From Acidobacteriota bacterium (GTDB taxonomy: Bacteria; Acidobacteriota; Terriglobia; Bryobacterales; Bryobacteraceae), in the NCBI GenBank assembly GCA_029776225.1, contig JAKOTR010000011.1:1-64000 (forward strand): a DNA stretch of 64,000 bases, written 5' to 3'. The notes beneath the pieces were generated by a model, which saw only the letters and a program-made list of their open reading frames with translations, was not told the DNA's origin and made no database searches. The stretch's first letter is position 1. The number at the start of each line of letters is the position of its first letter. The position numbers were made by a program, and so were the translations under genes. Positions 1 through 64,000 of this stretch are shown one piece after another.

Positions 1-8
1 TCGATGCT

Positions 9-266
9 TCATTTGACATCCTCATTAAATGCGATTGCCCATCGTTGCTCGTCCGCCCGCCAGCGCCGCCGCAGCTCCTGGCCCAGCGGGCCGACTCGCT
101 TTGTCCACCAGCCCTCGGACGGCGACCAGTACCGATACAGCCGTTCCATCGTTGCCGCGGAGTCAACGTGTCCGTCTGCACGCAGCGCCACCAGCCCCTG
201 ACCCACAAGCTTGGTTACGTACGGCTGGCTGATGTTCAGGTCTCGGGCCAGTTCGGTCTTCGTCAA
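9..266 (-). CDS. Small helix-turn-helix DNA-binding protein
   Basis: An 85-residue protein. Residues 3-40 read as a helix-turn-helix (TELARDLNISQPYVTKLVGQ), like the N-terminal domains of phage Nu1-type small terminase subunits, excisionases and MarR-like regulators. The C-terminal half is basic and rich in Trp and Arg. The start is TTG, with a strong GAGGAGGTGA ribosome site just upstream. Its TGA overlaps an ATG at base 12 that would start the next leftward gene, of which only four codons lie in the window. That coupling fits a small-terminase/large-terminase pair, but the next gene is not visible, so the role stays open between DNA-packaging recognition and regulation. Confidence 0.6.
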   Translation of the reverse strand: MTKTELARDLNISQPYVTKLVGQGLVALRADGHVDSAATMERLYRYWSPSEGWWTKRVGPLGQELRRRWRADEQRWAIAFNEDVK

Positions 267-370
267 TGCGTCACCTCCTCGTCAACTTCACTGAATTTTT
301 CGCCATGGCGGTAGCCGCAGCGTGCAATCAATCTACCCGCCGGCGCCGAGGCCCAGGAAGGACCCGACGC

Positions 371-670
371 TCATCGCCGCCCCCATTGCTTCGCCCCGGG
401 CGCGCCGGGCGCGCCAGGCGCGCCGTGCCTGACCGCCTCGCCGCCACCTGGCGTGGCCTCCGGCGTGGCGCCAGTCGTCCCGCCCACATTGGGGTGATGC
501 CCTGGCCGTGGCCGGCGGCCAGAGGCCACAACTTTCTCGAGCAGAGGCGGCAGGTCCTGGAGCGGGCCGAGGCGCTCGCCCGGGATACGATCGAGCAGCG
601 CCGCCAGCTCGCGGCAGAGATGCCACGCGCGGGCAACGTCGCTCGGTGGAGGCGGGTCAAATGGTCTCAT
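371..670 (-). CDS. Small hypothetical protein with a Gly-Ala-Pro tail
   Basis: A 99-residue protein I do not recognise. The N-terminal 55 residues look like an ordinary helical domain (HLCRELAALLDRIPGE). The C-terminal half is low complexity, rich in Gly, Pro and Thr, with a GAPGAPGAPGA run encoded by three copies of a 9-bp GC-only repeat (398-424). Its ATG overlaps the TGA of the upstream gene as ATGA, so the two are probably translationally coupled. Other frames here are also open because of the GC content. I prefer this one for its coupling and its plausible N-terminus. It is probably specific to this element. Confidence 0.5.
   Translation of the reverse strand: MRPFDPPPPSDVARAWHLCRELAALLDRIPGERLGPLQDLPPLLEKVVASGRRPRPGHHPNVGGTTGATPEATPGGGEAVRHGAPGAPGAPGAKQWGRR
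398..424. repeat. Three tandem copies of a 9-bp GC-only repeat
   Basis: GGGCGCGCC, GGGCGCGCC and AGGCGCGCC lie head to tail. Because the unit is a multiple of three, it encodes an in-frame Gly-Ala-Pro repeat in the leftward 99-residue protein. Copy number is likely to vary by slippage. Confidence 0.8.
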
Positions 671-1062
671 TCGGAATGGTTCCTTCCAGAAATTGCTTCT
701 TGGAGCCGCCTACGGAAATCGCGCCTGTCTACGAACAAGAAGCCGTTGGGGTTGCCATCGGAGCATGCGATGGGCACACCGACTCGGCGCGCCGCTTCGA
801 TCAGCGCCCCGTTGGATACGTATTGTCCTACGGCGCTTTCCACGCGATGCTTTGCCGAGTACGAATAGAGACCCGAAGTTTTCGTGACGCGAAGGCCTCG
901 CAGTATGTCGGCGCAGACCCTTACCTGATCCTCGTCTGGCGGCTCGCCGGCCGGTGCGCGCCAGACGAATCCAGACGCATCAATAGGAAGATCCTCCGGG
1001 GCCAGCCTCCAAGTGCTACGGCCGCCGAATATGCTGTACAGCGTCCAACTCTTTCGTGCCAT
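667..1062 (-). CDS. Hypothetical protein of the integrated element
   Basis: A 131-residue soluble protein with no signal peptide or membrane segment. The middle (YSAKHRVESAVGQYVSNGAL) has the flavour of a small helical domain seen in phage and plasmid hypothetical proteins. I cannot name a family. The start ATG follows an AAGGAGG ribosome site at ideal distance. It is the first gene left of the repeat array at 1119-1399, which would therefore contain its promoter or operator. It is translationally coupled to the 99-residue gene downstream. Given the position beside a helicase-primase gene and possible origin, a replication or regulatory accessory role is possible but unproven. Confidence 0.6.
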   Translation of the reverse strand: MARKSWTLYSIFGGRSTWRLAPEDLPIDASGFVWRAPAGEPPDEDQVRVCADILRGLRVTKTSGLYSYSAKHRVESAVGQYVSNGALIEAARRVGVPIACSDGNPNGFLFVDRRDFRRRLQEAISGRNHSE

Positions 1063-1119
1063 GGGCTATGCCTCCTTCCGTTTTGGAAGTGAAATCTCCA
1101 CAGCCAGGCCCCCGTAGGC

Positions 1120-1173
1120 CCCAGTCTGTTCCCAGTCTGTTCCCAGTCTGTTCCCAGTCTGTTCCCAGTCTCG
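1120..1173. repeat. Left repeat cluster, 11-bp period
   Basis: CCCAGTCTGTT occurs four times head to tail from 1120 to 1163, followed by a fifth partial copy ending near 1173. Two further TTCCCAG copies lie at about 1216 and 1225. The 11-bp period is close to one helical turn, so bound proteins would sit on one DNA face. Confidence 0.9.
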
Positions 1174-1315
1174 TTTTCTTGTAAGCAATTGATTCCACAA
1201 ATAGTTGTACGTTTGTTCCCAGTGTTCCCAGCCGATTCCTATTAAAGCCATATACGTATTCGTATACCCCTCTCCCCCCCATACACATTCCACACACGCG
1301 CGTGTGTGTGTTTTA

Positions 1316-1399
1316 CTGGGAACACTGGGAACAGCCATGAAAAGAAAAGACTTAAACTGGGAACATACTGGGAACAAAGACTGGGAACAACTGGGAACA
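1316..1399. repeat. Right repeat cluster, inverted relative to the left
   Basis: CTGGGAACA occurs at 1316, 1325, 1357, 1368, 1381 and 1391, the reverse complement of the core of the left cluster. Spacing is 9 to 32 bp, less regular than on the left. The last copy ends 7 bp before the stop codon of the leftward helicase-primase gene. Confidence 0.9.
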
Positions 1400-1405
1400 A
1401 AGCGA

Positions 1406-3625
1406 TCATTTCTGCCGGTACCTCCACTCCAAGCCTTCCCCGGTGCGAGCTCGATATCGTTCCCACTTCATTGCTCTGAGGCAGCGTGCCACACGATTCT
1501 TGTCGTGTTGCGTCCACAGTTCCGGCCGCTTTCCAATCGCGTGGGTCAAGATGTCGGCCACCGTGACCGATTCCCGATTGCTGGTCATTGGTAGGAAGCC
1601 GCCCCCGCCATCAGGCCGCGCGCACGGCGATGCGATCCACTGGCGGATGATCGGATCCCAGGGATCGCCCTCAAATCGGTCCTCCTGCTCTTCCGCCGCC
1701 GCCGCGTTCAGTTCGGGGCTATCCAGCCACCAGCGGTCTCCACGCTTGAACCGCACCACGGCCTCGGCCCAGAGTTGGTCACGGTCTCGCTTCAATTCCT
1801 CGATGTGGATCGCCCCACAGCGCACAGGCCAGAAGCGCCGCCCACCCGTCTCATCCTGAAGGTAGGCGTCCTGATTGGTGGTGGCAGCGAACACGCACTG
1901 CCGCGGAGATTCGATCAATCGCTTGCCGTAGGGTGGCCGGAAGCGGTCGGTAGAACGGCTGATGAAGGCTTTCACCTTGGCCAGATCGCTACGACGCATG
2001 GCATCCAACTCGGCCATCTCAATCAGCCACACGCCTCGGGTCTGTAGCGACGCGTCCTTGGTGCCAAGGTCCGAGATTTCGTCAGTGAACCAGGGCTCCG
2101 CCAGTGCGGCAAGCGCAGTGGATTTCAGGGCGCCTTGCTGCCCTTCCAGGATCAGGCAGTGGTCAGCCTTCACCCCCGGCTTGTAAATGCGCGCCACAGC
2201 GGAGATGAGCCATCGCGCGCCCACCGCGCGTGTGTATTCATTCGGTTCCACGCCCAGGTACAGCGTCAGCCAGTCGTCGATACGAGCGACGCCGTCCCAT
2301 GTAAGGCGCGCCAAGTAATCGCGGACGGGATGGAACCGTCGCTCCATCGCCACGGTCTGAGCGGCCTGCCCCGCCACATCCGGAGAGACGTAGATGCCTT
2401 GATGCTGAAGCCAGTCTGCCGTACGCCGGTCGTAATCGTCAGACCATACGCCGGGTCGGCCGCCAGCGAAAGGTGGTGGTTGGATGGCTTCCACCAGCTC
2501 GCTGAATTCATTGAAGGCCATGACTCCCTGCCAGTGCGGCGAGTGCCGCAACATAGTAATTGCGTTCGCCAGCAGGGGCTTGAGCGTCCCATCTTTGTTC
2601 AGGATCAGCGCAGTGCGCCAATCTGGAGCCGTATTGGCGCCTGAACGTTTGGTGCGCGGCCCCTCGACTTCGCGCTCAGGGGGCTTCGGCGGGCCCCCGC
2701 CGCTGTTGCCCTTCGCCTGTGGGCTGTAATGATCGCGAACGCCTGAGAGGGCCGCTTCGATCGTGGCCTGGCGGTAATCATCGCGCAGCCACTTCTCGCG
2801 CATCAGGCCGGACTGGCGGAACAGCCGGTCGATACGGCCGGCATCGCCGCCAGCCCAGAAGGCCAGCAGGTTGCACAGCGCGAGGTCGGCCTCAGACTGG
2901 CTGGAGTATTCGCCTTCCCATTGGCCTGCCCACAGACGGGCGAACTTTGCGCCGTCCTTGGCCTCAGACGCGCGCTGGATGAGTTCCTGGTCTCCAACGT
3001 CGGCCGCGGCCCCAGGAACGGCACTGGCGCCGTTCCTGCGCGCACTGTGGCCATTCCTTCGGCCATCTACGGAAATTCCGAAGATGCGGGCATGCAGGGC
3101 GGCCAGTTCAGCGGTCCGATCCTCGACGTCGCGGTCGTTCAAACGTTGGCCCGTGACGGTGAAGAACCGGCCTTCGGAGTACATCTCCACATGCCCTTTG
3201 CGCCGCCGCCCCGGAGGCAGTTCGCCGCGGCATAGGATGTGCACTCCCGTGCCGCTGGGGGAGACTTCTGTGTAGCTGTTCAGCTCATCGATGATCTCCT
3301 GCGCCCACTGCTGAAGCGCACCGCTCTCCGGGTCGCGCGCATGATCAAGATCGACTCCTACGATACCGTCTCCGAGCATGCATCCAATGCCGAGACTGGC
3401 GTACCGCCTCGAGGCGGCGAGGCAGACTTCAAAGCTGGTCCATGTAGATGGATCGTTCGACTTGGCAGGCTGCCCGTTTGGCTGAATCGGAACCTTTGTG
3501 GGCTTGCCGTTCCTGGTCTCGTAGCGCCAGCAGACCCAGCGAGGCTCCCGCAGCAGCTCTTCGGCCATGCGCTCGGCCAGCGGCTTGGGTGGTACAGGTC
3601 CACGCGCTGGAGATGCGGTCGTCAT
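1406..3625 (-). CDS. Primase-polymerase fused to VapE-type helicase
   Basis: A 739-residue replication protein. The N-terminal part (about 25-185) has archaeo-eukaryotic primase features: a DxD pair in VGVDLDHA (Asp92, Asp94), a following SGTGVHI His motif, and EMYSEGRFFTVTG. This matches the bifunctional primase/polymerase of phages and plasmids such as NrS-1. The C-terminal part (about 430-640) is a VapE/virulence-associated E ATPase with Walker A EGQQGALKST near 494 and Walker B VWLIEMAELD near 532. Such proteins prime and unwind element DNA. The start ATG overlaps the upstream TGA, and a GGAGGTG ribosome site lies inside the upstream gene. The opposed repeat array lies immediately 3' of it. 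Confidence 0.85.
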   Translation of the reverse strand: MTTASPARGPVPPKPLAERMAEELLREPRWVCWRYETRNGKPTKVPIQPNGQPAKSNDPSTWTSFEVCLAASRRYASLGIGCMLGDGIVGVDLDHARDPESGALQQWAQEIIDELNSYTEVSPSGTGVHILCRGELPPGRRRKGHVEMYSEGRFFTVTGQRLNDRDVEDRTAELAALHARIFGISVDGRRNGHSARRNGASAVPGAAADVGDQELIQRASEAKDGAKFARLWAGQWEGEYSSQSEADLALCNLLAFWAGGDAGRIDRLFRQSGLMREKWLRDDYRQATIEAALSGVRDHYSPQAKGNSGGGPPKPPEREVEGPRTKRSGANTAPDWRTALILNKDGTLKPLLANAITMLRHSPHWQGVMAFNEFSELVEAIQPPPFAGGRPGVWSDDYDRRTADWLQHQGIYVSPDVAGQAAQTVAMERRFHPVRDYLARLTWDGVARIDDWLTLYLGVEPNEYTRAVGARWLISAVARIYKPGVKADHCLILEGQQGALKSTALAALAEPWFTDEISDLGTKDASLQTRGVWLIEMAELDAMRRSDLAKVKAFISRSTDRFRPPYGKRLIESPRQCVFAATTNQDAYLQDETGGRRFWPVRCGAIHIEELKRDRDQLWAEAVVRFKRGDRWWLDSPELNAAAAEEQEDRFEGDPWDPIIRQWIASPCARPDGGGGFLPMTSNRESVTVADILTHAIGKRPELWTQHDKNRVARCLRAMKWERYRARTGEGLEWRYRQK

Positions 3626-3900
3626 TGCCGCACCTCCTGGGCAATGCGCACGAGAATGTCGCCCGCAGACGGTCGAAGCTGGATCAATCCACGCTTAGCG
3701 AGTGCCTCAATGCTCTTGAGGAGCAGGTTGCGGTTGGCAGGCAGGACGTTGAAACAGAGCGTCTTGAGCGTCACGCCCTGACGACGGGGAGGCGCCTGCA
3801 AGTAGTCCAGGACTACCTGTTCGGCTGCGGCTTCCAGAAAAGACCGTTGCGCGCGCTGATGATCATGGTGTACCGTAGGGGCGTCGGCCGCTACCGACAT
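3622..3900 (-). CDS. Small hypothetical protein upstream of the primase-helicase
   Basis: A 92-residue protein with no recognised family. Predicted helices and the segment KSIEALAKRGLIQLRPSAGD suggest a winged-helix fold, as in small element regulators or replication accessory proteins; this is inference. A GAGGTGG ribosome site lies just before the ATG. The end of the gene carries the ribosome site of the primase-helicase gene and overlaps it by ATGA, so the two are made together. It is the first gene of the leftward operon, whose leader contains the hairpin at 3919-3949. Confidence 0.6.
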   Translation of the reverse strand: MSVAADAPTVHHDHQRAQRSFLEAAAEQVVLDYLQAPPRRQGVTLKTLCFNVLPANRNLLLKSIEALAKRGLIQLRPSAGDILVRIAQEVRQ

Positions 3901-3918
3901 ATTTCCACCTCACAATCA

Positions 3919-3949
3919 AGCCCTGCCGGCCAGCAGGGCTTTTCTTTTG
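3919..3949 (+). terminator. Hairpin with T-tract
   Basis: AGCCCTGC and GCAGGGCT form a perfect 8-bp stem around a 6-base loop, followed on the + strand by TTTTCTTTT. The shape is that of an intrinsic terminator for rightward transcription. No rightward gene ends here. It sits in the 5' leader of the leftward operon, so it may insulate that operon or terminate an antisense or excisionase-region transcript. Confidence 0.55.
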
Positions 3950-4076
3950 CGAGGCGGTCAGGTTGTACGACAGTACGACATGCGGACGGGCTTGCCGATG
4001 GAACTGGTTGAAACTACATGGACCGAACAAGACTGGACTAGACCGGAAAGTACTTGAGAATCAAGTGAGTCACGAA
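3950..4076. promoter_or_regulatory. Short direct repeats beside the attachment site
   Basis: Non-coding DNA between the operon start and the tRNA fragment. It contains two head-to-tail GTACGACA copies (about 3964-3979) and a run of GAC-containing pentamers (GACCG, AACAA, GACTG, GACTA, GACCG, about 4020-4046). Short repeats next to a core site are what arm-type integrase or excisionase binding sites look like, but no protein is available here to test this. Confidence 0.3.
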
Positions 4077-4121
<45 letters not shown>

Positions 4122-4211
4122 TGAAATCAACAACCTACAAGCAACCCTGAAACGGCCTTCAATCAGCGCCTCTGCGGCCCGTTTCTCGAGACCGTATCGT
4201 GCGCGGTTGAT

Positions 4212-4463
4212 GTGACCGTCTCGCCAGCGGCGATCCAATCGCAGGCCAGTTTCTTCATTCCGCAAAGCGAAATCGCAGACGTGGAGTTTGATAGTTCTCC
4301 GAAGTGGGACATGGGACGAATTTCCCACGCCGGCAAACTGAAGATTCGGCTGCGGAGCGGAAAGGAGCGTGAGTTCATCTTACTCGGGGAGGCATACGGA
4401 GACGGCATACGTCGCTTCATCCTGGGACGCTGTTGTGACAAGCACGTGAAAACCGGTGCGTGA
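4212..4463 (+). CDS. Short hypothetical protein, probably a gene remnant
   Basis: An 83-residue frame from a GTG. The stretch PKWDMGRISHAGKLKI and the following KEREFILLGE look like a beta-rich, PH-like domain found at the ends of bacterial hypothetical proteins. The frame stays open upstream to 4125, directly beside the tRNA fragment, and the upstream residues also look protein-like, but there is no convincing ATG or ribosome site. It may be the 3' end of a chromosomal gene that lost its 5' part when the element inserted or rearranged. It could also be a true small gene starting at GTG 4212. Confidence 0.35.
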   Translation: MTVSPAAIQSQASFFIPQSEIADVEFDSSPKWDMGRISHAGKLKIRLRSGKEREFILLGEAYGDGIRRFILGRCCDKHVKTGA

Positions 4464-4562
4464 AGGCGTGAAGAAAACGCAGCCTATCCCTCGATCATTT
4501 CGTCCGGCTAGCCAAGCTTGGGATCATCCCAGCCGCGCCGGGGTTTTCGAAACGGTGCCAGC

Positions 4563-6404
4563 CTAATGCTGGTTTTGCCCAAGCCAGAGCAAGCGCTCTG
4601 CGATCCACAAAGCATCCACCGGCCAAAACGCCTCCGGGCGGGGGCGCATTACACCAGTTAGTCCCGAAATGGGCCTGCAGGTTAGAATTCGATCCTGCCA
4701 TTGGAGCGGGACACTATCCCTCCCGTAGGCGGCGCCGAGAAGAGCGCCGGCGATGGCAGCGTTGGTATCGGTGTCTCCCCCGCACATCACGGTGCGGACG
4801 ATCCCCTCTTCCAGATTCCCGGCGTGCAGCAATTGCCAGAATGCGTTTTGAAGCGCAATCAGCACCCATCCCCTGTGGTCAGAGTAGCTGTCTGGCGGTC
4901 TCGAGCCGGCATTGACAATCGCCTCGACCACGGCCTTGGGCGAGTCCGCCCGCTGAGCCACATCGCACGCGAACCGGTGTATCGCTTCCGGCGCAGCGCC
5001 GGTCCGGATCGCATACGCAAGCGTCTCAGCATACACTTTGTTCGCGTGCTGGCACACGATATTCGGATGGGTCAGTAACGCATCCTGCTGCGCCCAGTCC
5101 CCGGCCACGCCTTCCCGGGCGCCAGCACCGAGAATACCGAGCGGGCTGACCCGCATCAACGCGCCGTTGGCCTGGCTCTCCCTTCTTGCAGCTTCTCGTG
5201 AAGATTGCGCCACCGATTTGCCGGCAGCCATAGCCGCAGCCGCAGCGGATACGGCAGTAGCCGTCGTATTACCAATATCGAACGGATGAGATTCGTACCA
5301 GCGGACGTACGAGCGGGCGGCTGCCTCCGGATCGTAGACGCCACTCTGGATGATAGAGCGCGCCAGGGATAATGCCATCTCGGAATCGTCGGTGGGTTGT
5401 CCTGCGAGCGTGTTCCAAGAGCCCCCGTCCTCCAGGACGCGCACGCCGTCCGGGTACGCGCGGCGAATCGTTGCTGCCGTTTGAAATTCCACGAGGCTGC
5501 CGAGCGCATCGCCGGCGAGTTGGCCCAGCAGGCAGCCCTGCGCACGCGACAACAGGCCGGCGTCAGGCACCGTGCAGCCGCGCTGCGGCCAGCATAGGGC
5601 GGACGGCTCCGGCGCCTGCGACCGGCGCTGAAGCGCGGAGCGCCATTCACGCGTCACGAGCTCTCGGACCACGGAGTGCAGTCCACCGAAGCACCGCCCG
5701 GCGCAATCGCTGTTGCCGTTGCGGTTGTAGTGGATTGCGTTGCCCGCCGCGTCGTACAGATCCATGCCGGCGCCCAGGAGCATCGCGTGGCCGCCCGCGT
5801 AATCGTATCCAACAGGACCATTCAGCGAAACGGCGGCTCGCGCTTCTCCGGCGGCCACCAGCGCAAGGCGATAGGCGATGCTGGGGACGGCGCGGAATCG
5901 CAGAGGCGCGGCCAGAGTCGCGTTGGCCAGGGAGTTGCGGTCGGCATGGTGTGAGGCCAGAACCGTTTCCGGGACCGCGCCGTGTGGGACGCAAACCTCC
6001 CGTCCATTCCTCTTTATGGGCCCTGCTCCCTCCGCCCAGGTGAACAGGTCCCCTTCGTCGTCAGGGGCGGAGTATGCATAAACAACGCCGAGAACGGGCC
6101 GGCCGTTCCTCAGCAGCGCGATGGAAACCGCTGCCCCTCGAAATCCTTTCTCGAATGCCGAAGTTCCGTCGTTGGGATCTATAAGCCAGAGATGACCTGC
6201 CGCATCCTGCGGAGGCCGGACCAAGCCCAATTCCTCTCCGTGATAGCCGTACTGCGGGCAGCAAGCCATCAGGATCCGCTGAATTTCCATTTCCGCCCGC
6301 CTGTCAACTCCGGACTCCCCGGCGTGGAATGCACGCCGGAGCAGCGCTCCTGCGTCGCGGGCTGCCTGCACTGCGTATTCAAGTTCGCGTCTGTAGTCGT
6401 TCAT
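4563..6404 (-). CDS. Inositol-monophosphatase / ADP-ribosylglycohydrolase fusion
   Basis: A 613-residue two-domain protein. Residues about 1-255 are an inositol monophosphatase family domain with all metal-site motifs: GEELG (56), DPNDGT (76) and YDYAGG (201). Residues about 290-613 are an ADP-ribosylglycohydrolase with GCLLGQLAGDALG, the metal-binding TDDSEM (338) and GGDTDTNAA (542). Both active sites look intact, so it may remove a phosphate and an ADP-ribose group from one small metabolite or from related ones. It has no signal peptide. The chosen ATG has GGAG five bases upstream; a TTG 21 bases earlier is less likely. It is not in an operon, so the substrate is unknown. Confidence 0.88.
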   Translation of the reverse strand: MNDYRRELEYAVQAARDAGALLRRAFHAGESGVDRRAEMEIQRILMACCPQYGYHGEELGLVRPPQDAAGHLWLIDPNDGTSAFEKGFRGAAVSIALLRNGRPVLGVVYAYSAPDDEGDLFTWAEGAGPIKRNGREVCVPHGAVPETVLASHHADRNSLANATLAAPLRFRAVPSIAYRLALVAAGEARAAVSLNGPVGYDYAGGHAMLLGAGMDLYDAAGNAIHYNRNGNSDCAGRCFGGLHSVVRELVTREWRSALQRRSQAPEPSALCWPQRGCTVPDAGLLSRAQGCLLGQLAGDALGSLVEFQTAATIRRAYPDGVRVLEDGGSWNTLAGQPTDDSEMALSLARSIIQSGVYDPEAAARSYVRWYESHPFDIGNTTATAVSAAAAAMAAGKSVAQSSREAARRESQANGALMRVSPLGILGAGAREGVAGDWAQQDALLTHPNIVCQHANKVYAETLAYAIRTGAAPEAIHRFACDVAQRADSPKAVVEAIVNAGSRPPDSYSDHRGWVLIALQNAFWQLLHAGNLEEGIVRTVMCGGDTDTNAAIAGALLGAAYGRDSVPLQWQDRILTCRPISGLTGVMRPRPEAFWPVDALWIAERLLWLGQNQH

Positions 6405-6727
6405 CACCGCTCCGAGTTTCTGCAATGCCTGGTGAGTTGTACGCCGTTTGCGAGGCGCGCGGCCGTCTTTTCGCCGGGCCCGCCAGCTATACGGGTATCA
6501 TACCCGGACCTCTGCTTTTATAGCAGCGTGGTTGCAAGCCTTGGATGTCGCGGTCCAGCTCCAATGCGTGCGCCGCATGCCAGCCGGGACCTTCGATGCA
6601 CAGTCCTACTGGGCCAGGTTTCCCACCTGAAGCGGCACGCGGGTCCGTTCCAACGCACCGGAGCATGCGCGCGGTGTACAATTTACCGTCGCGCCTTGTC
6701 GCGCAAGGACCTGAGGAGCCTAAAAGG
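6405..6727. other. Intergenic region between divergent genes
   Basis: These 323 bp separate the leftward fusion gene from the rightward GH78-like gene, so both promoters should lie here. A perfect inverted repeat CGGGTATCATACCCG is at 6492-6506, and a -10-like TACAAT is near 6675. No gene is supported. Open frames here read as arginine-rich shadow translations. Confidence 0.4.
6492..6506. promoter_or_regulatory. Inverted repeat CGGGTA-tca-TACCCG
   Basis: A perfect 6+6 inverted repeat with a 3-bp centre, about 90 bp upstream of the fusion gene start. It could be an operator for either divergent gene. No regulator gene lies beside it. Confidence 0.3.
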
Positions 6728-9133
6728 TTGAAACCGGCCATCACGACTTTTCTGCTCTGCATCTCTCTCCACGCCGCGGCGCTGGCCGCTCCCGTCTTTC
6801 AGGGCGGCCGGCCCGTTTGGGTGGAAGGCCGCGAGAAGGAAATGAACCTGTTTGTCGGATTCCGCGCGGTTTTTCAAGCCCCGCAGGGCAAGACTGTCCG
6901 GTTGCGGCTGGCCGCATCAACGCTGTACCGGGCCTATGTGAACGGCAAGTTTCTCGCCTGGGGGCCCGCTCGCGGCCCGCACGGCTACTATCGTGTGGAC
7001 GAACTGGATGTTACGTCGCGCCTTGTCCCCGGCGACAACCTTGTTGCCATCGAAGTTGCCGGCTACAACATTAATACTTACTGGGTACTCAACCAGCCCT
7101 CTTTCCTCCAGGCGGAAGTCGTCGCCGGCGATACGGTGCTGGCGTCCACGGGAGGGCCCGGCGCACAGTTCCAGGCGGCTGTTCTGCGTGAACGCATACA
7201 GAGGGTGCAGCGATACTCATTCCAGCGCGCGTTCACCGAGGTGTATCGAATGAATGCCGGCTCGGCTCGCTGGAGAGAGGATCCCTCCGCGCCTTTCCAA
7301 CCCGCGCGGCTTTCGGTCGCCGCTCCCAAGAAGCTGCTGCCGAGGCGCGTGCCGTATCCGGACTACGTTCTGCGCCAGCCGCTCGGAATTGCTGCCAGCG
7401 GCCAGGTCATCTCCAAGCCGGATACGCCGCTCTGGCGCGACCGTTCGTTGACCCGCATCGGCCCGCAGTTGCTGGGTTTCCCGGAAGATCAGTTGGAGGT
7501 CCAGCCCGCCGTCGCCGCGCGCAGACTCGTGAACGGCGAAACCGACCGGACCGGGCGCCCTTACCGCTGGCAGGAGCGGCTGCCGCTTGCCGCCGGACGG
7601 TTTTACCTCCTGGACTTCGGCACCAATCTCAGCGGCTTTATCGGGGCGCAGGTGACGGTGAAGTCTCCGACGAAGCTGTTTTTCACGTTCGACGAGATGC
7701 TGTTAAAGGGGGACGTGGATATGCACCGCGGCGCCACCGTGAACCTCGTTGCCTATGAGCTGGAGCCCGGCGTTTACCACTTGGAATCTTTCGAACCATA
7801 TACCCTGCGCTGGTTGAAAGCCATTGCGGTCGAGGGCGAGTGCTCGCTGGACCACGTCTATCTTCGCGAATACGTCAACCCGGATGTATGGCGCGCACAC
7901 TTTGCATGCAGCGACGAGGGACTGAACCGGCTATTCGCGGCGGGACGGGAGACCTACCGCCAGAACGCCGTCGATCTCTTCACTGACTGCCCCCACCGCG
8001 AACGAGCCGGGTGGCTGTGCGACAGTTACTTTACGGCGCGCGTCGAGCCGCTGCTCAGCGGGGGCTCGGTTGTGGAGAGGGCGTTCCTGGAAAACTTCCA
8101 GCTCCCGGAACGTTTCGAGCACCTGCCGGAGGGGATGCTTCCGATGTGTTATCCGGCGGATCACTACAACGGGCAGTTCATCCCCAATTGGTCCTTGTGG
8201 TTCATTCTCCAGCTTGAGGAGTACCTCGCGCGCACCGGCGACGCCGAGTTCGCCGAGGCTGTGCGGCCGCGCGTGTTCAAGCTGCTCGACTTCTTCAAAA
8301 AGCTGCACAACGAGGACGGGCTGCTCGAAAAGCTCCCCAGTTGGGTTTTCATCGAGTGGTCGGCGGCCAACAAATTCGTCCAGGACGTCAATTATCCCAG
8401 CAACATGCTCTACGCCGGGGCACTCGACGCGGCCGGCCGCATCTACCGCATGCCGGAGCTTACCGCCGAGGCGGAGAGGATCCGGCGAGTCATCCGCAGC
8501 CAGTCTTTTGACGGCGAGTTCTTCGTCGACAACGCCGTCCGGCAGGGTGGAAAGCTTGTGCCGACGCGCAACCGCACAGAGACGTGCCAATACTATGCGT
8601 TCTACTTCGGGGTCGCCACGCCCACGTCTCATCCGAAGCTCTGGGCGACGCTGCGTGACCGCTTCGGACCCGAACGCGTAAAACGAGGAGAGTTCAAGGA
8701 AATTCACGAATCGAACGCCTTTATCGGCAACGTTCTGCGCCTGGAGCTGCTCTCGCGGGAGGGCCTGACCCGCCAGCTCATCAATGAATCGCGCGCCTAC
8801 CTGCTCTACATGGCTGACCGCACCGGCACGCTTTGGGAGCACCAGAACGAGCAGGCCAGTCTCAATCACGGCTTCGCCTCGCACATCGTGAACACGCTCT
8901 ACCGCGACGTGCTTGGGTTGTACCGCGTCAACCAGGTTGCCAAACAGGTCACGGTGCGGTTCACTGACACCCCTGTCGACTGGTGTGAGGGGCGTGTTCC
9001 CGTGCCGGAGGGATATGCGGGACTGCGATGGACAAAACGCGACGGCACACTCGCCTACAGGCTGGACCTTCCGGCCGGATACGAGGCCAGGATCGATAAC
9101 CGTTCTCCTTACCGCCTTGAGGTGGTTCCTTAA
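6728..9133 (+). CDS. Secreted alpha-L-rhamnosidase-like glycoside hydrolase (GH78 type)
   Basis: 801 residues from a TTG start chosen because it opens a clear signal peptide (KPAITTFLLCISLHAAALAA), with GAGGAG upstream; the frame is open further upstream but without signal-like sequence. It has a beta-sandwich N-terminal domain (YRAYVNGKFLAWGPARGPHG, typical of the rhamnosidase N domain), then an (alpha/alpha)6 barrel with TDCPHRERAGWLCD near residue 415, matching the catalytic-loop signature of GH78, and a C-terminal beta domain. The family removes terminal L-rhamnose from pectin, glycosides and bacterial polysaccharides. It is exported, probably periplasmic. It is a single gene; the precise substrate cannot be read from sequence. 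Confidence 0.8.
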   Translation: MKPAITTFLLCISLHAAALAAPVFQGGRPVWVEGREKEMNLFVGFRAVFQAPQGKTVRLRLAASTLYRAYVNGKFLAWGPARGPHGYYRVDELDVTSRLVPGDNLVAIEVAGYNINTYWVLNQPSFLQAEVVAGDTVLASTGGPGAQFQAAVLRERIQRVQRYSFQRAFTEVYRMNAGSARWREDPSAPFQPARLSVAAPKKLLPRRVPYPDYVLRQPLGIAASGQVISKPDTPLWRDRSLTRIGPQLLGFPEDQLEVQPAVAARRLVNGETDRTGRPYRWQERLPLAAGRFYLLDFGTNLSGFIGAQVTVKSPTKLFFTFDEMLLKGDVDMHRGATVNLVAYELEPGVYHLESFEPYTLRWLKAIAVEGECSLDHVYLREYVNPDVWRAHFACSDEGLNRLFAAGRETYRQNAVDLFTDCPHRERAGWLCDSYFTARVEPLLSGGSVVERAFLENFQLPERFEHLPEGMLPMCYPADHYNGQFIPNWSLWFILQLEEYLARTGDAEFAEAVRPRVFKLLDFFKKLHNEDGLLEKLPSWVFIEWSAANKFVQDVNYPSNMLYAGALDAAGRIYRMPELTAEAERIRRVIRSQSFDGEFFVDNAVRQGGKLVPTRNRTETCQYYAFYFGVATPTSHPKLWATLRDRFGPERVKRGEFKEIHESNAFIGNVLRLELLSREGLTRQLINESRAYLLYMADRTGTLWEHQNEQASLNHGFASHIVNTLYRDVLGLYRVNQVAKQVTVRFTDTPVDWCEGRVPVPEGYAGLRWTKRDGTLAYRLDLPAGYEARIDNRSPYRLEVVP

Positions 9134-9456
9134 CGCGCAGCACCGGTGGCCGCCGGCCTGAAACGGCAGGCGCAGCGACGCTGCTTTGCGGCGCCGTGTG
9201 CGCCTGGTCCGCAGCGAAGGCGAAATGAGCCGCGCGTTTTCTCTACCCCACCGGCCAGAGCGCAGCGGCGTTCTGTCCGGTCCGCTGCCTGGGCGCACCG
9301 CCGCTCTTCGCAAGCAGCAGCCGGCTGCGCCAGGCCGAGGCGGCGCCCACGGCGAATCAGGGGTGCGATCAGGCACGACGCAGCGGCCAAATCCAGCGCC
9401 TTCCGGCGCCCGAAGCAAGTCCGCCCCCGGGCGCCGGCAGGCCGTTGCGATCAGGA
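9134..9456. other. Intergenic region without a supported gene
   Basis: 323 bp of very GC-rich sequence between the rhamnosidase stop and the convergent dps stop. Both flanking genes end here, so terminators would be expected. I see no convincing hairpin with a T-tract. All open frames are Arg/Ala/Pro-rich without domain features. Confidence 0.5.
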
Positions 9457-9891
9457 TTATTTGAGCCAGGCGCTCAGCATCCAGAGGGCCTTTTCTTCCT
9501 GGTCCCGGATATCGTCGAGCAGGTTGACGGTGCCGCGCTGTCCTTCGCTTTCGGCCACCTGAATCGCGTTGCTCAGGGCTTCCAGCAGGCACCGCGAATC
9601 CGCCACGACTTTTTCCACCATCGCCCTCGCCGGCGGCACGCCGGATTCCTCCTGAATGGTCGCAACGGACTTCACCGCGTCCAGCGAGAGCAGCGGCGTC
9701 CCGCCGTTGATCACGATCCGTTCGGCGATCGCATCGATGTGATCCGCCCACCGGTTGTAGGCTTCTTCGAGCTTCTCGTGCAGCTCGTAGAAACGCTCTC
9801 CGGTCACGGTCCAATGATAGGCACGCAACTTCTGATAGAACACCGTGGCGTCTGCCTGAAGCTTTTTGAGGGATTCATTAGTCTTCGTCAT
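9457..9891 (-). CDS. dps: Dps-type ferritin-like DNA-protection protein
   Basis: 144 residues, the usual size for a short Dps. The ferroxidase ligands seen across Dps dimers are conserved in pattern: His26, His38, Glu42 (Asp in E. coli), Asp53 and Glu57, within RAYHWTVTG and LHEKLEEAYNRWADHIDAIAERI-like helices. It should form a dodecamer that oxidises and stores iron with peroxide and shields DNA. AGGAGAT lies before the ATG. It is transcribed divergently from a sigma-54 activator gene, and a near-consensus sigma-54 promoter precedes it, unlike the OxyR/sigma-S/IHF control of E. coli dps. It has little N-terminal tail, so DNA binding may be weak. Confidence 0.92.
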   Translation of the reverse strand: MTKTNESLKKLQADATVFYQKLRAYHWTVTGERFYELHEKLEEAYNRWADHIDAIAERIVINGGTPLLSLDAVKSVATIQEESGVPPARAMVEKVVADSRCLLEALSNAIQVAESEGQRGTVNLLDDIRDQEEKALWMLSAWLK

Positions 9892-9920
9892 TTACTCAAT
9901 CTCCTTTTGCCTCTCTGAAT

Positions 9921-9936
9921 AGCATCCGGTATGCCA
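9921..9936 (-). promoter_or_regulatory. Sigma-54 promoter of dps
   Basis: On the minus strand TGGCATACCGGATGCT fits the consensus TGGCAYRNNNNTTGCW at every fixed position but one, with the GG and GC elements exactly 10 bases apart. Transcription would start about 12 bases downstream near 9910, leaving a leader of about 20 bases with AGGAGAT. The neighbouring activator gene makes the call stronger. Confidence 0.75.
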
Positions 9937-9938
9937 AT

Positions 9939-9954
9939 AACAAACGTCTTTGTT
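9939..9954. promoter_or_regulatory. Inverted repeat between activator site and promoter
   Basis: AACAAA-CGTC-TTTGTT is a perfect 6+6 inverted repeat in the AT-rich stretch directly upstream of the sigma-54 promoter. It could be a bend-protein or second activator site. Confidence 0.4.
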
Positions 9955-9986
9955 TTCAATAAGTCAGTTTCAGTACGCTAGGCCTT

Positions 9987-10004
9987 CTGACGATATATCG
10001 TCAG
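9987..10004. promoter_or_regulatory. 18-bp perfect palindrome, likely activator binding site
   Basis: CTGACGATATATCGTCAG is perfectly symmetric. Its centre is about 85 bp upstream of the predicted dps start, the usual place for a sigma-54 enhancer, and 34 bp from the activator gene's GTG, where binding would also autoregulate. Palindromes with a CGATATATCG core are bound by other regulator types too. Confidence 0.6.
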
Positions 10005-10037
10005 CATGGTACGCTATTTCGTGAGAGGCTGTATTTC

Positions 10038-11558
10038 GTGCCGGCGTCTCCGCTTGAAAAAATCCTCGAATCGGTCGCCAAGATCGTCCCCGCCGACCTG
10101 GCCGCCATCCTGGCCATGACGCCGGACCGCAAGCTGCGCGTGCTGGCGTACGCGGGCGCCCTGGCGACACCGAAGCTGCGCGAGCTGAGCATCGACCTTG
10201 ACCAGAGGCCGGCCCTCCGAGCCGCGCTCGAAAAAAGCCAACCCACAATCATGCGCAGCGAACCGGGCGAGGAGATCGGCGAGCCGGACACCTACGAAGG
10301 GGCGGTCCCACTGCCGGGCGACCATTCGTGCCTGGTTGCCCCACTCCGCCATGAGGATGAGCTCGAAGGACTGCTCACCGTCGACGTGGCCGTTTGCCGG
10401 GCTTTCGAACCGCAGCAGGTGGCGGCGATTGGCGCGCTGGCGGACGTCGCGGCGCGGCTGATCCATGAGGAACAGCGCGCCGACGCGCTCTCGAAGGACC
10501 TGGACCAGCTCGCCATATGGCGCGCGGGCCTGAAAGAAGACGGCGACACGGGCGCATCCCTCATCGGAAGTTCACCCGCGTGGCTGCGTGTGGTCGAGAG
10601 GGCGCGGCTGGCCGCGCCGACAAACGCAACGGTGCTCATCACCGGAGAAACGGGGACCGGCAAGGAGCAGGTAGCGCGCGCAATCCACCAGTGGTCCCTG
10701 CGTGCCGGCGGCCCCTTCGTTGCACTCAACTGCTCCGCGGTGGTGCCGGAGCTTGCCAGCAGCGAATTGTTCGGCCACGAACGGGGCGCCTTCACGGGGG
10801 CCGACCGCTGCCGCGAGGGCCGCTTCGCCCTGGCGGAGAAGGGAACCTTGTTCCTCGACGAAGTGGCGGACCTCCCGCCGGGCGTGCAGGCACAGCTTCT
10901 CCGCGTGATTCAAGAGCGGGTCTATGAACGTGTGGGCGGCGCCGGCACGCTCCTGCGCGCCGATGTCCGGCTGATCGCGGCGACCCACAAGGACCTCTGG
11001 CAGGAAGTGGCCGAGGGACGCTTCCGCGAGGACTTGTATTTCCGGTTGAGCACCTACCCGCTGCACTTGCCGCCGCTGCGCGAGCGGGTGGGCGACATCC
11101 CGCTGCTCGCTTCGCATCTGCTCAAGCGGATCGGCAAAGAACTCGGGATACCGGTGCCGGCGATCAGTCCGGCGGCAATCCGGCTGCTCGAGGGGCGGCA
11201 ATGGCCGGGCAACGTCCGCGAACTCCGGAATGCGCTGGAGCGCGCGGCGATTCTCGCTCAAGGCCAGACGATTCAACCGAAGCATTTCGATTTTCCGGGC
11301 GAGGACGGCAGACTCGCCCGCGGCAAGAGCGGGTCCGCGCGGGCGGATGATCCCGACATCCCGAGCGGTTTGAACCGGCTTGATACCGCAATCGCCGCTG
11401 AAGTGCTGCGCGCGCTCCGGGAGGCGGGCGGCAAGGTGGCCGGTCCCGGCGGCGCGGCGGAGCGGCTCGGCGTACCTCCAACCACCCTGCACAGTCTGAT
11501 GAAGCGCCTGGGCTTGAAGCGCCCGCGCGAGTTCCGCCGGGCTGTTCCACAGGCGTAG
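10038..11558 (+). CDS. Sigma-54-dependent activator with GAF sensor (NorR-like)
   Basis: 506 residues: an N-terminal GAF-like sensor (about 1-150), an AAA+ domain with Walker A GETGTGKE (203-210), an intact sigma-54 contact loop GAFTGA (250-255) and Walker B GTLFLDEVADLP (269-280), then a Fis-type HTH at the end (AAERLGVPPTTLHSLMKRLG). The layout is that of NorR and relatives. The GAF ligand (nitric oxide-iron, another small molecule) cannot be read out. The GTG start is preceded by GAGAGG. It is divergent from dps, with an 18-bp palindrome and a sigma-54 promoter between, so dps is its likely target. Confidence 0.88.
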   Translation: MPASPLEKILESVAKIVPADLAAILAMTPDRKLRVLAYAGALATPKLRELSIDLDQRPALRAALEKSQPTIMRSEPGEEIGEPDTYEGAVPLPGDHSCLVAPLRHEDELEGLLTVDVAVCRAFEPQQVAAIGALADVAARLIHEEQRADALSKDLDQLAIWRAGLKEDGDTGASLIGSSPAWLRVVERARLAAPTNATVLITGETGTGKEQVARAIHQWSLRAGGPFVALNCSAVVPELASSELFGHERGAFTGADRCREGRFALAEKGTLFLDEVADLPPGVQAQLLRVIQERVYERVGGAGTLLRADVRLIAATHKDLWQEVAEGRFREDLYFRLSTYPLHLPPLRERVGDIPLLASHLLKRIGKELGIPVPAISPAAIRLLEGRQWPGNVRELRNALERAAILAQGQTIQPKHFDFPGEDGRLARGKSGSARADDPDIPSGLNRLDTAIAAEVLRALREAGGKVAGPGGAAERLGVPPTTLHSLMKRLGLKRPREFRRAVPQA

Positions 11559-11601
11559 CGGCGGGACGCCTGCGGCGCAGATTCCGCTTGCCCGGCTGCT
11601 C

Positions 11602-11607
11602 TATAAT
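11602..11607 (+). promoter_or_regulatory. -10 element TATAAT before greA
   Basis: A perfect TATAAT hexamer lies 13 bp before the greA ATG. No good -35 is at the usual distance. The leader would be only a few bases but still contains GGGAG. Confidence 0.4.
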
Positions 11608-11620
11608 TGGGTCTGGGAGC

Positions 11621-12091
11621 ATGGCAGACCTTAAGAAGAAGCTCGAGGAAGAGATCGCCGCGCTCGAGTACGAACTCCGGAACGAACTCCCGGCCGAAAT
11701 CCGCAAGGCGCGGGCTCACGGGGATCTGAGCGAGAACGCGGAATACCACGCCGCGAAGGAGCGGCAGGGCTACGTCAATGCCCGGCTGAACCAATTGAGA
11801 CAGAGGCTGGCCCAGCTCTCCATGATTGACCTCTCGAAAATCCCGCGCGACAAAGTCGGCTTGGGCTCCGAGGTCGTGGTTCTGGATCTCGCCAAGAACG
11901 AAGAAATCACCTACCGCTTGGTAACCAGCGAAGAAAGCGACGTGGCCCAGGGGAAGATCTCCACCGGTTCGCCGATCGGGCGGGGCCTGCTCGGCAAAGA
12001 GGTGGGGGATGTCGTGAAAATCCAGATCCCGGGCGGAATCCGGGAGCTGGAAATCCTCAAGCTCACGACCATCCACGATCTGGAAAGCTGA
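11621..12091 (+). CDS. greA: Transcription elongation factor GreA
   Basis: 156 residues from an ATG preceded by GGGAG; the frame is open 11 codons further up but the family starts here. An N-terminal coiled coil contains the signature DLSENAEYHAAKERQ, whose acidic tip residues trigger RNA polymerase to cleave backtracked RNA. A C-terminal FKBP-like domain ends in the usual GxIRELEIL region. It rescues stalled elongation complexes. It is followed 5 bp later by a CDP-alcohol phosphatidyltransferase gene in the same direction, probably co-transcribed. Confidence 0.93.
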   Translation: MADLKKKLEEEIAALEYELRNELPAEIRKARAHGDLSENAEYHAAKERQGYVNARLNQLRQRLAQLSMIDLSKIPRDKVGLGSEVVVLDLAKNEEITYRLVTSEESDVAQGKISTGSPIGRGLLGKEVGDVVKIQIPGGIRELEILKLTTIHDLES

Positions 12092-12096
12092 GTGCG

Positions 12097-12729
12097 ATGA
12101 CATATACGCGCGCAATCGGTATTGCCTGCAACAAGGTGATCATGTTGATTGTGCGGGGTCTCGCACTCTCGCGGATCCATCCCAACGTTCTGACGTTTAT
12201 CGGCTTGCTGATCAATGGCGTCGCGGCGTGGCTGCTGGCCTCGGGGCGGTTTTTCACCGCCGGGCTGGTGATCATCAGCGCCGGCCTGTTCGACATGGTG
12301 GACGGGCGGGTCGCCCGCGAAACCAAGCAGGTGACCCTGTTCGGCGGGTTTTTCGATTCGGTGGTGGACCGCTACTCGGACCTCGTTCTGCTCATGGGGC
12401 TGCTGGTCTACTATGCGTCCATCAACCGGTTCTTCTATGTCGTGCTGACGGCGGTGGTGATGACGGCCTCGGTTATGGTGAGCTACACGCGCGCCCGTTC
12501 CGAGTGCATCATCCCGAAATGCAAGGTCGGGTTCATGGAGCGGCCCGAGCGCATGGTGCTGCTGATCATCGGGGCGCTGTTCAATCGCATGGCGCCGGTG
12601 CTGTGGGTGATCGCCGTGCTGGGCAACATCACCGTGATTCACCGCATGCTCTACACCTGGCAGGAAACGGCGCGGCTGGAAGCGGCGCAGTTGCGCGCCG
12701 TCACCAGCGAGGTGGAGCGCCGCGGATAG
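12097..12729 (+). CDS. CDP-alcohol phosphatidyltransferase family protein
   Basis: 210 residues with several hydrophobic segments. It contains the complete family motif DG-x2-AR-x8-G-x3-D-x3-D from Asp-Gly in MVDGRVAR to Asp in SVVDRYSD. The enzyme joins a CDP-linked lipid and an alcohol in the membrane, as in phosphatidylglycerol-phosphate or phosphatidylinositol-phosphate synthases. The acceptor alcohol cannot be told from this sequence. The C-terminal 30 residues are a soluble helix. It follows greA directly and converges on acpS. Confidence 0.85.
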   Translation: MTYTRAIGIACNKVIMLIVRGLALSRIHPNVLTFIGLLINGVAAWLLASGRFFTAGLVIISAGLFDMVDGRVARETKQVTLFGGFFDSVVDRYSDLVLLMGLLVYYASINRFFYVVLTAVVMTASVMVSYTRARSECIIPKCKVGFMERPERMVLLIIGALFNRMAPVLWVIAVLGNITVIHRMLYTWQETARLEAAQLRAVTSEVERRG

Positions 12730-12745
12730 CCGTCAAGGCCGGGCC

Positions 12746-13123
12746 TCAGTCTTCCAAAATCACCATTGCCATCCCGGTGGTCGCCGTGTGCGTGAGGGAG
12801 AGCGATATCCTTTTCACGCCAAGGCTCTCTGCCACGCGCGCGGCTTCGCCGTGCAATTGAAGCGTCGGCCTGCCCGAGCGCAAATTGACCACTTCGAAGT
12901 CGCGCCAGCGGACGCCCCGGCGCCAGCCCGTTCCGATGGCCTTCATCCCCGCTTCCTTGGCCGCGAACCGGGCGGCATACCGCTCGAACTTGTTGGCCTT
13001 CCGCTCGACGTAGGTGATCTCTGCGGGCGTGAAAACGCGCTCAAGAAAGCGTGCGCCGTACCGTTCCACCGCCGCCCGGATACGGTCCACCTCCGCCAGG
13101 TCTACACCGGTTCCCACGATCAC
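12746..13123 (-). CDS. acpS: Holo-[acyl-carrier-protein] synthase
   Basis: 125 residues, the normal size for AcpS. It transfers 4'-phosphopantetheine from CoA to acyl carrier protein. The magnesium site is visible as Asp in GTGVDLAEVDRI (residue 8) and Glu in FAAKEA. The C-terminal SLTHTATTGMAMV strand is typical. The start GTG overlaps the nikR stop by 4 bases, so it is translated from the nikR mRNA. It converges on the phosphatidyltransferase gene. Confidence 0.93.
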   Translation of the reverse strand: MIVGTGVDLAEVDRIRAAVERYGARFLERVFTPAEITYVERKANKFERYAARFAAKEAGMKAIGTGWRRGVRWRDFEVVNLRSGRPTLQLHGEAARVAESLGVKRISLSLTHTATTGMAMVILED

Positions 13124-13536
13124 AGTTCGGCCCCTGTCGTGGTGATGGTGAGCCGGCCGTGTTTCACTCCCTTGGTCGCTATCAGCGTGTCCGCCAGTTT
13201 TTTGACCTCGGCCGCCTTGCCCCTCACAACCAGGACCTCCAGGCAGTGGTCGTGATCCAGGTGGACGTGGAGGGTGGAGAGTATGTTGTGAAAGAACTCA
13301 TGCTGCATGCCGGTGAGCCGGTCGCTCAACTGGCGCACGTGATGGTTGTAGACGATCGACACGGTTCCCACCACTTTGCGGTCGGGGGATTCCCAGGCCT
13401 CCTCCACCAGCTCATCGCGTATCAGGTCGCGGAACGCTTCGGAACGGTTCGTGTAGCCGCGCCTTGCGATCAAATCGTCGAACTTCGCGAGCAGGTCCGA
13501 GTCGATGGCCACGCCAATCCGGCTCAATTCTCCCAT
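13120..13536 (-). CDS. nikR: Nickel-responsive regulator NikR
   Basis: 138 residues: a ribbon-helix-helix DNA-binding domain (SRIGVAIDSDLLAKFDDLI) and a C-terminal ACT-like metal domain. All four residues matching E. coli nickel ligands are present: His79, His90, His92 (LHVH) and Cys98. With nickel it should repress uptake genes. No nickel transporter, urease or hydrogenase lies nearby. The start chosen is the family start MGELSRIG. It has no ribosome site, and a -10-like TATCTT lies 7 bases before the ATG, which suggests a leaderless mRNA. Coupled to acpS; divergent from a GH140-like gene. Confidence 0.9.
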   Translation of the reverse strand: MGELSRIGVAIDSDLLAKFDDLIARRGYTNRSEAFRDLIRDELVEEAWESPDRKVVGTVSIVYNHHVRQLSDRLTGMQHEFFHNILSTLHVHLDHDHCLEVLVVRGKAAEVKKLADTLIATKGVKHGRLTITTTGAEL

Positions 13537-13644
13537 GCGTACAAGATAGGATACGTTTGGCGGCTTGTCCAACTGGCTTCGAAAGAGGCTCCGGAGCGGG
13601 CGCAGCCGTTCTAGTCTGCTCGGGCCGGAGGTAAACTGAGCAGC
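13537..13644. promoter_or_regulatory. Divergent promoter region of nikR and the GH140-like gene
   Basis: On the minus strand TTGGAC and TATCTT are 18 bp apart, with the nikR ATG 7 bases after the -10. This would give a leaderless nikR transcript. On the + strand GGAGGT precedes the GH140-like ATG. No clear GTATGA-type NikR palindrome is seen. Confidence 0.35.
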
Positions 13645-15318
13645 ATGAAAAAGGCCCTCATCAGAGGTCTGGTCCTCTTTGCAGCAGCGGCACTCAACGC
13701 TTTCCCGCAGCATGTTGTCGGACAGTGGGAAGTTTTCGAGTTCACGATGACCGCCCGCGGGGAGACGGCGAATCCTTACGTCGAAGGCCTCCCGGACGGC
13801 GGTCCGCCCTTCGTCACCGCGACCTTCACCGGAACCGGCGGGGAAGCCCGTGGCCAGCGCTATGCGATCCCGGGCTTCTGGGACGGCGGCAAGATCTGGA
13901 AGGTCCGGTTTGCGTTGCCCGCGCCCGGAGAATGGAGTTACTTAACCGCTTCCAGCGATCCGGGATTGAACGGCATTCGCGGGACTCTGCGCTGCACGGC
14001 CTGGACCGGCGCCGATAAGCAGGTCAACCCGGCGCGCCGCGGGTTCGTGCGTGTCGCCCGCAGCGGGCCGCGTCCCGGCAGGCACTTCGAGTATGCCGAC
14101 GGCACGCCCTTCCTCTGGATCGGTGACACGTGGTGGAACTGGCACAAGAAGGGAATCGAGTTCGCCAGTTTCAAGAAGCTGGCGGACGACCGCGCCGCCA
14201 AGGGTTTTTCTGTCGGGCAACTCTATTTTTCGGGCAACAGCAACCTGCTGGACGTCAAGCGGGAGATGCCCAATCTCGAGCAGATCCGCAAGGTGGAGGA
14301 GTTCATCTCCTACGCGAACAGTAAGGGCATCACGGTCTGGATCCATGCCTGGTGGAGCCGTAAGGGACTGAACGTGACGGCCGGTCCGGAGAAGGTCCGC
14401 CGCTGGTGGCGGTATGTGATCCACCGCCTCATGGCGCACAACGTGATCTGGGTGCTGGCCGGGGAATACAACATGAACAATTACGGCGGTCTGGGCCTTC
14501 AATTCTGGAAGGACCTGGGCGCCATGATCCGGCGCGAAGACCCCTACGGGCGCATCATCGGCGCTCATCCAACGCCTCCGGCCTGGGAGGGCGGGGCGGA
14601 GGCGCCCCAGTGGTCCACTGGAGAGGTGCTGCACAACGAGCCCTGGCTGGATTACAACCAGAGCCAGACGGGCCACGGGAAATGGCGCAACGAGATGGTC
14701 CCCGTCGTCGTGGCGGCCGATTACAAGCGCACGCCGCCGAAGCCCATCGTGGTGACCGAACCGTGGTATGAGTTCGTCGAGGGCAACCCGCCGGCCGAAG
14801 ACGTGCGTTTCGCCGCGTGGTCGGCCATGCTGTCCGGCGCCGCGGGCCATACCTACGGCGGCGGTCATGTCTGGTGGGCGCACGTTCCGGAATCCCCGTC
14901 GCGGCAGGGCTCGTGGCCGCTGGAAGCCGGCTTTGAGAGGGACACGCTCGACTATCCGGGCGCGGTCGCCATGGCCTTCATGGCCCGGTTCTTCAGGAGC
15001 ATGGAGTGGTGGAAGCTGGAGCCGCGGCCCGATCTGGTCTCCGACTATGCGGCCAGGTTCTGCGCCGCCGAAGCCGGACGGAATTACGTGGTCTACGCGC
15101 GCTGGGGCGGCGCGCTGAAGGTGGATCTGCGGCCTTCGTCCGAGACCGACACGTTCCGCTACACCTGGTTCGACCTGACAACCGGCTCCGAGCGGCGCTC
15201 CGGTACGGTTCAGGGAGGCGGCCTCAGGGAATTCCGCACCCCGGAGGATTACCCCCGCTTTCCGCAGCACAAGGACTGGGTGCTGCACATCCGCCGCGCG
15301 GAGGTCACAACTCCCTGA
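13645..15318 (+). CDS. Secreted GH140-like (apiosidase-type) glycoside hydrolase
   Basis: 557 residues with a signal peptide (KKALIRGLVLFAAAALNAFP). A DUF5060-type beta domain (about 20-130, VVGQWEVFEFTMTA) precedes an apiosidase-like DUF4038 TIM barrel (about 140-450; ADGTPFLWIGDTWWN is the family entry motif, with likely acid residues in VLAGEYNMNN and VVTEPWYE). A C-terminal beta domain resembles the collagen-binding-domain family that usually follows it. Characterised GH140 members release apiose from rhamnogalacturonan II. Substrate here is inferred. Its 3' end overlaps the convergent DUF1080 gene by 14 bp. Confidence 0.8.
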   Translation: MKKALIRGLVLFAAAALNAFPQHVVGQWEVFEFTMTARGETANPYVEGLPDGGPPFVTATFTGTGGEARGQRYAIPGFWDGGKIWKVRFALPAPGEWSYLTASSDPGLNGIRGTLRCTAWTGADKQVNPARRGFVRVARSGPRPGRHFEYADGTPFLWIGDTWWNWHKKGIEFASFKKLADDRAAKGFSVGQLYFSGNSNLLDVKREMPNLEQIRKVEEFISYANSKGITVWIHAWWSRKGLNVTAGPEKVRRWWRYVIHRLMAHNVIWVLAGEYNMNNYGGLGLQFWKDLGAMIRREDPYGRIIGAHPTPPAWEGGAEAPQWSTGEVLHNEPWLDYNQSQTGHGKWRNEMVPVVVAADYKRTPPKPIVVTEPWYEFVEGNPPAEDVRFAAWSAMLSGAAGHTYGGGHVWWAHVPESPSRQGSWPLEAGFERDTLDYPGAVAMAFMARFFRSMEWWKLEPRPDLVSDYAARFCAAEAGRNYVVYARWGGALKVDLRPSSETDTFRYTWFDLTTGSERRSGTVQGGGLREFRTPEDYPRFPQHKDWVLHIRRAEVTTP

Positions 15319-15982
15319 TCCGGATGTTGCGCCAGCGCACTTTGTAGGGCTTGAACCGGTCCTTGGGGATCTGGTGCACCTGGAGGCCGATGATTCCGCG
15401 CAGCGTCATGCTGTCCCGGAAATCGGCCGCCGGGACGCCGTTCACCCAGGTTTTGATCGAATCGCCCCGGCATTCCACCCGGTACTTGTTCCACTCGCCG
15501 TCCTTGAAGGCGGCGCGCGCCGCCGGTCTGTTGGTGAAGTCGTCCAGGAAACGCGCCCGGCGCGCCTCGTCGTAGACGTTGCCGGAGGTGCCGGAGGCGG
15601 CGGTGGCGATCTCGACTTGGTAGCCATAGACGCGGCCGGCGGGGATCTTGCGCTCGACCTGCCGCCCGTCCACCTCCACGGTGATCGTGATCGGCTCCCG
15701 CGCAATCTGGCTGCGGATCTGGACCCCGGAGTTCAGCTCCGGATCGGTCTTGACCTCGAATTCGAGGATGAAGTCGCCGTACTCTTTGTTCGTGCACAGA
15801 AAGGTGTTGGGGCTGCCCAGCACTGCGGTGCCCACGATTTCGCCGTTCTCGACGGTAAAGGTCGCCGTGCCGCTGTGAACGCTCCATCCGTTCAGCGTCT
15901 TGCCGTCGAACAGATCAACCCAGTCCGCCGCGGCGGCGCCGCCGGCGGCCAACAGGACAGCCAAGAGGGTTCTCGCGATCAT
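15305..15982 (-). CDS. Secreted DUF1080 (3-keto-disaccharide hydrolase family) protein
   Basis: 225 residues: a signal peptide (IARTLLAVLLAAGGAAAA) and one concanavalin-like beta-sandwich of the DUF1080 family (WVDLFDGKTLNGWS at the start; GIIGLQVHQ and WRNIRIREL at the end are hallmarks). Some members hydrolyse 3-keto-glycosides; most are uncharacterised and abundant in Acidobacteriota and Planctomycetes. The start was chosen for the signal peptide, since the longer open frame runs into the tRNA-Leu gene. Convergent with the GH140-like gene, overlapping it by 14 bp. Confidence 0.82.
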   Translation of the reverse strand: MIARTLLAVLLAAGGAAAADWVDLFDGKTLNGWSVHSGTATFTVENGEIVGTAVLGSPNTFLCTNKEYGDFILEFEVKTDPELNSGVQIRSQIAREPITITVEVDGRQVERKIPAGRVYGYQVEIATAASGTSGNVYDEARRARFLDDFTNRPAARAAFKDGEWNKYRVECRGDSIKTWVNGVPAADFRDSMTLRGIIGLQVHQIPKDRFKPYKVRWRNIRIREL

Positions 15983-16064
15983 GGCTGGTATTGTATGCCG
16001 CCCTGGAGACGTTTTTACGGCTTGCGCTCCCAAGATGTTAAATTGGGAAGCGTACCGCGACTCC

Positions 16065-16153
16065 GCCCGGGTGGCGAAACCGGCAGACGCAAAGGACTTA
16101 AAATCCTTTGGGGGGCAACCCCCGTGTGGGTTCAAGTCCCACCCCGGGCACCA
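16065..16153 (+). tRNA. tRNA-Leu(UAA)
   Basis: 89 bases including encoded CCA. Acceptor stem GCCCGGG/CCCGGGC, discriminator A, anticodon loop CTTAAAA (anticodon TAA), a long variable arm (TTGGGGGGCAACCCCCGT region) as in class II tRNAs, and a T loop TTCAAGT. All arms pair. It is an intact, functional-looking gene with no insertion at its 3' end. Confidence 0.95.
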
Positions 16154-16200
16154 GAGTACTTCGTTGGGGTGGGTTCGCCTCAGCGTTTCCCAGGCGCTCC

Positions 16201-16836
16201 TCAGCAAGCGGGCCGCTGGAGGGTGGCGACTGCTCTGGATCGACGGGATCGACGAAACACGCCCTGGACAGCCAGGACCGCCGCCGCTGCGCTCATGAGC
16301 ACAACGGTAGCAGGTTCCGGAACCCCCCTCTCGGCAAGCACACTGCCGCCAACGACTGAGTCGTTGACGCCGAGCCCACTGTAAAACCTGCCGTAGCTGT
16401 ACTTCCCGCCGAAGTCCTGGGCATCGAACGAGCCGAGCAGAAATGTGGGATCGGCCAGCATCCCCGTATAGAGCTGCGGGCCATTCAGGAAGAAGAAACC
16501 GTAGCGCTCGTTGATAAAGAAGTCGACTTCGAGCATGCCCCCATGGGCGGCATCAAAGAAAGTGATCCAGGAATCGGTGAGGCCAGACACGGTTTCCGAA
16601 CCTAACCTGAATGTGACAGGGACATACCAGTACTCCGACCAGCCGTGCTCCTCGTCCACGTAGTCCGGCGTTGTGTAGGTGAGTGTGAATTCGAACGTGA
16701 AGACGGCGCCGGGCGCCGAAACAGGCGTGGTTGGGGCGTCGGACGAGAACTGTCCCGAGACGACGTAGTGAATTGGTGTAGCCTGTGCGCCTAGGGCGGC
16801 CATCAAAAGAAGCAGGAAGGTGGCAATGCGCTGCAC
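16201..16836 (-). CDS. PEP-CTERM sorting-domain protein
   Basis: 211 residues. It has a signal peptide (QRIATFLLLLMAALGAQA), a beta-rich body without a named domain, and a C-terminal sorting signal: VPEPAT, a hydrophobic helix, then the arginine cluster RRSRRSR. Exosortase cleaves such signals and anchors or exports the protein; no exosortase gene is in this window. The GTG start is chosen because GGAGG lies 8 bases before it; an upstream TTG overlaps that ribosome site. Probably an extracellular or envelope protein of unknown role, expressed alone. Confidence 0.8.
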   Translation of the reverse strand: MQRIATFLLLLMAALGAQATPIHYVVSGQFSSDAPTTPVSAPGAVFTFEFTLTYTTPDYVDEEHGWSEYWYVPVTFRLGSETVSGLTDSWITFFDAAHGGMLEVDFFINERYGFFFLNGPQLYTGMLADPTFLLGSFDAQDFGGKYSYGRFYSGLGVNDSVVGGSVLAERGVPEPATVVLMSAAAAVLAVQGVFRRSRRSRAVATLQRPAC

Positions 16837-16969
16837 GGAAGTTGCCTCCAAAATGCAAAGTGTAAAATAGGACCAAATTTTCTCGAAATATTGGACACCG
16901 GCCGGCGATCATCCTTCGGCGGCTCTAATGACATCGCAAATCGCGGCGCGTAACGATATGCTTACCGGA

Positions 16970-17353
16970 ATGGCCGAGTTCGATGCTTATCTGATAGTGG
17001 ACTGGAGCGCGAGCGCGAGGCCTGTCGACAACAAAGACAGCATCTGGTACTGCCTGCAGCTTCGGGAAGGCGATAAGTTTGCAGTGTCGGCCCTGGAAAA
17101 CCCCCGAACCCGGCACTGCGCCGCCGCCGAGATCGCGAACAAGCTCGTCCGGCTGTATGCCGAGGGCCGTCACGTTCTCGCGGGATTCGACTTCGTGGTG
17201 CGCCCCACCGGATTGCCGGGTACCGATCATCGTCAGTACATATACGTGCTTCAGCGCTCCCGGTGTGGCCACAAGTACGGCGCAAACGGCTCCGACATTC
17301 ATCTCCGCCGCTGCCCGAAGTGTGACGGCGGAGCGCCGGGATTGCCGTTCTGA
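16970..17353 (+). CDS. Hypothetical protein, probably a chimeric or decayed gene
   Basis: 127 residues from the ATG that opens MAEFDAYLIVDWSASARP; an ATG at 16928 in frame is less typical. The first 75 residues look like the N-terminus of a longer family (about 300 residues) that normally continues after GFDF. Here it runs instead into RSRCGHKYGANGSDIHLRRC, a zinc-ribbon-like tail (CGHKY...CPKC) that looks like the end of another small protein. A third open fragment (17326-17436) in another frame ends in EFVIIGFLVAQKAA. The simplest reading is fused remnants, though a real small zinc protein is possible. Confidence 0.4.
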   Translation: MAEFDAYLIVDWSASARPVDNKDSIWYCLQLREGDKFAVSALENPRTRHCAAAEIANKLVRLYAEGRHVLAGFDFVVRPTGLPGTDHRQYIYVLQRSRCGHKYGANGSDIHLRRCPKCDGGAPGLPF

Positions 17354-17439
17354 TCCCGGGCGATGAGGACCATGCCCACGAGTTCGTGATTATCGGGTTT
17401 CTGGTAGCTCAGAAGGCTGCGACGGCAGCAGTATAGGAC

Positions 17440-18048
17440 CTACCTCACCGCGCGAAGGTCGGCCCGCGCGCGAAGCCAGTCCTTGAATTTCACCAGGAAG
17501 AGCAGGAACAGGAACAGGGCAACGGCTATTCCCAGCAGTTCGTAAACGTGCTCCGAAAGAAACACCAGCGGCTCTTTGCCTAGCCGCGCGCCCAGGTAGG
17601 CCATTCCGAAGTACCGCGGGATGCGGCCCGCCAGGAGCACCAGCACAAAATGCGTTCGCTTCATGCCCAGTGCGCCCGCGCAGAGGATAAAGACCTTTAG
17701 CGGCAGCGGAGCGGGCACCAGCGAGGGAATGAAAATCGTGATCTCGCCGTAGTGGTGAAACCACGCGCGGAACCGCCTCGCCCGGCCTGTCCGCGTCCGT
17801 TCGTCAAGGAACGCTTCTCCGCCCTTGCGGCCGACCTCGAAGAGAAAAATGCTTCCTGCAAGCGATCCGGCCACCGCCAGCGCCGCCGACCAGTAGCCGG
17901 TCTTCGGGTCCATGTTTCCGATGATCACGAGCAGGGCGTCTACGCCCTCCGGTATGGGTATCCCGGCCGAGTCCAGCACCGCGAGCACAAGAATTCCCCA
18001 GGGCCCCCAGGACAACAGCGTGTAGCCGATTGAGCGGATCAGGTCCAA
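17440..18048 (-). CDS. VTT-domain (DedA/SNARE-associated) membrane protein
   Basis: 202 residues with about five hydrophobic segments and the re-entrant-loop pattern of VTT proteins (GIPIPEGVDALLVIIGNMDP near 28; HHYGEITIFIPSLVPAPLPLK-like second half). DedA-type proteins flip or move lipids such as undecaprenyl phosphate across the inner membrane; the member type is not assignable. The start is TTG, giving a normal first helix; a ribosome site is weak. It lies 57 bp downstream of the lipoprotein gene in the same direction, possibly the end of the hslVU operon. Confidence 0.78.
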   Translation of the reverse strand: MDLIRSIGYTLLSWGPWGILVLAVLDSAGIPIPEGVDALLVIIGNMDPKTGYWSAALAVAGSLAGSIFLFEVGRKGGEAFLDERTRTGRARRFRAWFHHYGEITIFIPSLVPAPLPLKVFILCAGALGMKRTHFVLVLLAGRIPRYFGMAYLGARLGKEPLVFLSEHVYELLGIAVALFLFLLFLVKFKDWLRARADLRAVR

Positions 18049-18105
18049 AGTCTTATACCCGGTTCCCTACGCCTTGAACTCCTGCCGGCACGAATAACCC
18101 CATCG

Positions 18106-19086
18106 CTATTGAGCGACCACCTCGACTGCCTCGCAGCGCGCGCTCTCATTCCCCCCCTGGTCGACTGCGGAAACGGCGTAGCGGTAGCGCTTGCCGGACT
18201 CGGTTGCGCGGTCCGTATAGCTGGGAACCTCCAGCAAGCCGCCGGCGCGCCTGCACTCGCCGTCCTCTTCGCACCTGTAAAGATAGTAGCCGCCGAGGTC
18301 GGCCTCAGAGTTCGGGTTCCACGTAAGCTGGATGCTGTTCAAACCGGCGATCGCCGCCAGTCCCGTAGGCACTTTGGGCGGAAAGGTATCGATGTAGGAA
18401 ATCTCGGCCGGCTCGGACATCTCGCTTTCCGCAACCGTGTCGCCGCTCTTCATGATTGCCTGCGCCATGTACGCATAGGCCGCGCCGCGCTGCACCGAGG
18501 TGTCCAGATACTCCGATTCGGGCGTGGAAGCCAGCAACTCGGCCTCCTGCCGGCCGGGCCCCCGGCGAAACACGCGCCACATCATGCCGGGCCGGCCGCG
18601 CGGAGCGGTCCAGCTCACTCGTACTCCTTCAGCGGAACCCTCAGCCTTCACCGCAGGCGTCTCCAGCGGCTCCACCACCCGCAACCGGACCAGATTGGAC
18701 CACTCGCTGTAGCGCCCCTTCCGGCTGAGCACCCGCGCGCCCAAAACGATGTCCCGCCCCACCCATTGTTTCACGGGTATTTCCACCCGGACCTCGCCAG
18801 GGTGCTCCACCCCAGTCTCGATCTTGCGGGAGTTTTCGATCCAGTCGCCCGGTTCGGTTCCCAACCGCAAGTCGACCTCCTTGATCCTGCCGAGCCGGGC
18901 CCCGTCCGTGGTCTGTTCCGGAACGGTGAAGCTGACAATAATTTTTTCGCCGCGCTCGATCGCGCTCAAGTCCGAAATCGCCACGGGGATCTGCAGCGAC
19001 GGCGGTAGAGGTTCTCCCACGTAGCCGCAGCCCGCAAGAATCAGGCACGCGGCGACCGGAAGATGAAGCCAGGGGCGCTTGGTCAT
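18106..19086 (-). CDS. Fibronectin type III-like lipoprotein
   Basis: 326 residues. The signal peptide ends in a lipobox (LILAGC), so the mature protein begins at Cys and is lipid-anchored. Three beta-sandwich units follow; the last (about 235-325) is a recognisable fibronectin type III domain (VPTGLAAIAGLNSIQLTWNP, then YRYAVSAVDQGGNES). Charged residues after the Cys (GYVGEP) suggest outer-membrane sorting, which is inference. No catalytic motif. The ATG starts 2 bases after the hslU stop, so it is co-transcribed with hslVU, an unusual partner. Function unknown, perhaps envelope binding. Confidence 0.78.
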   Translation of the reverse strand: MTKRPWLHLPVAACLILAGCGYVGEPLPPSLQIPVAISDLSAIERGEKIIVSFTVPEQTTDGARLGRIKEVDLRLGTEPGDWIENSRKIETGVEHPGEVRVEIPVKQWVGRDIVLGARVLSRKGRYSEWSNLVRLRVVEPLETPAVKAEGSAEGVRVSWTAPRGRPGMMWRVFRRGPGRQEAELLASTPESEYLDTSVQRGAAYAYMAQAIMKSGDTVAESEMSEPAEISYIDTFPPKVPTGLAAIAGLNSIQLTWNPNSEADLGGYYLYRCEEDGECRRAGGLLEVPSYTDRATESGKRYRYAVSAVDQGGNESARCEAVEVVAQ

Positions 19087-19088
19087 TC

Positions 19089-20447
<1,359 letters not shown>

Positions 20448-20452
20448 ACTGC

Positions 20453-20992
20453 TTACCCGAGTTCTTCGTAAACGACCTTGTCGTTTGTATAGATGCAGAT
20501 CTCGCCCGCGATCGCCATCGCTTGTTCGACAATCTTGCGGGCTTCCATCTTGGTGTTTCGCAGAAGCGCGGTTGCCGCCGCCTTTGCAAACGGACCGCCC
20601 GACCCGATGGCTGCCACCGCCTCATCCGGCTCGATCACATCGCCGCTGCCGCTGACAATGTACATATTGGTGCAATCGGCCACGAGTAGCAAGGCTTCCA
20701 AATGGCGAAGGACTTTGTCTGTTCGCCATTCTTTCGCCAGCTCCACCACCGCCCGGGGCAGGTTTCCGTTGTGCTGCTCCAGCTTGGACTCAAAGCGCGA
20801 GAAGAGTGCGAATGCGTCGGCCGTCGAACCAGCGAACCCCGCAAGAACTCTGTCGCTATAGAGCCGCCGAATTTTTCGAGCCGAACTTTTCAGGACTTCC
20901 TGGCCCAGCGTCACCTGGCCATCGGCGGCCATAACGACTCGTCCATTCCTGCGAACACACAGGACGGTCGTCGACCGGATTGGATTTTTCAT
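20453..20992 (-). CDS. hslV: ATP-dependent protease proteolytic subunit HslV
   Basis: 179 residues. After a short propeptide (MKNPIRS) the mature chain begins with the catalytic threonine ([10 protein letters not shown]). [15 protein letters not shown] and [14 protein letters not shown] are family signatures. It is a proteasome-beta-like N-terminal nucleophile hydrolase, forming a double hexamer under HslU. Located directly upstream of hslU and 33 bp downstream of the antiporter gene on the same strand. Confidence 0.95.
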
Positions 20993-21025
20993 GAAGTTAC
21001 AACCTCATTTTAGCAGCGATGTCAT

Positions 21026-22294
21026 TCACGTCGTCCGCCACACGTGCTTGCGCCACACCGCCGCGAAAAGGCGGAAGGCGTGTGGCTGCCGCCTCCCCGT
21101 CAAGAGAGCGATCGTGCCCAGCAAAGCCCAGCCAAGGTAAGCCAGCGTGACCCACCAGTGAATGTGCTCCGCAATAAAGCCCCAGATTCCCGCTCCCGGC
21201 GGCACCGGCGAGAAAGCGAACTGCACGCCCCAAAGGCCAAACAGCGCCCCCGCTTCCCACCAGCTCAGCTCCATGTTCACCAGAAAAATCATGCCGATCA
21301 GCGACTGCGCGATCGTCATGAGCAATTCCAACTCCTGCCTGTCGTCCAGCGGAATCGGCGTGGGCGACCCGATGCTAATCGAGTAAACGATCGGCAGCAT
21401 CGCGGTGAGCAGCGTCCACTGGTTGATGTTGCTGGACACCATGTTCATCAGCGCCATCGAAGCGCGGTCCACTTTGTGCGCCCAGTAGAACGCCGAAACC
21501 TTCTCCGGAAACTCGGAAACCAGCGGCGCCACCCATTGCACGAACACAAAGCTCGGAACTCCGAGCAGCGCCGAAACCGCCAGCAGGCCGCCCAGAAAAG
21601 GTTCGGCCGAGTAGTAGATCAGCCCTCCTCCGACGACGAACAATCCGACGATCAAAATCGTCCGCGTCGCGGGGCGCGACTTCACGATGGTCCTCGGGAC
21701 TATTTCGAGTTCCTCGATTGCTTCGGCTTCCTCCGGCGGCATCCGTCCCAGCAACAGCAGGTACGCGACGTAGATAAGAATCAGGACGGCGGCGTCGACC
21801 ACGGTCAACGAAGACTTGAGCCATATAAACGCCGCGTAGATCAGCGGCACCAAGAGCCCTATAACCTCGACGCACTGATGGTCGTGCAGGCGGATGCGCC
21901 GCAGCGGCCCTCCATATTTGCGCCGGTGGGAGATGGCGGCGACGAAGTAGATCATCGGCCAGCCGAGCCCCGTGAGCAGGCGCAGCGCGCCGGTCAGGTT
22001 CGCGAGCAGGAGATCCACGCGCTGGTTCCAGGCCAGCACGAATTCCACCGCGAACTCGGGAAGCGTTTGCAGCCAGGCCAGAATGGCGAGAGCAAAACCT
22101 TGAGCGATAAAGAACTGCGCCGACTCGGCCGCCCAAGCGATCAGCATGGCGGCCATCAAAATGGCGGGAGTGGCCCAGAGCGCGGTCCCCGGGCTGGCCT
22201 CCTCCAGCGGCGCGGCGACAAGAATCAGTGCACAGACTGGGAGCGTCACCTGACGGGCGCGCTGCCCGGTCCCATCAGAGGAAGGAAACTTCAT
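21026..22294 (-). CDS. CaCA-type sodium/calcium exchanger family protein
   Basis: 422 residues and about 10-11 membrane segments in two related halves. Each half carries an alpha-repeat-like acidic motif: LQTLPEFAVEFVLAW near residue 80 and PLVSEFPEKVSAFYWAHKVD near 265, with SSNINQWTLLTAML after the second. This fits the cation/calcium exchanger superfamily; the ion is not certain. A soluble loop rich in Glu (MPPEEAEAIEELE) separates the halves. The ATG overlaps the nadB end by 20 bp, so the start could be slightly later. Same strand as nadB and hslVU. Confidence 0.75.
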   Translation of the reverse strand: MKFPSSDGTGQRARQVTLPVCALILVAAPLEEASPGTALWATPAILMAAMLIAWAAESAQFFIAQGFALAILAWLQTLPEFAVEFVLAWNQRVDLLLANLTGALRLLTGLGWPMIYFVAAISHRRKYGGPLRRIRLHDHQCVEVIGLLVPLIYAAFIWLKSSLTVVDAAVLILIYVAYLLLLGRMPPEEAEAIEELEIVPRTIVKSRPATRTILIVGLFVVGGGLIYYSAEPFLGGLLAVSALLGVPSFVFVQWVAPLVSEFPEKVSAFYWAHKVDRASMALMNMVSSNINQWTLLTAMLPIVYSISIGSPTPIPLDDRQELELLMTIAQSLIGMIFLVNMELSWWEAGALFGLWGVQFAFSPVPPGAGIWGFIAEHIHWWVTLAYLGWALLGTIALLTGRRQPHAFRLFAAVWRKHVWRTT

Positions 22295-23807
22295 GGTCTT
22301 TGGTCACAAACGAGTGTTTCTGGAATTCCGGACGTTTCTCCGGATAATCGGTGCGGTAGTGAGCGCCCCGGCTTTCCTTGCGGGCGGCGGCCATGCGGGC
22401 GATGAGGCCGACTACCAGGTGCAAGCTGCGCAGCTCGAATAGCGCGCGGTTCGGACTTGCAGCCGGGCTGAGCGTGACCCGCGCCAGGCGGTCGGCAGCC
22501 TCCTCCAGTTCCGGACCGTTGCGGATGATTCCGCATTTCTCCCACGCCAGCGTACGCAGCTCTTCCACATCGATACACGGAAATAGCGGCTCGGGAGGCC
22601 GGGAGCCCTTCGCCGGCGGCACGCCGGCCCACTCGCGCATCGCCCTGCCTGCGCGGGCGCCGAAGACCACGCCTTCCAGCAGCGAATTGCTTGCGAGCCG
22701 GTTCGCCCCGTGAACACCGGTGGCGGCCACTTCTCCCGCTGCGTACAGGCGAGGCAGGGTGGTCCGGCCTTCCAGGTCCGTGCGAATCCCGCCCATCGCG
22801 TAGTGCGCCGCCGGGCGCACGGGAGCCATGTCTGTGCCGGGATCGACGCCATAACGCACGCAGGTTTCATAGATGCGGGGAAAACGCCGCCGCAGAAAAT
22901 CCGCTCCGAGATGCCTCAGGTCCAGGAAGACGTGCGGCGCGCCAGTGCGCTTCATCTCCATGGCAATCGCCCGTGCGACTACGTCGCGCGGCGCGAGTTC
23001 AGCCATAGGGTGATAGCGCGGCATGAACCGGTCGCCCTCGACGTTGCGCAGATGCCCGCCTTCCCCGCGAAGCGCTTCGGTCAGCAGGAACGGCGGGGCG
23101 CCCTGAAGGTCAAGCGCCGTGGGGTGAAACTGAACAAACTCAAGATCGCTGATTCCGGCCCCTGCGCGGAAGGCGGCGGCCACGCCGTCGCCGGTCGCGA
23201 CTTCCGGATTCGTCGTCACGCGATAGGCTTGGCCCAGCCCTCCCGTGGCCATTAACACCGCACGGGCCTGCAGGGGCACCCAGTTGCGCGCCGATGCGTC
23301 GCAAGCAACTACGCCGGCCACTTCTCCGTTGTCGCTCACCAGCAGGTCGGTGATCGCGGCGAAGGTCCTGAATTCTACGTTTGGCAGGGAAGATGCTTTG
23401 CGGTAAAGTGTTCGCGAGATTTCGCGGCCCGTGGAATCGCCGTGGGCGTGCAAGACTCTCCGCCGGCTGTGCGCTCCCTCGCGTCCGAAAGCCAGCCGGC
23501 CCTCGTCGCGGTCGAACTCCGCTCCCCATTCGATTAACTGTTCGACGGCCGCTGGCCCCTCCTCTACCAGGGTGCGCACCGCCGCGGGATCGCACAGGCC
23601 GTCGCCGGCCGCTAACGTATCCTGTTCATGCAACTCCACTCCGTCATCATCGTTCAGGGCAACTGCGATCCCCCCCTGTGCGTACTCGGACGAGGATTCG
23701 TGCAGGCTGTCTTTCGCCACAACCAGTACCGTGCCCGCTTCAGCTAGTTCTATCGCCGCGCGCAATCCGGCTACGCCTGCGCCGACAACAAGGAAATCCG
23801 GCTCCAT
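22275..23807 (-). CDS. nadB: L-aspartate oxidase
   Basis: 510 residues, full length. FAD-dependent oxidation of L-aspartate to iminoaspartate, the first step of de novo NAD synthesis. N-terminal FAD-binding GAGVAGLRAAIELAEAG, the family motif SSEYAQGGIAVAL, HARGD-like HAHGDSTGREI, and AMGGIRTDLEGRT near the substrate site. The C-terminal helical domain is present. AAAGGA precedes the ATG closely. nadA and nadC are not beside it; instead it heads a leftward run with the antiporter and hslVU. Divergent from aroB by 65 bp. Confidence 0.95.
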   Translation of the reverse strand: MEPDFLVVGAGVAGLRAAIELAEAGTVLVVAKDSLHESSSEYAQGGIAVALNDDDGVELHEQDTLAAGDGLCDPAAVRTLVEEGPAAVEQLIEWGAEFDRDEGRLAFGREGAHSRRRVLHAHGDSTGREISRTLYRKASSLPNVEFRTFAAITDLLVSDNGEVAGVVACDASARNWVPLQARAVLMATGGLGQAYRVTTNPEVATGDGVAAAFRAGAGISDLEFVQFHPTALDLQGAPPFLLTEALRGEGGHLRNVEGDRFMPRYHPMAELAPRDVVARAIAMEMKRTGAPHVFLDLRHLGADFLRRRFPRIYETCVRYGVDPGTDMAPVRPAAHYAMGGIRTDLEGRTTLPRLYAAGEVAATGVHGANRLASNSLLEGVVFGARAGRAMREWAGVPPAKGSRPPEPLFPCIDVEELRTLAWEKCGIIRNGPELEEAADRLARVTLSPAASPNRALFELRSLHLVVGLIARMAAARKESRGAHYRTDYPEKRPEFQKHSFVTKDHEVSFL

Positions 23808-23872
23808 TCCTTTCAGTATCTAATATTTGACGGTTCTGCCTTGGGCCGCCCCCTCGTGATAATAATGTCAAT

Positions 23873-24970
23873 ATGCCTTCGTTCGACGTCGTCACGCCGC
23901 AGCGCAGCTATCGCGCGATCGTGGAGCGCGGCGTGTTAAAGGAGACGGGCAGTCACATCCCCGCCTCCGCCGGAAAAATCTTTATCGTCACCACGCAGGA
24001 TGTCTGGCAGTTCCACTGCCACCATTTGGCCGCCGCCCTCGCCGGGCGATCGCACGAAATCCTGATCTTCCCGGGCGGCGAGGAGCACAAGCGGCTCAGC
24101 ACCGTCGAATCGCTCGCCGAGCAGATGGTGCAGCGGGGCGGGGACCGGTCAAGCCTGGTGATCGCTTTCGGCGGGGGCGTGGTCAACGACGTCGCGGGCT
24201 TCCTGGCCGCCGTGTTCATGCGCGGCGTCCCGGTGCTTCAAATCCCGACCACTCTGCTGGCGCAGGTCGACGCCGCGATCGGAGGCAAAACCGGCGTGGA
24301 TCTCGCTTGCGGCAAGAACCTGGTGGGCGCGTTCCATCAGCCTATAGCCGTCCTCATCGATCCCGAAGTGCTCTCCACGCTGCCCGAGCGCGAGTACCGG
24401 GCCGGACTGTTCGAAGTCATCAAGTGCGGCATCATCCGCAGCCCCGAGCTCTTTGCGCTGCTTGCCGAGCGCCGCGCCGATGTTCTCGCCCGCAAGCCGG
24501 ACGTAGTGGAACGGCTCATCGCCGAATGCGTGCGGATCAAGGCGGAAGTGGTTTCCGCCGATGAGCGCGAGAGCGGCATCCGCGTCATACTGAACCTCGG
24601 CCACACGGCCGGCCACGCGCTCGAAGCGGAAACGGGCTATTCGCGCTTCCTGCACGGGGAAGCCATCGCGTTCGGCATGCGGGTGGCTGCCCACCTGGCC
24701 CAACGCACCGGCAACCTTTCGGACGAAGACGCTGCGCAAATCCTGAACGTACTCGATCTCTACGGGCCGGTCCCGCCGCTCGCCGGCGTGACGGCCGAGG
24801 CGCTCGCCACCCGCGCCTTGATCGACAAGAAGACTCTGAAGGGCCAGGTGCGCTGGGTGTTGCCCGTGAGGATCGGCGACGTCAAAGTGGTTCCGGGCAT
24901 CGACGACGCGGTGGTCCGCTCCGCCATTCAGGAAGCCCTCAATGAGCTGTCCACCTGCGCGGGGGACTAG
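23873..24970 (+). CDS. aroB: 3-dehydroquinate synthase
   Basis: 365 residues. Cyclises DAHP to 3-dehydroquinate in the shikimate pathway, using NAD and a divalent metal. NAD-binding GGGVVNDVAGFLAAVFMRG, substrate motif IPTTLLAQVDAAIGGKTGVD, and metal ligands in NLGHTAGHALE and FLHGEAIAFGM are all present. No ribosome site precedes the ATG; a GATAAT hexamer lies 9 bases upstream, hinting at a very short or absent leader. Its end overlaps the ubiE-type gene by 29 bp; both feed quinone and aromatic synthesis. Confidence 0.95.
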   Translation: MPSFDVVTPQRSYRAIVERGVLKETGSHIPASAGKIFIVTTQDVWQFHCHHLAAALAGRSHEILIFPGGEEHKRLSTVESLAEQMVQRGGDRSSLVIAFGGGVVNDVAGFLAAVFMRGVPVLQIPTTLLAQVDAAIGGKTGVDLACGKNLVGAFHQPIAVLIDPEVLSTLPEREYRAGLFEVIKCGIIRSPELFALLAERRADVLARKPDVVERLIAECVRIKAEVVSADERESGIRVILNLGHTAGHALEAETGYSRFLHGEAIAFGMRVAAHLAQRTGNLSDEDAAQILNVLDLYGPVPPLAGVTAEALATRALIDKKTLKGQVRWVLPVRIGDVKVVPGIDDAVVRSAIQEALNELSTCAGD

Positions 24971-25694
24971 ACCCCCAGGCGCGGACGACGAACAGGAGGC
25001 CGCCCGCTGGGTGCGCGGCATGTTCTCCCGCGTGGCGGGCCGCTACGATTTCCTCAACCACCTCCTGTCTTTCAACATCGACCGGTACTGGCGCGCCCGC
25101 ACCGCCCGCCGCCTTCGCCCGATTCTCCGGCGCCCCGGCTCTCGCGTGCTCGATATCTGCTGCGGCACTGGAGACCTGCTTTTGGCCCTCGAATCCGAGC
25201 GCCTCGGCGGCGCCGTGATAGGCTGCGATTTCTCCCACCCCATGCTGGTCTCCGCGCAGCGCAAGATCGTGCGGCGCCGTGCGCAATCGCCGCTTGTGGA
25301 GGCGGACGCGCTGGCGCTTCCGTTCCCCGATGGCTCGCTCGACCTGGTCACGGCGGCGTTCGGCTTTCGCAACCTGGCCAACTATGAAAAGGGACTCGCC
25401 GAGATCAGACGCGTGCTCAAACCCTCGGGCGCCGCGGCGATCCTGGAGTTTTCACGGCCTGAAAATCCCATCGTGGCGCCGCTGTACGGTTTTTATTCAT
25501 CGAAGGTGCTGCCGTTCATTGGGGGTGTAATCTCGGGCGACCGCAACGCCTACCGGTATCTGCCGGAATCGGTGCGCCGGTTTCCGAACGCGGAGGAACT
25601 GGCCGCGTCGATGCGCGCCGCGGGCTTCTCGCGCGTGGAATACGAAAGGATGACGGGTGGGATTGTCGCGCTGCACATCGCCTATGCGAGTTGA
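24942..25694 (+). CDS. ubiE: Demethylmenaquinone/ubiquinone C-methyltransferase
   Basis: 250 residues. SAM-dependent methyltransferase of the UbiE/MenG family: VRGMFSRVAGRYDFLNHLLS near residue 25 is the family N-terminal motif, LDICCGTGDLL is the SAM loop, and AAFGFRNLANYEKGL and ISGDRNAYRYLPESV are diagnostic. It methylates the quinone ring in the last step of menaquinone synthesis. The ATG lies inside aroB (29-bp overlap) with AGGAAG before it, so translation is probably coupled. An internal start nearer RGMF is possible, since the first 20 residues are poorly conserved. Confidence 0.9.
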   Translation: MSCPPARGTRPPGADDEQEAARWVRGMFSRVAGRYDFLNHLLSFNIDRYWRARTARRLRPILRRPGSRVLDICCGTGDLLLALESERLGGAVIGCDFSHPMLVSAQRKIVRRRAQSPLVEADALALPFPDGSLDLVTAAFGFRNLANYEKGLAEIRRVLKPSGAAAILEFSRPENPIVAPLYGFYSSKVLPFIGGVISGDRNAYRYLPESVRRFPNAEELAASMRAAGFSRVEYERMTGGIVALHIAYAS

Positions 25695-25699
25695 CGGGA

Positions 25700-26005
25700 T
25701 CAGCTCTCCGCGATGGCGCGCTCGATGGCCTGCTCCAGTTGCTCGCGGTCGAGTGTGGTGCTGATGAACAACTCCTGGCGCGCGCCGGCGCTGAACGCAA
25801 TCGCCTTCCAGCCGTTCGCCGTGGGCACCGTCACGTTTACCCGGATTTTTCCCCGGGCGTCGCGCACCGGCCGGATGACGCCCGGAATTACCGAGCGTAT
25901 CTCGGGGTTCTCCGCCAGCAGCCGCTCGAGCAGCTTGCGAACGCCATCAATGATGCTGTGCTCGATTTTCAGCTTGCCCTGAGCCGTTCGCAACCGCATG
26001 CCCAT
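25700..26005 (-). CDS. Small DUF2103-like protein
   Basis: 101 residues, soluble. The segments GKLKIEHSIIDGVRKLLERL, SVIPGVIRP and FSAGARQELFIST match what I recall of the DUF2103 family, small proteins of unknown function; this family call is from memory and moderate. It converges on the ubiE-type gene with a 5-bp gap. It lies downstream of pcm on the same strand, 63 bp away. No metal motif is obvious. Confidence 0.6.
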   Translation of the reverse strand: MGMRLRTAQGKLKIEHSIIDGVRKLLERLLAENPEIRSVIPGVIRPVRDARGKIRVNVTVPTANGWKAIAFSAGARQELFISTTLDREQLEQAIERAIAES

Positions 26006-26068
26006 AAGTCCAGTCTACGGCATCGAAAAAAGGCCGGCCTTTCCCGCGGTCCGGCGCCTCTTTCTGAG

Positions 26069-26692
26069 TCAGCGCAGCGGGACAAAACGGCAATAAGCGG
26101 CGACGCGCTTGGTAATCCTGCCGCCCGCCTTGCACAGCACCAGGAGTTCCTGATCCCAGTCGGGGCCTACCGGCATCACCATTCTGCCCGGATCTCTTAG
26201 CTGCTCCAGAAGCGCGGGCGGCGCCTCTACGGCTGCCGCTTCAACCGAGATCGCATCGTAAGGCGCCTCTTCCGGCCACCCGAGCGACCCGTCCCCCACG
26301 ATCACCGTCACGTTCCCCAGCCGCCCCGTTCTGGCCAGGTTCGATCGCGCCATTTCCGCCAGTTCCGGAATCAACTCGATGCTCACAACGCGCGCGGCAA
26401 GCGCTCCGAGCACAGCGGTATGGTACCCGCAGCCCGCGCCCACTTCGAGGACTGTTTCCGTCCCCTTCAGTTCGAGGCCCTCCGCCATCAGCGCCGTCAT
26501 GTACGGCTGCGAGATCGTCTGCCCGTAGCCGATCGGCGCCGGCTCGTCGGCATAGCAGGACGCGCGCTGGGATTCCGGCACAAACTCCTCGCGAGGTATC
26601 TCGGCCATGGCCGCCAGCACCCGCTCGTCGCGGATTCCCCGGGCGCGCAACTGGCGCTCCACCATCTCGTGGCGCTTGGCTGACCAATCCAT
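26069..26692 (-). CDS. pcm: Protein-L-isoaspartate O-methyltransferase
   Basis: 207 residues, usual size. Methylates isoaspartyl residues in aged proteins using SAM, starting their repair. Motifs: PREEFVPESQ, PIGYGQTISQPYMTALM (substrate loop with the catalytic Ser/Thr region), the SAM-binding VLEVGAGCGYHTAVL, and the C-terminal MVMPVGPDWDQELLV. Cytoplasmic. It starts 7 bp after the TamB-like gene stop on the same strand, so it is probably at the end of the outer-membrane assembly operon. Confidence 0.93.
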   Translation of the reverse strand: MDWSAKRHEMVERQLRARGIRDERVLAAMAEIPREEFVPESQRASCYADEPAPIGYGQTISQPYMTALMAEGLELKGTETVLEVGAGCGYHTAVLGALAARVVSIELIPELAEMARSNLARTGRLGNVTVIVGDGSLGWPEEAPYDAISVEAAAVEAPPALLEQLRDPGRMVMPVGPDWDQELLVLCKAGGRITKRVAAYCRFVPLR

Positions 26693-26699
26693 CCAGCTT

Positions 26700-29600
26700 C
26701 TATTTAAACTGCTTTCTGTACAGAAAATCGATGCCGAACAGCCCGTTTTCTTCGCGCAGCGCCACGGCCGACCAGTCCTTGGTGACGTTCAGTTCCACCC
26801 GCACGGTCTGGGCCTGCGCGCGGGACAGGTCCGTGATGTAGGTGAAAGACAGATTGTTGGCGACCTGCTGTTCGAGCGTGAGGCGTGCCGCCGCGTTATT
26901 GGTGGTGGCCCCGGTGATCTGCGGATCGATCTTAAGTCGGCTCACGCCGAAAAACCGTTGCAGCCGCCCGGCGATCGGATTGGCGATGGCCTGACTCAGC
27001 AGCGCGCTCGCGCCCGCCTGCTGCCACGTCTGCCCATGCTGCGTCTGCGGACCTGCCACCGCCGCTGAAGTTGCCGGCTCCCTGCCGGTGGTTAGTAGAG
27101 CAAGGATCTCGGGGAACGAAAGCGGCGGGTCCGAACGGTAGCTGACGTTGAGCTTGTCCACTGGGCCGGCAACATGCAGCGTGATCTCGACGGCGCGCGC
27201 CTTGGTCTCCAGGTCCAGGTTCACGATCGGCTCGATTTTAGCGGCGTTCACGAACAGGATCTGACCCGAGGTGATGGTGTATTTGTTGCCGAAAAAGAGC
27301 ACGTCTCCCTGGTTGATCGACACCCTGCCCAGCAGCACGGGACGGATCATGTCGCCACGCAGGCGCAGATCGGCGTCGACCTGAAGGTCGCGCGTCAGTT
27401 GCGTTTCCAGGCGCACCTGCGGAGAAGTCAGAATGTGAACATCGAATTGGAGCCCCTGCTCGAAGGAGCGGGCGTTCGTAGTGGCCCGCACCGGCTGCAC
27501 GCTCCGCACCAGCAGCGATCCAAGGTCCGACCGCGGGTTGAAACCGATGCGCGTCACCACTACGTCCCCCGCCAGCAGGCTGCGCTGGGCCGTCCCCGTG
27601 AATGTCAGTTTCGCGTTCATCGACGAGCTGACTCCCTCGGGATAGCGCACGCGCACCTCATTCGCCTGCGCCTGCAGGTGAAAACTCTTCAGCTCGCCGA
27701 AATTGACGAACCCGGTGATGGCCACCTTCCCGCCGCCGCTCTCGGCGGTGAGGCTGTCGATCGTGGCGCGATCGCGGTAGAGGAAGATCAGCCCGTCGGC
27801 GTTCTCAATCCCGTTCGGCACGCCCTCGAAGTTCAGCGACGCTTTCTTCAGGTCTACCCGCCCGTACACGTCGGGACGCGCCAGCGCGCCGCGCACCAAT
27901 ACGTCCAGCGCCACTTCCCCTTCGGACGTGATGCGCCGGTCAAGCAACTGGAGCAACTGCATGTCGAAGCCGCCGCGGAAACGCAGATCCCAGGGGCTCT
28001 TCACGCCGAACCGCACCGACCCCGTGACGGTCAGCTCGGTATCCCGAGCGCGGAATTGCGCCTGCCTCACGCGCCCCTCGCGCGCCGTGAAATCCACCAG
28101 CACCGGCCCTTCATTGCGGAAGGTCAGTTCCTTGGCGGCGTTCTTCAGGACGTCCGTATCCGGACGTACTTCCAGCAGCGGCAGTTCGAGCGTCCCCTTC
28201 CAGGTCTGGCTGTCCGCCGCCAGTCCGGAAAACGTCAGCCTGCCTGCGACCACTCCATCCAGCGGGGGTTTCTCACCCGCGGTGCTCCCGAAATACCTCA
28301 ACAAGGGCGCTATCGCGAGGTCCTTGAACTCGGCGCGGCCCTGCATGGGGATGTCGCCGTTGAGCGTGAACTCTGCTTCGCCGTTCAGCTTCGAACCGGC
28401 AAAATCGCCTTCCAGCCGCGCGTTCAGCGCTTCGCCCTTGCCGGTGGCTGTCAGCAGCAGCGAGCCCATGCGGTCGCCGTTCATGGCGATATCCTTCACC
28501 GCGATCCACCCGTTGAGCGGCCCGGGGCGGAAGCCGGAATTCGTCAGGGCGGCTTCGCCCGCCATATGCATCTCGATGCGCCCTTGAACAGGTTGCCCGC
28601 TCGCCCGCACCGCCCGGATCTCCGTAAGCGGGATGCCCCCGCTGGCGGCTTCGAAACGCAGCCGCCCTTCGCGCCAGTTGTCTGTCTGGTGCTCAAACGC
28701 GCCGGAGAATTCGAGATGCCCCTTACCGGATTGCACCTGCCCCGAGGAGATTTTGAGCAGGCCTTTTGTGTATTGGAACTGGCCGCGAATGGAATCGAAC
28801 GGCTGCTCCCAGGCGGTTACTTTCAAGACTTCCGCGCTGCCGCTCGCGCGCGGAGCGCCCATGGTCCCCTCGACTTTCACCTCGGCCGTGAGGCTCCCGC
28901 CCGTAACCGGGGCTTCCTGGCCGAATCCGGCCAGCAAAGCGGGGATGCTGGCCGCCCGCAGCGTGATCTCCGCCGCGACGGGCTCCTGCATATCGGGCTT
29001 CCAGTTGCGGAAACCGGCCCGCACGGTGCCCGCGGCCCGTATTCCCTCCTTCGTGACTGTCGCGTTCTGCAGGGTTACGCCCGACTTCGAGAGGATCACG
29101 TCGGCCTCGGCCAACTCGATCGTCTGCCCCTCGACTTCGAATCGCCTGGCTGCGGCGTGGCCCTGGATCGTCGGGTCGTCCAGCGCGCCCGAAACAATCC
29201 CCTGAAAGCGCGCCGTGCCGCGCTCCAGCAGCTTCACCGGAAGCCGCTGCGGTGGCCCGCTGCTGAACATCGCGATGGCCGGCTCAAAATCCTCCAGGTT
29301 GGTCGAGTTCACGGCAACTTCCAGGCGCCGGCCCAGCGTTCCCGCAAACTGCGCCCGGCTATGGCGTGTGGCGATGTAGGACCGTCCGAAATCGAGCCTT
29401 TCTTCGGCCTGGCTATAGGTCAGGTTGACCATGCCTTCGGCCGGGTTGGCTCCCGGCGCGGGCGCTAGCGTCAAACGGGCCCGGGCAGTCGTATTGCGAA
29501 CCTCTCTCCCCTCGATCTCGCCTGCCAGGCTGAACGGTCCCGAGATCAGTCCGCTCCACGCCAGAGGGCGCGCGCTCTCCAGGCGCATCAGTTCTTCCAG

Positions 29601-30698
29601 CGAGTAATCCCGAATCTGCCCGTCCACCTCGAATTGCTTCCAGCCCGCGATTTCGGCGCGTCCGGAGAACTGGCCGCCCAGGGCGCTGATCCTCAGCCCG
29701 TCCACCTCGAGCCTGTCCGGCGTCAACTCGAGGTTCGCGGCCACCCCGATGTCCCGGATGCGGAGATTCCGCTCTTCGAACGCCAGCCCGCTGCCCTGCA
29801 ATTTTCCGCTAAGTCTGAACGGCTCTGCTCCGGACGCGGCGGTTCCCGCCAGCTCGAACGTACCCCGTCCCGGTATCTGCGCTACGCCCAACACCGGCGC
29901 AATATCTCTCATCTCTATGCGCGCGGTGTACTGCAGCGCCGTTTGCGGAGAGGCGAAGCCGGTGAGTTCGCCCTTGACGTCGAGCGAGGAGTCCTTCAGG
30001 CCGATATGAACGTTTCCGATCTCCAGGCGGTTTTCCGCCAGCACCAGGTTTGCGTTCACGTCCAGCGGCAATGCCGCCCGGCCCAGCGCCGCCACGTTCA
30101 GTTGCTGCAAAGAGATTTCGCCGCGGTAGCGGGGCGGCCCCGCCTCGTAAAACACCTGGGCGCGCACGTTCTCCCCGGCCACATGCAACGGAATGCGATG
30201 CGCCGCCACTCGCGCGGTTCCGTCCAGAAGCTCGAAACGTTTGATCGCCAGATCGAGCACCGTCTGAACCGGGTTTCCTTGCTTTCTGACCGCTTTGGGC
30301 TGCGGCATGTTCGTGCGGCCGTCCTCGTAAACAATCAGGTTGACCTCGGGCCGGTTCACAACCAGCAGCGCGATATCCACCTGCTTCTTGGAGAGCGAAA
30401 GAATTCTGAGGCCGACGCGGACCAGGCTGGCGCGGAACAGCGGCGCTTCACCGGGCGGCTCCGTTCCGTGGATCACCAGGTCCCGTACATCCGCCGTCAG
30501 CGTGCGCCAGTCGAAATCGAACGCGCCCACTTCCACGCGTCCGCCGGTTGCGTTCTCGGCCTCCACAACGATTCGCTGGCGGACCTTCTCGCGAAACCAG
30601 CCTGTCTGAACAACGATGAGCGCGCACAGCACAACGGCCAGGGCGGCGCCGGTGAGGCCCCCCAGAACATACAGAGCGATTTTCAGACTCCGGCTCAC
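26700..30698 (-). CDS. tamB: TamB-like translocation and assembly protein
   Basis: 1332 residues. One N-terminal transmembrane helix (ALYVLGGLTGAALAVVLCAL) anchors a very long repetitive beta-structure, as in AsmA/TamB proteins that bridge inner and outer membranes. The last 300 residues match the TamB C-terminal domain (GDVLFFGNKYTITSGQILFV, then FPEILALLTTGREP). TamB works with the barrel protein TamA in inserting outer-membrane proteins or moving lipids. The GTG start overlaps the SurA-N-like stop, with GAGGAGG just before it, and the BamA/TamA-like gene is two genes upstream, giving a complete partner set. Confidence 0.88.
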   Translation of the reverse strand: MSRSLKIALYVLGGLTGAALAVVLCALIVVQTGWFREKVRQRIVVEAENATGGRVEVGAFDFDWRTLTADVRDLVIHGTEPPGEAPLFRASLVRVGLRILSLSKKQVDIALLVVNRPEVNLIVYEDGRTNMPQPKAVRKQGNPVQTVLDLAIKRFELLDGTARVAAHRIPLHVAGENVRAQVFYEAGPPRYRGEISLQQLNVAALGRAALPLDVNANLVLAENRLEIGNVHIGLKDSSLDVKGELTGFASPQTALQYTARIEMRDIAPVLGVAQIPGRGTFELAGTAASGAEPFRLSGKLQGSGLAFEERNLRIRDIGVAANLELTPDRLEVDGLRISALGGQFSGRAEIAGWKQFEVDGQIRDYSLEELMRLESARPLAWSGLISGPFSLAGEIEGREVRNTTARARLTLAPAPGANPAEGMVNLTYSQAEERLDFGRSYIATRHSRAQFAGTLGRRLEVAVNSTNLEDFEPAIAMFSSGPPQRLPVKLLERGTARFQGIVSGALDDPTIQGHAAARRFEVEGQTIELAEADVILSKSGVTLQNATVTKEGIRAAGTVRAGFRNWKPDMQEPVAAEITLRAASIPALLAGFGQEAPVTGGSLTAEVKVEGTMGAPRASGSAEVLKVTAWEQPFDSIRGQFQYTKGLLKISSGQVQSGKGHLEFSGAFEHQTDNWREGRLRFEAASGGIPLTEIRAVRASGQPVQGRIEMHMAGEAALTNSGFRPGPLNGWIAVKDIAMNGDRMGSLLLTATGKGEALNARLEGDFAGSKLNGEAEFTLNGDIPMQGRAEFKDLAIAPLLRYFGSTAGEKPPLDGVVAGRLTFSGLAADSQTWKGTLELPLLEVRPDTDVLKNAAKELTFRNEGPVLVDFTAREGRVRQAQFRARDTELTVTGSVRFGVKSPWDLRFRGGFDMQLLQLLDRRITSEGEVALDVLVRGALARPDVYGRVDLKKASLNFEGVPNGIENADGLIFLYRDRATIDSLTAESGGGKVAITGFVNFGELKSFHLQAQANEVRVRYPEGVSSSMNAKLTFTGTAQRSLLAGDVVVTRIGFNPRSDLGSLLVRSVQPVRATTNARSFEQGLQFDVHILTSPQVRLETQLTRDLQVDADLRLRGDMIRPVLLGRVSINQGDVLFFGNKYTITSGQILFVNAAKIEPIVNLDLETKARAVEITLHVAGPVDKLNVSYRSDPPLSFPEILALLTTGREPATSAAVAGPQTQHGQTWQQAGASALLSQAIANPIAGRLQRFFGVSRLKIDPQITGATTNNAAARLTLEQQVANNLSFTYITDLSRAQAQTVRVELNVTKDWSAVALREENGLFGIDFLYRKQFK

Positions 30699-31336
30699 TG
30701 GAATGCCTCCTCCTCGTAGCGGATGCGCGTGCGCTTCTTCATTTCGGCGAGCCAGGAGTCCACGCGTTCATCCACACGCTGGCTGATGACCGCTTCCTCG
30801 CACTGGCTGTGCGCCTCGTCGTAGGAAGGCGGCTTCAGGTTCTGCTTCTGGAATTGGGGCACGAGCACCGTGTCGTAGTAGAGCCTGATGTCGGGCTCGA
30901 TCACCTGCACTTCCGGGCGGAACCGCAGGTCGATAAAACGCAGCACAGCGGCCTGGCGCTCCAGCGCCTGCATGAGCGCTTCCCGCCCGATGCCGTAATC
31001 CTTGAGCGCCTGCTCGAATGCCGCCTGGCTGCCGAACGGCGCCGCGACCTGTTCGAGAAGGCGTTCCACCTCGGCCGGATCGGGCGGCGGGTATTGCGTC
31101 AACTGCATCTCGCGGTAGATCAGCGTTTGCTCCACCAGCCGGTCCGCCGCTGCGCGCTTTGCCTCGGGCGTGATTTCCGCCTTCGCGCCGTTCAGAAATG
31201 CCGTGAGCCGCAGCTCCTCGAGCACCCTGCTCTCGGCGATGGGCTGATTGTCGACGGTCACCGCGATCCGGTCGATGATTTCCGGGCGAGCCGCCGCGGT
31301 CCATAGCATCCACGCAGCCAGACTGAGAACTCTCAT
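30695..31336 (-). CDS. SurA-N-like periplasmic chaperone without PPIase domain
   Basis: 213 residues. After a signal peptide (RVLSLAAWMLWTAAARPE) it opens with IIDRIAVTVDNQPIAESRVL, the SurA N-terminal signature, followed by helices with FGSQAAFEQALKDYGIGREA as in SurA-N domains. The parvulin isomerase domains of SurA are absent. It is likely a chaperone handing outer-membrane proteins to the BamA/TamA-like protein. Its ATG shares a base with the upstream stop and its end overlaps the TamB-like start, so three genes are translationally coupled. Confidence 0.8.
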   Translation of the reverse strand: MRVLSLAAWMLWTAAARPEIIDRIAVTVDNQPIAESRVLEELRLTAFLNGAKAEITPEAKRAAADRLVEQTLIYREMQLTQYPPPDPAEVERLLEQVAAPFGSQAAFEQALKDYGIGREALMQALERQAAVLRFIDLRFRPEVQVIEPDIRLYYDTVLVPQFQKQNLKPPSYDEAHSQCEEAVISQRVDERVDSWLAEMKKRTRIRYEEEAFQ

Positions 31337-34260
31337 CAGAACGCCTGCCCCAGAGAGAAGTGGAACTGAAAATTGCCGATCCGCTGGACCGTCTTCTGCC
31401 CCGTGCCCGCCTGACGCTCCTCCGGCGTGCCCTTGAACCCGAAGAACCGCGGCGGATTGATCGTGTAGGCGAAGTCCAGCCGGACGGGGCCGATCGGTGT
31501 GCGGTAGCGCAAGCCGACGCCCACCGCATGCACCATGTAATCGAAATCCTGGATCCCGTGCTGGCGGACCCGCAGCGACAACTTGTTGAGCCCCGAGTAC
31601 ACGTTGCCCGAATCGGCGAACAGCACCCCGCGCAGGTTTTCCCCGAGCAGCGGATAGCGGAACTCCATTTGGTTCATGAGCAGGGCCCGGCCGCCGAGCG
31701 GAAAGCCCGTCTCCGGATCGCGCGGGCCGGCCTGGTTTTCGGGGAACCCGCGGTGAGACTGCGCGCCGCCGGCGAAGAATTTTTCAGGCAGCGGGATATC
31801 CTGCCCGCCAGACAGCCGCTGCTCCCACCCGAATGTCACTGCGCGAGCGAATACGAACCGGCTGCCCAGGCCGATGGGGTGATAGGTGGCGTTGTGCGCC
31901 ATCAACCGTGTGAAGGCTGTGGCGGAGCCCAGGATGGCCGGCGCCCAGCCGATGTCGAGAGTGTTGAAAATTCCGCGGTGCGAATCGGTCGGGTCGTCGC
32001 GCCGGTCCTGGATGAAGTTGGTGGACAGCATGCCGATGCGTGCGGGCTGGGAGTAGAACGGAATCAGCTCCACGCTGCTGATGTTCAGATCCGAGACGCT
32101 CACCCGGCGGTACGAGAACCGGTACAACATCGTGCTGGCTCTCGAGATTTTCTGCCCTACCTGCACCGAACCCTCCCTGCGCCGGGCCGTGAACGTGTTT
32201 ACATCCCGCGAGTCCTCGTATAGCGCGCTGAACAACAGGTTGAGATTCGGGTTACTGCGGAACTGGGGCGCCTGGTACGAGAGCACGGCCCGTTGCTGCA
32301 GCGTCGACGCGCGGCTCTGAAGAGAAATGATGTGCCCGGTGCCCCGGAAGTTTCTTCGCGTTATGCCGAAATACGCGCGGGGACTGAAGCCGGTGTGCCC
32401 CGCCGGCGCCTCAAGGCACGCCCGGCAGCCTCCGATCTTGGCGATCTCGGCGCCGAACCCGGCCGTCACCGTGTACTTGCGCGCCTCCTCGACGTCGAGC
32501 AGCACGTATTTGTGCGTCTCCTCTCCCTGCGGGTTCTGGGTCGCCATATCGACGCGCGCGAAAATGCCCAGTTCGTATAGCTGCCGCTGCGTTTCGAGCA
32601 CGCTGGCGCGCGACAGCGGGTCGCCGGGACGGAGCCGCACGCGCTCGGACACCAGCCTCGGGTCGGTTGCATCCAGCCCGCCTATCAGCACATCGCGCAC
32701 GAATTTCCTTTCGCCCTCGCGAATGGTGTAACGGATGTCCATGCGATGGGGCTCGCTGGATGGCGTGATCGTCCACTGGAACTGCGCGTCGGCGTAGCCT
32801 CTGTTGTAATACCAGTCCAGCACGTTGTCGCGGTCGATCGCCACGTTCAATTCACTGAACGGCTGCCCCGGAAGCGATTGCAGCAGCCCCTCCACGCTTT
32901 CCCGGTTCTCCTCCGCCACGCCGTCCAACTCCAGCTTGCCCACCAGCCACTGTGTGCCTTCCTCGATTTCAACGAAGACCGCCATGTGGTTTTCCTTGCC
33001 GCCATAGCCGTCCTCGACGCGGGAGGTGACCTTCACATCGCGGAAGCCGTTCGACTGGTATAGTGACGTGATCGCGTCCAGGTCCTGCTGCATGAGCCTT
33101 TCGCTGTACCGCCCGTGCCGGTACTGCAACAGCGATGCCGGCCGCACGTACATCCGCTCGCGAATTGTGTTCTCGTCGAAGTACTTGTTGCCGCTGATGA
33201 TTACCGCCGCTACAGTGTGCCGCTGGCCGCGGTCCACCGTGTACTCGATCAGCTCTTCGCCGCCGCCGTTCAGGCTCTTGGTCTGGAAAGCGACTTTGGC
33301 GTCGAAGTATCCCCGGCTTTCGAAGTACTCGATCAGGTTATGTCTGCCCTCGGCGAGCAGGTCGCGGTCCACCGACTGCTCTTCGTAGACCGGCACTAAT
33401 TGGCGCAGCTTCCCGCGCGACAGCTTCGCGCCCCTCACCTCGATCCGGATTTTCGGGCCGGGCTCGATGGCAAGCGTAGGCTGCACCCGCCCGTCCTCAT
33501 AGGCCATCGATTCGAGCGATACCCGCGCCTCCAGCCGGTCCCGCTTGTGGTAATAGCGCCTCACGCGCTGCACGCCTTCCTGCGTGCGCGGTTCGGTGAC
33601 CTTCTTCCACCCCAGCCAGCCTTTCCAGCGTGTAACGTCGAGAATTTCCTCTACGCTCCGCCCGGGATTTCCTTTGATTTCCGGCGCCGTATAGCGGGCG
33701 CGCTCGCCGCTGTCGATTACAAAATGAATGCGCACCTGCTGCGTGACGGGGTCGTGCTCGAATTCCGGCGCGATCCGGCTGTGATAAAAGCCGTTGTTCC
33801 GCAGCACCTCCTCGAGATTCTGGATCGCCTGCTTCAGCCCCTCTTCGGTATACAGGGTGCCCAGTTCGAGCCGCGTGGCGTTCACCAGCGCGCCCTCGCT
33901 GGGAGGATCCGCGACGCGCTGCACGCTCACGTGGCCGATGAAATAATTCGGTGTGGTGGTGAATTTTAAAATGACGCCGGCCTGGGCGAAACGCGCATCC
34001 ACCGCAATATTGGCGTAGCGACCGGTCGCATACAGCCGCTCGATCGCCGTGCGCACGTCCACAAGCCTCAACGGTTCGTTGAGCTTCAAAGGCAGAAGCT
34101 TTTCCAGATAGTCGCGGGAATAGGGCTGCCTCGCGGGCTCAAACTCAATCGCCCGTATCGGCCGGCCTTCATAGTCCTCAGGCGCGGCGATGGCAATCCC
34201 CGCACGAAACCCGAGTGGCGAAATGAATACTGCTATACAAATAAAAAAAAGCCGCGCCAC
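31336..34260 (-). CDS. BamA/TamA-like outer-membrane insertase (POTRA + barrel)
   Basis: 974 residues, longer than E. coli BamA (810) or TamA (577). A signal sequence (RLFFICIAVFISPLGFRAG) is followed by about five POTRA-type beta-alpha-alpha-beta-beta units (about 35-590; for example RDYLEKLLPLKLNEPLRLVD, VAAVIISGNKYFDENTIRE) and a C-terminal Omp85 barrel with the lid-lock-type VFARAVTFGWEQ and a terminal Phe. It inserts or assembles outer-membrane proteins. Translationally coupled to SurA-N-like and TamB-like genes, so a TamA role is likely, but the many POTRAs resemble BamA. Starts 3 bp after the trehalase stop. Confidence 0.87.
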   Translation of the reverse strand: MARLFFICIAVFISPLGFRAGIAIAAPEDYEGRPIRAIEFEPARQPYSRDYLEKLLPLKLNEPLRLVDVRTAIERLYATGRYANIAVDARFAQAGVILKFTTTPNYFIGHVSVQRVADPPSEGALVNATRLELGTLYTEEGLKQAIQNLEEVLRNNGFYHSRIAPEFEHDPVTQQVRIHFVIDSGERARYTAPEIKGNPGRSVEEILDVTRWKGWLGWKKVTEPRTQEGVQRVRRYYHKRDRLEARVSLESMAYEDGRVQPTLAIEPGPKIRIEVRGAKLSRGKLRQLVPVYEEQSVDRDLLAEGRHNLIEYFESRGYFDAKVAFQTKSLNGGGEELIEYTVDRGQRHTVAAVIISGNKYFDENTIRERMYVRPASLLQYRHGRYSERLMQQDLDAITSLYQSNGFRDVKVTSRVEDGYGGKENHMAVFVEIEEGTQWLVGKLELDGVAEENRESVEGLLQSLPGQPFSELNVAIDRDNVLDWYYNRGYADAQFQWTITPSSEPHRMDIRYTIREGERKFVRDVLIGGLDATDPRLVSERVRLRPGDPLSRASVLETQRQLYELGIFARVDMATQNPQGEETHKYVLLDVEEARKYTVTAGFGAEIAKIGGCRACLEAPAGHTGFSPRAYFGITRRNFRGTGHIISLQSRASTLQQRAVLSYQAPQFRSNPNLNLLFSALYEDSRDVNTFTARRREGSVQVGQKISRASTMLYRFSYRRVSVSDLNISSVELIPFYSQPARIGMLSTNFIQDRRDDPTDSHRGIFNTLDIGWAPAILGSATAFTRLMAHNATYHPIGLGSRFVFARAVTFGWEQRLSGGQDIPLPEKFFAGGAQSHRGFPENQAGPRDPETGFPLGGRALLMNQMEFRYPLLGENLRGVLFADSGNVYSGLNKLSLRVRQHGIQDFDYMVHAVGVGLRYRTPIGPVRLDFAYTINPPRFFGFKGTPEERQAGTGQKTVQRIGNFQFHFSLGQAF

Positions 34261-34263
34261 CTT

Positions 34264-35907
34264 TCAGCATCTTAGCATCAGGCTTTCTCGAAAACTGGTG
34301 TGCCGCCGGGCGCACACGGGCACTACGGGAGTGCCACCGCGTGCCCAGGCTCCGGCTCCCGACTCACAGGCGGCGATGAATTGCCGCCTGGCGCAGAAAG
34401 ACAAATCGTTGTAAATGACCAAAAAAGCGGCGTTGGTCCAGCCGAAGCCCGTTTCGTTGGAGTCGTAGCCGAAGCGGATTCCCGCTACATCCGAGCTGGC
34501 GGTCACAACATTATATTTTTCTTTAATTGTTCCGTGATCGCGAAAATCGCGCAGCACCATGAATAAAAACCGGCTTCCGATTCGGTCGGCCGCCTCGGTG
34601 AAACCGTAGCGGCGCAGTCCCTGGGTGGCGATGATCTGCAACGGCGCCCAGCCGAACGGAGCATCCCATTGTTCGCCGGTCACCCGCGCGCTGGTTTGCA
34701 ACCCGCCCGCGCGCTCGAACAGGTGCAGGTTGGCGGCCACGCCCGCCGCCTGCGCCGGAGATGCGATCCCCGCCCACAGCGGGTAAAACGCCGTCAGGAA
34801 CGGGTAACCGGACCGGCAACGGCGCTTGAAATTGTAATCGAAATACAGGCCCGCATTCTCGTCCCACATCCACCGGTTTATGGCTTTGGCGCGCTTTTCC
34901 GCCCGAAGCGCCCAAATTCGCGCTTTACGGGGTTGCCCAAGCAGCGTGTGAATCGCCGCGGCGTCCGCCTCCATCCGGTACAAAAGCGAGTTCAAATCAA
35001 CCGGGTTGTAGTCGAGAATGCCGGCGCTGAACGGCCCGAAACGGGCCGAGCTGTCGAAGCCCGATTCCCGCATCGCGCGGTCCGCGAGGTAGAAAAGCCT
35101 CGTCAGGCGGTTGTTCGCGCGGTCGTAGTATTTCCGGACGTCGTAAGCAGCCACGGAGTGCGTGCGGTAGTATTCCCTAACGCGGTCATAGTGGCTTCTG
35201 CCCGAGGCGTCCCGCTCACCGTGGACCACTTCAGGCGCCGGCGTGTCCGCTCCGCCGTAATAGCGCGACAGGCCGGTGGACGGCGTAAGGTGCGGCTCCC
35301 GCGTCCAGTAGGCGTAGTATCTGTCGATGGCCGGAAGCGTGCCCGCCAGCCAGGCTTTATCGCCGGTCCGCACAAAAACCTCCAGGATCATTCGCGTAAG
35401 AAAAGGCGGCTGCGACCGGTTCAGGTAATAGGTGCGGTTGGCGTTCAGCACCTTGCCGTAATGCGTCACCTCGTAGACGAGGTTGTCCGTCATGTTCTTT
35501 GCGAGTTGCACCTTGCCATCCGCCAGAAGCCCGAGCAGGATGAAATAGCTGTCCCAGCCGTACATCTCGTTGAAACGGCCGCCCGGCACGACGTAGGGAT
35601 GGGGAAGATAGAGCAGGCCCGGCTCAGCGGGCTCGCCTGCCTGCGGCGGCCGCCGCACCTCCACGTCCGGGTGGCTCCGGGCGATTTCGGCGAGGTCTTC
35701 GCCTTGCGGCACGTACAGAATGACGCGGCCCTGCTGCGACACCTTCAGATCGGCGGCCGATTCCACCAGCGCGGCATTCGAGCGCAGAAGAACGGTCCAG
35801 GTCCGCTGGATGTAATCCCGGATGGCGGTGAGGTCATCGCAGGCGGCAACAAGGCAGGCCGCTGTGAGGAGGATGGCGAACCCACGCAGCGCCCTCCGAG
35901 TCCCCAT
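34264..35907 (-). CDS. treA: Periplasmic trehalase (GH37), lipoprotein
   Basis: 547 residues. The N-terminus has a lipobox-like LVAAC, so it may be lipid-anchored. Both trehalase signatures are exact: PGGRFNEMYGWDSY near 107 and QWDAPFGWAP near 420, with the usual catalytic Asp/Glu context (DYNPVDLNSLLYRMEAD). It hydrolyses trehalose to glucose. It is first in a leftward operon followed 3 bp later by the BamA/TamA-like gene, an unusual pairing. The last 30 residues are Arg- and Cys-rich and look unlike the family, so the C-terminus may be extended. Confidence 0.92.
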   Translation of the reverse strand: MGTRRALRGFAILLTAACLVAACDDLTAIRDYIQRTWTVLLRSNAALVESAADLKVSQQGRVILYVPQGEDLAEIARSHPDVEVRRPPQAGEPAEPGLLYLPHPYVVPGGRFNEMYGWDSYFILLGLLADGKVQLAKNMTDNLVYEVTHYGKVLNANRTYYLNRSQPPFLTRMILEVFVRTGDKAWLAGTLPAIDRYYAYWTREPHLTPSTGLSRYYGGADTPAPEVVHGERDASGRSHYDRVREYYRTHSVAAYDVRKYYDRANNRLTRLFYLADRAMRESGFDSSARFGPFSAGILDYNPVDLNSLLYRMEADAAAIHTLLGQPRKARIWALRAEKRAKAINRWMWDENAGLYFDYNFKRRCRSGYPFLTAFYPLWAGIASPAQAAGVAANLHLFERAGGLQTSARVTGEQWDAPFGWAPLQIIATQGLRRYGFTEAADRIGSRFLFMVLRDFRDHGTIKEKYNVVTASSDVAGIRFGYDSNETGFGWTNAAFLVIYNDLSFCARRQFIAACESGAGAWARGGTPVVPVCARRHTSFRESLMLRC

Positions 35908-35990
35908 AACTCAGGATTACCACGCCCCCGCCGCAACAACCTACTTCGAGCCTCCACCCCGCCGCGGGCCGTGTGCGACCATGAATTTTG

Positions 35991-37004
35991 ATGGAGCCGG
36001 ACAGGTATTCCAGGCAGGTGTTGTTCCCCGGCATTGGCGCGGCGGGCCAGCAGCGGATCCGCGCCGCCAAGGTCGCTGTCGTTGGTTGCGGGGCGCTCGG
36101 CAGTTTTCAGGCCGGTGCGCTGGCGCGGGCCGGAGTGGGCCGTATCCTGCTGATTGACCGCGATTACGTCGAGTGGAGCAACCTCCAGCGCCAGTGGCTT
36201 TATGACGAATCAGACGCGCGCGACGCCCTGCCCAAGGCAATTGCCGCGGCACGCCGCCTGGCGGCGATCAACTCCGAAGTGGAAGTTTCCCCGCTGGTAG
36301 CGGACCTCACCGCCGCCAACATCGAAGAGGCGCTCGAAGGCGTGAACCTCATCCTGGACGGCACCGACAACTTCGAAACCCGCTACCTGCTCAACGATTA
36401 CGCCGTGAGTCACGGGGTGCCCTGGATTTACGGCGCCGCGGTGGGCAGCTACGGACTGACCATGCCCGTGCTGCCCGGCAAAACGGCATGCCTGAAATGC
36501 GTTTACCCGGAACCGCCCTCCGGCGCCCAGCCCACCTGCGAAACCGCGGGCGTGCTCAACGCGATCACCTCGGCCATCGCTTCGCTTCAGACGGGCGATG
36601 CGCTCAAAATTCTGGCCGGCCACGCGGATTCGCTGCGTCCCAGAATCACAACGGTGGATGTGTGGAGCGGGGAAGTGCGGCAGGTCGCCCTGCCGCCGCC
36701 CGATGCCGGTTGCCAGGCTTGCGGTTGGCGCGAATTCGTCCACTTGGAAGGGAAGCGCCGCGCCCCCATCAGCCTGTGCGGCCGTAACGCCGTGCAGATC
36801 CACGAGCGCGCCCAGCCGCTCGATCTCGGCCAGCTCAAGGCCGCCCTGGAACCGCTGGGCGAGGTCCGGGCCAACGAATTCGCGCTGCGCTTCTTCCTGC
36901 CGCCCTACGAGATGACGATCTTTCCCGACGGCCGCGCCATCATCAAGGGCACGGACGACGTGGGCCTTGCCCGCAGTCTCTACGCCCGCTACGTCGGGGC
37001 CTGA
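35991..37004 (+). CDS. ThiF/MoeB-family adenylyltransferase (E1-like)
   Basis: 337 residues. RYSRQVLFPGIGAAGQQRI opens the E1 family; VAVVGCGALGSFQAGALARAG is the nucleotide loop; DGTDNFETRYLLND contacts the ubiquitin-like partner; CLKC and CQAC are the zinc pairs. The catalytic-Cys crossover region is PTCETAGVL. It adenylates the C-terminus of a sulfur carrier (ThiS or MoaD). The last 80 residues form an extra domain beyond MoeB length that ends in a ThiS-like FFLPPYEMTIFPDGRAIIKG, so a carrier-like or regulatory fold may be fused. Alone; converges on icd by 2 bp. Confidence 0.87.
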   Translation: MEPDRYSRQVLFPGIGAAGQQRIRAAKVAVVGCGALGSFQAGALARAGVGRILLIDRDYVEWSNLQRQWLYDESDARDALPKAIAAARRLAAINSEVEVSPLVADLTAANIEEALEGVNLILDGTDNFETRYLLNDYAVSHGVPWIYGAAVGSYGLTMPVLPGKTACLKCVYPEPPSGAQPTCETAGVLNAITSAIASLQTGDALKILAGHADSLRPRITTVDVWSGEVRQVALPPPDAGCQACGWREFVHLEGKRRAPISLCGRNAVQIHERAQPLDLGQLKAALEPLGEVRANEFALRFFLPPYEMTIFPDGRAIIKGTDDVGLARSLYARYVGA

Positions 37005-37006
37005 AA

Positions 37007-38260
37007 CTACGCGGAAACCGTCTGCGCAGCCATGTTGCTCACAATGGCGGCGGCGAACTCACTGGTCTTCAGCTTTACGGCGCCTTCCATCTGCCGGTGC
37101 AGGTCGTAAGTCACCCGCTTCTGCCGGATCGTCTCCGTGATCCCGCGCTCGATCAGGGCCGCAGCCTCTTTCCAGCCCATGAAGCTGAACATCATCACGC
37201 CGGAGAGAATCACGCTGGAGGGGTTGACCACGTCCTGTCCTGCGTACTTCGGCGCGGTGCCGTGCGTCGCTTCAAACACTCCGTGCTCGTCGCCAATGTT
37301 GGCGCCCGGCGCCATTCCCAGGCCGCCCACCTGAGCCGCGCAGGCGTCCGAGAGATAGTCGCCGTTCAGATTCGGCGTGGCCAACACTTCGTACTCCTCG
37401 GGCCGCAGCAGCACTTGCTGGAACATCGAATCGGCAATGCGGTCCTTGATCACGATCTTGCCCTCGGGCACCTCGCCCTTGAGGTCGCTCTCGGCAATGC
37501 AAACGTCCGCAAACTCCTCTCTGGCCACCTCGTAGCCCCAGTCGCGGAACGAGCCCTCGGTGAACTTCATGATGTTGCCTTTGTGCACCAGGGTCACGCT
37601 GCGATGGCCGTTTTCGATCGCATACCGGATGGCGCGCCGCACCAGCCGCTTGGAGCCCGTCCTGCTGATCGGCTTGATGCCAATTCCAGAATCCGGCCGG
37701 ATCTTCTTGCCCATCTCCGCCTCGAGGAACTCGATGACTTTCTTCGCCTCCGGAGTCCCCTCGCGCCACTCGATCCCCGCGTAGACGTCCTCGGTGTTCT
37801 CGCGGAAAATCACGACGTTCAGCGCTTCCGGCCGCTTCACCGGCGAGGGCACGCCGGGGTAGTACTTCACCGGGCGCCAGCAGACGTACAGGTCCAGCAA
37901 CTGCCGCAGAGCCACGTTCAGGCTGCGGATGCCCCCGCCCACCGGCGTCGTCAGCGGGCCTTTGATCGCAATGCGAAAGCGCTTGATGGCTTCGAGCGTT
38001 CCCGCCGGGAGCCAGTCGTTGAAGCGGTTGAAGGCCTTCTCCCCGGCGAACACTTCGTACCAAGCTACTTTGCGTTTGCCGCCATACGCCTGTTCTACGG
38101 CGGCGTCGAACACCATGCGGGCCGCCCTCCAGATATCCGGCCCGGTGCCGTCGCCTTCGATGAACGGGATGATCGGGCGATCGGGAACAATAAATTTGCC
38201 GTTTTGGACCTGAATGGGTTCTCCATCAGCGGGAACGGGAACATTGTTGTAGGATTCCAT
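37007..38260 (-). CDS. icd: NADP-dependent isocitrate dehydrogenase
   Basis: 417 residues from the ATG giving [10 protein letters not shown], matching E. coli Icd, with GGAG 8 bases before. It converts isocitrate to 2-oxoglutarate in the TCA cycle. [14 protein letters not shown], the substrate loop SLNVALRQ (phosphorylatable Ser), [14 protein letters not shown] and NLNGDYLSD are intact. [10 protein letters not shown] has Lys and Tyr at the cofactor-choice sites, indicating NADP rather than NAD. No icd kinase gene is nearby. Confidence 0.95.
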
Positions 38261-38393
38261 TGCAAACTCCAGCACCATAGCTTACCGCGATTCCAGCCCA
38301 AACACTACACGGGCCGGGCAAAAGCGCGGTTTACACTTGAAAACTCCAGCCGCAAACCAGAGGTGTTGCGTTTTTACACAACCAAAAGAGCCG

Positions 38394-39668
38394 CTACTGC
38401 TCGAACCGCCCGCGATAGGCCCACAGCCCCAGCGCCGGATTCGAAATGTAAAACACTTCCTCGCCGTCCACCACGTTCCAGCCGTCTATCAGCTTCGCCG
38501 GATCGTAGCGCTTCATCATGTCCTCCAGCGAAGCGTACCGGAAGTTGACGCACTCTACCTCCTCCCGGGTCAAATGCCCGGGGCAGTAGGTGATCTCGAA
38601 ACGCCCTTCCGACGAGCCGTGGATCAGGTGCGCGGCGGCGCTCAGGTTGCCCGCCAGATCGGCATTCTCCTTAACCGCCTGGAGAGTCGCCGGCGTCCCG
38701 CGGTAGCCGTACTTACGGATCAGCCTGTCGATTTCCGGGTCCTCGCCGAATTCGCGGACACCGGGCGCGAGGATGATCAGCTCGGCCCCGTCGGCCAGCG
38801 CCATTCTCGTGCGGTAAACGGCCTTGTTCCCGAGCCAGGTGGACCGGAATTCCGACGGATCCAGGTAGACCACCGCCTTGCGGATCTCGCGCTCCATCAT
38901 GACGAAGTTGACCTTGAGGCTGAGCTCGGCGGCGCGCTCGAAGCACTCGATGTCGTCGCCGATGAAAAGCCCGCGGACTGCCAGGCGGCCGGATTCGTCC
39001 TTGGCGACCACCGTCTGCACGTACACGATCGGCAGGTGGCGCGCGAACCGCTCCGAGGCGTAATTCAGAACGCGCCGCACCGGGGTGTCGGCCCGCCCCA
39101 TGATCCGCTCCATCCCGTAGACGGCCCCGATGAAATGGCTCTTATTGATCCCCTCGGCGCCTCCCGTACCCACGAAGATGTTCTTGTTGTAATTGGCCAT
39201 GCCGATCACTTCGTGCGGCACCACCTGGCCGATGGACAGAATCAGGTCGAAGCCGCCTTCGACCAGCAGTTTGTCCACCTGCGCGGGCCACGAATAATCG
39301 AGCTTGCCCTCCGACTGCTCCCTGACGAACTCGGCGGGCACTTCGCCCAACGTCACCACGCCGCAGCGCCAGTCGTGTACGCGGAACAGGTCGCGCGGCA
39401 TGTCGCCGAACATGGTCTCGATCTCGCGGTCGGTCATGGGAAAGTGGGTGCCGATGGCGGGCAGCACGTCCGTCAGGCGGCTGCCATAGTATTCCCACAC
39501 GTAGCGGGTCAGCTCGCCTGCCCGCGAGTGATAGCGGGTGATGTCGGGCGGCAGGCAGAGCACCTTCTTGCGCTCGCCCAGAGCGTCGAGCGTCTTTCTG
39601 ATAGCCTGCCTGAGATCCTCTGGCGAGAGATCGGTGGTTGGCGACCCTGCGGCGAAATACATGCTCAT
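38394..39668 (-). CDS. LarA-type racemase family protein (DUF2088)
   Basis: 424 residues. Resembles lactate racemase LarA, which carries a nickel-pincer nucleotide cofactor on a lysine. The key residues appear conserved: His75 (GTHFPMT), His152 (VPHEVIG), Lys162 (NYNKNIFVG) and His178 (KSHFIG); the last three keep the exact spacing of L. plantarum His174, Lys184 and His200. It probably racemises or epimerises a 2-hydroxy acid or sugar acid. The cofactor genes larB, larC and larE are not in the window. The ATG is chosen in preference to a GTG 15 bases up that overlaps the ribosome site GGAGG. Divergent from the GH51-like gene. Confidence 0.82.
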   Translation of the reverse strand: MSMYFAAGSPTTDLSPEDLRQAIRKTLDALGERKKVLCLPPDITRYHSRAGELTRYVWEYYGSRLTDVLPAIGTHFPMTDREIETMFGDMPRDLFRVHDWRCGVVTLGEVPAEFVREQSEGKLDYSWPAQVDKLLVEGGFDLILSIGQVVPHEVIGMANYNKNIFVGTGGAEGINKSHFIGAVYGMERIMGRADTPVRRVLNYASERFARHLPIVYVQTVVAKDESGRLAVRGLFIGDDIECFERAAELSLKVNFVMMEREIRKAVVYLDPSEFRSTWLGNKAVYRTRMALADGAELIILAPGVREFGEDPEIDRLIRKYGYRGTPATLQAVKENADLAGNLSAAAHLIHGSSEGRFEITYCPGHLTREEVECVNFRYASLEDMMKRYDPAKLIDGWNVVDGEEVFYISNPALGLWAYRGRFEQ

Positions 39669-39731
39669 GGATTCAGAGTACACCTCCTCATATGGCTGCC
39701 GTGTGTAGGAGAATGAGACATCGGGATCTAT

Positions 39732-41234
39732 ATGAACCGGAGAGAGTTTCTCGCCGCGACTCCGGCCGCTGCCGTCGCCGCCGCGCAGCCTGCTGCCATC
39801 ACGATCGATCCCAAGCCGCTCTTCGATATCTCGCCCTACCTGTACATGCAGTTCATGGAGCCGCTAGGGATAACCGATGGTTCTGTCGAAGCTGCCTGGG
39901 ACTACGACACGGACGACTGGCGCAAGGACCTGATCGAAACGGTGAAGGATCTCGCTCCGGATGTCATTCGCTGGGGCGGGCTGTTCAGCCGGTATTACAA
40001 GTGGCGGGAGGGCGTCGGGCCGGTCGCTTCACGCCGCCCGATGCGCAATTACGTCTGGGGCGGCCTGGAAACTAACCGCGTCGGCACTCACGAGTTTGTC
40101 GATTTCTGCCGCCGCACCGGCGCCGAACCGCTTTACTGCGTCAATTTTCTGGGCGACGGCGTTCATTACGGTGAGGGCCGCACCGGCGATGCGGAAGAAG
40201 CGGCCGGCTGGGTCTCCTACGCGAACGATCCCGACAACCCCGAACGCAAACGGCACGGAGTAAGCCGGCCCTACGGCATCAAGCTCTGGCAGCTTGGCAA
40301 CGAAACCTCCTATGGCCGCCAGCACTTCACGCTCGAGGAGACCATCACCCATACCATCAGCTTCGCCAAGGCGATGCGGGCGCGCGACCCCTCCATCCAG
40401 CTCATCGGCTGGGGCGACCGCGAAGGCCGCGGCGAGCTGTGGGCCGGTGAACTGCTGAAGCGCGCCGGCGAGCACCTCGATTATGTTGCCATCCACATGA
40501 TGGGCATGTCGCCCCGGCGCCGCGATACTGTTCTGCGCGGTATCCGATACCAGAAGGACCCCCAGGCGGCCTGGGAGGAGCTGCTCGAGCTGACAACGGT
40601 CGTGGAGAAGCGCGTTGTGGAACTCGAACAGGTTCTCACGGCCGGGCGGTTCAGCCAGGGGATCGCCATCACGGAGGGCCACCTCAGCCTGCAGCCGCAC
40701 AATGCCAACCCGATCCTGTGCGAGTGGCTGTCGGCCGCCTACCACGCGCGCTCGTTGAACATCTATCAGCGGCACGGCGCGAAGGTCAAAATCGCGACAG
40801 CGGCGGATTTCGCCGGAACGCGGTGGACCGTGAACGCCGTCATGATGCAAACGCCGCGCGGGGTCAGCTATCTGCTGCCCGTGGGTTCGATCATGCGATT
40901 GTTCAAGCGGCACAACGGCAAGCAGGGCATTGCCGTTCAGGCGCCTCCGGACCTCGATATCGCCGCGAGCCGCACGGGAGATAAGATTTTCCTGCACGTC
41001 GCCAACCTGCGGTATCGCGGTTCCGTCCAGGCCGCCTTTTCGGTCGCGGGGATGCGGATCGTCTCGGGCCGCGTGTTCGAAATCGCCCCGGAGGATCTGA
41101 GGACGGCCGTTTCGCAGGATGAGCCTGACGTGTTCGCGCCCCGGGAGCGCGCCATATCAAATCCGCAGGCGGCGGCCTGGCAATTTCCCGCGGGTTCCGT
41201 CAGCGCGGTGGAATTGGAGGTCGCCCCTTTATAA
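39732..41234 (+). CDS. Secreted GH51-like alpha-L-arabinofuranosidase
   Basis: 500 residues with a Tat-type signal (NRREFLAATPAAAVAAAQPA). A TIM barrel carries the clan GH-A pair: acid/base Glu in WQLGNETSYG near residue 190 and nucleophile Glu in AITEGHLSLQPHN near 311. DVIRWGGLFSRYYKW is close to the GH51 PGGNF region. A C-terminal beta domain follows. Family members release arabinose from pectin side chains and xylans; the match to GH51 is distant enough that substrate is inference. 19 bp upstream of kduI on the same strand, supporting a pectin role. Confidence 0.78.
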   Translation: MNRREFLAATPAAAVAAAQPAAITIDPKPLFDISPYLYMQFMEPLGITDGSVEAAWDYDTDDWRKDLIETVKDLAPDVIRWGGLFSRYYKWREGVGPVASRRPMRNYVWGGLETNRVGTHEFVDFCRRTGAEPLYCVNFLGDGVHYGEGRTGDAEEAAGWVSYANDPDNPERKRHGVSRPYGIKLWQLGNETSYGRQHFTLEETITHTISFAKAMRARDPSIQLIGWGDREGRGELWAGELLKRAGEHLDYVAIHMMGMSPRRRDTVLRGIRYQKDPQAAWEELLELTTVVEKRVVELEQVLTAGRFSQGIAITEGHLSLQPHNANPILCEWLSAAYHARSLNIYQRHGAKVKIATAADFAGTRWTVNAVMMQTPRGVSYLLPVGSIMRLFKRHNGKQGIAVQAPPDLDIAASRTGDKIFLHVANLRYRGSVQAAFSVAGMRIVSGRVFEIAPEDLRTAVSQDEPDVFAPRERAISNPQAAAWQFPAGSVSAVELEVAPL

Positions 41235-41253
41235 CTAACGTTGAGGAGATACC

Positions 41254-42099
41254 GTGAGCTTTCCGATCGATGGCATCCGCACTGTTGAGGCGCCCCGCCC
41301 CGAGGAATTGGAGGCGCTGGGAACCGAGGAGTTGAGGGACGCCTTTCTGCTCTCCGGGCTGATGGAAAGCGGCCGGCTGAAGCTGGCGCTGACCGGGCTT
41401 GACCGCCTGGCGGCCGGCGGCTGCGTGCCGGGACCGAAGCCCGTGCGGCTGCCGCCCGTTCCCCAGTTCGGAACACGGTACTTCACCGAGCGCCGCGAAA
41501 TCGGCATCATCAACATCGGCGACCCCGGCATTGTGAGCGTGAACGGCACAGCGTACGAACTCGCGCGGCTGGATTGCCTCTACATTGGCATGGGCGAGGA
41601 ACAGATTCTGTTTGAGAATCTTGGCAACGGGCAGGCCGAGTTTTACTTCCTGAGCTGCCCGGCCCATACGAAATACCCGACCGTCCAGGCGTCGGCCGAA
41701 ACCGCCCGGGCCGATGAGATCGGCAGCGCGGCGCGAGCCTCACGGAGGCGCGTGGTGCGCTACATACACCCTGAAGGAATCGAGAGCTGCCAGCTCCTGA
41801 TGGGGTACACGGAACTTTGCGGCGGCAACGTCTGGGCGAGCATGCCGCCGCACACACACCGCGGCCATTCGGAAATCGATTTCTATTTCGATCTGGGGGA
41901 CCAGGTGGTAGTGCACCTGCTCGGCCAGCCCAACCGCACCCGGCACCTCATCGTGCGCGACCGCGAAGCCGTTCTGGTGCCGGGCTGGTCCATTAATTCC
42001 TGCGTCGGCACGGAGCCCTACCGCGTTATCTGGGGCATGGCCGGCGAGAACCGCGAGTACGAGGACATGGACATTGTGCCTGTCCGGGACCTGTACTGA
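41254..42099 (+). CDS. kduI: 5-keto-4-deoxyuronate isomerase with altered zinc site
   Basis: 281 residues, normal size. Converts 5-keto-4-deoxyuronate to 2,5-diketo-3-deoxygluconate in breakdown of unsaturated galacturonides. Three zinc ligands of the cupin are present: His200, His202 and Glu207 in PHTHRGHSEIDF. The fourth, His245 of E. coli (SIHSGVGT), is Asn248 here (SINSCVGT, codon AAT at 41995). The rest of the C-terminus (IWGMAGEN, EDMD) is conserved. GTG start with GAGGAG upstream. Activity, metal or substrate may be changed. It lies in an operon with a GH51-like arabinofuranosidase. Confidence 0.9.
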   Translation: MSFPIDGIRTVEAPRPEELEALGTEELRDAFLLSGLMESGRLKLALTGLDRLAAGGCVPGPKPVRLPPVPQFGTRYFTERREIGIINIGDPGIVSVNGTAYELARLDCLYIGMGEEQILFENLGNGQAEFYFLSCPAHTKYPTVQASAETARADEIGSAARASRRRVVRYIHPEGIESCQLLMGYTELCGGNVWASMPPHTHRGHSEIDFYFDLGDQVVVHLLGQPNRTRHLIVRDREAVLVPGWSINSCVGTEPYRVIWGMAGENREYEDMDIVPVRDLY

Positions 42100-42100
42100 C

Positions 42101-42541
42101 TCAGTAGCTCACCGCGATCATTCCGCCATAGTCCGGAGCCAGCTCCACGACGGGAACTTCGTTCTTCTGCTCGGTCTCCGGATGGCAGTTCATCCAGCCT
42201 TCCAGCAGGGTCGCAAGCAGCCGCGATACTTCCGCCAGAATCGGCTCGCTCTGCAAGAAGTTCGCTTCCAGCAGGCGGCGCTGCATGTAGTCATACAGCT
42301 CCAGCAGATTGCGGCTGAGCGCTCCGCCCGCGTCGAGATCGAGCGAGAGCGTGAGTTCGGTGAGCACCGCGGTCGCCCGGTTGATTTCGCGGGAGCGCGC
42401 GGCGATGTCGCCCTCCCTGAGATGCCGGCGGGCTTTCTCTACCGACTCCAATGCTGCCTGATATAAAATCCGCACCAGTTCCACTCCGTCCGCTGAAAGT
42501 ATTCTGCTCTCCAGGTAAATATCCTGAGCGCTGCTGGCCAT
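42101..42541 (-). CDS. fliS: Flagellar export chaperone FliS
   Basis: 146 residues. A four-helix FliS bundle: QDIYLESRILSADGVELVRI at the start, LLELYDYMQRRLLEANF in the third helix. It binds flagellin in the cytoplasm and stops premature assembly. The C-terminal 25 residues are an extension. No strong ribosome site precedes the ATG. flaG is 47 bp upstream on the same strand, but the filament-cap gene fliD that usually lies between or beside them is missing here. Confidence 0.85.
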   Translation of the reverse strand: MASSAQDIYLESRILSADGVELVRILYQAALESVEKARRHLREGDIAARSREINRATAVLTELTLSLDLDAGGALSRNLLELYDYMQRRLLEANFLQSEPILAEVSRLLATLLEGWMNCHPETEQKNEVPVVELAPDYGGMIAVSY

Positions 42542-42588
42542 AATGTCTACCCGAAAAACATATCGGACGGCGAACCGTTTTCACGGCT

Positions 42589-42888
42589 TTATTCTTCGCT
42601 GCGCGACATTTTTTTCAGGTCTGCCGCCAGGCGCAGCAGGTACTCCGGCGGAATTTGCTGGATCAGTTCGTTGGTTTCGCGATCGATGATACGCACCACC
42701 AGCCGGCGCGTCTCGCGATCCACCACGAACGTGAGTTCGCATTTCTGGCCGAAAAGCTCCGTCGGGTTGATTGCTTTGACCGCCCGGATCAGCTCCCTAT
42801 GCTCTGCGGCGATATCCGGTGGCAACGGGGCTGAAGCTGCGGCAGCCAACGTCTGCCCTGCGCTGTGCACTGGATCGACTGTGCTCAT
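42589..42888 (-). CDS. flaG: FlaG family flagellar protein
   Basis: 99 residues. The C-terminal half (ELTFVVDRETRRLVVRIIDRE, then ELIQQIPPEYLLRLAADLKK) is the FlaG signature. FlaG affects filament length or cap function, mechanism poorly known. GGGAGGTCC lies just before the ATG. A perfect 9-bp stem hairpin sits directly upstream of this ribosome site. Probably co-transcribed with fliS. Confidence 0.85.
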   Translation of the reverse strand: MSTVDPVHSAGQTLAAAASAPLPPDIAAEHRELIRAVKAINPTELFGQKCELTFVVDRETRRLVVRIIDRETNELIQQIPPEYLLRLAADLKKMSRSEE

Positions 42889-42899
42889 AGGACCTCCCG

Positions 42900-42920
42900 A
42901 GGGCGAATGCTATTCGCCCT
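42900..42920 (-). promoter_or_regulatory. Leader hairpin of flaG
   Basis: AGGGCGAAT-agc-ATTCGCCCT (minus strand) is a perfect 9-bp stem with a 3-base loop ending about 12 bases from the flaG ATG, next to its ribosome site. It could control translation or be a repressor site. Further upstream ACCGATAT (near 42930) resembles a flagellar sigma-28 -10 (GCCGATAA), without a clear -35. Confidence 0.4.
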
Positions 42921-43000
42921 ATCAACTCCCATATCGGTCCGAACTCTAATAGTTCTTGACCCGAATTATTTTTTTTGACCGGAATAATTTCTGACCGGCT

Positions 43001-43555
43001 TCAGCCGAGATTGAGGATTTCCCGCGCCGTGCCCGGGCGTTTTGCAATCTTTTCCTGCAACAGCATCAAGGCGTATATGAGCTGCTCGGGACGCGGCGGG
43101 CAACCCGGCACGTACACGTCGACGGGAATCACCTGATTCACAGGGATGAGGGCGTAGTTGTTGAACACGCCGGTAGAGGTCGCGCAGGCGCCCATCGAGA
43201 TCACCCACTTGGGCTCGGGCATCTGCTGGTAGAGGTGGCGGATGACCGGCGCCATCTTGTTCGAGACGCGGCCGGCGATGATCATCAGGTCCGACTGCCG
43301 CGGCGACCCGCGGAACACCTCGGCGCCAAACCGCGCGACGTCGAACCGGGAGGCGCTCATCGACATCATTTCGATGGCGCAGCAGGCCAGTCCGAACGTC
43401 ATCGGCCAGATGGAATTCTTGCGCGCCCAGTTGACGGCTCGATCCAGTTTGGTGGTGATGACGGCGTCGCCGAGATGGCTGTAGTCGTCCTCGTCGATAC
43501 GGGCGAAAAGGCCGGCCTCAGCCGCCGGCGTCCGGGCCGGGTTGTCCTGCTCCAT
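43001..43555 (-). CDS. nuoB: NADH-quinone oxidoreductase subunit B
   Basis: 184 residues from the ATG with GGGAGA at good distance. It holds the N2 iron-sulfur cluster of complex I: tandem Cys in [17 protein letters not shown], then Cys in MGACATSTG and PGCPPRPEQ. It sits at the quinone-reducing junction of the peripheral arm, cytoplasmic face. The usual neighbours nuoA and nuoC are absent on both sides, so this is an isolated nuoB, either the genome's only copy in a split operon or an extra one. Confidence 0.93.
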
Positions 43556-43626
43556 ACGAAGCATTCTCCCATGGAAAGGCGGTGTTGCGGGATGCGGTTG
43601 CTAGAATCGAAAGAGACGCCGGCCTG

Positions 43627-45888
43627 ATGAATATCACTTTTGCACCCTCTGAGAGCTATGAACAGGCGCTGGACCGCGCTGCCCAAATGTGGGGGATCGA
43701 ACCGGAGTACGGCGACACCTGGGGCCACCTCCACACGACCACGCCGGAAACCAAGAAAGGTATTCTCAAGGCGTTGGGAGTGCCCGTAGACAGCCGCGAA
43801 GAGCTGGATCGGGCCATCGAGAACCGGCTGTGGAAGGAATGGAGCCGCCTGCTTCCGCCGGTGCTCGTGCGGGGTGAAACCGACAGATCGCTGTGGATCA
43901 ACATCCCGGAGGAGCTGGAAGGGCTGACCGCGCAGCTTGAGATCCGCTGGGAGGGGGGCCAGGCCGAACGGAGCACCATTTCCCTGGCCGATCTGAACAC
44001 CATCGGCCGGAGCGAGCTTCGCGGCGTGCGCTTCGTCCGCAAGGAAGCGCCACTTCAGCCGAATGCGCCGCTCGGCTACCACGAGGTGGAGGTGACCATA
44101 CGCCCGCCGGATGCCGAACCGCGCTCGGCCGTCATGCGGCTGATCCTGTGCCCCGACCGCGCTTACGTGCCGCCGGCGGTCCGCGACGGCGCCCGCACGG
44201 CGGGGTTGGCTATCGCGCTTTACGGGCTGCGGTCGAAGAGGAACTGGGGGTGCGGCGATTTTACCGATCTGGAAAACATCATCGACTGGCTGGCCGGCGA
44301 GGTGGGCGCGGCATATATCGGTTTGAATCCGCTGCACGCAATTGCCAACCGGCAGCCGTTCAACATCAGCCCTTATCTGCCGAGCTCCAGCTTTTTCAAG
44401 AATCCGATTTACCTGGACGTGGAGCGCGTGGAGGATTTCCGGAATTCCCCCCGCGCGCGGGCGTTCTTTTCCAGGCCCGAGGTGCAGGCGGAGATCGAGG
44501 CCCTGCGGTCGGCCGAATTTGTCGAGTATGAGCGCGTTTGGGCATTGAAAACGCGCGGGCTCAAGCTCGCGTTCCTGCATTTCCTGCCGGAGTACAGGCG
44601 GAACTCCCCCCGCGCAGCCGAGTTCCGGGACTTCATAGAACGCGAAGGCGAGATGCTTGACCGCTTCGCTACCTGGTGCGCGCTGGATGAATGGATCCAC
44701 CGGCGGAACCCGAATGTCTGGGTGTGGCCGGACTGGCCCGAGGAGTTCCGCAATCCGGATTCCACCGCCACCCGCCGGTTTCGCGGCCGCTACTGGCGTT
44801 CCGTCCTCTATCACAAGTACGTGCAGTGGCAGATCGACCTGCAACTGGAATCGGCACAGGCACATGCGCGCAACAAGGGACTTTCCATTGGCCTCTATCA
44901 CGACCTCGCCCTCGCCACGGATCGCTGCGGCGCCGACTTCTGGGCCTACCGGCCGTTTTACGTTTCCGGCTGCCGCGTCGGCGCTCCCCCGGACAACTTT
45001 TCGCCAAAGGGGCAGGACTGGTCGTTTCCCCCGCCCAACAGCGAGCACCATCGCGAGACCGGCTATCGCCTCTTCGCCGAATCTATCCGGCGAAACTGCC
45101 GCCACGGCGGAGCGCTGCGAATCGACCACGCGATGCGGTTTTTCCGGCTTTACTGGATTCCGGAAGGCATGGACCCGGCCGGCGGCGCTTACGTCCGCGA
45201 CCGCTTCGAGGAGCTGCTGCACATCGTCGCGCTGGAAAGCGTGCGGCAGCGCGTGGCCATCGTCGGCGAGGATCTGGGCACGGTGACGCCGGACATTCGC
45301 CGCGCGCTAGAGCGATTCGGGGTATACGGCTACAAGGTTCCCTACTTCGAAAAGGATGGGCACGGCCGGTTCAAGCTCCCCTGGGACTACCCCGCGCAGG
45401 CGATGGTGACCTCAGCAACTCACGATCTGCCCACGCTCGCCGGATTCTGGAAGGCGCGCGACATCGAGGCGCGCCACAACGCCGGTCTGCTGCTCGATGA
45501 AGCCAACTATCACCATCAGCTCGCGGAACGGGCGTCTGAAAAGCAGAAGCTCTTGGATGCTTTATTCGCGGCGGGGCTGCTCCCGGATTCTTTCCCTCGC
45601 GACGCGGCTCACGTGCCCGAACTGACGGGCGAACTTCACAATGCGCTGGTCGGCTGGCTGGCGCTGGCGCCCTCCGCGTTCATGACTCTCAACCAGGAAG
45701 ACCTGACCAAAGAGACCGAACAGCAGAACCTGCCGGCCACCGTTTCGGAGTATCCCAACTGGCGCCGCAAGATGATCTACACGCTTGAGGAACTGGGCAC
45801 GAACCCCGCCGTGCGTGATTTTGTGCGCATGTTCCGCAGTTGGCTGGAACGGACCGGCCGCGTGAGCCTTCCTCTGGCGGCGGATTAA
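43627..45888 (+). CDS. malQ: 4-alpha-glucanotransferase (amylomaltase, GH77)
   Basis: 753 residues, the size of the long MalQ type with an N-terminal beta domain (about 1-170). GH77 barrel motifs: LYGLRSKRNWGCGDFTDLEN, IGLNPLHAI, the nucleophile Asp in ALRIDHAMRFFRLYWIP, acid/base Glu in AIVGEDLGTVTPD, and ATHDLPTLAGFW. It rearranges alpha-1,4-glucans and releases glucose from maltodextrins in the cytoplasm. The start ATG gives MNITFAPSESYEQAL; the frame is open 15 codons earlier. It is divergent from nuoB by 71 bp. Confidence 0.93.
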   Translation: MNITFAPSESYEQALDRAAQMWGIEPEYGDTWGHLHTTTPETKKGILKALGVPVDSREELDRAIENRLWKEWSRLLPPVLVRGETDRSLWINIPEELEGLTAQLEIRWEGGQAERSTISLADLNTIGRSELRGVRFVRKEAPLQPNAPLGYHEVEVTIRPPDAEPRSAVMRLILCPDRAYVPPAVRDGARTAGLAIALYGLRSKRNWGCGDFTDLENIIDWLAGEVGAAYIGLNPLHAIANRQPFNISPYLPSSSFFKNPIYLDVERVEDFRNSPRARAFFSRPEVQAEIEALRSAEFVEYERVWALKTRGLKLAFLHFLPEYRRNSPRAAEFRDFIEREGEMLDRFATWCALDEWIHRRNPNVWVWPDWPEEFRNPDSTATRRFRGRYWRSVLYHKYVQWQIDLQLESAQAHARNKGLSIGLYHDLALATDRCGADFWAYRPFYVSGCRVGAPPDNFSPKGQDWSFPPPNSEHHRETGYRLFAESIRRNCRHGGALRIDHAMRFFRLYWIPEGMDPAGGAYVRDRFEELLHIVALESVRQRVAIVGEDLGTVTPDIRRALERFGVYGYKVPYFEKDGHGRFKLPWDYPAQAMVTSATHDLPTLAGFWKARDIEARHNAGLLLDEANYHHQLAERASEKQKLLDALFAAGLLPDSFPRDAAHVPELTGELHNALVGWLALAPSAFMTLNQEDLTKETEQQNLPATVSEYPNWRRKMIYTLEELGTNPAVRDFVRMFRSWLERTGRVSLPLAAD

Positions 45889-45909
45889 TCGCCGCCGCTC
45901 GATCGCCCG

Positions 45910-46731
45910 CTACCGTTCCACGAGGCTCTTCGGAGGCACCACCGACTTCGCGATCGCCGGGGTTTCCTCCTCCTGCTCCGGCAGCGGCTCTGCCGGCGTC
46001 AGGTAGTATTTCGTGAGGCCTTCCTTAAGGATCTCCATGGCGGTCTCGGGATCGTCCGCGAACTGGAAGAGCTGGAGATCCTCGGGCGAGATCGTCCCGA
46101 ACCGCGCCAGCGCTTCAAAGTTGATTACCTGCTTCCAGTACTCGCTCCCATAGAGGACGATTACGATTTTCTTCGCCAGCTTCCGTGTTTGCGCGAGCGT
46201 CAGTATCTCCATCAGCTCGTCCAGGGTTCCGAACCCGCCGGGAAAGACCACCAGGGCTTTCGCCAGGTACGCGAACCAGAACTTCCGCATGAAGAAGTAG
46301 TGGAATTCAAAGCAGAGCTCGGGCGAGATGTACGGGTTGGGAAACTGCTCGAACGGCAACCCGATGTTCAGCCCCACGGTCTTGCCGCCCGCGTCTCGGG
46401 CGCCGCGGTTGGCCGCTTCCATAATGCCCGGACCTCCGCCGCTGCACACGACGAACCGCCGGCTCGAGTTTTTCAGGGATTCGCTCCACTCGGTCAGCAT
46501 CCGCGCCAGCGTGCGCGCCTCGTCGTAATAGCGCGCCAGCGGGCCCTTGCCGGGCTCGATCCGCGCCGAACCGAAAAACACTACCGTGTCGCGAATCTTT
46601 TCACGCCGGAAATGCGACAGCGGCTCCAGGTATTCCGAGAGGATTCGCAGCGGACGCGCATCCGCGCTGTCCAGGAACTCCTCGTTCTTATACGCAACTG
46701 TGCAAGTGCCCCACTGACGATGATTAGGCAT
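45910..46731 (-). CDS. LOG family / TIGR00730-type nucleotide-binding protein
   Basis: 273 residues. Rossmann-like fold with SGGGPGIMEAANRGARDAGG and the signature PGGFGTLDELMEILTLAQT, as in LOG (cytokinin-activating phosphoribohydrolase) and PpnN-type nucleosidases that cleave nucleoside monophosphates. The longer N-terminal domain places it with the PpnN/large-LOG group. The ATG overlaps the lpxD stop by 8 bases; ATGs 15 and 33 bases earlier are also possible. Co-transcribed with lpxD, an unexplained but tight pairing. Confidence 0.85.
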   Translation of the reverse strand: MPNHRQWGTCTVAYKNEEFLDSADARPLRILSEYLEPLSHFRREKIRDTVVFFGSARIEPGKGPLARYYDEARTLARMLTEWSESLKNSSRRFVVCSGGGPGIMEAANRGARDAGGKTVGLNIGLPFEQFPNPYISPELCFEFHYFFMRKFWFAYLAKALVVFPGGFGTLDELMEILTLAQTRKLAKKIVIVLYGSEYWKQVINFEALARFGTISPEDLQLFQFADDPETAMEILKEGLTKYYLTPAEPLPEQEEETPAIAKSVVPPKSLVER

Positions 46732-47770
46732 TTTTTCCGGCGCCATCCCCTTTCGTTTTTTCAAGCTCCTCCACTCTCCTTCTGAGTTCCCTGACGGTTT
46801 TCATGAGGTCCGCCAGCTTGGGGAAAGCCGTTACTGCGCGGAGCCACTCCCGTGCATCAAACGCCGGCGATCCCGCTACGGTGCTTCCCGCTTTCACGTC
46901 GCCGCCGATGCCGCTCTGCGCATAGACGACGACGTTGTCGTGGATGGTAAGGTGCCCCGACACCCCCACCTGTCCCGTCAGCACCACGTTGCGGCCCAGC
47001 ACCGAGCTGCCCGCCAGCCCCACCTGGGCGCAAATAATATTGTCCTCCCCCACGACGCAGGCGTGGCCAATCTGGACGAGGTTGTCGATTTTGGCGCCGC
47101 GCTTCACTCTGGTTTCCCCAATCGTCGCGCGATCGACCGCGGAGAGCGACTGAATCTCCACGTCGTCCTCGATCACCGTAATGCCCGATTGCACGATCTT
47201 GTAGTGCGACCCGTCCGGCTTGTGCGCAAAGCCGAATCCGTCGCCACCAATGACCACACCGTTTCCAAGTGTTACGCGGTTGCCGATGCGGCAGAACTCC
47301 CGCACCGTCGCGTGGGAGTGCGCGTAGAAATCGTCGCCGATCTCCACGCCCTCATAGATGACAACGTGCGGATGGAGCACCGCGTTGCGCCCGATCTTCA
47401 CCCTTTCGCCCACCACCGCGAAGGGGCCGATGGAAGCGTTCTCCCCGATTTCCGCCGTCGGCGCTACCGACGCCAGCGGGTGAATCCCCGGGCACGGTCT
47501 CGGAGGCTGGTAGAACATCTCGAGCGCCCGCGCGAAATCCAGGTAAGGATTTTTCGACACGAGGCTCGTGATCGGCAGGTCCTTCACCGGCTCGGCGGCC
47601 AGAATCGCGCCCGCTTTCGTATGCTTCACCTTGTGCGCGTACTTCGGGTTTGCCAGGAATGTTAACTCCGAAGGCCCGGCCTGCTCCATCGGCGCCAGAC
47701 CGGTGATCTCCAGCTCCCCGTTTCCTACCACTTCGCAGCCCAATGCAGCCGCGATTTCGCGCACTTTCAC
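46724..47770 (-). CDS. lpxD: UDP-3-O-acylglucosamine N-acyltransferase
   Basis: 348 residues from a GTG with GGAGG six bases upstream. Third step of lipid A synthesis: transfers a 3-hydroxyacyl chain from ACP to UDP-3-O-acylglucosamine. N-terminal uridine-binding domain (VKVREIAAALGCEVVGNGE), a left-handed beta-helix of hexapeptide repeats (about 100-290), catalytic His in NLVQIGHACVVG, and a C-terminal coiled coil (ELRRRVEELEKTKG). It shows the organism makes lipopolysaccharide. Confidence 0.93.
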   Translation of the reverse strand: MKVREIAAALGCEVVGNGELEITGLAPMEQAGPSELTFLANPKYAHKVKHTKAGAILAAEPVKDLPITSLVSKNPYLDFARALEMFYQPPRPCPGIHPLASVAPTAEIGENASIGPFAVVGERVKIGRNAVLHPHVVIYEGVEIGDDFYAHSHATVREFCRIGNRVTLGNGVVIGGDGFGFAHKPDGSHYKIVQSGITVIEDDVEIQSLSAVDRATIGETRVKRGAKIDNLVQIGHACVVGEDNIICAQVGLAGSSVLGRNVVLTGQVGVSGHLTIHDNVVVYAQSGIGGDVKAGSTVAGSPAFDAREWLRAVTAFPKLADLMKTVRELRRRVEELEKTKGDGAGKNA

Positions 47771-47824
47771 GTTGTCCTCCCGCCGGAAATTTAAGCCCGG
47801 CACCTTCCAGGGTACACTTGGATT

Positions 47825-50680
47825 ATGGTCCGCGCCACGACGGTGGCCATGGTTGTGCTCGTATGCACGGAATGCCTGGTACTGGCGGCGCAGAACGAGC
47901 CCAAAGCCACGCAGACACCCGCCCGCCGCGGCGTTTCGCCGCCTTCCATGTCGGAGCTGGACAAGGCCGTCGAGGAGTTTAAACAGGTCACCCGCGAGCT
48001 TGGCCTGCGCCCCGACAGCCCAAGGCGAAAGGGCCGCAACGGCGGACGGCGGCCGGTCTGGCACGGGCGCATTTTTGAGAATTTCCGCAACGATTTTCTC
48101 GACGCCCTTCCCCACGAAGCCCGCCAGCGCGGCGCTGAGAAATCAACCCTCAGGCGCAACCAGTTCGGCCTCAACATCGCGGGTCCCGTCCTCATCCCGC
48201 GCATTTACAACGGCACGCGGAGCACCTATTTTTCCCTGTCGTACGAAGGGGTGCGCGAAAAGATCTCCCGCTCCTATCTCAGGACCATCCCGACGCTGCC
48301 CGAGCGCATTGGCGATTGGTCCGCTACCGTCGATGCCGCCGGCAACCCGCTTCCGATCTACGATCCGCTCACCACGCGCCCGAACCCGGACTTCGACCCC
48401 GCGCAGCCCGTCTCCACCGAAAATCTGGAATATCTCCGCGACCCTTTTCCGGAGAATCGCATTCCCTCCGCCCGCATAGACCCGGTTGCCCAAGAAGCGC
48501 TGGAGTTCTATCCCGCGCCCAACACGAATGTCGGGCCGTTTTTCCGCAATAACTATTTCATCCACTCGCCGGAAACCAACATCGCCAACGGGATGATCGC
48601 CAACGTGGACCACACGCTCCGGGAGCGGCACCGGCTCAGCCTCGGCCTCTCGTTCTCCAACGGCTTCCTCGGAGCGGCCAAATTTTTCCCGAATGCCGCC
48701 AACCCCGGATCGTCCGACCGCAACTTCCATAGCCGCCGCGGCTCGCTGGAATACGTCTTCACCGCTTCCGCCCGCACTGTGAATACCTTCACCTTCGAAG
48801 CCTCCACCAGCGGCACGCGGAACAGCTCCGAGGACGACACGGACTATCCAACGCTCCTCGGGTTAACCGGCTCGCCCGGCAAGGAATTTCCTATCCTGAG
48901 TCTGGGGCCTTATCTGTCCATGGGGCGCTACAACCCCACTTCGAAGGACGTCCGCAACTCCTTCGTGTGGACCAATGCTTTTTCCACCCGCCGTGGAAAG
49001 CACGGTTTTCGCGCCGTTGCGCAATACACCGCCGGACAGGTGCATACCTACTGGCCCGGCAGTCCCTCCGGCAGCTTTTCTTTCGCTGCCGGTCTCACCA
49101 GCCTGCCGGGTATCGTAAACACCGGCCACGCCTTTGCTTCCTTCCTGCTTGGCCTTTCCCATTTTGCCGACCTCAGCGTCGTGCGTTCGCCTTCTTACTT
49201 CAGAACCGGTTCCGCTCTTCTGTCGCTCCGCCATTCCTACGAAGCCTCCAAGGGACTGAACTTCTCGGTGGGGCTGAACATCCAGAACAGCCGCCCGCGG
49301 ACTGAGAAGTGGAACCGGCAATCCACGGTCGATCTCAGCGTGATCAACCCGGCGAATGACCGCCCCGGCGCGCTGATCGTTGCCGGCAGGGACGGCGTCG
49401 GCGACGCTTTCAAGCCTGCAATCACGAATTTCGCCCCGAGCGCCAGCTTCTCCTGGAATCCGCGCGGCGACACCAAGACCGTTCTCCGCGGCTCTTTTAG
49501 CCGCAGCTACTCCGGCATCCCCGTTTATTTCGGGCAGTGGGGCACACAGGGTTTCAACGGAACGCCGACCTTCATTTCTCCTAACGTGCAGTTGGAGCCT
49601 GCCATCGTCCTCTCCGACGGGCTGCCGCCCGTATCGCAGGCAGGCCCCAACCTCAGCCCTGACGCGGCCAATGACACCATCGCCGACCTCGCTGATAGAA
49701 GCGATCTCGTGCCCGTTTACCAGAGCGCCTCGCTTTCGCTCGAGCGCGAGGCGCCCGGCAACGTCGTGGTCACCATCGGCGCCTCATACGCTGGCGGGCG
49801 CAACCTTTACGTCAGTAACGGCGCGGCCAACCCGAACGCCTTGCCGCTCGAAGCCCTTCAGTACCGCGACCTGCTCAACGACGAACAGTTCAACCGCTCC
49901 CTGCGTCCCTTTCCCCAATACAAGGGTTTCGATCTCTTCAGTTCCTGGCCGCGCGGCCGCTACAAACGCGATGCCGGGTTCCTTCGGATTGAGAAGCGCG
50001 CCTCCGCCGGCCTCAGCCTCAGCATGTATTACGAGTTCGCCAAGCAGATGGACGATTACTCGGGACCCGGAACCCAGGACTACTTCAACAGCAAGAACGA
50101 GTGGTCGCTGACCGCCGGCCACAGACCCCACCGGTTTTCGCTCAGCTACATGTACGAGCTGCCCTTCGGCTCGGGCAAGCCCTTGCTCGCGTTTAACGAC
50201 TGGCGACGCCACCTCGTGAACGGCTGGTCCATCAGCGGCCTCACTACTTTCTACAGCGGCGATCCGCTGGCCCTTCGTCCGATGTTCAATAACACCGGCG
50301 GAGTGATCTCCAGTTTGCGGGTCAACGCGGTTCCGGGCGTCGATCCCCACGTCGCGAAGCCATCGCCGGAACTCTGGTTCAATCCCGCAGCTTTCGATCA
50401 GCCGCCCGACTTCACCATGGGGACGGTCTCCCGCACCCATCCCTCGCTCACCAATCCGAGCAGCCAGAACCACGACCTCTCGCTGGTCAAGCGGTTTGCG
50501 CTCGCCGCCGACCGCGCCGTCGAGTTCAGCGCCGTCGGCCTCAACTTCATCAATCATGCCAACTGGAGCAATCCCGACCCCGTCATCGGCCCCGCCTCCG
50601 CTCCCAATGTGAACGCCGGGAAGATCATCGGCTCTTATGGCGGGCGTATCATTCAATTAGGATTGAGGTACACGTTTTGA
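47825..50680 (+). CDS. Oar/TonB-dependent-receptor-type barrel lacking CarboxypepD and plug domains
   Basis: 951 residues. Signal peptide, a charged linker (about 25-75), then FENFRNDFLDALPHEARQ and LRRNQFGLNIAGPVLIP, which in typical acidobacterial TonB-dependent receptors begin the barrel after a carboxypeptidase-regulatory domain and a plug. Here both upstream domains are missing. The barrel continues to a C-terminal aromatic strand (QLGLRYTF). No TonB box is seen. It may be an open or differently plugged channel. A TTGA overlap links it to a VWFA-related gene. Confidence 0.82.
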   Translation: MVRATTVAMVVLVCTECLVLAAQNEPKATQTPARRGVSPPSMSELDKAVEEFKQVTRELGLRPDSPRRKGRNGGRRPVWHGRIFENFRNDFLDALPHEARQRGAEKSTLRRNQFGLNIAGPVLIPRIYNGTRSTYFSLSYEGVREKISRSYLRTIPTLPERIGDWSATVDAAGNPLPIYDPLTTRPNPDFDPAQPVSTENLEYLRDPFPENRIPSARIDPVAQEALEFYPAPNTNVGPFFRNNYFIHSPETNIANGMIANVDHTLRERHRLSLGLSFSNGFLGAAKFFPNAANPGSSDRNFHSRRGSLEYVFTASARTVNTFTFEASTSGTRNSSEDDTDYPTLLGLTGSPGKEFPILSLGPYLSMGRYNPTSKDVRNSFVWTNAFSTRRGKHGFRAVAQYTAGQVHTYWPGSPSGSFSFAAGLTSLPGIVNTGHAFASFLLGLSHFADLSVVRSPSYFRTGSALLSLRHSYEASKGLNFSVGLNIQNSRPRTEKWNRQSTVDLSVINPANDRPGALIVAGRDGVGDAFKPAITNFAPSASFSWNPRGDTKTVLRGSFSRSYSGIPVYFGQWGTQGFNGTPTFISPNVQLEPAIVLSDGLPPVSQAGPNLSPDAANDTIADLADRSDLVPVYQSASLSLEREAPGNVVVTIGASYAGGRNLYVSNGAANPNALPLEALQYRDLLNDEQFNRSLRPFPQYKGFDLFSSWPRGRYKRDAGFLRIEKRASAGLSLSMYYEFAKQMDDYSGPGTQDYFNSKNEWSLTAGHRPHRFSLSYMYELPFGSGKPLLAFNDWRRHLVNGWSISGLTTFYSGDPLALRPMFNNTGGVISSLRVNAVPGVDPHVAKPSPELWFNPAAFDQPPDFTMGTVSRTHPSLTNPSSQNHDLSLVKRFALAADRAVEFSAVGLNFINHANWSNPDPVIGPASAPNVNAGKIIGSYGGRIIQLGLRYTF

Positions 50681-51606
50681 CGGCGCTCGTGCTCCTGTTG
50701 CTGCTCTCTATTCCTCTGGGGGCTTCGCCGCCGCAGCAGCGCCAGCATGTTCTCCGTGTGCCTGTGTGGATCGATCCGGGGGACGCGGATGCCGCGGCCG
50801 CGACGGCCAAGGACTTCAGCGCCAAGGTGGATGGCGCCGCCGCCCCCGTGCTCGCCGCCCGCGGGCCTGACGACGGGCTCGTCATCCTTCTCGTCTTAGA
50901 CTGGACCGACGACTTCGCCCTCGCCGATAGCGCCCGCGAAGCGCTCATCGCTGAGATCGGAAAGCTGCCTGACAATGCCCGCGTCGCGCTGCTGCGTTCG
51001 CAGGACGGCCTCCAGGTCCTGTTGGACCCTACCGGCGACCGCGCCGCGCTCGCCGAAGCCATTCGAGCAGTCCCCGTCAGCGGAAAGGCCGGCTTTCTCG
51101 ACACCGTCGAGGTAGCCGCCCGCGTGGCCGATTCCATTCTTGCCAAAGCCGCAGTCCGGGTCGGCCTCATTTACGTTACCGACAGCAACATTTACAACTA
51201 CCGCGAGGACTTCGCTAACCCCGTCATCAACTCGAGCGATCCCGGCGATATGAGCCGCCGCTTTCCCGAAGGTTTGGTCCGCGAAAAGATCACCAAGCTG
51301 CAGGACAAGCTGGCGGCCTTTGAAACGCCGCTGTTTATCGTTCACCTGGCCTATCGCAACGACCGCCTGAACGAAGCGTACCAGGGCGGCATCAAGCAGC
51401 TCGCGGAGCTGAGCGGCGGCACGGGCGCCTTCTGCCGCTCCCGTGCTGAAATACCCAATGCGATAGCCGGAGCATTCCGCTCGATCGCTTCCCATTACAG
51501 CGTGGTCCTGCGCGTGCCCGAGCGGCAATCGAAAATCTTGCAGGTCGAGCTGGCCAACCAGGACCGCCGCTTGACTTACAGAAACCGCTTCGTAATCGAA
51601 AAGTGA
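50677..51606 (+). CDS. VWFA-related domain protein, secreted
   Basis: 309 residues with a signal peptide (ALVLLLLLSIPLGASP). A von Willebrand A-type fold: VILLVLDWTDDF takes the place of the DxSxS metal motif (so the MIDAS site is degenerate), followed by ARVALLRSQDG and GLIYVTDSN strands and the C-terminal HYSVVLRVPERQSK typical of the acidobacterial VWFA-related family. Probably an extracytoplasmic protein-binding module. TTG start overlapping the upstream stop; followed by a coiled-coil gene 11 bp after its own stop. Confidence 0.8.
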   Translation: MTALVLLLLLSIPLGASPPQQRQHVLRVPVWIDPGDADAAAATAKDFSAKVDGAAAPVLAARGPDDGLVILLVLDWTDDFALADSAREALIAEIGKLPDNARVALLRSQDGLQVLLDPTGDRAALAEAIRAVPVSGKAGFLDTVEVAARVADSILAKAAVRVGLIYVTDSNIYNYREDFANPVINSSDPGDMSRRFPEGLVREKITKLQDKLAAFETPLFIVHLAYRNDRLNEAYQGGIKQLAELSGGTGAFCRSRAEIPNAIAGAFRSIASHYSVVLRVPERQSKILQVELANQDRRLTYRNRFVIEK

Positions 51607-51617
51607 TAGGATTCGCC

Positions 51618-52436
51618 ATGTCTAAGTCCCCCCGTGTCCCGCTTTGGCCGGTGCTCCTGGCCGTTTTGGCCGTTTCCGGTGTCGCGGCGTTCATCGCGGC
51701 GCGGTATGTCAGTGAAACTTCCGCGCAGATTGCACGCCTCGAAGAGCTGGAACGCGAGAACCGCCAACTGCGCTCAAATTCCGAGCAGCTCGCACAAGAG
51801 GCCGAGGCCCTGCGCCGCGACCTTGCCGCCCTCGAAGCCGGCTCCGCCCGCGCCGAAACTCCCAGCGAACCCGCAGCACTTTCCAGCCTGGCAGTCGAAC
51901 AAGCCGAGCTGCTATTCCAATTCCGCGATAAGCTCGCCAGCGCGAATGCCGCCATCGCCGGCCTCCAGGACCGCATCCACGAACTCGAAACCGCCATGCA
52001 GCGCGCCGCGGAGGAGAATCAGCGCCTTGCCGCCTCGGAGGCGGATCTTAAACAGCGAATCGCCAGTTCAAACCGTGTGTTGAGCGCCATCAAAGACGAG
52101 CTTCAGGGAAAGGAGCAGCGGCTCGCACAACTTGAGGCCGCCAACAAGACCATCCGCGAGGAGAACCGCGCGAACGCTGCCCGGCTCAACCAGATTTCTA
52201 CCCTGGTGCGCGAGCTCGAGGAGATCAACCGCCGGCGCGAGAGCTATCTGACCGCCATGCTCCGGCGGTACAAAGACATTACCGAGCAGTACCACGCCCT
52301 CTCGGGCCACCTCGACAATCCTCCCCCCGGCATCGCCCGCATCCAGGAAAGCATCGCCATGGCCGAGGAGGATATGCGCCAGCTCGCCAACCTCAACGCC
52401 CAGGCTGCCCGCATCGCCCAGCGAATCGCCAAGTGA
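51618..52436 (+). CDS. Inner-membrane coiled-coil protein
   Basis: 272 residues. One transmembrane helix (PLWPVLLAVLAVSGVAAFIAA) near the N-terminus, then almost continuous heptad coiled coil (about 35-230, ARLEELERENRQLRSNSEQL and similar), ending in a helical cap. The long coil should reach into the periplasm. No recognised family. The ATG is preferred over an overlapping GTG 15 bases earlier. It is the last gene of the barrel-VWFA operon, and so may tether those parts to the inner membrane. Confidence 0.7.
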   Translation: MSKSPRVPLWPVLLAVLAVSGVAAFIAARYVSETSAQIARLEELERENRQLRSNSEQLAQEAEALRRDLAALEAGSARAETPSEPAALSSLAVEQAELLFQFRDKLASANAAIAGLQDRIHELETAMQRAAEENQRLAASEADLKQRIASSNRVLSAIKDELQGKEQRLAQLEAANKTIREENRANAARLNQISTLVRELEEINRRRESYLTAMLRRYKDITEQYHALSGHLDNPPPGIARIQESIAMAEEDMRQLANLNAQAARIAQRIAK

Positions 52437-52443
52437 GCGCGGG

Positions 52444-53682
52444 TCAGCCCAGTTCGCCCAGGCTAAGCTGCGTCACGGTCTCGATGTGGAACGTTTGCGG
52501 GAACAGATCGAGCACCGTGAGCTGGTCGATCCGGTAGCCCCCGCCCACCAGCGCGCCAAGGTCGCGCGCCAGGGTCGCAGGGTCGCAGGATACGACCGCC
52601 AGCCGGGGCGGCCGCAGCCGCAGCAGTTGGCTTACCACCGGCTTGCCGAGACCGGTCCGGGGCGGGTCGGCGAGCACGAAGTCCGGCGTCTGGGTCGTCT
52701 GTTCCAGGAAGGTCTCCACCGGTTGCCGCCGTACTTCCACTGCAACTGCCGCGCGCGCGGCGTTGAACTCCAGATCCCCGGCGGCGCTGGACGAAGACTC
52801 GACCGCGGTCACCGTCTGGAAGCGCCGGGCCAGCGGCAGCGTGAACAACCCCACCCCGGCGTACAGATCGAACGCCGTCTGCCCCTCCGCGCCAGCCACC
52901 GCAGTCTCCACCAGCGGCTCGATTAGAAACCGGTTCACCTGAAAGAACGACCGGCGCCGCACGCGAAACAGGCAGCCGCCCGCCGCGTACTCGATAGCAT
53001 CGTGAGTGAACCCCGGAATGCGCTCGGCGCACCAGTCGAAAAACCGCCGCGCCACGGGCCGGCTGGTTTCGAGAACGTTGAGCTGCACCTCGGATTCGTT
53101 GGTGAACAGCTCGATGGAGCGTACGAACGCCGGAAACCGGGCATCGCGCAGCATTCCGGCCAGCGCCGCCAGTGCTTCGTTGATCTTCGGCGACGAGATC
53201 GGGCAGTGGTCCACCGGAACCAGCCGGCGGGAGCCGTGGGCGTAGTAGCCGATCTCACCGCCCGAGATGTGCAGTTGCGCCCGGTTGCGGTAATTCCACG
53301 GCGGGCCGCTGACGATGCCGGTATCGGGCGGCGCTTCCAGCTTCCCTAACCGCGCCAGCGCCTCCCGCACAATCTCGCGTTTCTGCTCGAGTTGCAGCTC
53401 GTAGGAGGCGTGCTGGTAGTGGCAACCGCCGCAGCGGTAGAAAAAGGGGCAGGGCGGTTCGACGCGGCCCGGCGCCGGCGTCACCACTTCCTCCAGCTCC
53501 GCCTCGACGAACCCGGCCTTGCGCGCTTCCACGCGGACGCGCGCCGTCTCCCCCGGCAGAACAAACGGCGCCAGCACGACGCGGCCGTTCTGTCTTCCGA
53601 GGCCTTTTCCGCCATAGACCAGTTTCTCGATTGTTATGGTTTCGGGTTCGTTCGTCACGGTACGATAGGAATTTGCCTTCAT
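52444..53682 (-). CDS. RNA uracil-5-methyltransferase (RlmD/TrmA family)
   Basis: 412 residues. TRAM-type beta-barrel at the N-terminus (ITIEKLVYGGKGLGRQNGRV), an iron-sulfur cysteine set (CPFFYRCGGCHYQ and a later VDHCPIS), the SAM loop FDLYAGVGLFTLPLA, and the catalytic Cys in AVVSCDPATLARDLG. It makes 5-methyluridine in 23S rRNA or tRNA; the exact site is not assignable. The start overlaps or abuts the divergent trpS ATG, so a GTG at 53658 is an alternative. Confidence 0.9.
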   Translation of the reverse strand: MKANSYRTVTNEPETITIEKLVYGGKGLGRQNGRVVLAPFVLPGETARVRVEARKAGFVEAELEEVVTPAPGRVEPPCPFFYRCGGCHYQHASYELQLEQKREIVREALARLGKLEAPPDTGIVSGPPWNYRNRAQLHISGGEIGYYAHGSRRLVPVDHCPISSPKINEALAALAGMLRDARFPAFVRSIELFTNESEVQLNVLETSRPVARRFFDWCAERIPGFTHDAIEYAAGGCLFRVRRRSFFQVNRFLIEPLVETAVAGAEGQTAFDLYAGVGLFTLPLARRFQTVTAVESSSSAAGDLEFNAARAAVAVEVRRQPVETFLEQTTQTPDFVLADPPRTGLGKPVVSQLLRLRPPRLAVVSCDPATLARDLGALVGGGYRIDQLTVLDLFPQTFHIETVTQLSLGELG

Positions 53683-53684
53683 CC

Positions 53685-54674
53685 ATGAAACCACGAGTAT
53701 TTTCCGGAATGCAGCCCTCCGGTAATCTCCACATCGGAAACTACCTGGGGGCGTTGAAGAACTGGGTCCGGATTCAGTCGGATTACGAAGCGATCTTCTG
53801 CATTGTGGACATGCACGCGGTCACCGTGTACCAGAATCCGGACGAACTGCGCGCGAAGATCCGCGAGCTGGCCGCGCTCTATCTGGCCGCCGGGATCGAC
53901 CCCAAGCAGAGCACCATCATGGTGCAGTCCGCCGTTCCGGCCCATGCCGAGCTGTGCTGGATGCTGACGTGCGTCACGCCGGTCGGCTGGCTCCAGCGGA
54001 TGACGCAGTTCAAGGCTAAGGCTGCCGAACAGGAAACGGTCGGCGACGGGCTGCTGCAATACCCCGTGTTGATGGCCGCCGACATTCTTCTGTACCAGGC
54101 GGCCATCGTGCCGGTGGGAGAGGACCAGACCCAGCATCTCGAACTGACACGCGACATCGCCCAGCGCTTCAACTCGCTTTACGGCGAAACGTTCGTGATG
54201 CCGGAAACCAGCCTGCCGAGCGTGGGCGCACGAATCATGGGGCTCGACGATCCCACGAAGAAGATGAGCAAGTCCGCTCCGGGCAGCGGCCACGCCGTCG
54301 CATTGCTCGATCCGCCCGCAACGATCCGGAAAAAAATCATGCGCGCTACGACGGACTCCGCCCCGGGCGTCGATTTCGACGTGCTGAGCCCCGGGGTGGC
54401 CAACCTGCTCGGCATCTTCCAGGCCTTCAGCGGATGGGACGACGCCCAAATGCGCGCCCACTTTTCCGGCATGCGCTACGGCGAGCTGAAAAAGCAGGTG
54501 GCCGATATGGTGATCGCGAACCTTGAGCCGCTGCAAAAGCGCTACAACGAGATCGTCTCGGAGAAGGGCTACGTGGACGCCGTGCTCCGCGAGGGCGCCG
54601 AGCGTGTCACCCCGATCGCGAACGCCACGGTCGAGCTGGTCAAACGGCGCATGGGCCTGTATACGCCCTGCTAA
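53685..54674 (+). CDS. trpS: Tryptophanyl-tRNA synthetase
   Basis: 329 residues, the compact bacterial form. Class I motifs HIGN in SGNLHIGNYLGALKNW and KMSKS near 200. GEDQTQHLELTRDIAQRFN is the Trp/ATP-pocket segment. Charges tRNA-Trp. The ATG giving MKPRVFSGMQPSG is the family start. It is divergent from the methyltransferase gene with almost no space, so each promoter lies inside the other's 5' end. An MFS gene begins 3 bp after its stop. Confidence 0.95.
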   Translation: MKPRVFSGMQPSGNLHIGNYLGALKNWVRIQSDYEAIFCIVDMHAVTVYQNPDELRAKIRELAALYLAAGIDPKQSTIMVQSAVPAHAELCWMLTCVTPVGWLQRMTQFKAKAAEQETVGDGLLQYPVLMAADILLYQAAIVPVGEDQTQHLELTRDIAQRFNSLYGETFVMPETSLPSVGARIMGLDDPTKKMSKSAPGSGHAVALLDPPATIRKKIMRATTDSAPGVDFDVLSPGVANLLGIFQAFSGWDDAQMRAHFSGMRYGELKKQVADMVIANLEPLQKRYNEIVSEKGYVDAVLREGAERVTPIANATVELVKRRMGLYTPC

Positions 54675-54677
54675 GGC

Positions 54678-55955
54678 ATGACCCATTCCGGTGTTTCGCT
54701 GCCCGCCTACTGGCGGCTGGTCAAATCGAACCGCAACTTCCGTTACCTCTGGCTCGCCCAGATCGTCAGCGAGATGGGCGACTGGATCTACACCATCGCC
54801 ATCTACTCGCTGCTGTTCGAGGTCACGAACAGCGCGCGGGCGGTGGCGCTTGCGGTCGTGCTTCAGGTGCTCCCTCAGTGTTTCGCCGCCCCCATCGCCG
54901 GCGTGGTGAATGACCGCCTCAGCCGCCGGACCGTGATGATCGCGGCCGACCTGGCCCGCGCTGTCATCGTGCTCGGAATGCTTTTCGTCAGCCGCGCCCA
55001 GATCATCTGGCTGATTTACGTGCTGCTGCTGTTGGAGACCATGATGTGGGCGTTCTTCGAGCCGGGGCGCAGCGCGTCGATTCCGAACATCGTGGGACGC
55101 GAAAACCTGGTGGTGGCCAACGGCCTCTCTTCGATGACCTGGTCGCTGAACCTGGCGATTGGCTCCGGGCTGGGCGGCGCGGTGGCGGCCCTGTTCGGCC
55201 GGGACGCGGTGTTCATCCTGAACTGCTGTTCCTTCCTCCTTTCGGCTTTGCTGGTGGCCCAGATGCGATATCACGAGCCGCACCTGGCCGGAGCGGCTCC
55301 TCTCCGCGCCCGCGACCTCGTGGATTTCTCGCCCATGATCGAGGGCATCCGTTACGTGCGGCGCAACAAGCCGGTGCTGGCGCTGCTGCTAGTGAAAACA
55401 GGACTCGGTCTTCTCGGCACTCACCTCGTTCTGCTGCCGGTTTTCGGCGAGCGCATCTTCCCTGTCCAGATGGAGGACATGCGGCGCGGCGCCATGCTGG
55501 GCATGAGCGCGCTCATGAGTTCCCGGGGCGTCGGTGCGCTGCTCGGACCCATCATTGGGAACTACTGGGCCGGGCAGCGCCACAAGCTGATGCGGCTGGG
55601 CATTCTGATCGGATATTTAGTCTGCGGCGCGGGCTACGCGGCGCTGGCTGCGGCGCCTACGCTCGCGTTTGCAGCGCTGGCCGTTATGTTCGCGCACGGC
55701 GGCATTTCGATCGTGTGGGTTTTCTCCACCACGCTCTTGCAGCTCCAGACCCAGGACAGCTACCGCGGCCGCGTGTTTTCGGCGGATTTCGCCCTGCTGG
55801 TGGTTGCCATGTCAATCGCCAACTACAGCACCGGCCTGGCCACGGACTGGGGTGTTCCCGCGCGGCTCATTGCGGCGGCAACCGGCGTCTTTTCCCTCGT
55901 CCCGGCCGTTGTATGGATGTTCGGCATGCGCATCTGGAAAGATGCGGACTCATGA
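54678..55955 (+). CDS. MFS transporter
   Basis: 425 residues with about 12 hydrophobic segments. RNFRYLWLAQIVSEMGDWIYT at helix 1 and GVVNDRLSRRTVMI as the loop 2-3 motif are typical of the MFS_3/enterobactin-exporter-like group. Substrate unknown; probably an exporter. Starts 3 bp after trpS, so it is likely co-transcribed. Confidence 0.85.
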   Translation: MTHSGVSLPAYWRLVKSNRNFRYLWLAQIVSEMGDWIYTIAIYSLLFEVTNSARAVALAVVLQVLPQCFAAPIAGVVNDRLSRRTVMIAADLARAVIVLGMLFVSRAQIIWLIYVLLLLETMMWAFFEPGRSASIPNIVGRENLVVANGLSSMTWSLNLAIGSGLGGAVAALFGRDAVFILNCCSFLLSALLVAQMRYHEPHLAGAAPLRARDLVDFSPMIEGIRYVRRNKPVLALLLVKTGLGLLGTHLVLLPVFGERIFPVQMEDMRRGAMLGMSALMSSRGVGALLGPIIGNYWAGQRHKLMRLGILIGYLVCGAGYAALAAAPTLAFAALAVMFAHGGISIVWVFSTTLLQLQTQDSYRGRVFSADFALLVVAMSIANYSTGLATDWGVPARLIAAATGVFSLVPAVVWMFGMRIWKDADS

Positions 55956-56093
55956 CGAGCTACAAGACTAACTGCGAAGCCCGGTAGCTGCACGAGCATG
56001 AGTGCATGGCAGCCGTTCCGCGTGCCTGGAAAAAATCCGAGGTGTCTGGCGTGAAAGCGTATAGAGGGATATAAGTAGCGAAGGGGTAATAAC

Positions 56094-56348
56094 ATGCCAG
56101 ACGATGAAGTAGAGAAGAGGGCGGACGGCACGTGGCAGGAAGACGAAGACGACGATGATCTGACCATGATTGACTTGACGGATGAGGTCAACGCCAACTG
56201 GCGTGACCTGCTGCGCGCCAATCCGAAGGATCCCCGGTTCACTCACCCCACGATCAAGGGGATTCACTTGACCCCGGTGGAGAGGCTGCCGGAAGAGGAA
56301 CAGAGGGAGTTGCTGGGGTTGCCAAAGGAAGAGAAGAAGGAAGAGTAA
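56094..56348 (+). CDS. Small acidic hypothetical protein
   Basis: 84 residues, very acidic in both ends (EDEDDDDLTMIDL and EEEQRELLGLPKEEKKEE), with a central NWRDLLRANPKDPRFTHPTI. No domain recognised. GAAGGGG lies 6 bases before the ATG. It stands alone, 138 bp after the MFS gene. Composition argues for a real, perhaps disordered binding protein rather than a shadow frame. Confidence 0.6.
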   Translation: MPDDEVEKRADGTWQEDEDDDDLTMIDLTDEVNANWRDLLRANPKDPRFTHPTIKGIHLTPVERLPEEEQRELLGLPKEEKKEE

Positions 56349-56413
56349 CGGCTGGTTACGGGCCCGGTATTGTCCCTTCCCTTAGGCTTCGCAATCCTAG
56401 CGGCAGAGCGCGG

Positions 56414-56866
56414 CTAGGCGGACAGAACGGTGATCCGCGAAAAGCCTTCGTCAATCCGTGGCGGCACGAGTTTGAGCGCCATCCGCTCGAGCGCCTCTTC
56501 GGGAACGACGCGGCTGCGCCGGCGGTTGCGCTCCTTGCATACCTCGAGCGGCACGTCGAAGTAAACGGCCTCGACCTCGCAGCCGTAGAGTTCTCCCATC
56601 CGGATGTAGGGCCGCCGTTCGCGGGGAGTGAGATGGGTCGCGTCCACGTATGTGACCGGACGGCCGATCTCGATCCGCTCTTTGATCAGCCGCCGCAGCA
56701 CCCGGAACACGCGGAAGTGGATGGTTTGATTCGTGGGGTCGTCGGCTAGCAGCCCGCGCACGGCATCCGAGGAAAGCGCTGTAGCGCCGATCTTCTCCAG
56801 CCAGGTGGACTTGCCCGAGCCCGGCAGTCCCACCAGTACGACGATGCGAGGTGTGCAGGCCGCCAT
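56414..56866 (-). CDS. P-loop kinase (polynucleotide-kinase-like)
   Basis: 150 residues. Walker A GLPGSGKSTW at the N-terminus, then VTYVDATHLTPRERRPYIR and RNRRRSR as in the 5'-polynucleotide kinase/AAA_33 family. Phosphorylates a nucleic-acid 5' end or a small molecule. Its ATG is one base after the uvrB stop, so translation is probably coupled and a link with DNA repair is plausible. Confidence 0.82.
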   Translation of the reverse strand: MAACTPRIVVLVGLPGSGKSTWLEKIGATALSSDAVRGLLADDPTNQTIHFRVFRVLRRLIKERIEIGRPVTYVDATHLTPRERRPYIRMGELYGCEVEAVYFDVPLEVCKERNRRRSRVVPEEALERMALKLVPPRIDEGFSRITVLSA

Positions 56867-56867
56867 T

Positions 56868-58853
56868 TCACGCCACCGCCACGGATTTCGCCTTCAAGGC
56901 TTTAATACGGTCGCGCAACTGGGCGGCTTTCTCGAATTCAAATTTCCGCGCCGCCTCCCGCATTTTCTCCTCAAGTTCGGTTATATAGCGGCTCATCTGC
57001 TCGGGCGGGATCTCCTCGGTCTCTTCCTCCTCGATGGGAACCGTGACGTAATCGGCCTCCGCGATCGCCACCAAACTCATATCGATGGGCTTGACGATCG
57101 ATTGCGGCGTGATGTTGTTGGCCTCGTTATACGCGGTCTGGATCCGGCGGCGGCGGTTGGTTTCGTTGATCGCGGCCCGCATGCTCTCGGTGATCACGTC
57201 GGCGTAGAGTATGGCCTTGCCGTGCACGTTGCGTGCGGCGCGTCCGATGGTCTGGATCAGCGAACCCTCGGACCTCAGAAAGCCTTCTTTATCGGCGTCG
57301 AGAATCGCCACCAGTGAAACTTCGGGAAGATCAAGGCCTTCGCGCAGCAGGTTCACGCCGATCAGCACGTCGATGTCGCCGCGCCGGAGGTTGCGCAGGA
57401 TCTTCACGCGGTCGAGTGTTGAGACCTCCGAGTGCAGGTACTGGCACTTCACGCCGACCTCCGTGTAGTATTCGGCCAGGTCTTCGGCCATGCGCTTGGT
57501 GAGCGTTGTCACCAGCACCCGCTCGCCGGCTTCCACGCGCTTGCGGATTTCGTTCAACAGATCGTCCACCTGCCCCTTGATCGGCCGTACCTCGACTTCC
57601 GGGTCCACGAGTCCCGTCGGGCGGATCACCTGCTCGACGACCACCCCGGCGGATTTCGTCAACTCGTACGGCCCCGGCGTGGCCGACACGTAGATCACCT
57701 GGTTCACGCGGTTCTCGAACTCCTCGAACGTCAGCGGCCGGTTGTCGAGCGCGCTCGGCAGGCGGAAGCCGTACTCAACAAGCGTCTCCTTGCGCGAGCG
57801 GTCTCCGTGATACATCCCGTGTAACTGCGGGATGGTCTGGTGGCTCTCGTCGATCACAATCAGCGCGTCGTGCGGCAGGTAATCGAGCAGCGTCGGCGGC
57901 GCTTCGCCGGGCAGCCGGCCGGAAAAGTGGCGCGAGTAGTTTTCGATCCCGTGGCAGTAGCCGATCTGCCGGATCATCTCCAGGTCGAACATCGTGCGCT
58001 GGTACAGCCGCTGCGCCTCCACCAGCTTGCCCTGCTTTTCCAGTTCCGCGCGCCACCAATGGAGTTCGTTCTCGATGGAGCGCAGCGCGTTCTCGCGCGT
58101 CTCCTCGCTCATCACGTAGTGCGTCTTGGGGTAGATGGGAAGCCGCACGTAGGTCTGCCGCACCTGCCCGAGCAGCGGGTCGATTTGCGACAGGCTTTCA
58201 ATCTCATCGCCCCAGAGCTCGATGCGGTAGGCGTAATCGTCGTAAGTGGGAAATACCTCGATTACGTCTCCACGCACGCGGAAGGTGCCGCGCCGGAAAT
58301 CCTGGTCGTTGCGCTCGTAGAGGATTTCGACCAGCCGCTGAAGGATCTGCTGCCGCGAGATCTTCTGCCCCTTTTCGAGCATCAGCAGCATGCCGTAGTA
58401 CGCCTCGGGAGAGCCGAGACCGTAGATGCAACTCACGCTCGCGACGATGATGCAGTCGCGGCGCTCGAACAGGGAGCGGGTGGCCGAGAGCCGCAGCTTG
58501 TCGAGTTCGTCGTTGATGGTGGCTTCCTTTTCGATATAAATATCGCCGGAGGGAATGTAGGCTTCCGGCTGGTAGTAATCGTAGTAACTGACGAAATACT
58601 CGACGGCGTTATTGGGGAAAAACGTTTTAAATTCCTGGTACAACTGCGCGGCCAGGGTCTTGTTGTGCGCCAGCACGAGCGTCGGGCGCTCCACCTGCTC
58701 GATCACTTTGGCGATGGTGAATGTCTTTCCCGAACCGGTCACGCCGAGCAGCACCTGGTGCTGGTCGCCCTCGTTCACCCCCCTGACCAACTGCTCGATA
58801 GCCGTCTGCTGGTCGCCCCGCGGGCGATAGTCCACGGCCAGTTTAAACCCCAT
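56868..58853 (-). CDS. uvrB: Excinuclease ABC subunit B
   Basis: 661 residues from the ATG giving [23 protein letters not shown] lies just before it. Helicase motif Ia [10 protein letters not shown], the beta-hairpin region [24 protein letters not shown]-type VIDESHQT, motif [11 protein letters not shown], and a C-terminal UVR coil ([25 protein letters not shown]) that recruits UvrC. Damage-verifying helicase of nucleotide excision repair. Flanked by bshA upstream and the kinase downstream on the same strand. Confidence 0.96.
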
Positions 58854-58938
58854 CCCTTCCAGTATATGGGCCCCGGCGAGCCTCGGCCACACAGTGCATA
58901 TAAGCGGCTCGATGGCTCCGGACAGCGCTGAGGGGCAC

Positions 58939-60090
58939 TCACACGGACGCAAGTGCGCCCGCCGGCCGGCTGCACACCTCTTCGTAGTAGCGCTCGTACT
59001 GCGGAATGATCAGTGAGGCGCAGTATTGGGTCTCGGCCTTCCGCCGCGCGGCGCGCGACATCCGCTCGTACAGGGTGGAATCCGTCAGCAACTCGACTAC
59101 GCGAGCCGCCTGGGCGGTGATATCGCCCACGTTTTCCAGAAACCCGTCCTCGCCGTTGCTGACGACTTCGGGAAGCCCTCCCACATGAGTCGCCACGGGC
59201 GGGACGCCGCAAGCCATCCCTTCCAGGGCGGCCAACCCGAACGATTCCATCTCGCTGGGGAGCAGCAGGACGTGCGCCAGCGGAAGCAGCCGCTCGACGT
59301 GGCTCCGCTTGCCCATAAAGGTCACGTTCTCTTCGACGCCGAGTTCCCTGGCCAGGCGTTCCGCGGGGCCGCGGTCGGGGCCGTCGCCTACCATCACCAG
59401 GTGCGCGGGGACGTGCCGCCGCACTTCGCGCAAAATGCGGATACAATCGAGCACGCGCTTCACCGGGCGGAAATTCGAGATGTGGATCAGCACTTTTTCG
59501 CCTTTGGGCGCAAGGGCGGAACTGCCCCGCCGCTCGGGATCCGGCCTGTAGATCTCGCAGTTCACAAAGTTCTTGATCACGCGGATTTCGTTCTCCACGC
59601 CGAAGAAATCCACGGTAGTGACGCGCAGGTGGTCGCTGATGGCGGTTACGCCGTTTGACTCCTCAATGGAGAACTTGGTGATGGGAAAGAGGGACCGGTC
59701 GGCGCCCACGAGCGTGATGTCGGTGCCGTGCAGGGTAGTGATGAACGGCAGCCGGCGGCCCTGCCGGGCCAGCATCTGGCGCGCAAGCATCGCGGAAATC
59801 GAGTGCGGAATGGCGTAATGGACGTGCAGCAGGTCGAGCGAATGCCGCAGCGCTACCTCGGCCATCCGCGAGGCGAGCGCCAGCGCATAGGGCGGGTACT
59901 GAAACAGCGGGTACGTGGTGACCTCCACCTCGTGGTAATGGATGCGCGGGATGCCAGGGTCAAGCCGGATGGGATTGGCGTAGGAAATGAAGTGGACCTC
60001 GTGGCCGCGGTTGGCCAGTTCCAGTCCAAGTTCTGTCGCAACGATGCCGCTGCCGCCGTAAGTGGGATAGCAAGTGATGCCGATTCTCAC
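58939..60090 (-). CDS. bshA: N-acetyl-alpha-D-glucosaminyl L-malate synthase (bacillithiol)
   Basis: 383 residues. A GT4 glycosyltransferase starting [20 protein letters not shown], the BshA signature, with [32 protein letters not shown] and [24 protein letters not shown] (the GT4 EX7E region). It makes GlcNAc-malate, first step of bacillithiol, a low-molecular-weight thiol. bshB and bshC are not in the window. Located 85 bp upstream of uvrB. Confidence 0.88.
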
Positions 60091-60130
60091 GTGATCAGGG
60101 TACCATCCAAGGCGTCTTCGGCGTCCGGCG

Positions 60131-61429
60131 CTAACGTGGCTGCGCGGCCGCCGGTTCGGGCGCTCCGCTGCTGGCCGGTATCGCGTTGAGCGCCTGCTCG
60201 AAGTCTGCCAGCAAGTCGCGCCAGTCCTCGATCCCGACCGAGACGCGAACCAGTCCCTCGGTGATTCCCGCGGCCTCGGACTCTTCGGCGGAAAGTCCCG
60301 AATGGGTCGTGGTTTTCGGGTGGCAGATCAGCGTTTCGACCCCGCCCAGGGAAACGGCGTTGCGGGCCAGCCTGACCGCGCGCAGAAAAGCGAAGGCGGC
60401 CTCGCGGCTGCCGAGTTCCATGGAGAAAACGGCGCCCGGGAAATCGCACTGCGCATCCCGGATGCGGATCTGTTCCGCATCGTCGAACAGCGAGGGATAG
60501 TGTATCCGCCGCACCCGCGGATGGCGCGCCAGGCGCTCGGCGATACGCTGGGCGTTCTTGCTCTGCCTGTTCATGCGCAGGGAAACGGTGGGCAGCCTGC
60601 CGTCCAGCAGCCAGCACTCATCGGGCTGCAGGATGTTGCCGAACATCGTGCTCCGCCCGCGCATCTGCGCGATCAGGTCCGGGTTGCGGGCCAGCGCCAG
60701 ACCGCCCAGCATGTCGCTGAAACCGGAGAGGAACTTGGTGGCCGAGTAGAGCACCATGTCCGCGCCGAGCTCGAGGGGATGCTGGAAGGTTGGTCCGAGA
60801 AAAGTGTTGTCCACCATCACGAGAGGGTGGTCGGGGCGCCGCGCCGCGGTTTCCGCCGCACGCCGGATGTCCGTCATCACCATCGTGGGATTCGCCGGCG
60901 TCTCTATGAAAACGATGCCGAGGTTTGACGCGGCCCGAATCGCGCCGTCGAGCGCCGGCCCGTCGCCGGCCGGAACGCCAATCGCCTGAATGCCCCACGG
61001 TTGCAGAAGGTCGTGGATCAAATGTACCGTGCCGCCATAAAGAGGGAGCGTGTAGACGATCGTGTTTCCGGGCCGGAGAAAGGTCAGGAAAGCGGTCATG
61101 ATGGCGGCCATCCCGGAGTTGAACACGGCCGCCGAGGCGGCGCCGGGCTCCAGCGGAACCACTTGTTCCTCCAGAATCTCCGCGTTGGGATGGTTGAACC
61201 GTGAGTAGATCAGCTCGACGCTTTCTCCCTCTTCTCTTCGCGCCCGTCCGGATGCGATATCGAAGGCGCGCTCGGCCGCTTCCGGGCTGGAGAAGACGTA
61301 AGTCGAACTGCGAAAGACCGCAGGGCGGGCCGAGCCCACCGAAAGCCTGGGATCGAAGCCTCGGGTCAGAACCTCGGTGGGGGGATGAAGCGGATGGGCA
61401 TCTTTGCCCTCCTTGGAATGGTGGGGCAT
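60131..61429 (-). CDS. Cys/Met-metabolism PLP enzyme (cystathionine/methionine gamma-type)
   Basis: 432 residues from the ATG preceded by GGTGGAGG. PLP-binding Lys in MVLYSATKFLSGFSD, FNSGMAAIMTAFL phosphate site, FIETPANPTMVMTDI and VMVDNTFLGP. The fold is shared by cystathionine gamma-synthase, beta- and gamma-lyases and sulfhydrylases; sequence alone does not choose. CHPKTTTHSGL and VRVSVGIED are typical of methionine gamma-lyase-like and gamma-synthase members. Same strand as bshA, perhaps linked through sulfur metabolism. Confidence 0.85.
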   Translation of the reverse strand: MPHHSKEGKDAHPLHPPTEVLTRGFDPRLSVGSARPAVFRSSTYVFSSPEAAERAFDIASGRARREEGESVELIYSRFNHPNAEILEEQVVPLEPGAASAAVFNSGMAAIMTAFLTFLRPGNTIVYTLPLYGGTVHLIHDLLQPWGIQAIGVPAGDGPALDGAIRAASNLGIVFIETPANPTMVMTDIRRAAETAARRPDHPLVMVDNTFLGPTFQHPLELGADMVLYSATKFLSGFSDMLGGLALARNPDLIAQMRGRSTMFGNILQPDECWLLDGRLPTVSLRMNRQSKNAQRIAERLARHPRVRRIHYPSLFDDAEQIRIRDAQCDFPGAVFSMELGSREAAFAFLRAVRLARNAVSLGGVETLICHPKTTTHSGLSAEESEAAGITEGLVRVSVGIEDWRDLLADFEQALNAIPASSGAPEPAAAQPR

Positions 61430-61498
61430 AATGGCCTCCACCTTGAGTCTACCCCTGATGAGGTTTTTCTAACGCAGATCGGCGAAGCTGGGAACTGT

Positions 61499-62473
61499 CT
61501 ACGAAAGTACCTCGGGATTCACCAGGTTGGGCGGGCGCCGGCCTTCCAAGGCCGCAACGGCGTTTTCCGCCGCCAGCATGCACATTTTCCGCCGCGTGTC
61601 GATCGAGGCGCTTCCGATGTGCGGCGCCAGCGCGACGTTTTTCAGCTCGAGCAGGACCGGGTGCACCTTAGGCTCCTCTTCGAAGACGTCCAGCCCGGCT
61701 CCAGCGATCACGCCTTTCGATAGCGCTTCGGCCAGTGCGGGCTCATCGATGACGGGACCCCGCGACGTGTTAACGATGATTGCCGAGGGCTTCATCTTGG
61801 CCAATTCCGCCGCTCCGATCAGGTGGCGCGTGGATTCCGTGAGCGGCACGTGCAGGCTGACGAAGTCCGACTCGGCCAGCAGCCGGTCCTTTTCAACGAA
61901 TTCAAGCTCCAGTTCCCGCTCAATCGCTTCCGGCGCGCGGCGCGTGTCGTTGTAAAGCACGCGCATGGAAAAGCCCCGGGCGCGGCGCGCGACAGCCTGC
62001 CCGATGCGGCCCATGCCGAAGATGCCGAGCGTCTTGTGATGCACGTCGTGGCCGGCAAGCAGATCGATGCTCCAGCGGCGCCATTGACCGGAGCGCAGGA
62101 AGTGATCTGCCTCGACGATGCGGCGCGCGGCGGCCAGCAGCAGCGCGAAGGCGAGGTCGGCGGTCGTGTCCGTCAGGACGTCCGGCGTGTTCGTCACCAT
62201 GATCCCGCAGCGGGTGGCGGCGGCGACATCGATGTTGTCGTAACCGACGCCGACGTGCGCGATAAAACGGACGCCCTGGAACTGCGCCAGCCGCTCCGCG
62301 GTCAACTTATCGGTGAGCTGGCTGACGATGCCCTGCTTGCCGCAGCTCCGCCGCAGAAGCTCCTCCGGCGGGAGCCCGTCGTCGGAATCGATGTATTCGA
62401 CTTCCGCGTGGCGGCGCAACAGCTCGATCGCTTCGGGAAAAACACGTTTGGTAACCAGTACAGCGGGCTTCAT
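61499..62473 (-). CDS. D-2-hydroxyacid dehydrogenase (glyoxylate/hydroxypyruvate reductase type)
   Basis: 324 residues. Substrate domain with HVGVGYDNID; NAD(P)-binding LGIFGMGRIGQAVARRARGF; catalytic triad Arg in VNTSRGPVID, Glu in GLDVFEEEP and His in APHIGSASIDTR. Reduces glyoxylate or hydroxypyruvate. AGGAG lies close to the ATG. The ribosome site and start are part of a 46-bp segment repeated 69 bp upstream, where the start codon is ACG. Confidence 0.88.
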   Translation of the reverse strand: MKPAVLVTKRVFPEAIELLRRHAEVEYIDSDDGLPPEELLRRSCGKQGIVSQLTDKLTAERLAQFQGVRFIAHVGVGYDNIDVAAATRCGIMVTNTPDVLTDTTADLAFALLLAAARRIVEADHFLRSGQWRRWSIDLLAGHDVHHKTLGIFGMGRIGQAVARRARGFSMRVLYNDTRRAPEAIERELELEFVEKDRLLAESDFVSLHVPLTESTRHLIGAAELAKMKPSAIIVNTSRGPVIDEPALAEALSKGVIAGAGLDVFEEEPKVHPVLLELKNVALAPHIGSASIDTRRKMCMLAAENAVAALEGRRPPNLVNPEVLS

Positions 62474-62569
62474 GATCTCCTAAAAATCCTAACAATGGGC
62501 GTTTTGCGGCATCCGCGCCAGCTCCAGTCGAGCGGGCTTCGTGATCTCCCAAACATCTTACAATAGGGC
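62455..62569. repeat. Imperfect duplication of a start region
   Basis: Bases 62455-62500 and 62524-62569 are about 85% alike (shared AGCGGGCTTC, TGATCTCC and CAAT blocks), 69 bp apart. On the minus strand each holds a ribosome site and the first codons of the dehydrogenase; in the upstream copy ATG reads ACG. On the + strand the right copy carries TACAAT before cmk. Confidence 0.8.
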
Positions 62570-62581
62570 ACTGGTATCTCA

Positions 62582-63253
62582 ATGAAGAAGCGTATAGTAG
62601 TGGCGATTGATGGGCCGGCGGGCGCGGGGAAGAGCACCATTGCGCGCCGCGTGGCCGAGAGACTCGGGTTCGTCTACATCGATACAGGCGCGATGTACCG
62701 CGCGGTGGCGCTCAAGGCGCTGCGCAGCGGAGTGGATCTCGGCGACGCGGAGCGGCTCGAACAAATCGCGCGGGGAGCACGCATCGCTTTTGAGCCGGGA
62801 AGCTCGCGCGTGTTGCTGGACGGCGAGGACGTGACGCAGGCGATCCGCGCGCCCGAGATATCGCCGGCGGCCTCGCGCGTATCGGTGTTTCCCGGAGTGC
62901 GGCGCGCTATGGTCGAGTTGCAGCGGCAAATGGGCGCATCCGAAAGCGTTGTGATGGAGGGGCGCGACATCGGCTCGGTGGTCTTTCCGGACGCGGAGGT
63001 GAAGATCTTTTTGGATGCGGACCCCGCCGTCCGGGCGGCGCGGCGTATCCGCGAGCTGGAGGAGAAAGGCCAGAAGCTCGATCCCGCGGAAGTGGAGCGC
63101 GAGATCCGAGAGCGCGACCTGCGGGATAGCACCCGTGCGGATTCCCCCCTGGTGCGCGCGCCCGGAGCGGTGGTGATCGATACAACACCCATGAGCATCG
63201 AGCAGGTCGAGCAAGCTATTCTGAATGTCATACAGGAGCGCATTATCCCGTGA
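62582..63253 (+). CDS. cmk: Cytidylate kinase
   Basis: 223 residues. Walker A IDGPAGAGKSTIARRVA, then YIDTGAMYRAVALKAL, VMEGRDIGSVVFPDA (CMP binding) and RDLRDSTRADSPLVRA. Phosphorylates CMP and dCMP. No ribosome site precedes the ATG; a TACAAT hexamer at 62559 would give a very short leader. It overlaps the aspartokinase start by 4 bases (GTGA). Confidence 0.95.
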   Translation: MKKRIVVAIDGPAGAGKSTIARRVAERLGFVYIDTGAMYRAVALKALRSGVDLGDAERLEQIARGARIAFEPGSSRVLLDGEDVTQAIRAPEISPAASRVSVFPGVRRAMVELQRQMGASESVVMEGRDIGSVVFPDAEVKIFLDADPAVRAARRIRELEEKGQKLDPAEVEREIRERDLRDSTRADSPLVRAPGAVVIDTTPMSIEQVEQAILNVIQERIIP

Positions 63254-64000
63254 AAGACTTGCTGATCATGAAATTCGGCGGCACGAGCGTAGGCTCGGCG
63301 GAGCGGATTCGTGCGGCCGCGGCGATTTCGGCCGAGCAGCGGCAGAAGCGCCCGACGGCGATCGTTGTTTCGGCCATGTCGAAGGTGACCGACCTGCTGC
63401 TGGAGGCGCTGCGGCGCGCCGAGGCGGGCGACAAGCCCGGACTCGAATCCGATATCGAGAAGCTGCGGGCGCGGCACGTCGAGACCTGCCACGAACTGCT
63501 GCCGGCCGGCGTCCGGGAGCCCGTGCTGGCCGAAGTGCACAAGCTGATCGGCGAGTTCGAGCGCATCGCAAACGGCATTTACATGCTGGGCGAGGCGCCC
63601 CCGCGTTCCACGGACGAAGCGGTGGCGATTGGGGAGCGGCTGTCGGTGCTGTTGCTGGCAGCATATCTGCAGCACACGGGAACACGGGCCGTTGCCGTGA
63701 ACGCAGCCTCGATCATTGTGACTGATGCGGTGTTCGGCAACGCGACGCCATTAATGGAGCCGACGCGCGAAAAGGCGCGCGCGAAGCTGCTGCCGTTGCT
63801 GGAAGAGGGCGTGCTTCCGGTGGTGACCGGGTTTAACGGCGCAACCGCCGACGGCAGACCCACTACATTGGGCCGCGGCGGCTCGGACTTTTCGGCAGCA
63901 ATTCTGGCTTCCGTGCTCGACGCCACCGAGCTTTGGATCTGGACCGACGTCGACGGCATCATGACGGCCGACCCCCGGCTGGTGCCGGACTGCGCGGTGC
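63250..64000 (+). CDS. Aspartate kinase, N-terminal part (cut by window end)
   Basis: The first 250 residues are visible. Starts at GTG overlapping the cmk stop. KFGGTSVGSAERI near residue 8 is the family N-terminal motif, followed by VVSAMSKVTD, GERLSVLLLA, VVTGFNGATADGRPTTLGRGG (substrate and catalytic loop) and WTDVDGIMTADPR. Phosphorylates aspartate, opening lysine, threonine and methionine synthesis. The ACT regulatory part, or a homoserine dehydrogenase fusion, would lie beyond base 64000. Confidence 0.92.
   Translation, partial: MKDLLIMKFGGTSVGSAERIRAAAAISAEQRQKRPTAIVVSAMSKVTDLLLEALRRAEAGDKPGLESDIEKLRARHVETCHELLPAGVREPVLAEVHKLIGEFERIANGIYMLGEAPPRSTDEAVAIGERLSVLLLAAYLQHTGTRAVAVNAASIIVTDAVFGNATPLMEPTREKARAKLLPLLEEGVLPVVTGFNGATADGRPTTLGRGGSDFSAAILASVLDATELWIWTDVDGIMTADPRLVPDCAV

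Follow-up and report, generated by a model that had tools for sequence, protein, structure and literature searches.

A putative replication origin of the SaPI/PICI kind behind a PrimPol-VapE gene in an integrated element of Acidobacteriota, and a possible code for its iterons

What is the function of two opposed clusters of a short repeat that lie directly 3' of a primase-polymerase/VapE helicase gene in a member of the Bryobacteraceae (Acidobacteriota), and which protein reads them? The clusters are located in a 64,000-nucleotide stretch of DNA (contig JAKOTR010000011.1, assembly GCA_029776225.1; hereafter, the window). We consider it very probable that the array serves an integrated mobile element as its replication origin, with the adjacently encoded VapE protein acting as its own initiator. 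The support is comparative throughout and comes from the array itself, its conserved place and layout in relatives, an exchange of cassettes, the homology with PriRep1 of SaPI, and the joint variation of iteron bases with residues of the wing and the recognition helix. The initial annotation described the locus as a new iteron origin. An iteron-type origin with its own motif is still the best reading, but the layout is of the published SaPI/PICI kind rather than that of the classic iteron plasmids; the module has the sequence features of an origin of this known kind, in which the member and the motif are new. No description of this member, host group or motif was found in the open-access literature.

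The core TTCCCAG occurs in exact form six times on the plus strand (starts at 1129, 1140, 1151, 1162, 1216 and 1225), and its complement CTGGGAA also six times (1316, 1325, 1357, 1368, 1381 and 1391), which, with a degenerate iteron, GCCCCAGT, at ~1118, accounts for the 13 copies and the two opposed clusters reported initially. The set far from vapE consists of outer iterons at 1117-1169 (plus strand; one degenerate and four exact copies of TGTTCCCAGTC, with the exact 11-bp period already noticed) and an inner pair at 1214-1231 (plus strand; TGTTCCCAGTGTTCCCAG, 9 bp apart). On the vapE side, the inner pair occupies 1315-1333 (minus strand), again 9 bp apart, and is followed by four outer iterons at 1356-1399 (minus strand) with spacings of 11, 13 and 10. 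The innermost 18-bp arms (1214-1231 and 1316-1333) show 100% complementarity, with 84 nt between them. All 11 exact copies of TTCCCAGT in the window lie inside the array, with 1.4 expected and a maximum of 5 in 100 shuffles, and the doubled motif has no second copy anywhere in the 5.18-Mb assembly. The opposed 7-mer pair score is 12, six each way, and none of 500 dinucleotide shuffles of 1100-1410 scored above 0.

The centre between the two sets (1232-1314), presumed to be the melting or start region, is about 83-84 bp long, close to the 85 bp given at first, and harbors the alternating purine-pyrimidine palindrome CACACACGCGCGTGTGTGTG at 1291-1310, also present as described. An AT-rich stretch had been ascribed to the centre as well; this holds in that the centre is moderately AT-rich (GC 0.48 vs ~0.63 around it), but the most AT-rich stretch, 1170-1210 (GC 0.34), is within the first cluster. 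The array ends at 1399, 7 bp beyond the vapE stop codon at 1406, in agreement with the placement directly 3' of the gene. No DnaA box (TTWTNCACA) was detected in the array region; the single match in the window, at 38372, is attributable to chance. A coding repeat (WEQTGNRLGT peptides in the ORFs 1016-1297 and 1066-1377) was considered and rejected, because the frame does not survive spacings of 9, 10, 11 and 13 bp, and because the cores are variable in relatives.

The PrimPol-VapE initiator/helicase gene (1406-3625, minus strand) encodes a protein of 739 aa, the only VapE of this type found in the host genome, that combines a PrimPol domain (residues ~17-300), the NrS-1 helix-bundle domain (HBD; 243-302) and a VapE SF3 helicase domain (438-650). 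The protein ends in a winged-helix domain (residues ~689-738; 1412-1561, minus strand) that, on the strength of an AlphaFold model and of covariation, we propose to be the reader of the iterons. The model of the helicase half has a mean pLDDT of 71.7, with a poorly modeled central helicase part and values of 79-87 in the C-terminal domain; the predicted winged helix at its end comprises the helices 369-377 and 386-398 and a hairpin, 401-408/411-418, in the numbering of the model. The closest solved structure is 7pds, PriRep1 with dsDNA (phmmer 9e-50), and the top Foldseek matches are the six 7pds chains (1.5e-23), followed by the NrS-1 CTR (3.2e-3). The N-terminal half is a true relative of NrS-1 (6k9a, 1.6e-37, plus the HBD).

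Repeated initiator sites beside a melting region, with winged-helix readers, are typical of iteron plasmids such as RK2, pSC101 and R6K, in which direct-repeat iterons are usually located upstream of rep and are accompanied by Rep_3-type initiators and DnaA boxes; iteron arrays of plasmids have additional roles in copy number control and handcuffing. Unlike those of RK2 and pSC101, the iterons of the window are opposed, and neither DnaA boxes nor a Rep_3-type initiator were found. In the published SaPI/PICI origin, two opposed iteron sets flank an AT-rich centre just 3' of the initiator gene, and iteron recognition in these islands is assigned to the C-terminal domain of the helicase (PMC6092414; PMC7581432, citing Ubeda et al., 2007). 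The module in the window matches the pri-rep-ori modules of SaPI1, SaPIbov1, EfCIV583 and EcCICFT073 in the opposed sets (6 + 6 iterons), the lower-GC centre (83 bp here, ~80 bp there), the 3' placement and the homology of its VapE-type SF3 helicase to SaPI Rep, the protein solved in 7pds. It differs from them in its own iteron, the Acidobacteriota host, the fused NrS-1-type PrimPol, the presence of a capsid gene, and a gene order in which the rep module lies at the end opposite the integrase. With the polymerase of phage NrS-1 (6a9w, 6k9a; CTR, 6k9c), it shares the PrimPol-HBD-SF3 architecture and a clearly homologous N-terminal half, whereas its helicase half resembles PriRep1 more than the NrS-1 CTR; moreover, the recognition sites of NrS-1 are primer sites, not opposed iterons. 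Finally, Cch2 of SCCmec and Rep of SaPI5 (D5_N type) are self-loading helicases that bind repeats directly downstream of their own gene (PMC7581432); compared with these, the VapE of the window belongs to a different helicase family and has different repeats.

The mobile element that carries the array ends with a 45-bp attR-like copy of the 3' end of tRNA-Gly(CCC) (4077-4121, plus strand). The intact tRNA-Gly(CCC) gene is located at C17:3599-3673, adjoining a tyrosine integrase gene (L011 2313-3422), and the order from the tRNA to the end of contig C17 is tyrosine integrase, an HTH_17/AlpA-like protein (phrog_66 excisionase/regulator, E 1e-6), a MerR-like protein, and a capsid gene that is truncated where the contig stops. 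Base 1 of the window is the first base of contig C14, and the path of the element would therefore be C17:3599->1, a gap of unassembled length, and C14:1->4121. On the C14 side, the element additionally encodes a 92-aa protein of no known family upstream of vapE (3622-3900, minus strand), a 131-aa ORF that separates the array from the remainder of the element (667-1062, minus strand), and a terminase-small-subunit-like HTH protein (9-266, minus strand; phrog_57, E 3e-5). The last of these has a match in phage vB_Pae_U5 (L081), where the protein is annotated as the terminase small subunit.

Given the tyrosine integrase, the tRNA-Gly attachment site and the capsid gene, the element is probably a phage satellite or a small prophage; we read it as probably a satellite-sized phage relative with its own capsid gene, its middle lying in the contig gap, where additional replication genes may be encoded. 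No TerL (PF03354) was found in the host's own genome, so that the packaging genes could not be placed. The integrase, the attachment site and the AlpA-like regulator beside the integrase are all as in PICI, but the PICI order, int-regulator-pri-rep-ori at one end, is not, with the genes for the integrase, the HTH_17 protein and the capsid on C17 and the vapE-ori module on C14. We do not file the element as a PICI, because the gene order differs and helper dependence is an experimental criterion.

The initial annotation proposed to search for such arrays beside VapE genes of other elements, and held that homologues without the repeats would count against an origin. We collected 167 unique VapE helicase halves, each with at least 350 bp of downstream sequence; they came from two scans of viral sequences and one of genomes, from a search of genomes across the family, and from phages and plasmids selected by name. 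Opposed exact 7-mer arrays with a score of at least 4 are present within 480 bp 3' of the vapE stop in 87 of the 167 loci. Two control stretches of equal length, the 480 bp that follow and the final 480 bp of the gene, have them in 3 and 2 loci, respectively; at a score of at least 5, the counts are 80, 0 and 0. In a sliding scan that makes no assumption on placement, the best array is immediately 3' of the gene in ~83 loci; in 24 others it lies 0.5-3.5 kb further downstream, and in 3 it is upstream of the gene. Thus arrays of this kind do accompany VapE genes elsewhere and most homologues keep them, about a third having no strong array within the stretch read. Many relatives align over the helicase half only and yet have arrays, including one with a DUF3854 front half. 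A scan with L174 gave no match besides L174 itself, and a phylum-wide search with L036 yielded 3 further genomes only.

The cores of these arrays are variable (TGTTCCCAGT, GGTCCACGT, GGTGCACG, GTGTTCCAGT, GTGTCCCAGT, GTGTACCAGT, GGGTCCGGGT, TGTCCCACT, GGTCCCAACC, TGTCACCAAC and more) and the grammar is constant: 2-3 inner copies at 8-10 bp, with looser outer copies. The innermost spacing is 9 bp on 92 sides, the number of copies peaks at 6 on the vapE side (37 of 81) and at 5 on the other side, with a maximum of 7, and the centres have a median length of 86 bp and a GC of 0.48, vs 0.64 in the gene. Copies in the opposite orientation are not rare in the relatives (168 vs 789), in part because of near-palindromic cores. 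The word TAT[AG]GGAA, of which TTTAATAGGAATC on the gene strand of the window's centre is a near form, was counted in 14 of 76 centres, where 0.22 would be expected, and is found ~15 bp away from the far cluster; in these centres, for example, those of L013, L039 and L168, it could be a melting or start signal.

The same arrangement is found behind vapE in Marinobacter phage PS3, Corynebacterium phage IME1320_01, Bacteroides phage F2, Paenibacillus phage Bob and plasmid pKNA06 and, less clearly, in plasmid pGO128. A circular record of a Staphylococcus aureus pathogenicity island (L247) has this layout behind a vapE-type rep gene, with TGTCCC/GGGACA repeats that are weak by exact 7-mers and clear by eye. 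In pGO128 (L078; 4340 bp), VapE is the sole evident replication gene, and the GTGCTA/TAGCAC repeats behind it, with an exact 7-mer score of 0, are visible at k=6; this plasmid appears to be a convenient experimental model. In general, opposed arrays behind VapE genes offer a practical handle for predicting the origins of many unannotated phages and satellites and could be useful for building orthogonal replicons. In alphaproteobacterial relatives (L177, L178, L129, L149, L150, L194, L201 and others), the array is located 1.6-3.2 kb downstream of vapE, with genes apparently inserted in between, which makes the gap a possible cargo site.

A natural exchange separates the two halves of the gene. 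In another genus of the same family, L058 contains the same element (L058:10841-15335 corresponds to window 1-4122), with 97.9% identity over 2705-4122, including an identical 92-aa protein, and 96.4% over 1-410. Between these segments, the helicase half of vapE, the iteron array and the small ORF 667-1062 were swapped together as one cassette (674-2704 in the window), and the PrimPol half was kept. The replacement is a helicase half of the D5_N/P4 type, as in SCCmec Cch2 and SaPI5 Rep, with its own GTGACG/CGTCAC repeats 3' of the gene.

We propose that the winged-helix tail of VapE would bind the 10-11 bp iterons, and that the six sites of each set would place one helicase hexamer there, so that two hexamers face each other across the centre. 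These would then melt the ~85-bp centre and unwind outward, and the fused PrimPol half would prime synthesis.

Several other readings of the repeats have to be weighed against this one. Arrays of a single motif can be operators, and this array is located upstream of ORF 667-1062, so a repressor or activator other than VapE might use it to control the genes downstream of vapE. However, ORF 667-1062 has no homologue among the 379 fetched loci although the array architecture persists, no sigma-70-like promoter was found in 900-1700, and the iteron sequence tracks the winged helix of VapE itself. The joint exchange of helicase half and repeats in L058 also makes it hard to see the array as an operator for the downstream genes that were retained: it goes with the helicase, not with any gene downstream, contrary to what the initial annotation named as grounds for giving up the origin, namely, a repressor operator. 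We regard an operator as very unlikely. Even less likely, in our judgment, is that VapE binds the array as an incompatibility, copy-control or partition site, with synthesis starting elsewhere; such functions are familiar from the iteron arrays of plasmids, as mentioned above, but the conserved opposed geometry and the low-GC centre of ~85 bp match the SaPI/PICI origins, and in the E. coli PICI EcCICFT073, deletion of ori lowered colony numbers in a plasmid test (PMC6092414).

In the least likely of these readings, the PrimPol half would recognize the repeats as start sites and use them for priming, with no helicase binding. It draws on the relationship of the N-terminal half to NrS-1, whose PrimPol initiates at specific motifs, TTTGGTTA or GTG (PMC8718748), and on SCCmec, where a primase start site maps to an iteron (PMC7581432), so that the two uses can coexist. 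The repeats do not behave as a property of the PrimPol half, however: in L058, a near-identical PrimPol half is combined with different repeats, so these are unlikely to be its priming sites, and arrays are also found in the relatives that share only the helicase half. An origin read by the helicase tail thus remains our preferred interpretation, although the mild AT-richness of the centre, the lack of DnaA boxes, the relatives with no strong array in the stretch read and the copies in opposite orientation speak against it.

If the tail reads the iterons, the two should change together. Covariation was analyzed in 91 loci in which the array is clear, and which form 35 clusters when grouped at 80% core identity; the consensus calls were automatic, and the iteron register was set without the use of position 4. 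For iteron base 4, residue 725 in the wing (codon 1451-1453, minus-strand gene) ranks top among 419 columns, with a normalised mutual information of 0.44, the next column reaching 0.24. The best columns for base 8 are N710 and Q706 in the recognition helix (codons 1496-1498 and 1508-1510, respectively), and within the wing, R727 is best for base 1 and L732 for base 2. For bases 5-7, 9 and 10, most of the top columns lie elsewhere than in the winged helix, or they reflect a variant confined to a single clade, and these bases were left uninterpreted. That residues of wing and helix covary so strongly with iteron bases is suggestive of iteron recognition by the C-terminal domain of the initiator.

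The association persists in phylogenetically independent pairs, taken from a tree that was built on the helicase core and leaves out the winged helix (R and K pooled; numbers are modest): residue 725 differs in 12 of the 15 pairs whose base 4 is different, and in 0 of the 27 that share this base (Fisher p 4e-8), the next-best column giving 0.80 vs 0.41. Among the three exceptions, L103/L097 resembles a register shift and L215/L146 an orientation reading. Close relatives illustrate the pattern: L089 and L090, with 94% core identity, have TGTTCCAGT/N and CGTCCCAGT/R, respectively, and L019 and L227 have GGTGCAC/Y and GGTCCAC/K. In 119 loci, R/K goes with C in 78 of 84 cases, N with T in 8 of 8, Q with A in 15 of 21, and Y with G in 3 of 3. 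Thus, the joint change of repeats and helicase tail across more than 100 relatives suggests a simple recognition code.

The rule was written down before later loci were fetched. In its original form, which allowed both orientations, 25 predictions were right and 11 were wrong. The errors arose because Q-type iterons were read backwards (as GGTGACA instead of its reverse complement, TGTCACC) and because remote proteins had entered the set. With the forward orientation used in training and a filter for the family C-terminal signature, it was right for 23 of 23 R-type and 5 of 6 Q-type loci, and the 706/710 rule for 27 of 27; given that this count is an after-the-fact correction and that the new loci are close relatives of the R- and Q-type training loci, we consider it supportive, short of decisive. 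The test was dominated by R-type proteins and covered the R, Q and 706/710 rules; N-, H- and Y-type loci are few in the sample. Weak arrays 2.5-3 kb downstream of vapE in L204, L213, L214 and L165 fall outside the code and may belong to another system.

Taken together, these data make it reasonably likely, in our view, that the origin specificity of VapE-type initiators is set by a compact, near-modular code in which residue 725 selects base 4 (R/K->C, N->T, Q->A, Y->G) and residues 706/710 select base 8 (Q..N->G, K..M->C, R..M->A). Incompatible replicons of phages, satellites and plasmids would then diversify through point changes with matching iterons, or through swaps of helicase and origin cassettes. 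The swap and the covariation make initiator-origin specificity directly testable, with single-residue mutants predicted to go with matching one-base changes of the iterons.

A complete relative shows what an intact element of this type might look like. L390:5408-15234 is an element of ~9.8 kb, bounded by tRNA-Ala and a 24-bp repeat, that encodes an integrase, a capsid-protease fusion, a TerS-like protein and a VapE with its own TGTACCG array; ten ORFs that were scanned gave no match to tail, portal or large-terminase families. It looks like a capsid-encoding satellite in Acidobacteriota. The host of the window element has four homologous capsid genes (L011:1-1026, G000:C18:38596-39579, C30:28271-29254 and C67:26017-26724), the three others showing 52-53% identity to the one on C17, and may therefore carry several related elements. 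The element in L390 also includes, at L390:10624-11100, a gene with a retroviral-type aspartyl protease domain (PF13650).

Follow-up and report, generated by a model that had tools for sequence, protein, structure and literature searches.

The ADP-ribosylglycohydrolases (ARGs) DraG and Tri1 act on arginine-linked ADP-ribose. We searched the open full-text literature (subscription journals, bioRxiv and supplements lay outside this search) for fusions of an ARG with an inositol monophosphatase (IMPase), for ARGs in phage defence and for IMPases in ADP-ribosylation or defence. The only direct precedent was PMC9503650, whose section 3.8 predicts that an ARG and a phosphatase, in the same polypeptide or encoded by adjacent genes, act against viral ADP-ribosylation. 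A NUDIX or WYL regulator is present in about 42% of these ARG-centric systems, and their template, ARG-phosphatase-NUDIX/WYL-REase, comes without a coupled ADP-ribosyltransferase or sirtuin. The phosphatases named in that section are of four kinds (rhodanese-type, calcineurin-like, HD and HAD), and the words inositol, IMPase, monophosphatase and CysQ are absent from the main text of the paper. A first-pass annotation of the DNA considered here knew of no defined role for a fusion of phosphatase and ARG; in view of this published prediction, which concerns other kinds of phosphatase, that statement needs to be amended.

An IMPase and an ARG in one chain

The window, by which we mean the whole stretch of 64,000 nucleotides that was analysed, contains an IMPase-ARG fusion gene at 4563..6404 on the minus strand, with an ATG start at 6404 and a stop at 4563-4565. 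Frame translation yields 613 aa without an internal stop, on the same strand and at the same coordinates as first annotated. The longest possible frame would start at a TTG at 6425, and GGAG lies 5 nt before the ATG. In a Pfam search, the window protein belongs to both PF00459 (Inositol_P; 80.8 bits, E 1.5e-22, cut-off 27) and PF03747 (ADP_ribosyl_GH; 215.4 bits, E 1.7e-63, cut-off 26.2). The inositol monophosphatase-like domain spans residues 9-226 (5727..6380, minus strand) with motif residues E57, D76, D79, T81 and D201, and the ADP-ribosylglycohydrolase domain spans residues 290-566 (4707..5537, minus strand) with E306, T338, D339, D340, D544, D546 and T547. All five IMPase and all seven ARG motif residues, which we take to be the catalytic positions of the known families, are present in the alignment. 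The genome has eight matches to PF03747 and three to PF00459, the fusion accounting for one of each.

An AlphaFold2 model of the whole chain, based on 25 aligned sequences, has a mean pLDDT of 94.3 and a pTM of 0.94, so the relative placement of both domains is confident. Together, the Pfam scores, the motif residues and this model bear out the original claim that a phosphatase and an ARG share one chain and that both retain their metal motifs. According to VIA-align, the ARG half (residues ~280-613) most resembles Tri1 (6dre; Z 39.6, rmsd 2.0, 293 aligned residues), followed by a Thermus protein (2yzv, Z 38.4), DraG (2woc, Z 38.3) and ARH3 (Z up to 36.0), and the IMPase half (residues 5-255) matches SuhB (3luz; Z 29.1, rmsd 3.0, 233 aligned). 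Such likeness of fold gives no proof of substrate. Among NCBIfam equivalogs, the protein scored below the curated cut-offs for DraG (TIGR02662; 131.8 bits versus 337), Tri1 (NF041672; 102.8 versus 490) and CysQ (TIGR01331; 54.8 versus 228.8); the IMPase half is also under those for HisN and inositol-1-monophosphatase, and neither half falls in any named equivalog.

We aligned 29 full-length fusions (28 rows plus locus L109; the rows are not independent, L083 and L084 being near copies), the others being 40-75% identical to the window protein. Their sources are Acidobacteriota, Chloroflexota, alphaproteobacterial and Pseudomonas plasmids, and one prophage-like contig. Full-length homologues at 40-76% identity in several phyla go far beyond what chance would give. 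The possibility that an assembly error or frameshift had joined two genes, on which the first-pass annotation had made its claim depend, is ruled out by these homologues, and the fusion is genuine. One relative runs the other way: at L094 of genome G302 the two halves lie in two overlapping frames. The closely related L090 is unbroken, which makes a frameshift or an error of sequencing likelier at L094 than a natural split.

The IMPase motif set is complete in 24 of the 29 fusions (exceptions L076, L083, L084, L085 and L091), the ARG set in 27 (exceptions L068 and L082), and both sets in 22. At L083, L084 and L085 the IMPase half, and at L068 and L082 the ARG half, has lost metal-motif residues while the other half is intact, which indicates that either half can decay alone. 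With 7/29 fusions showing motif loss in one half, coupling of two reaction steps is not retained in every member.

In a tree of 57 ARG rows, the subfamily is split from five distant viral rows at 100/100 support, and the fused and standalone conditions require three changes of state. A tree of 37 IMPase rows sets the 34 subfamily rows apart from three ordinary IMPases at 100/99, and groups the standalone IMPases of mobile elements with the Pseudomonas luteola fusion, also at 100/99. Both trees would be explained best by one ancient fusion event, after which one or the other half was sometimes lost; several deep forks are weakly placed.

Distribution and genomic setting

At E <= 1e-60, matches occur in 12/297 genomes of the window's phylum (nearly full-length in 5; several of the rest lie at contig ends), in 18/251 Chloroflexota genomes, the phylum of G301 (15 near full-length), and, with the ARG alone, in 3/296 genomes of the Actinomycetes-labelled phylum of G305. 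The window's order has matches in 16/150 genomes, 9 of them near full-length. Four plasmid records cover at least 80% of the fusion (two from Azospirillum, one each from Rhodobacter and P. luteola), and of 20 viral-contig loci, one (L109) is a fusion and nine (L110-L118) are clear standalone ARG relatives at 49-56% identity. Among annotated phages, 0 of 19 matching records cover at least 80% of the fusion, the matches being to the ARG half only and at best 32% identical, and the P. luteola gene had no DNA match in E. coli genomes. Pseudomonas-type and Stenotrophomonas plasmids carry standalone IMPase relatives that share 49-57% identity with the P. luteola protein. Another standalone IMPase (L135, 1547-2344, plus strand; 60%) lies beside genes that by eye appear Zot-like and of filamentous-phage type; neither there nor at L103-L106 on Pseudomonas-type plasmids is an ARG among the annotated or listed nearby genes.

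In the window, at 4092..4121 on the plus strand, 440 bp past the 3' end of the fusion gene, are the last 30 nt of a tRNA-Gly(GCC), matching without difference the end of the complete tRNA-Gly gene that contig C104 carries; this is only an attachment-site-like remnant and no tRNA gene. Further out is a gene for a VapE-like primase/helicase of mobile-element type (1406..3625, minus strand; PF05272 E 1.4e-80, NrS-1 HBD E 3e-25), which is context and outside the fusion's system. We infer that the remnant and the VapE-like gene lie at the border of an element that has integrated here, and that the fusion sits immediately beyond this border or belongs to an adjacent insertion. On the right are ordinary genes; no NUDIX box was found in contig bases 1-18000, and the flanking genes are not common to the nearest relative, L097. 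The fusion is absent from the single other genome of the genus within the 150-genome draw of the order (G994), in which the contig begins at greA and narrowly misses the empty-site region. The window copy was probably acquired horizontally.

Among the mobile copies, the fusion at L109 is followed 84 bp downstream by a gene for a 437-aa NUDIX protein and then by McrC- and McrB-like genes (by McrBC Pfam matches). At L021 a NUDIX gene begins 9 bp downstream, TM0106, WYL, DUF3883 and DUF3427 genes are in the same stretch, and a SIR2 gene is ~10 kb from the fusion. L022 has the order WYL-WCX regulator, small gene, fusion, with Mrr, HD_4 and TM0106 genes nearby, and L020 has an Mrr nuclease gene near the fusion. 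At the unannotated L019 none of the neighbours is clearly a defence gene, and ~3.7 kb upstream of the fusion is another ARG, of Tri1/Thermus-like type. Three of the five mobile fused loci share a divergent upstream gene of 233-258 aa at 37-48% identity (L020, 9138-9842; L021, 9168-9941; L109, 254-952; all minus strand), called a "recombinase family protein" in RefSeq for L021. A NUDIX gene adjoins only three fused loci, namely L021, L109 and the chromosomal L066, where it is of another type. An Aeromonas plasmid (L100) carries WYL, ARG and related NUDIX genes, but the subfamily profile missed its ARG, which we therefore do not include in the family; NUDIX relatives on plasmids of Caballeronia and P. 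juntendi had no ARG link.

Standalone ARGs on viral contigs occupy similar places. L110 follows PglZ (1120 bits) and BrxL (1014 bits), L111 follows TmtA (329 bits) and PDC-S68 (1660 bits), the near copies L112, L117 and L118 follow HARE-Mrr, McrB- and McrC-like genes, and L113 is divergent from McrC/McrB-like genes. Directly downstream of the ARG at L117 is a PF22558 gene ("Restriction Endonuclease associating with ARP", REase-ARP; E 4.7e-59). The neighbours of L114-L116 are phage-type or of no clear kind. Upstream of the HARE-Mrr/McrBC/ARG operon of L112 (1360-3823, plus strand), a DarT gene overlaps a second ARG gene with a glyoxalase domain; this DarT and the SIR2 gene of L021 are an ADP-ribosyltransferase gene and a sirtuin gene near family members.

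We compared neighbour ORFs with PADLOC (E <= 1e-10; ORFs by a greedy longest-frame rule, some of them spurious; proteins over 900 aa or containing X, one 1848-aa protein, L023 and viral loci L119-L128 fell outside the sets). For 15 viral or plasmid loci, 96 ORFs within four genes matched 43 families, with PDC-S02 in 5, mREase_IV in 4 and MkoA, MkoC and REase_II in 2 each, besides BrxL, PglZ, TmtA, PDC-S68 and IetA. For 23 fused loci of Acidobacteriota and Chloroflexota, 122 ORFs within three genes (125 listed minus 3) matched 11 families with one member each. These counts are a contrast rather than a test, as the sets differ in lineage and width, and in our judgement the contrast is confounded by lineage, as PADLOC draws mostly on well-studied phyla. 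The window and eight further Bryobacteraceae loci (38 window ORFs and 46 neighbours; 12 of 50 window ORFs, the fusion among them, were outside this set) gave only generic AAA, sigma-54 and E1-like families. Copies on plasmids and viral contigs have McrBC, BREX, Mrr, WYL and NUDIX genes around them; most chromosomal copies, the window's among them, do not. A single operon conserved across lineages is ruled out, neighbour clustering having given no family common to the whole set.

Within Bryobacteraceae, one neighbour does recur. An AAA ATPase gene adjoins the fusion in 4 of the 8 further loci (L152, 10582-11988, plus strand; L154, 10633-12159, plus; L155, 10118-11818, plus; L156, 6329-7660, minus), the proteins being 43-70% identical to each other. 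In three loci, from two genera, it is divergent with a gap of 544-583 bp; in the fourth it follows the fusion directly, in the same orientation. Three of the four loci also encode a conserved protein of 326-330 aa alongside it. In the PDB the ATPase best matches VCP-like and other AAA unfoldases, and BCS1 ranks further down. In a sample of 32 genomes from the 150-genome order listing, the ATPase was found in 4 of 16 with an ARG or fusion match, each time adjoining the fusion; of the 16 without such a match, 2 had it, only as weaker relatives (38-41% identity). It is absent from the window's genome. A distant relative in a sister genome that lacks the fusion (L176, 7332-8399, minus strand) is followed by what by eye is a WYL-type regulator-like gene.

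Candidate functions

Our preferred reading, which we put forward tentatively, is that the fusion is a two-domain ADP-ribose eraser, that mobile copies in defence islands probably reverse ADP-ribosylation imposed by invaders and that the window copy is the same enzyme acting alone. The ARG half, of DraG/Tri1 type, would cut ADP-ribose off an ADP-ribosylated macromolecule, most likely from arginine by analogy with the nearest solved relatives. The IMPase half may then dephosphorylate what is set free, or a compound derived from it, sometimes together with a NUDIX enzyme; candidate substrates are ribose 5-phosphate or AMP after NUDIX action, or a 2'-phosphate if NADP is the donor. The first-pass annotation had suggested that both domains serve one pathway, and this is reasonable because they are two metal-dependent hydrolases in one chain whose motifs are kept and conserved across phyla; its proposed substrates, ADP-ribose 1''-phosphate and PAP, are not supported. 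We count in favour of an eraser in defence the intact motifs, the Tri1, DraG and SuhB folds, the defence neighbours of mobile copies, the published template, the patchy occurrence and the AAA gene, which is within 0.6 kb of the fusion in 4/4 AAA-bearing, fusion-positive Bryobacteraceae genomes. Against it count the few defence neighbours of chromosomal copies, the lack of a NUDIX gene by the window copy, the 7/29 motif losses and the rarity of NUDIX overall.

A more specific version is possible, if doubtful: a mobile immune eraser that removes invader-imposed ADP-ribose and destroys the product against reuse or sensing. Its partners would differ, being NUDIX and McrBC-type restriction on proteobacterial mobile elements, and an AAA unfoldase with the conserved 330-aa partner in Bryobacteraceae.

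The main rival for chromosomal copies, which we consider rather unlikely for the family, is a housekeeping enzyme for metabolite repair of NAD(P) or ADP-ribose or for sugar-nucleotide turnover, present in islands as incidental cargo of an often-transferred gene. Most chromosomal copies do sit among metabolic genes and have few PADLOC matches: ferrochelatase and hemG-like genes at L066, sugar epimerase-like TIM barrel and Gfo/Idh-like genes at L091, ABC transporters at L073 and, around the standalone relative L023, a ribose-type sugar operon. However, no metabolic neighbour recurs beyond a few loci, the patchy occurrence (12/297, 18/251 and 3/296 genomes in three phyla) would be odd for such an enzyme, and mobile copies sit with restriction systems. 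As a separate observation, a pair of hemG-like and (by eye) uroporphyrinogen-decarboxylase-like genes adjoins a fused ARG at L066 (10054-13312) and a standalone ARG at L159 (9777-12359) in two distant Acidobacteriota.

It is improbable that mobile elements carry the gene as counter-defence or an antidote, stripping ADP-ribose added by DarT- or CmdT-like systems of hosts or rivals. Carriage on plasmids and on prophage-like and viral contigs would suit this, as would the DarT gene with its own second ARG gene upstream at L112; however, the neighbours are themselves defence genes, and near-complete fusions were found in none of the 19 matching phage records. Very improbable is a cognate eraser that undoes the cell's own regulatory ADP-ribosylation in the way that DraG counteracts DraT: the fold of DraG is one of the nearest, but the score is far below its equivalog cut-off, and no transferase was recognised by eye among the recurrent neighbour clusters, the Pfam matches of neighbours covering the best 25 of 54 families.

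Comparison with known systems

The preferred reading, a two-domain eraser, can be set against three described groups. The fusion is like DraG and Tri1 in its C-terminal fold and motif residues; however, it is far under both equivalog cut-offs, is joined to an IMPase and has no DraT or toxin partner seen beside it. Its N-terminal fold and metal-motif residues are those of SuhB/inositol monophosphatase, CysQ and HisN, but this IMPase is a separate subfamily, split at 100/99 from the IMPases of its own genome, and is below their equivalog cut-offs.

To date, host systems that undo viral ADP-ribosylation are known chiefly as predictions. A putative eraser-phosphatase in one chain, found repeatedly next to restriction systems, would offer a compact, testable member: both active sites can be point-mutated, naturally halved versions exist for comparison, and NUDIX and AAA are testable partners.

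The closest comparison is with the ARG-centric systems of PMC9503650, as far as its section 3.8 describes them. The fusion's phosphatase is an IMPase, outside the four kinds named there, its NUDIX is a 437-aa protein and only a candidate regulator, and most chromosomal fusions lack those partners; the section is itself a prediction. Nevertheless, the fusion likewise couples an ARG to a phosphatase in one chain, WYL or NUDIX genes (at L021, L022 and L109) and restriction-type nucleases are near mobile copies, and a standalone subfamily member adjoins a REase-ARP gene (L117). By this analogy, the IMPase-ARG family fits the predicted ARG-phosphatase template with a different phosphatase.
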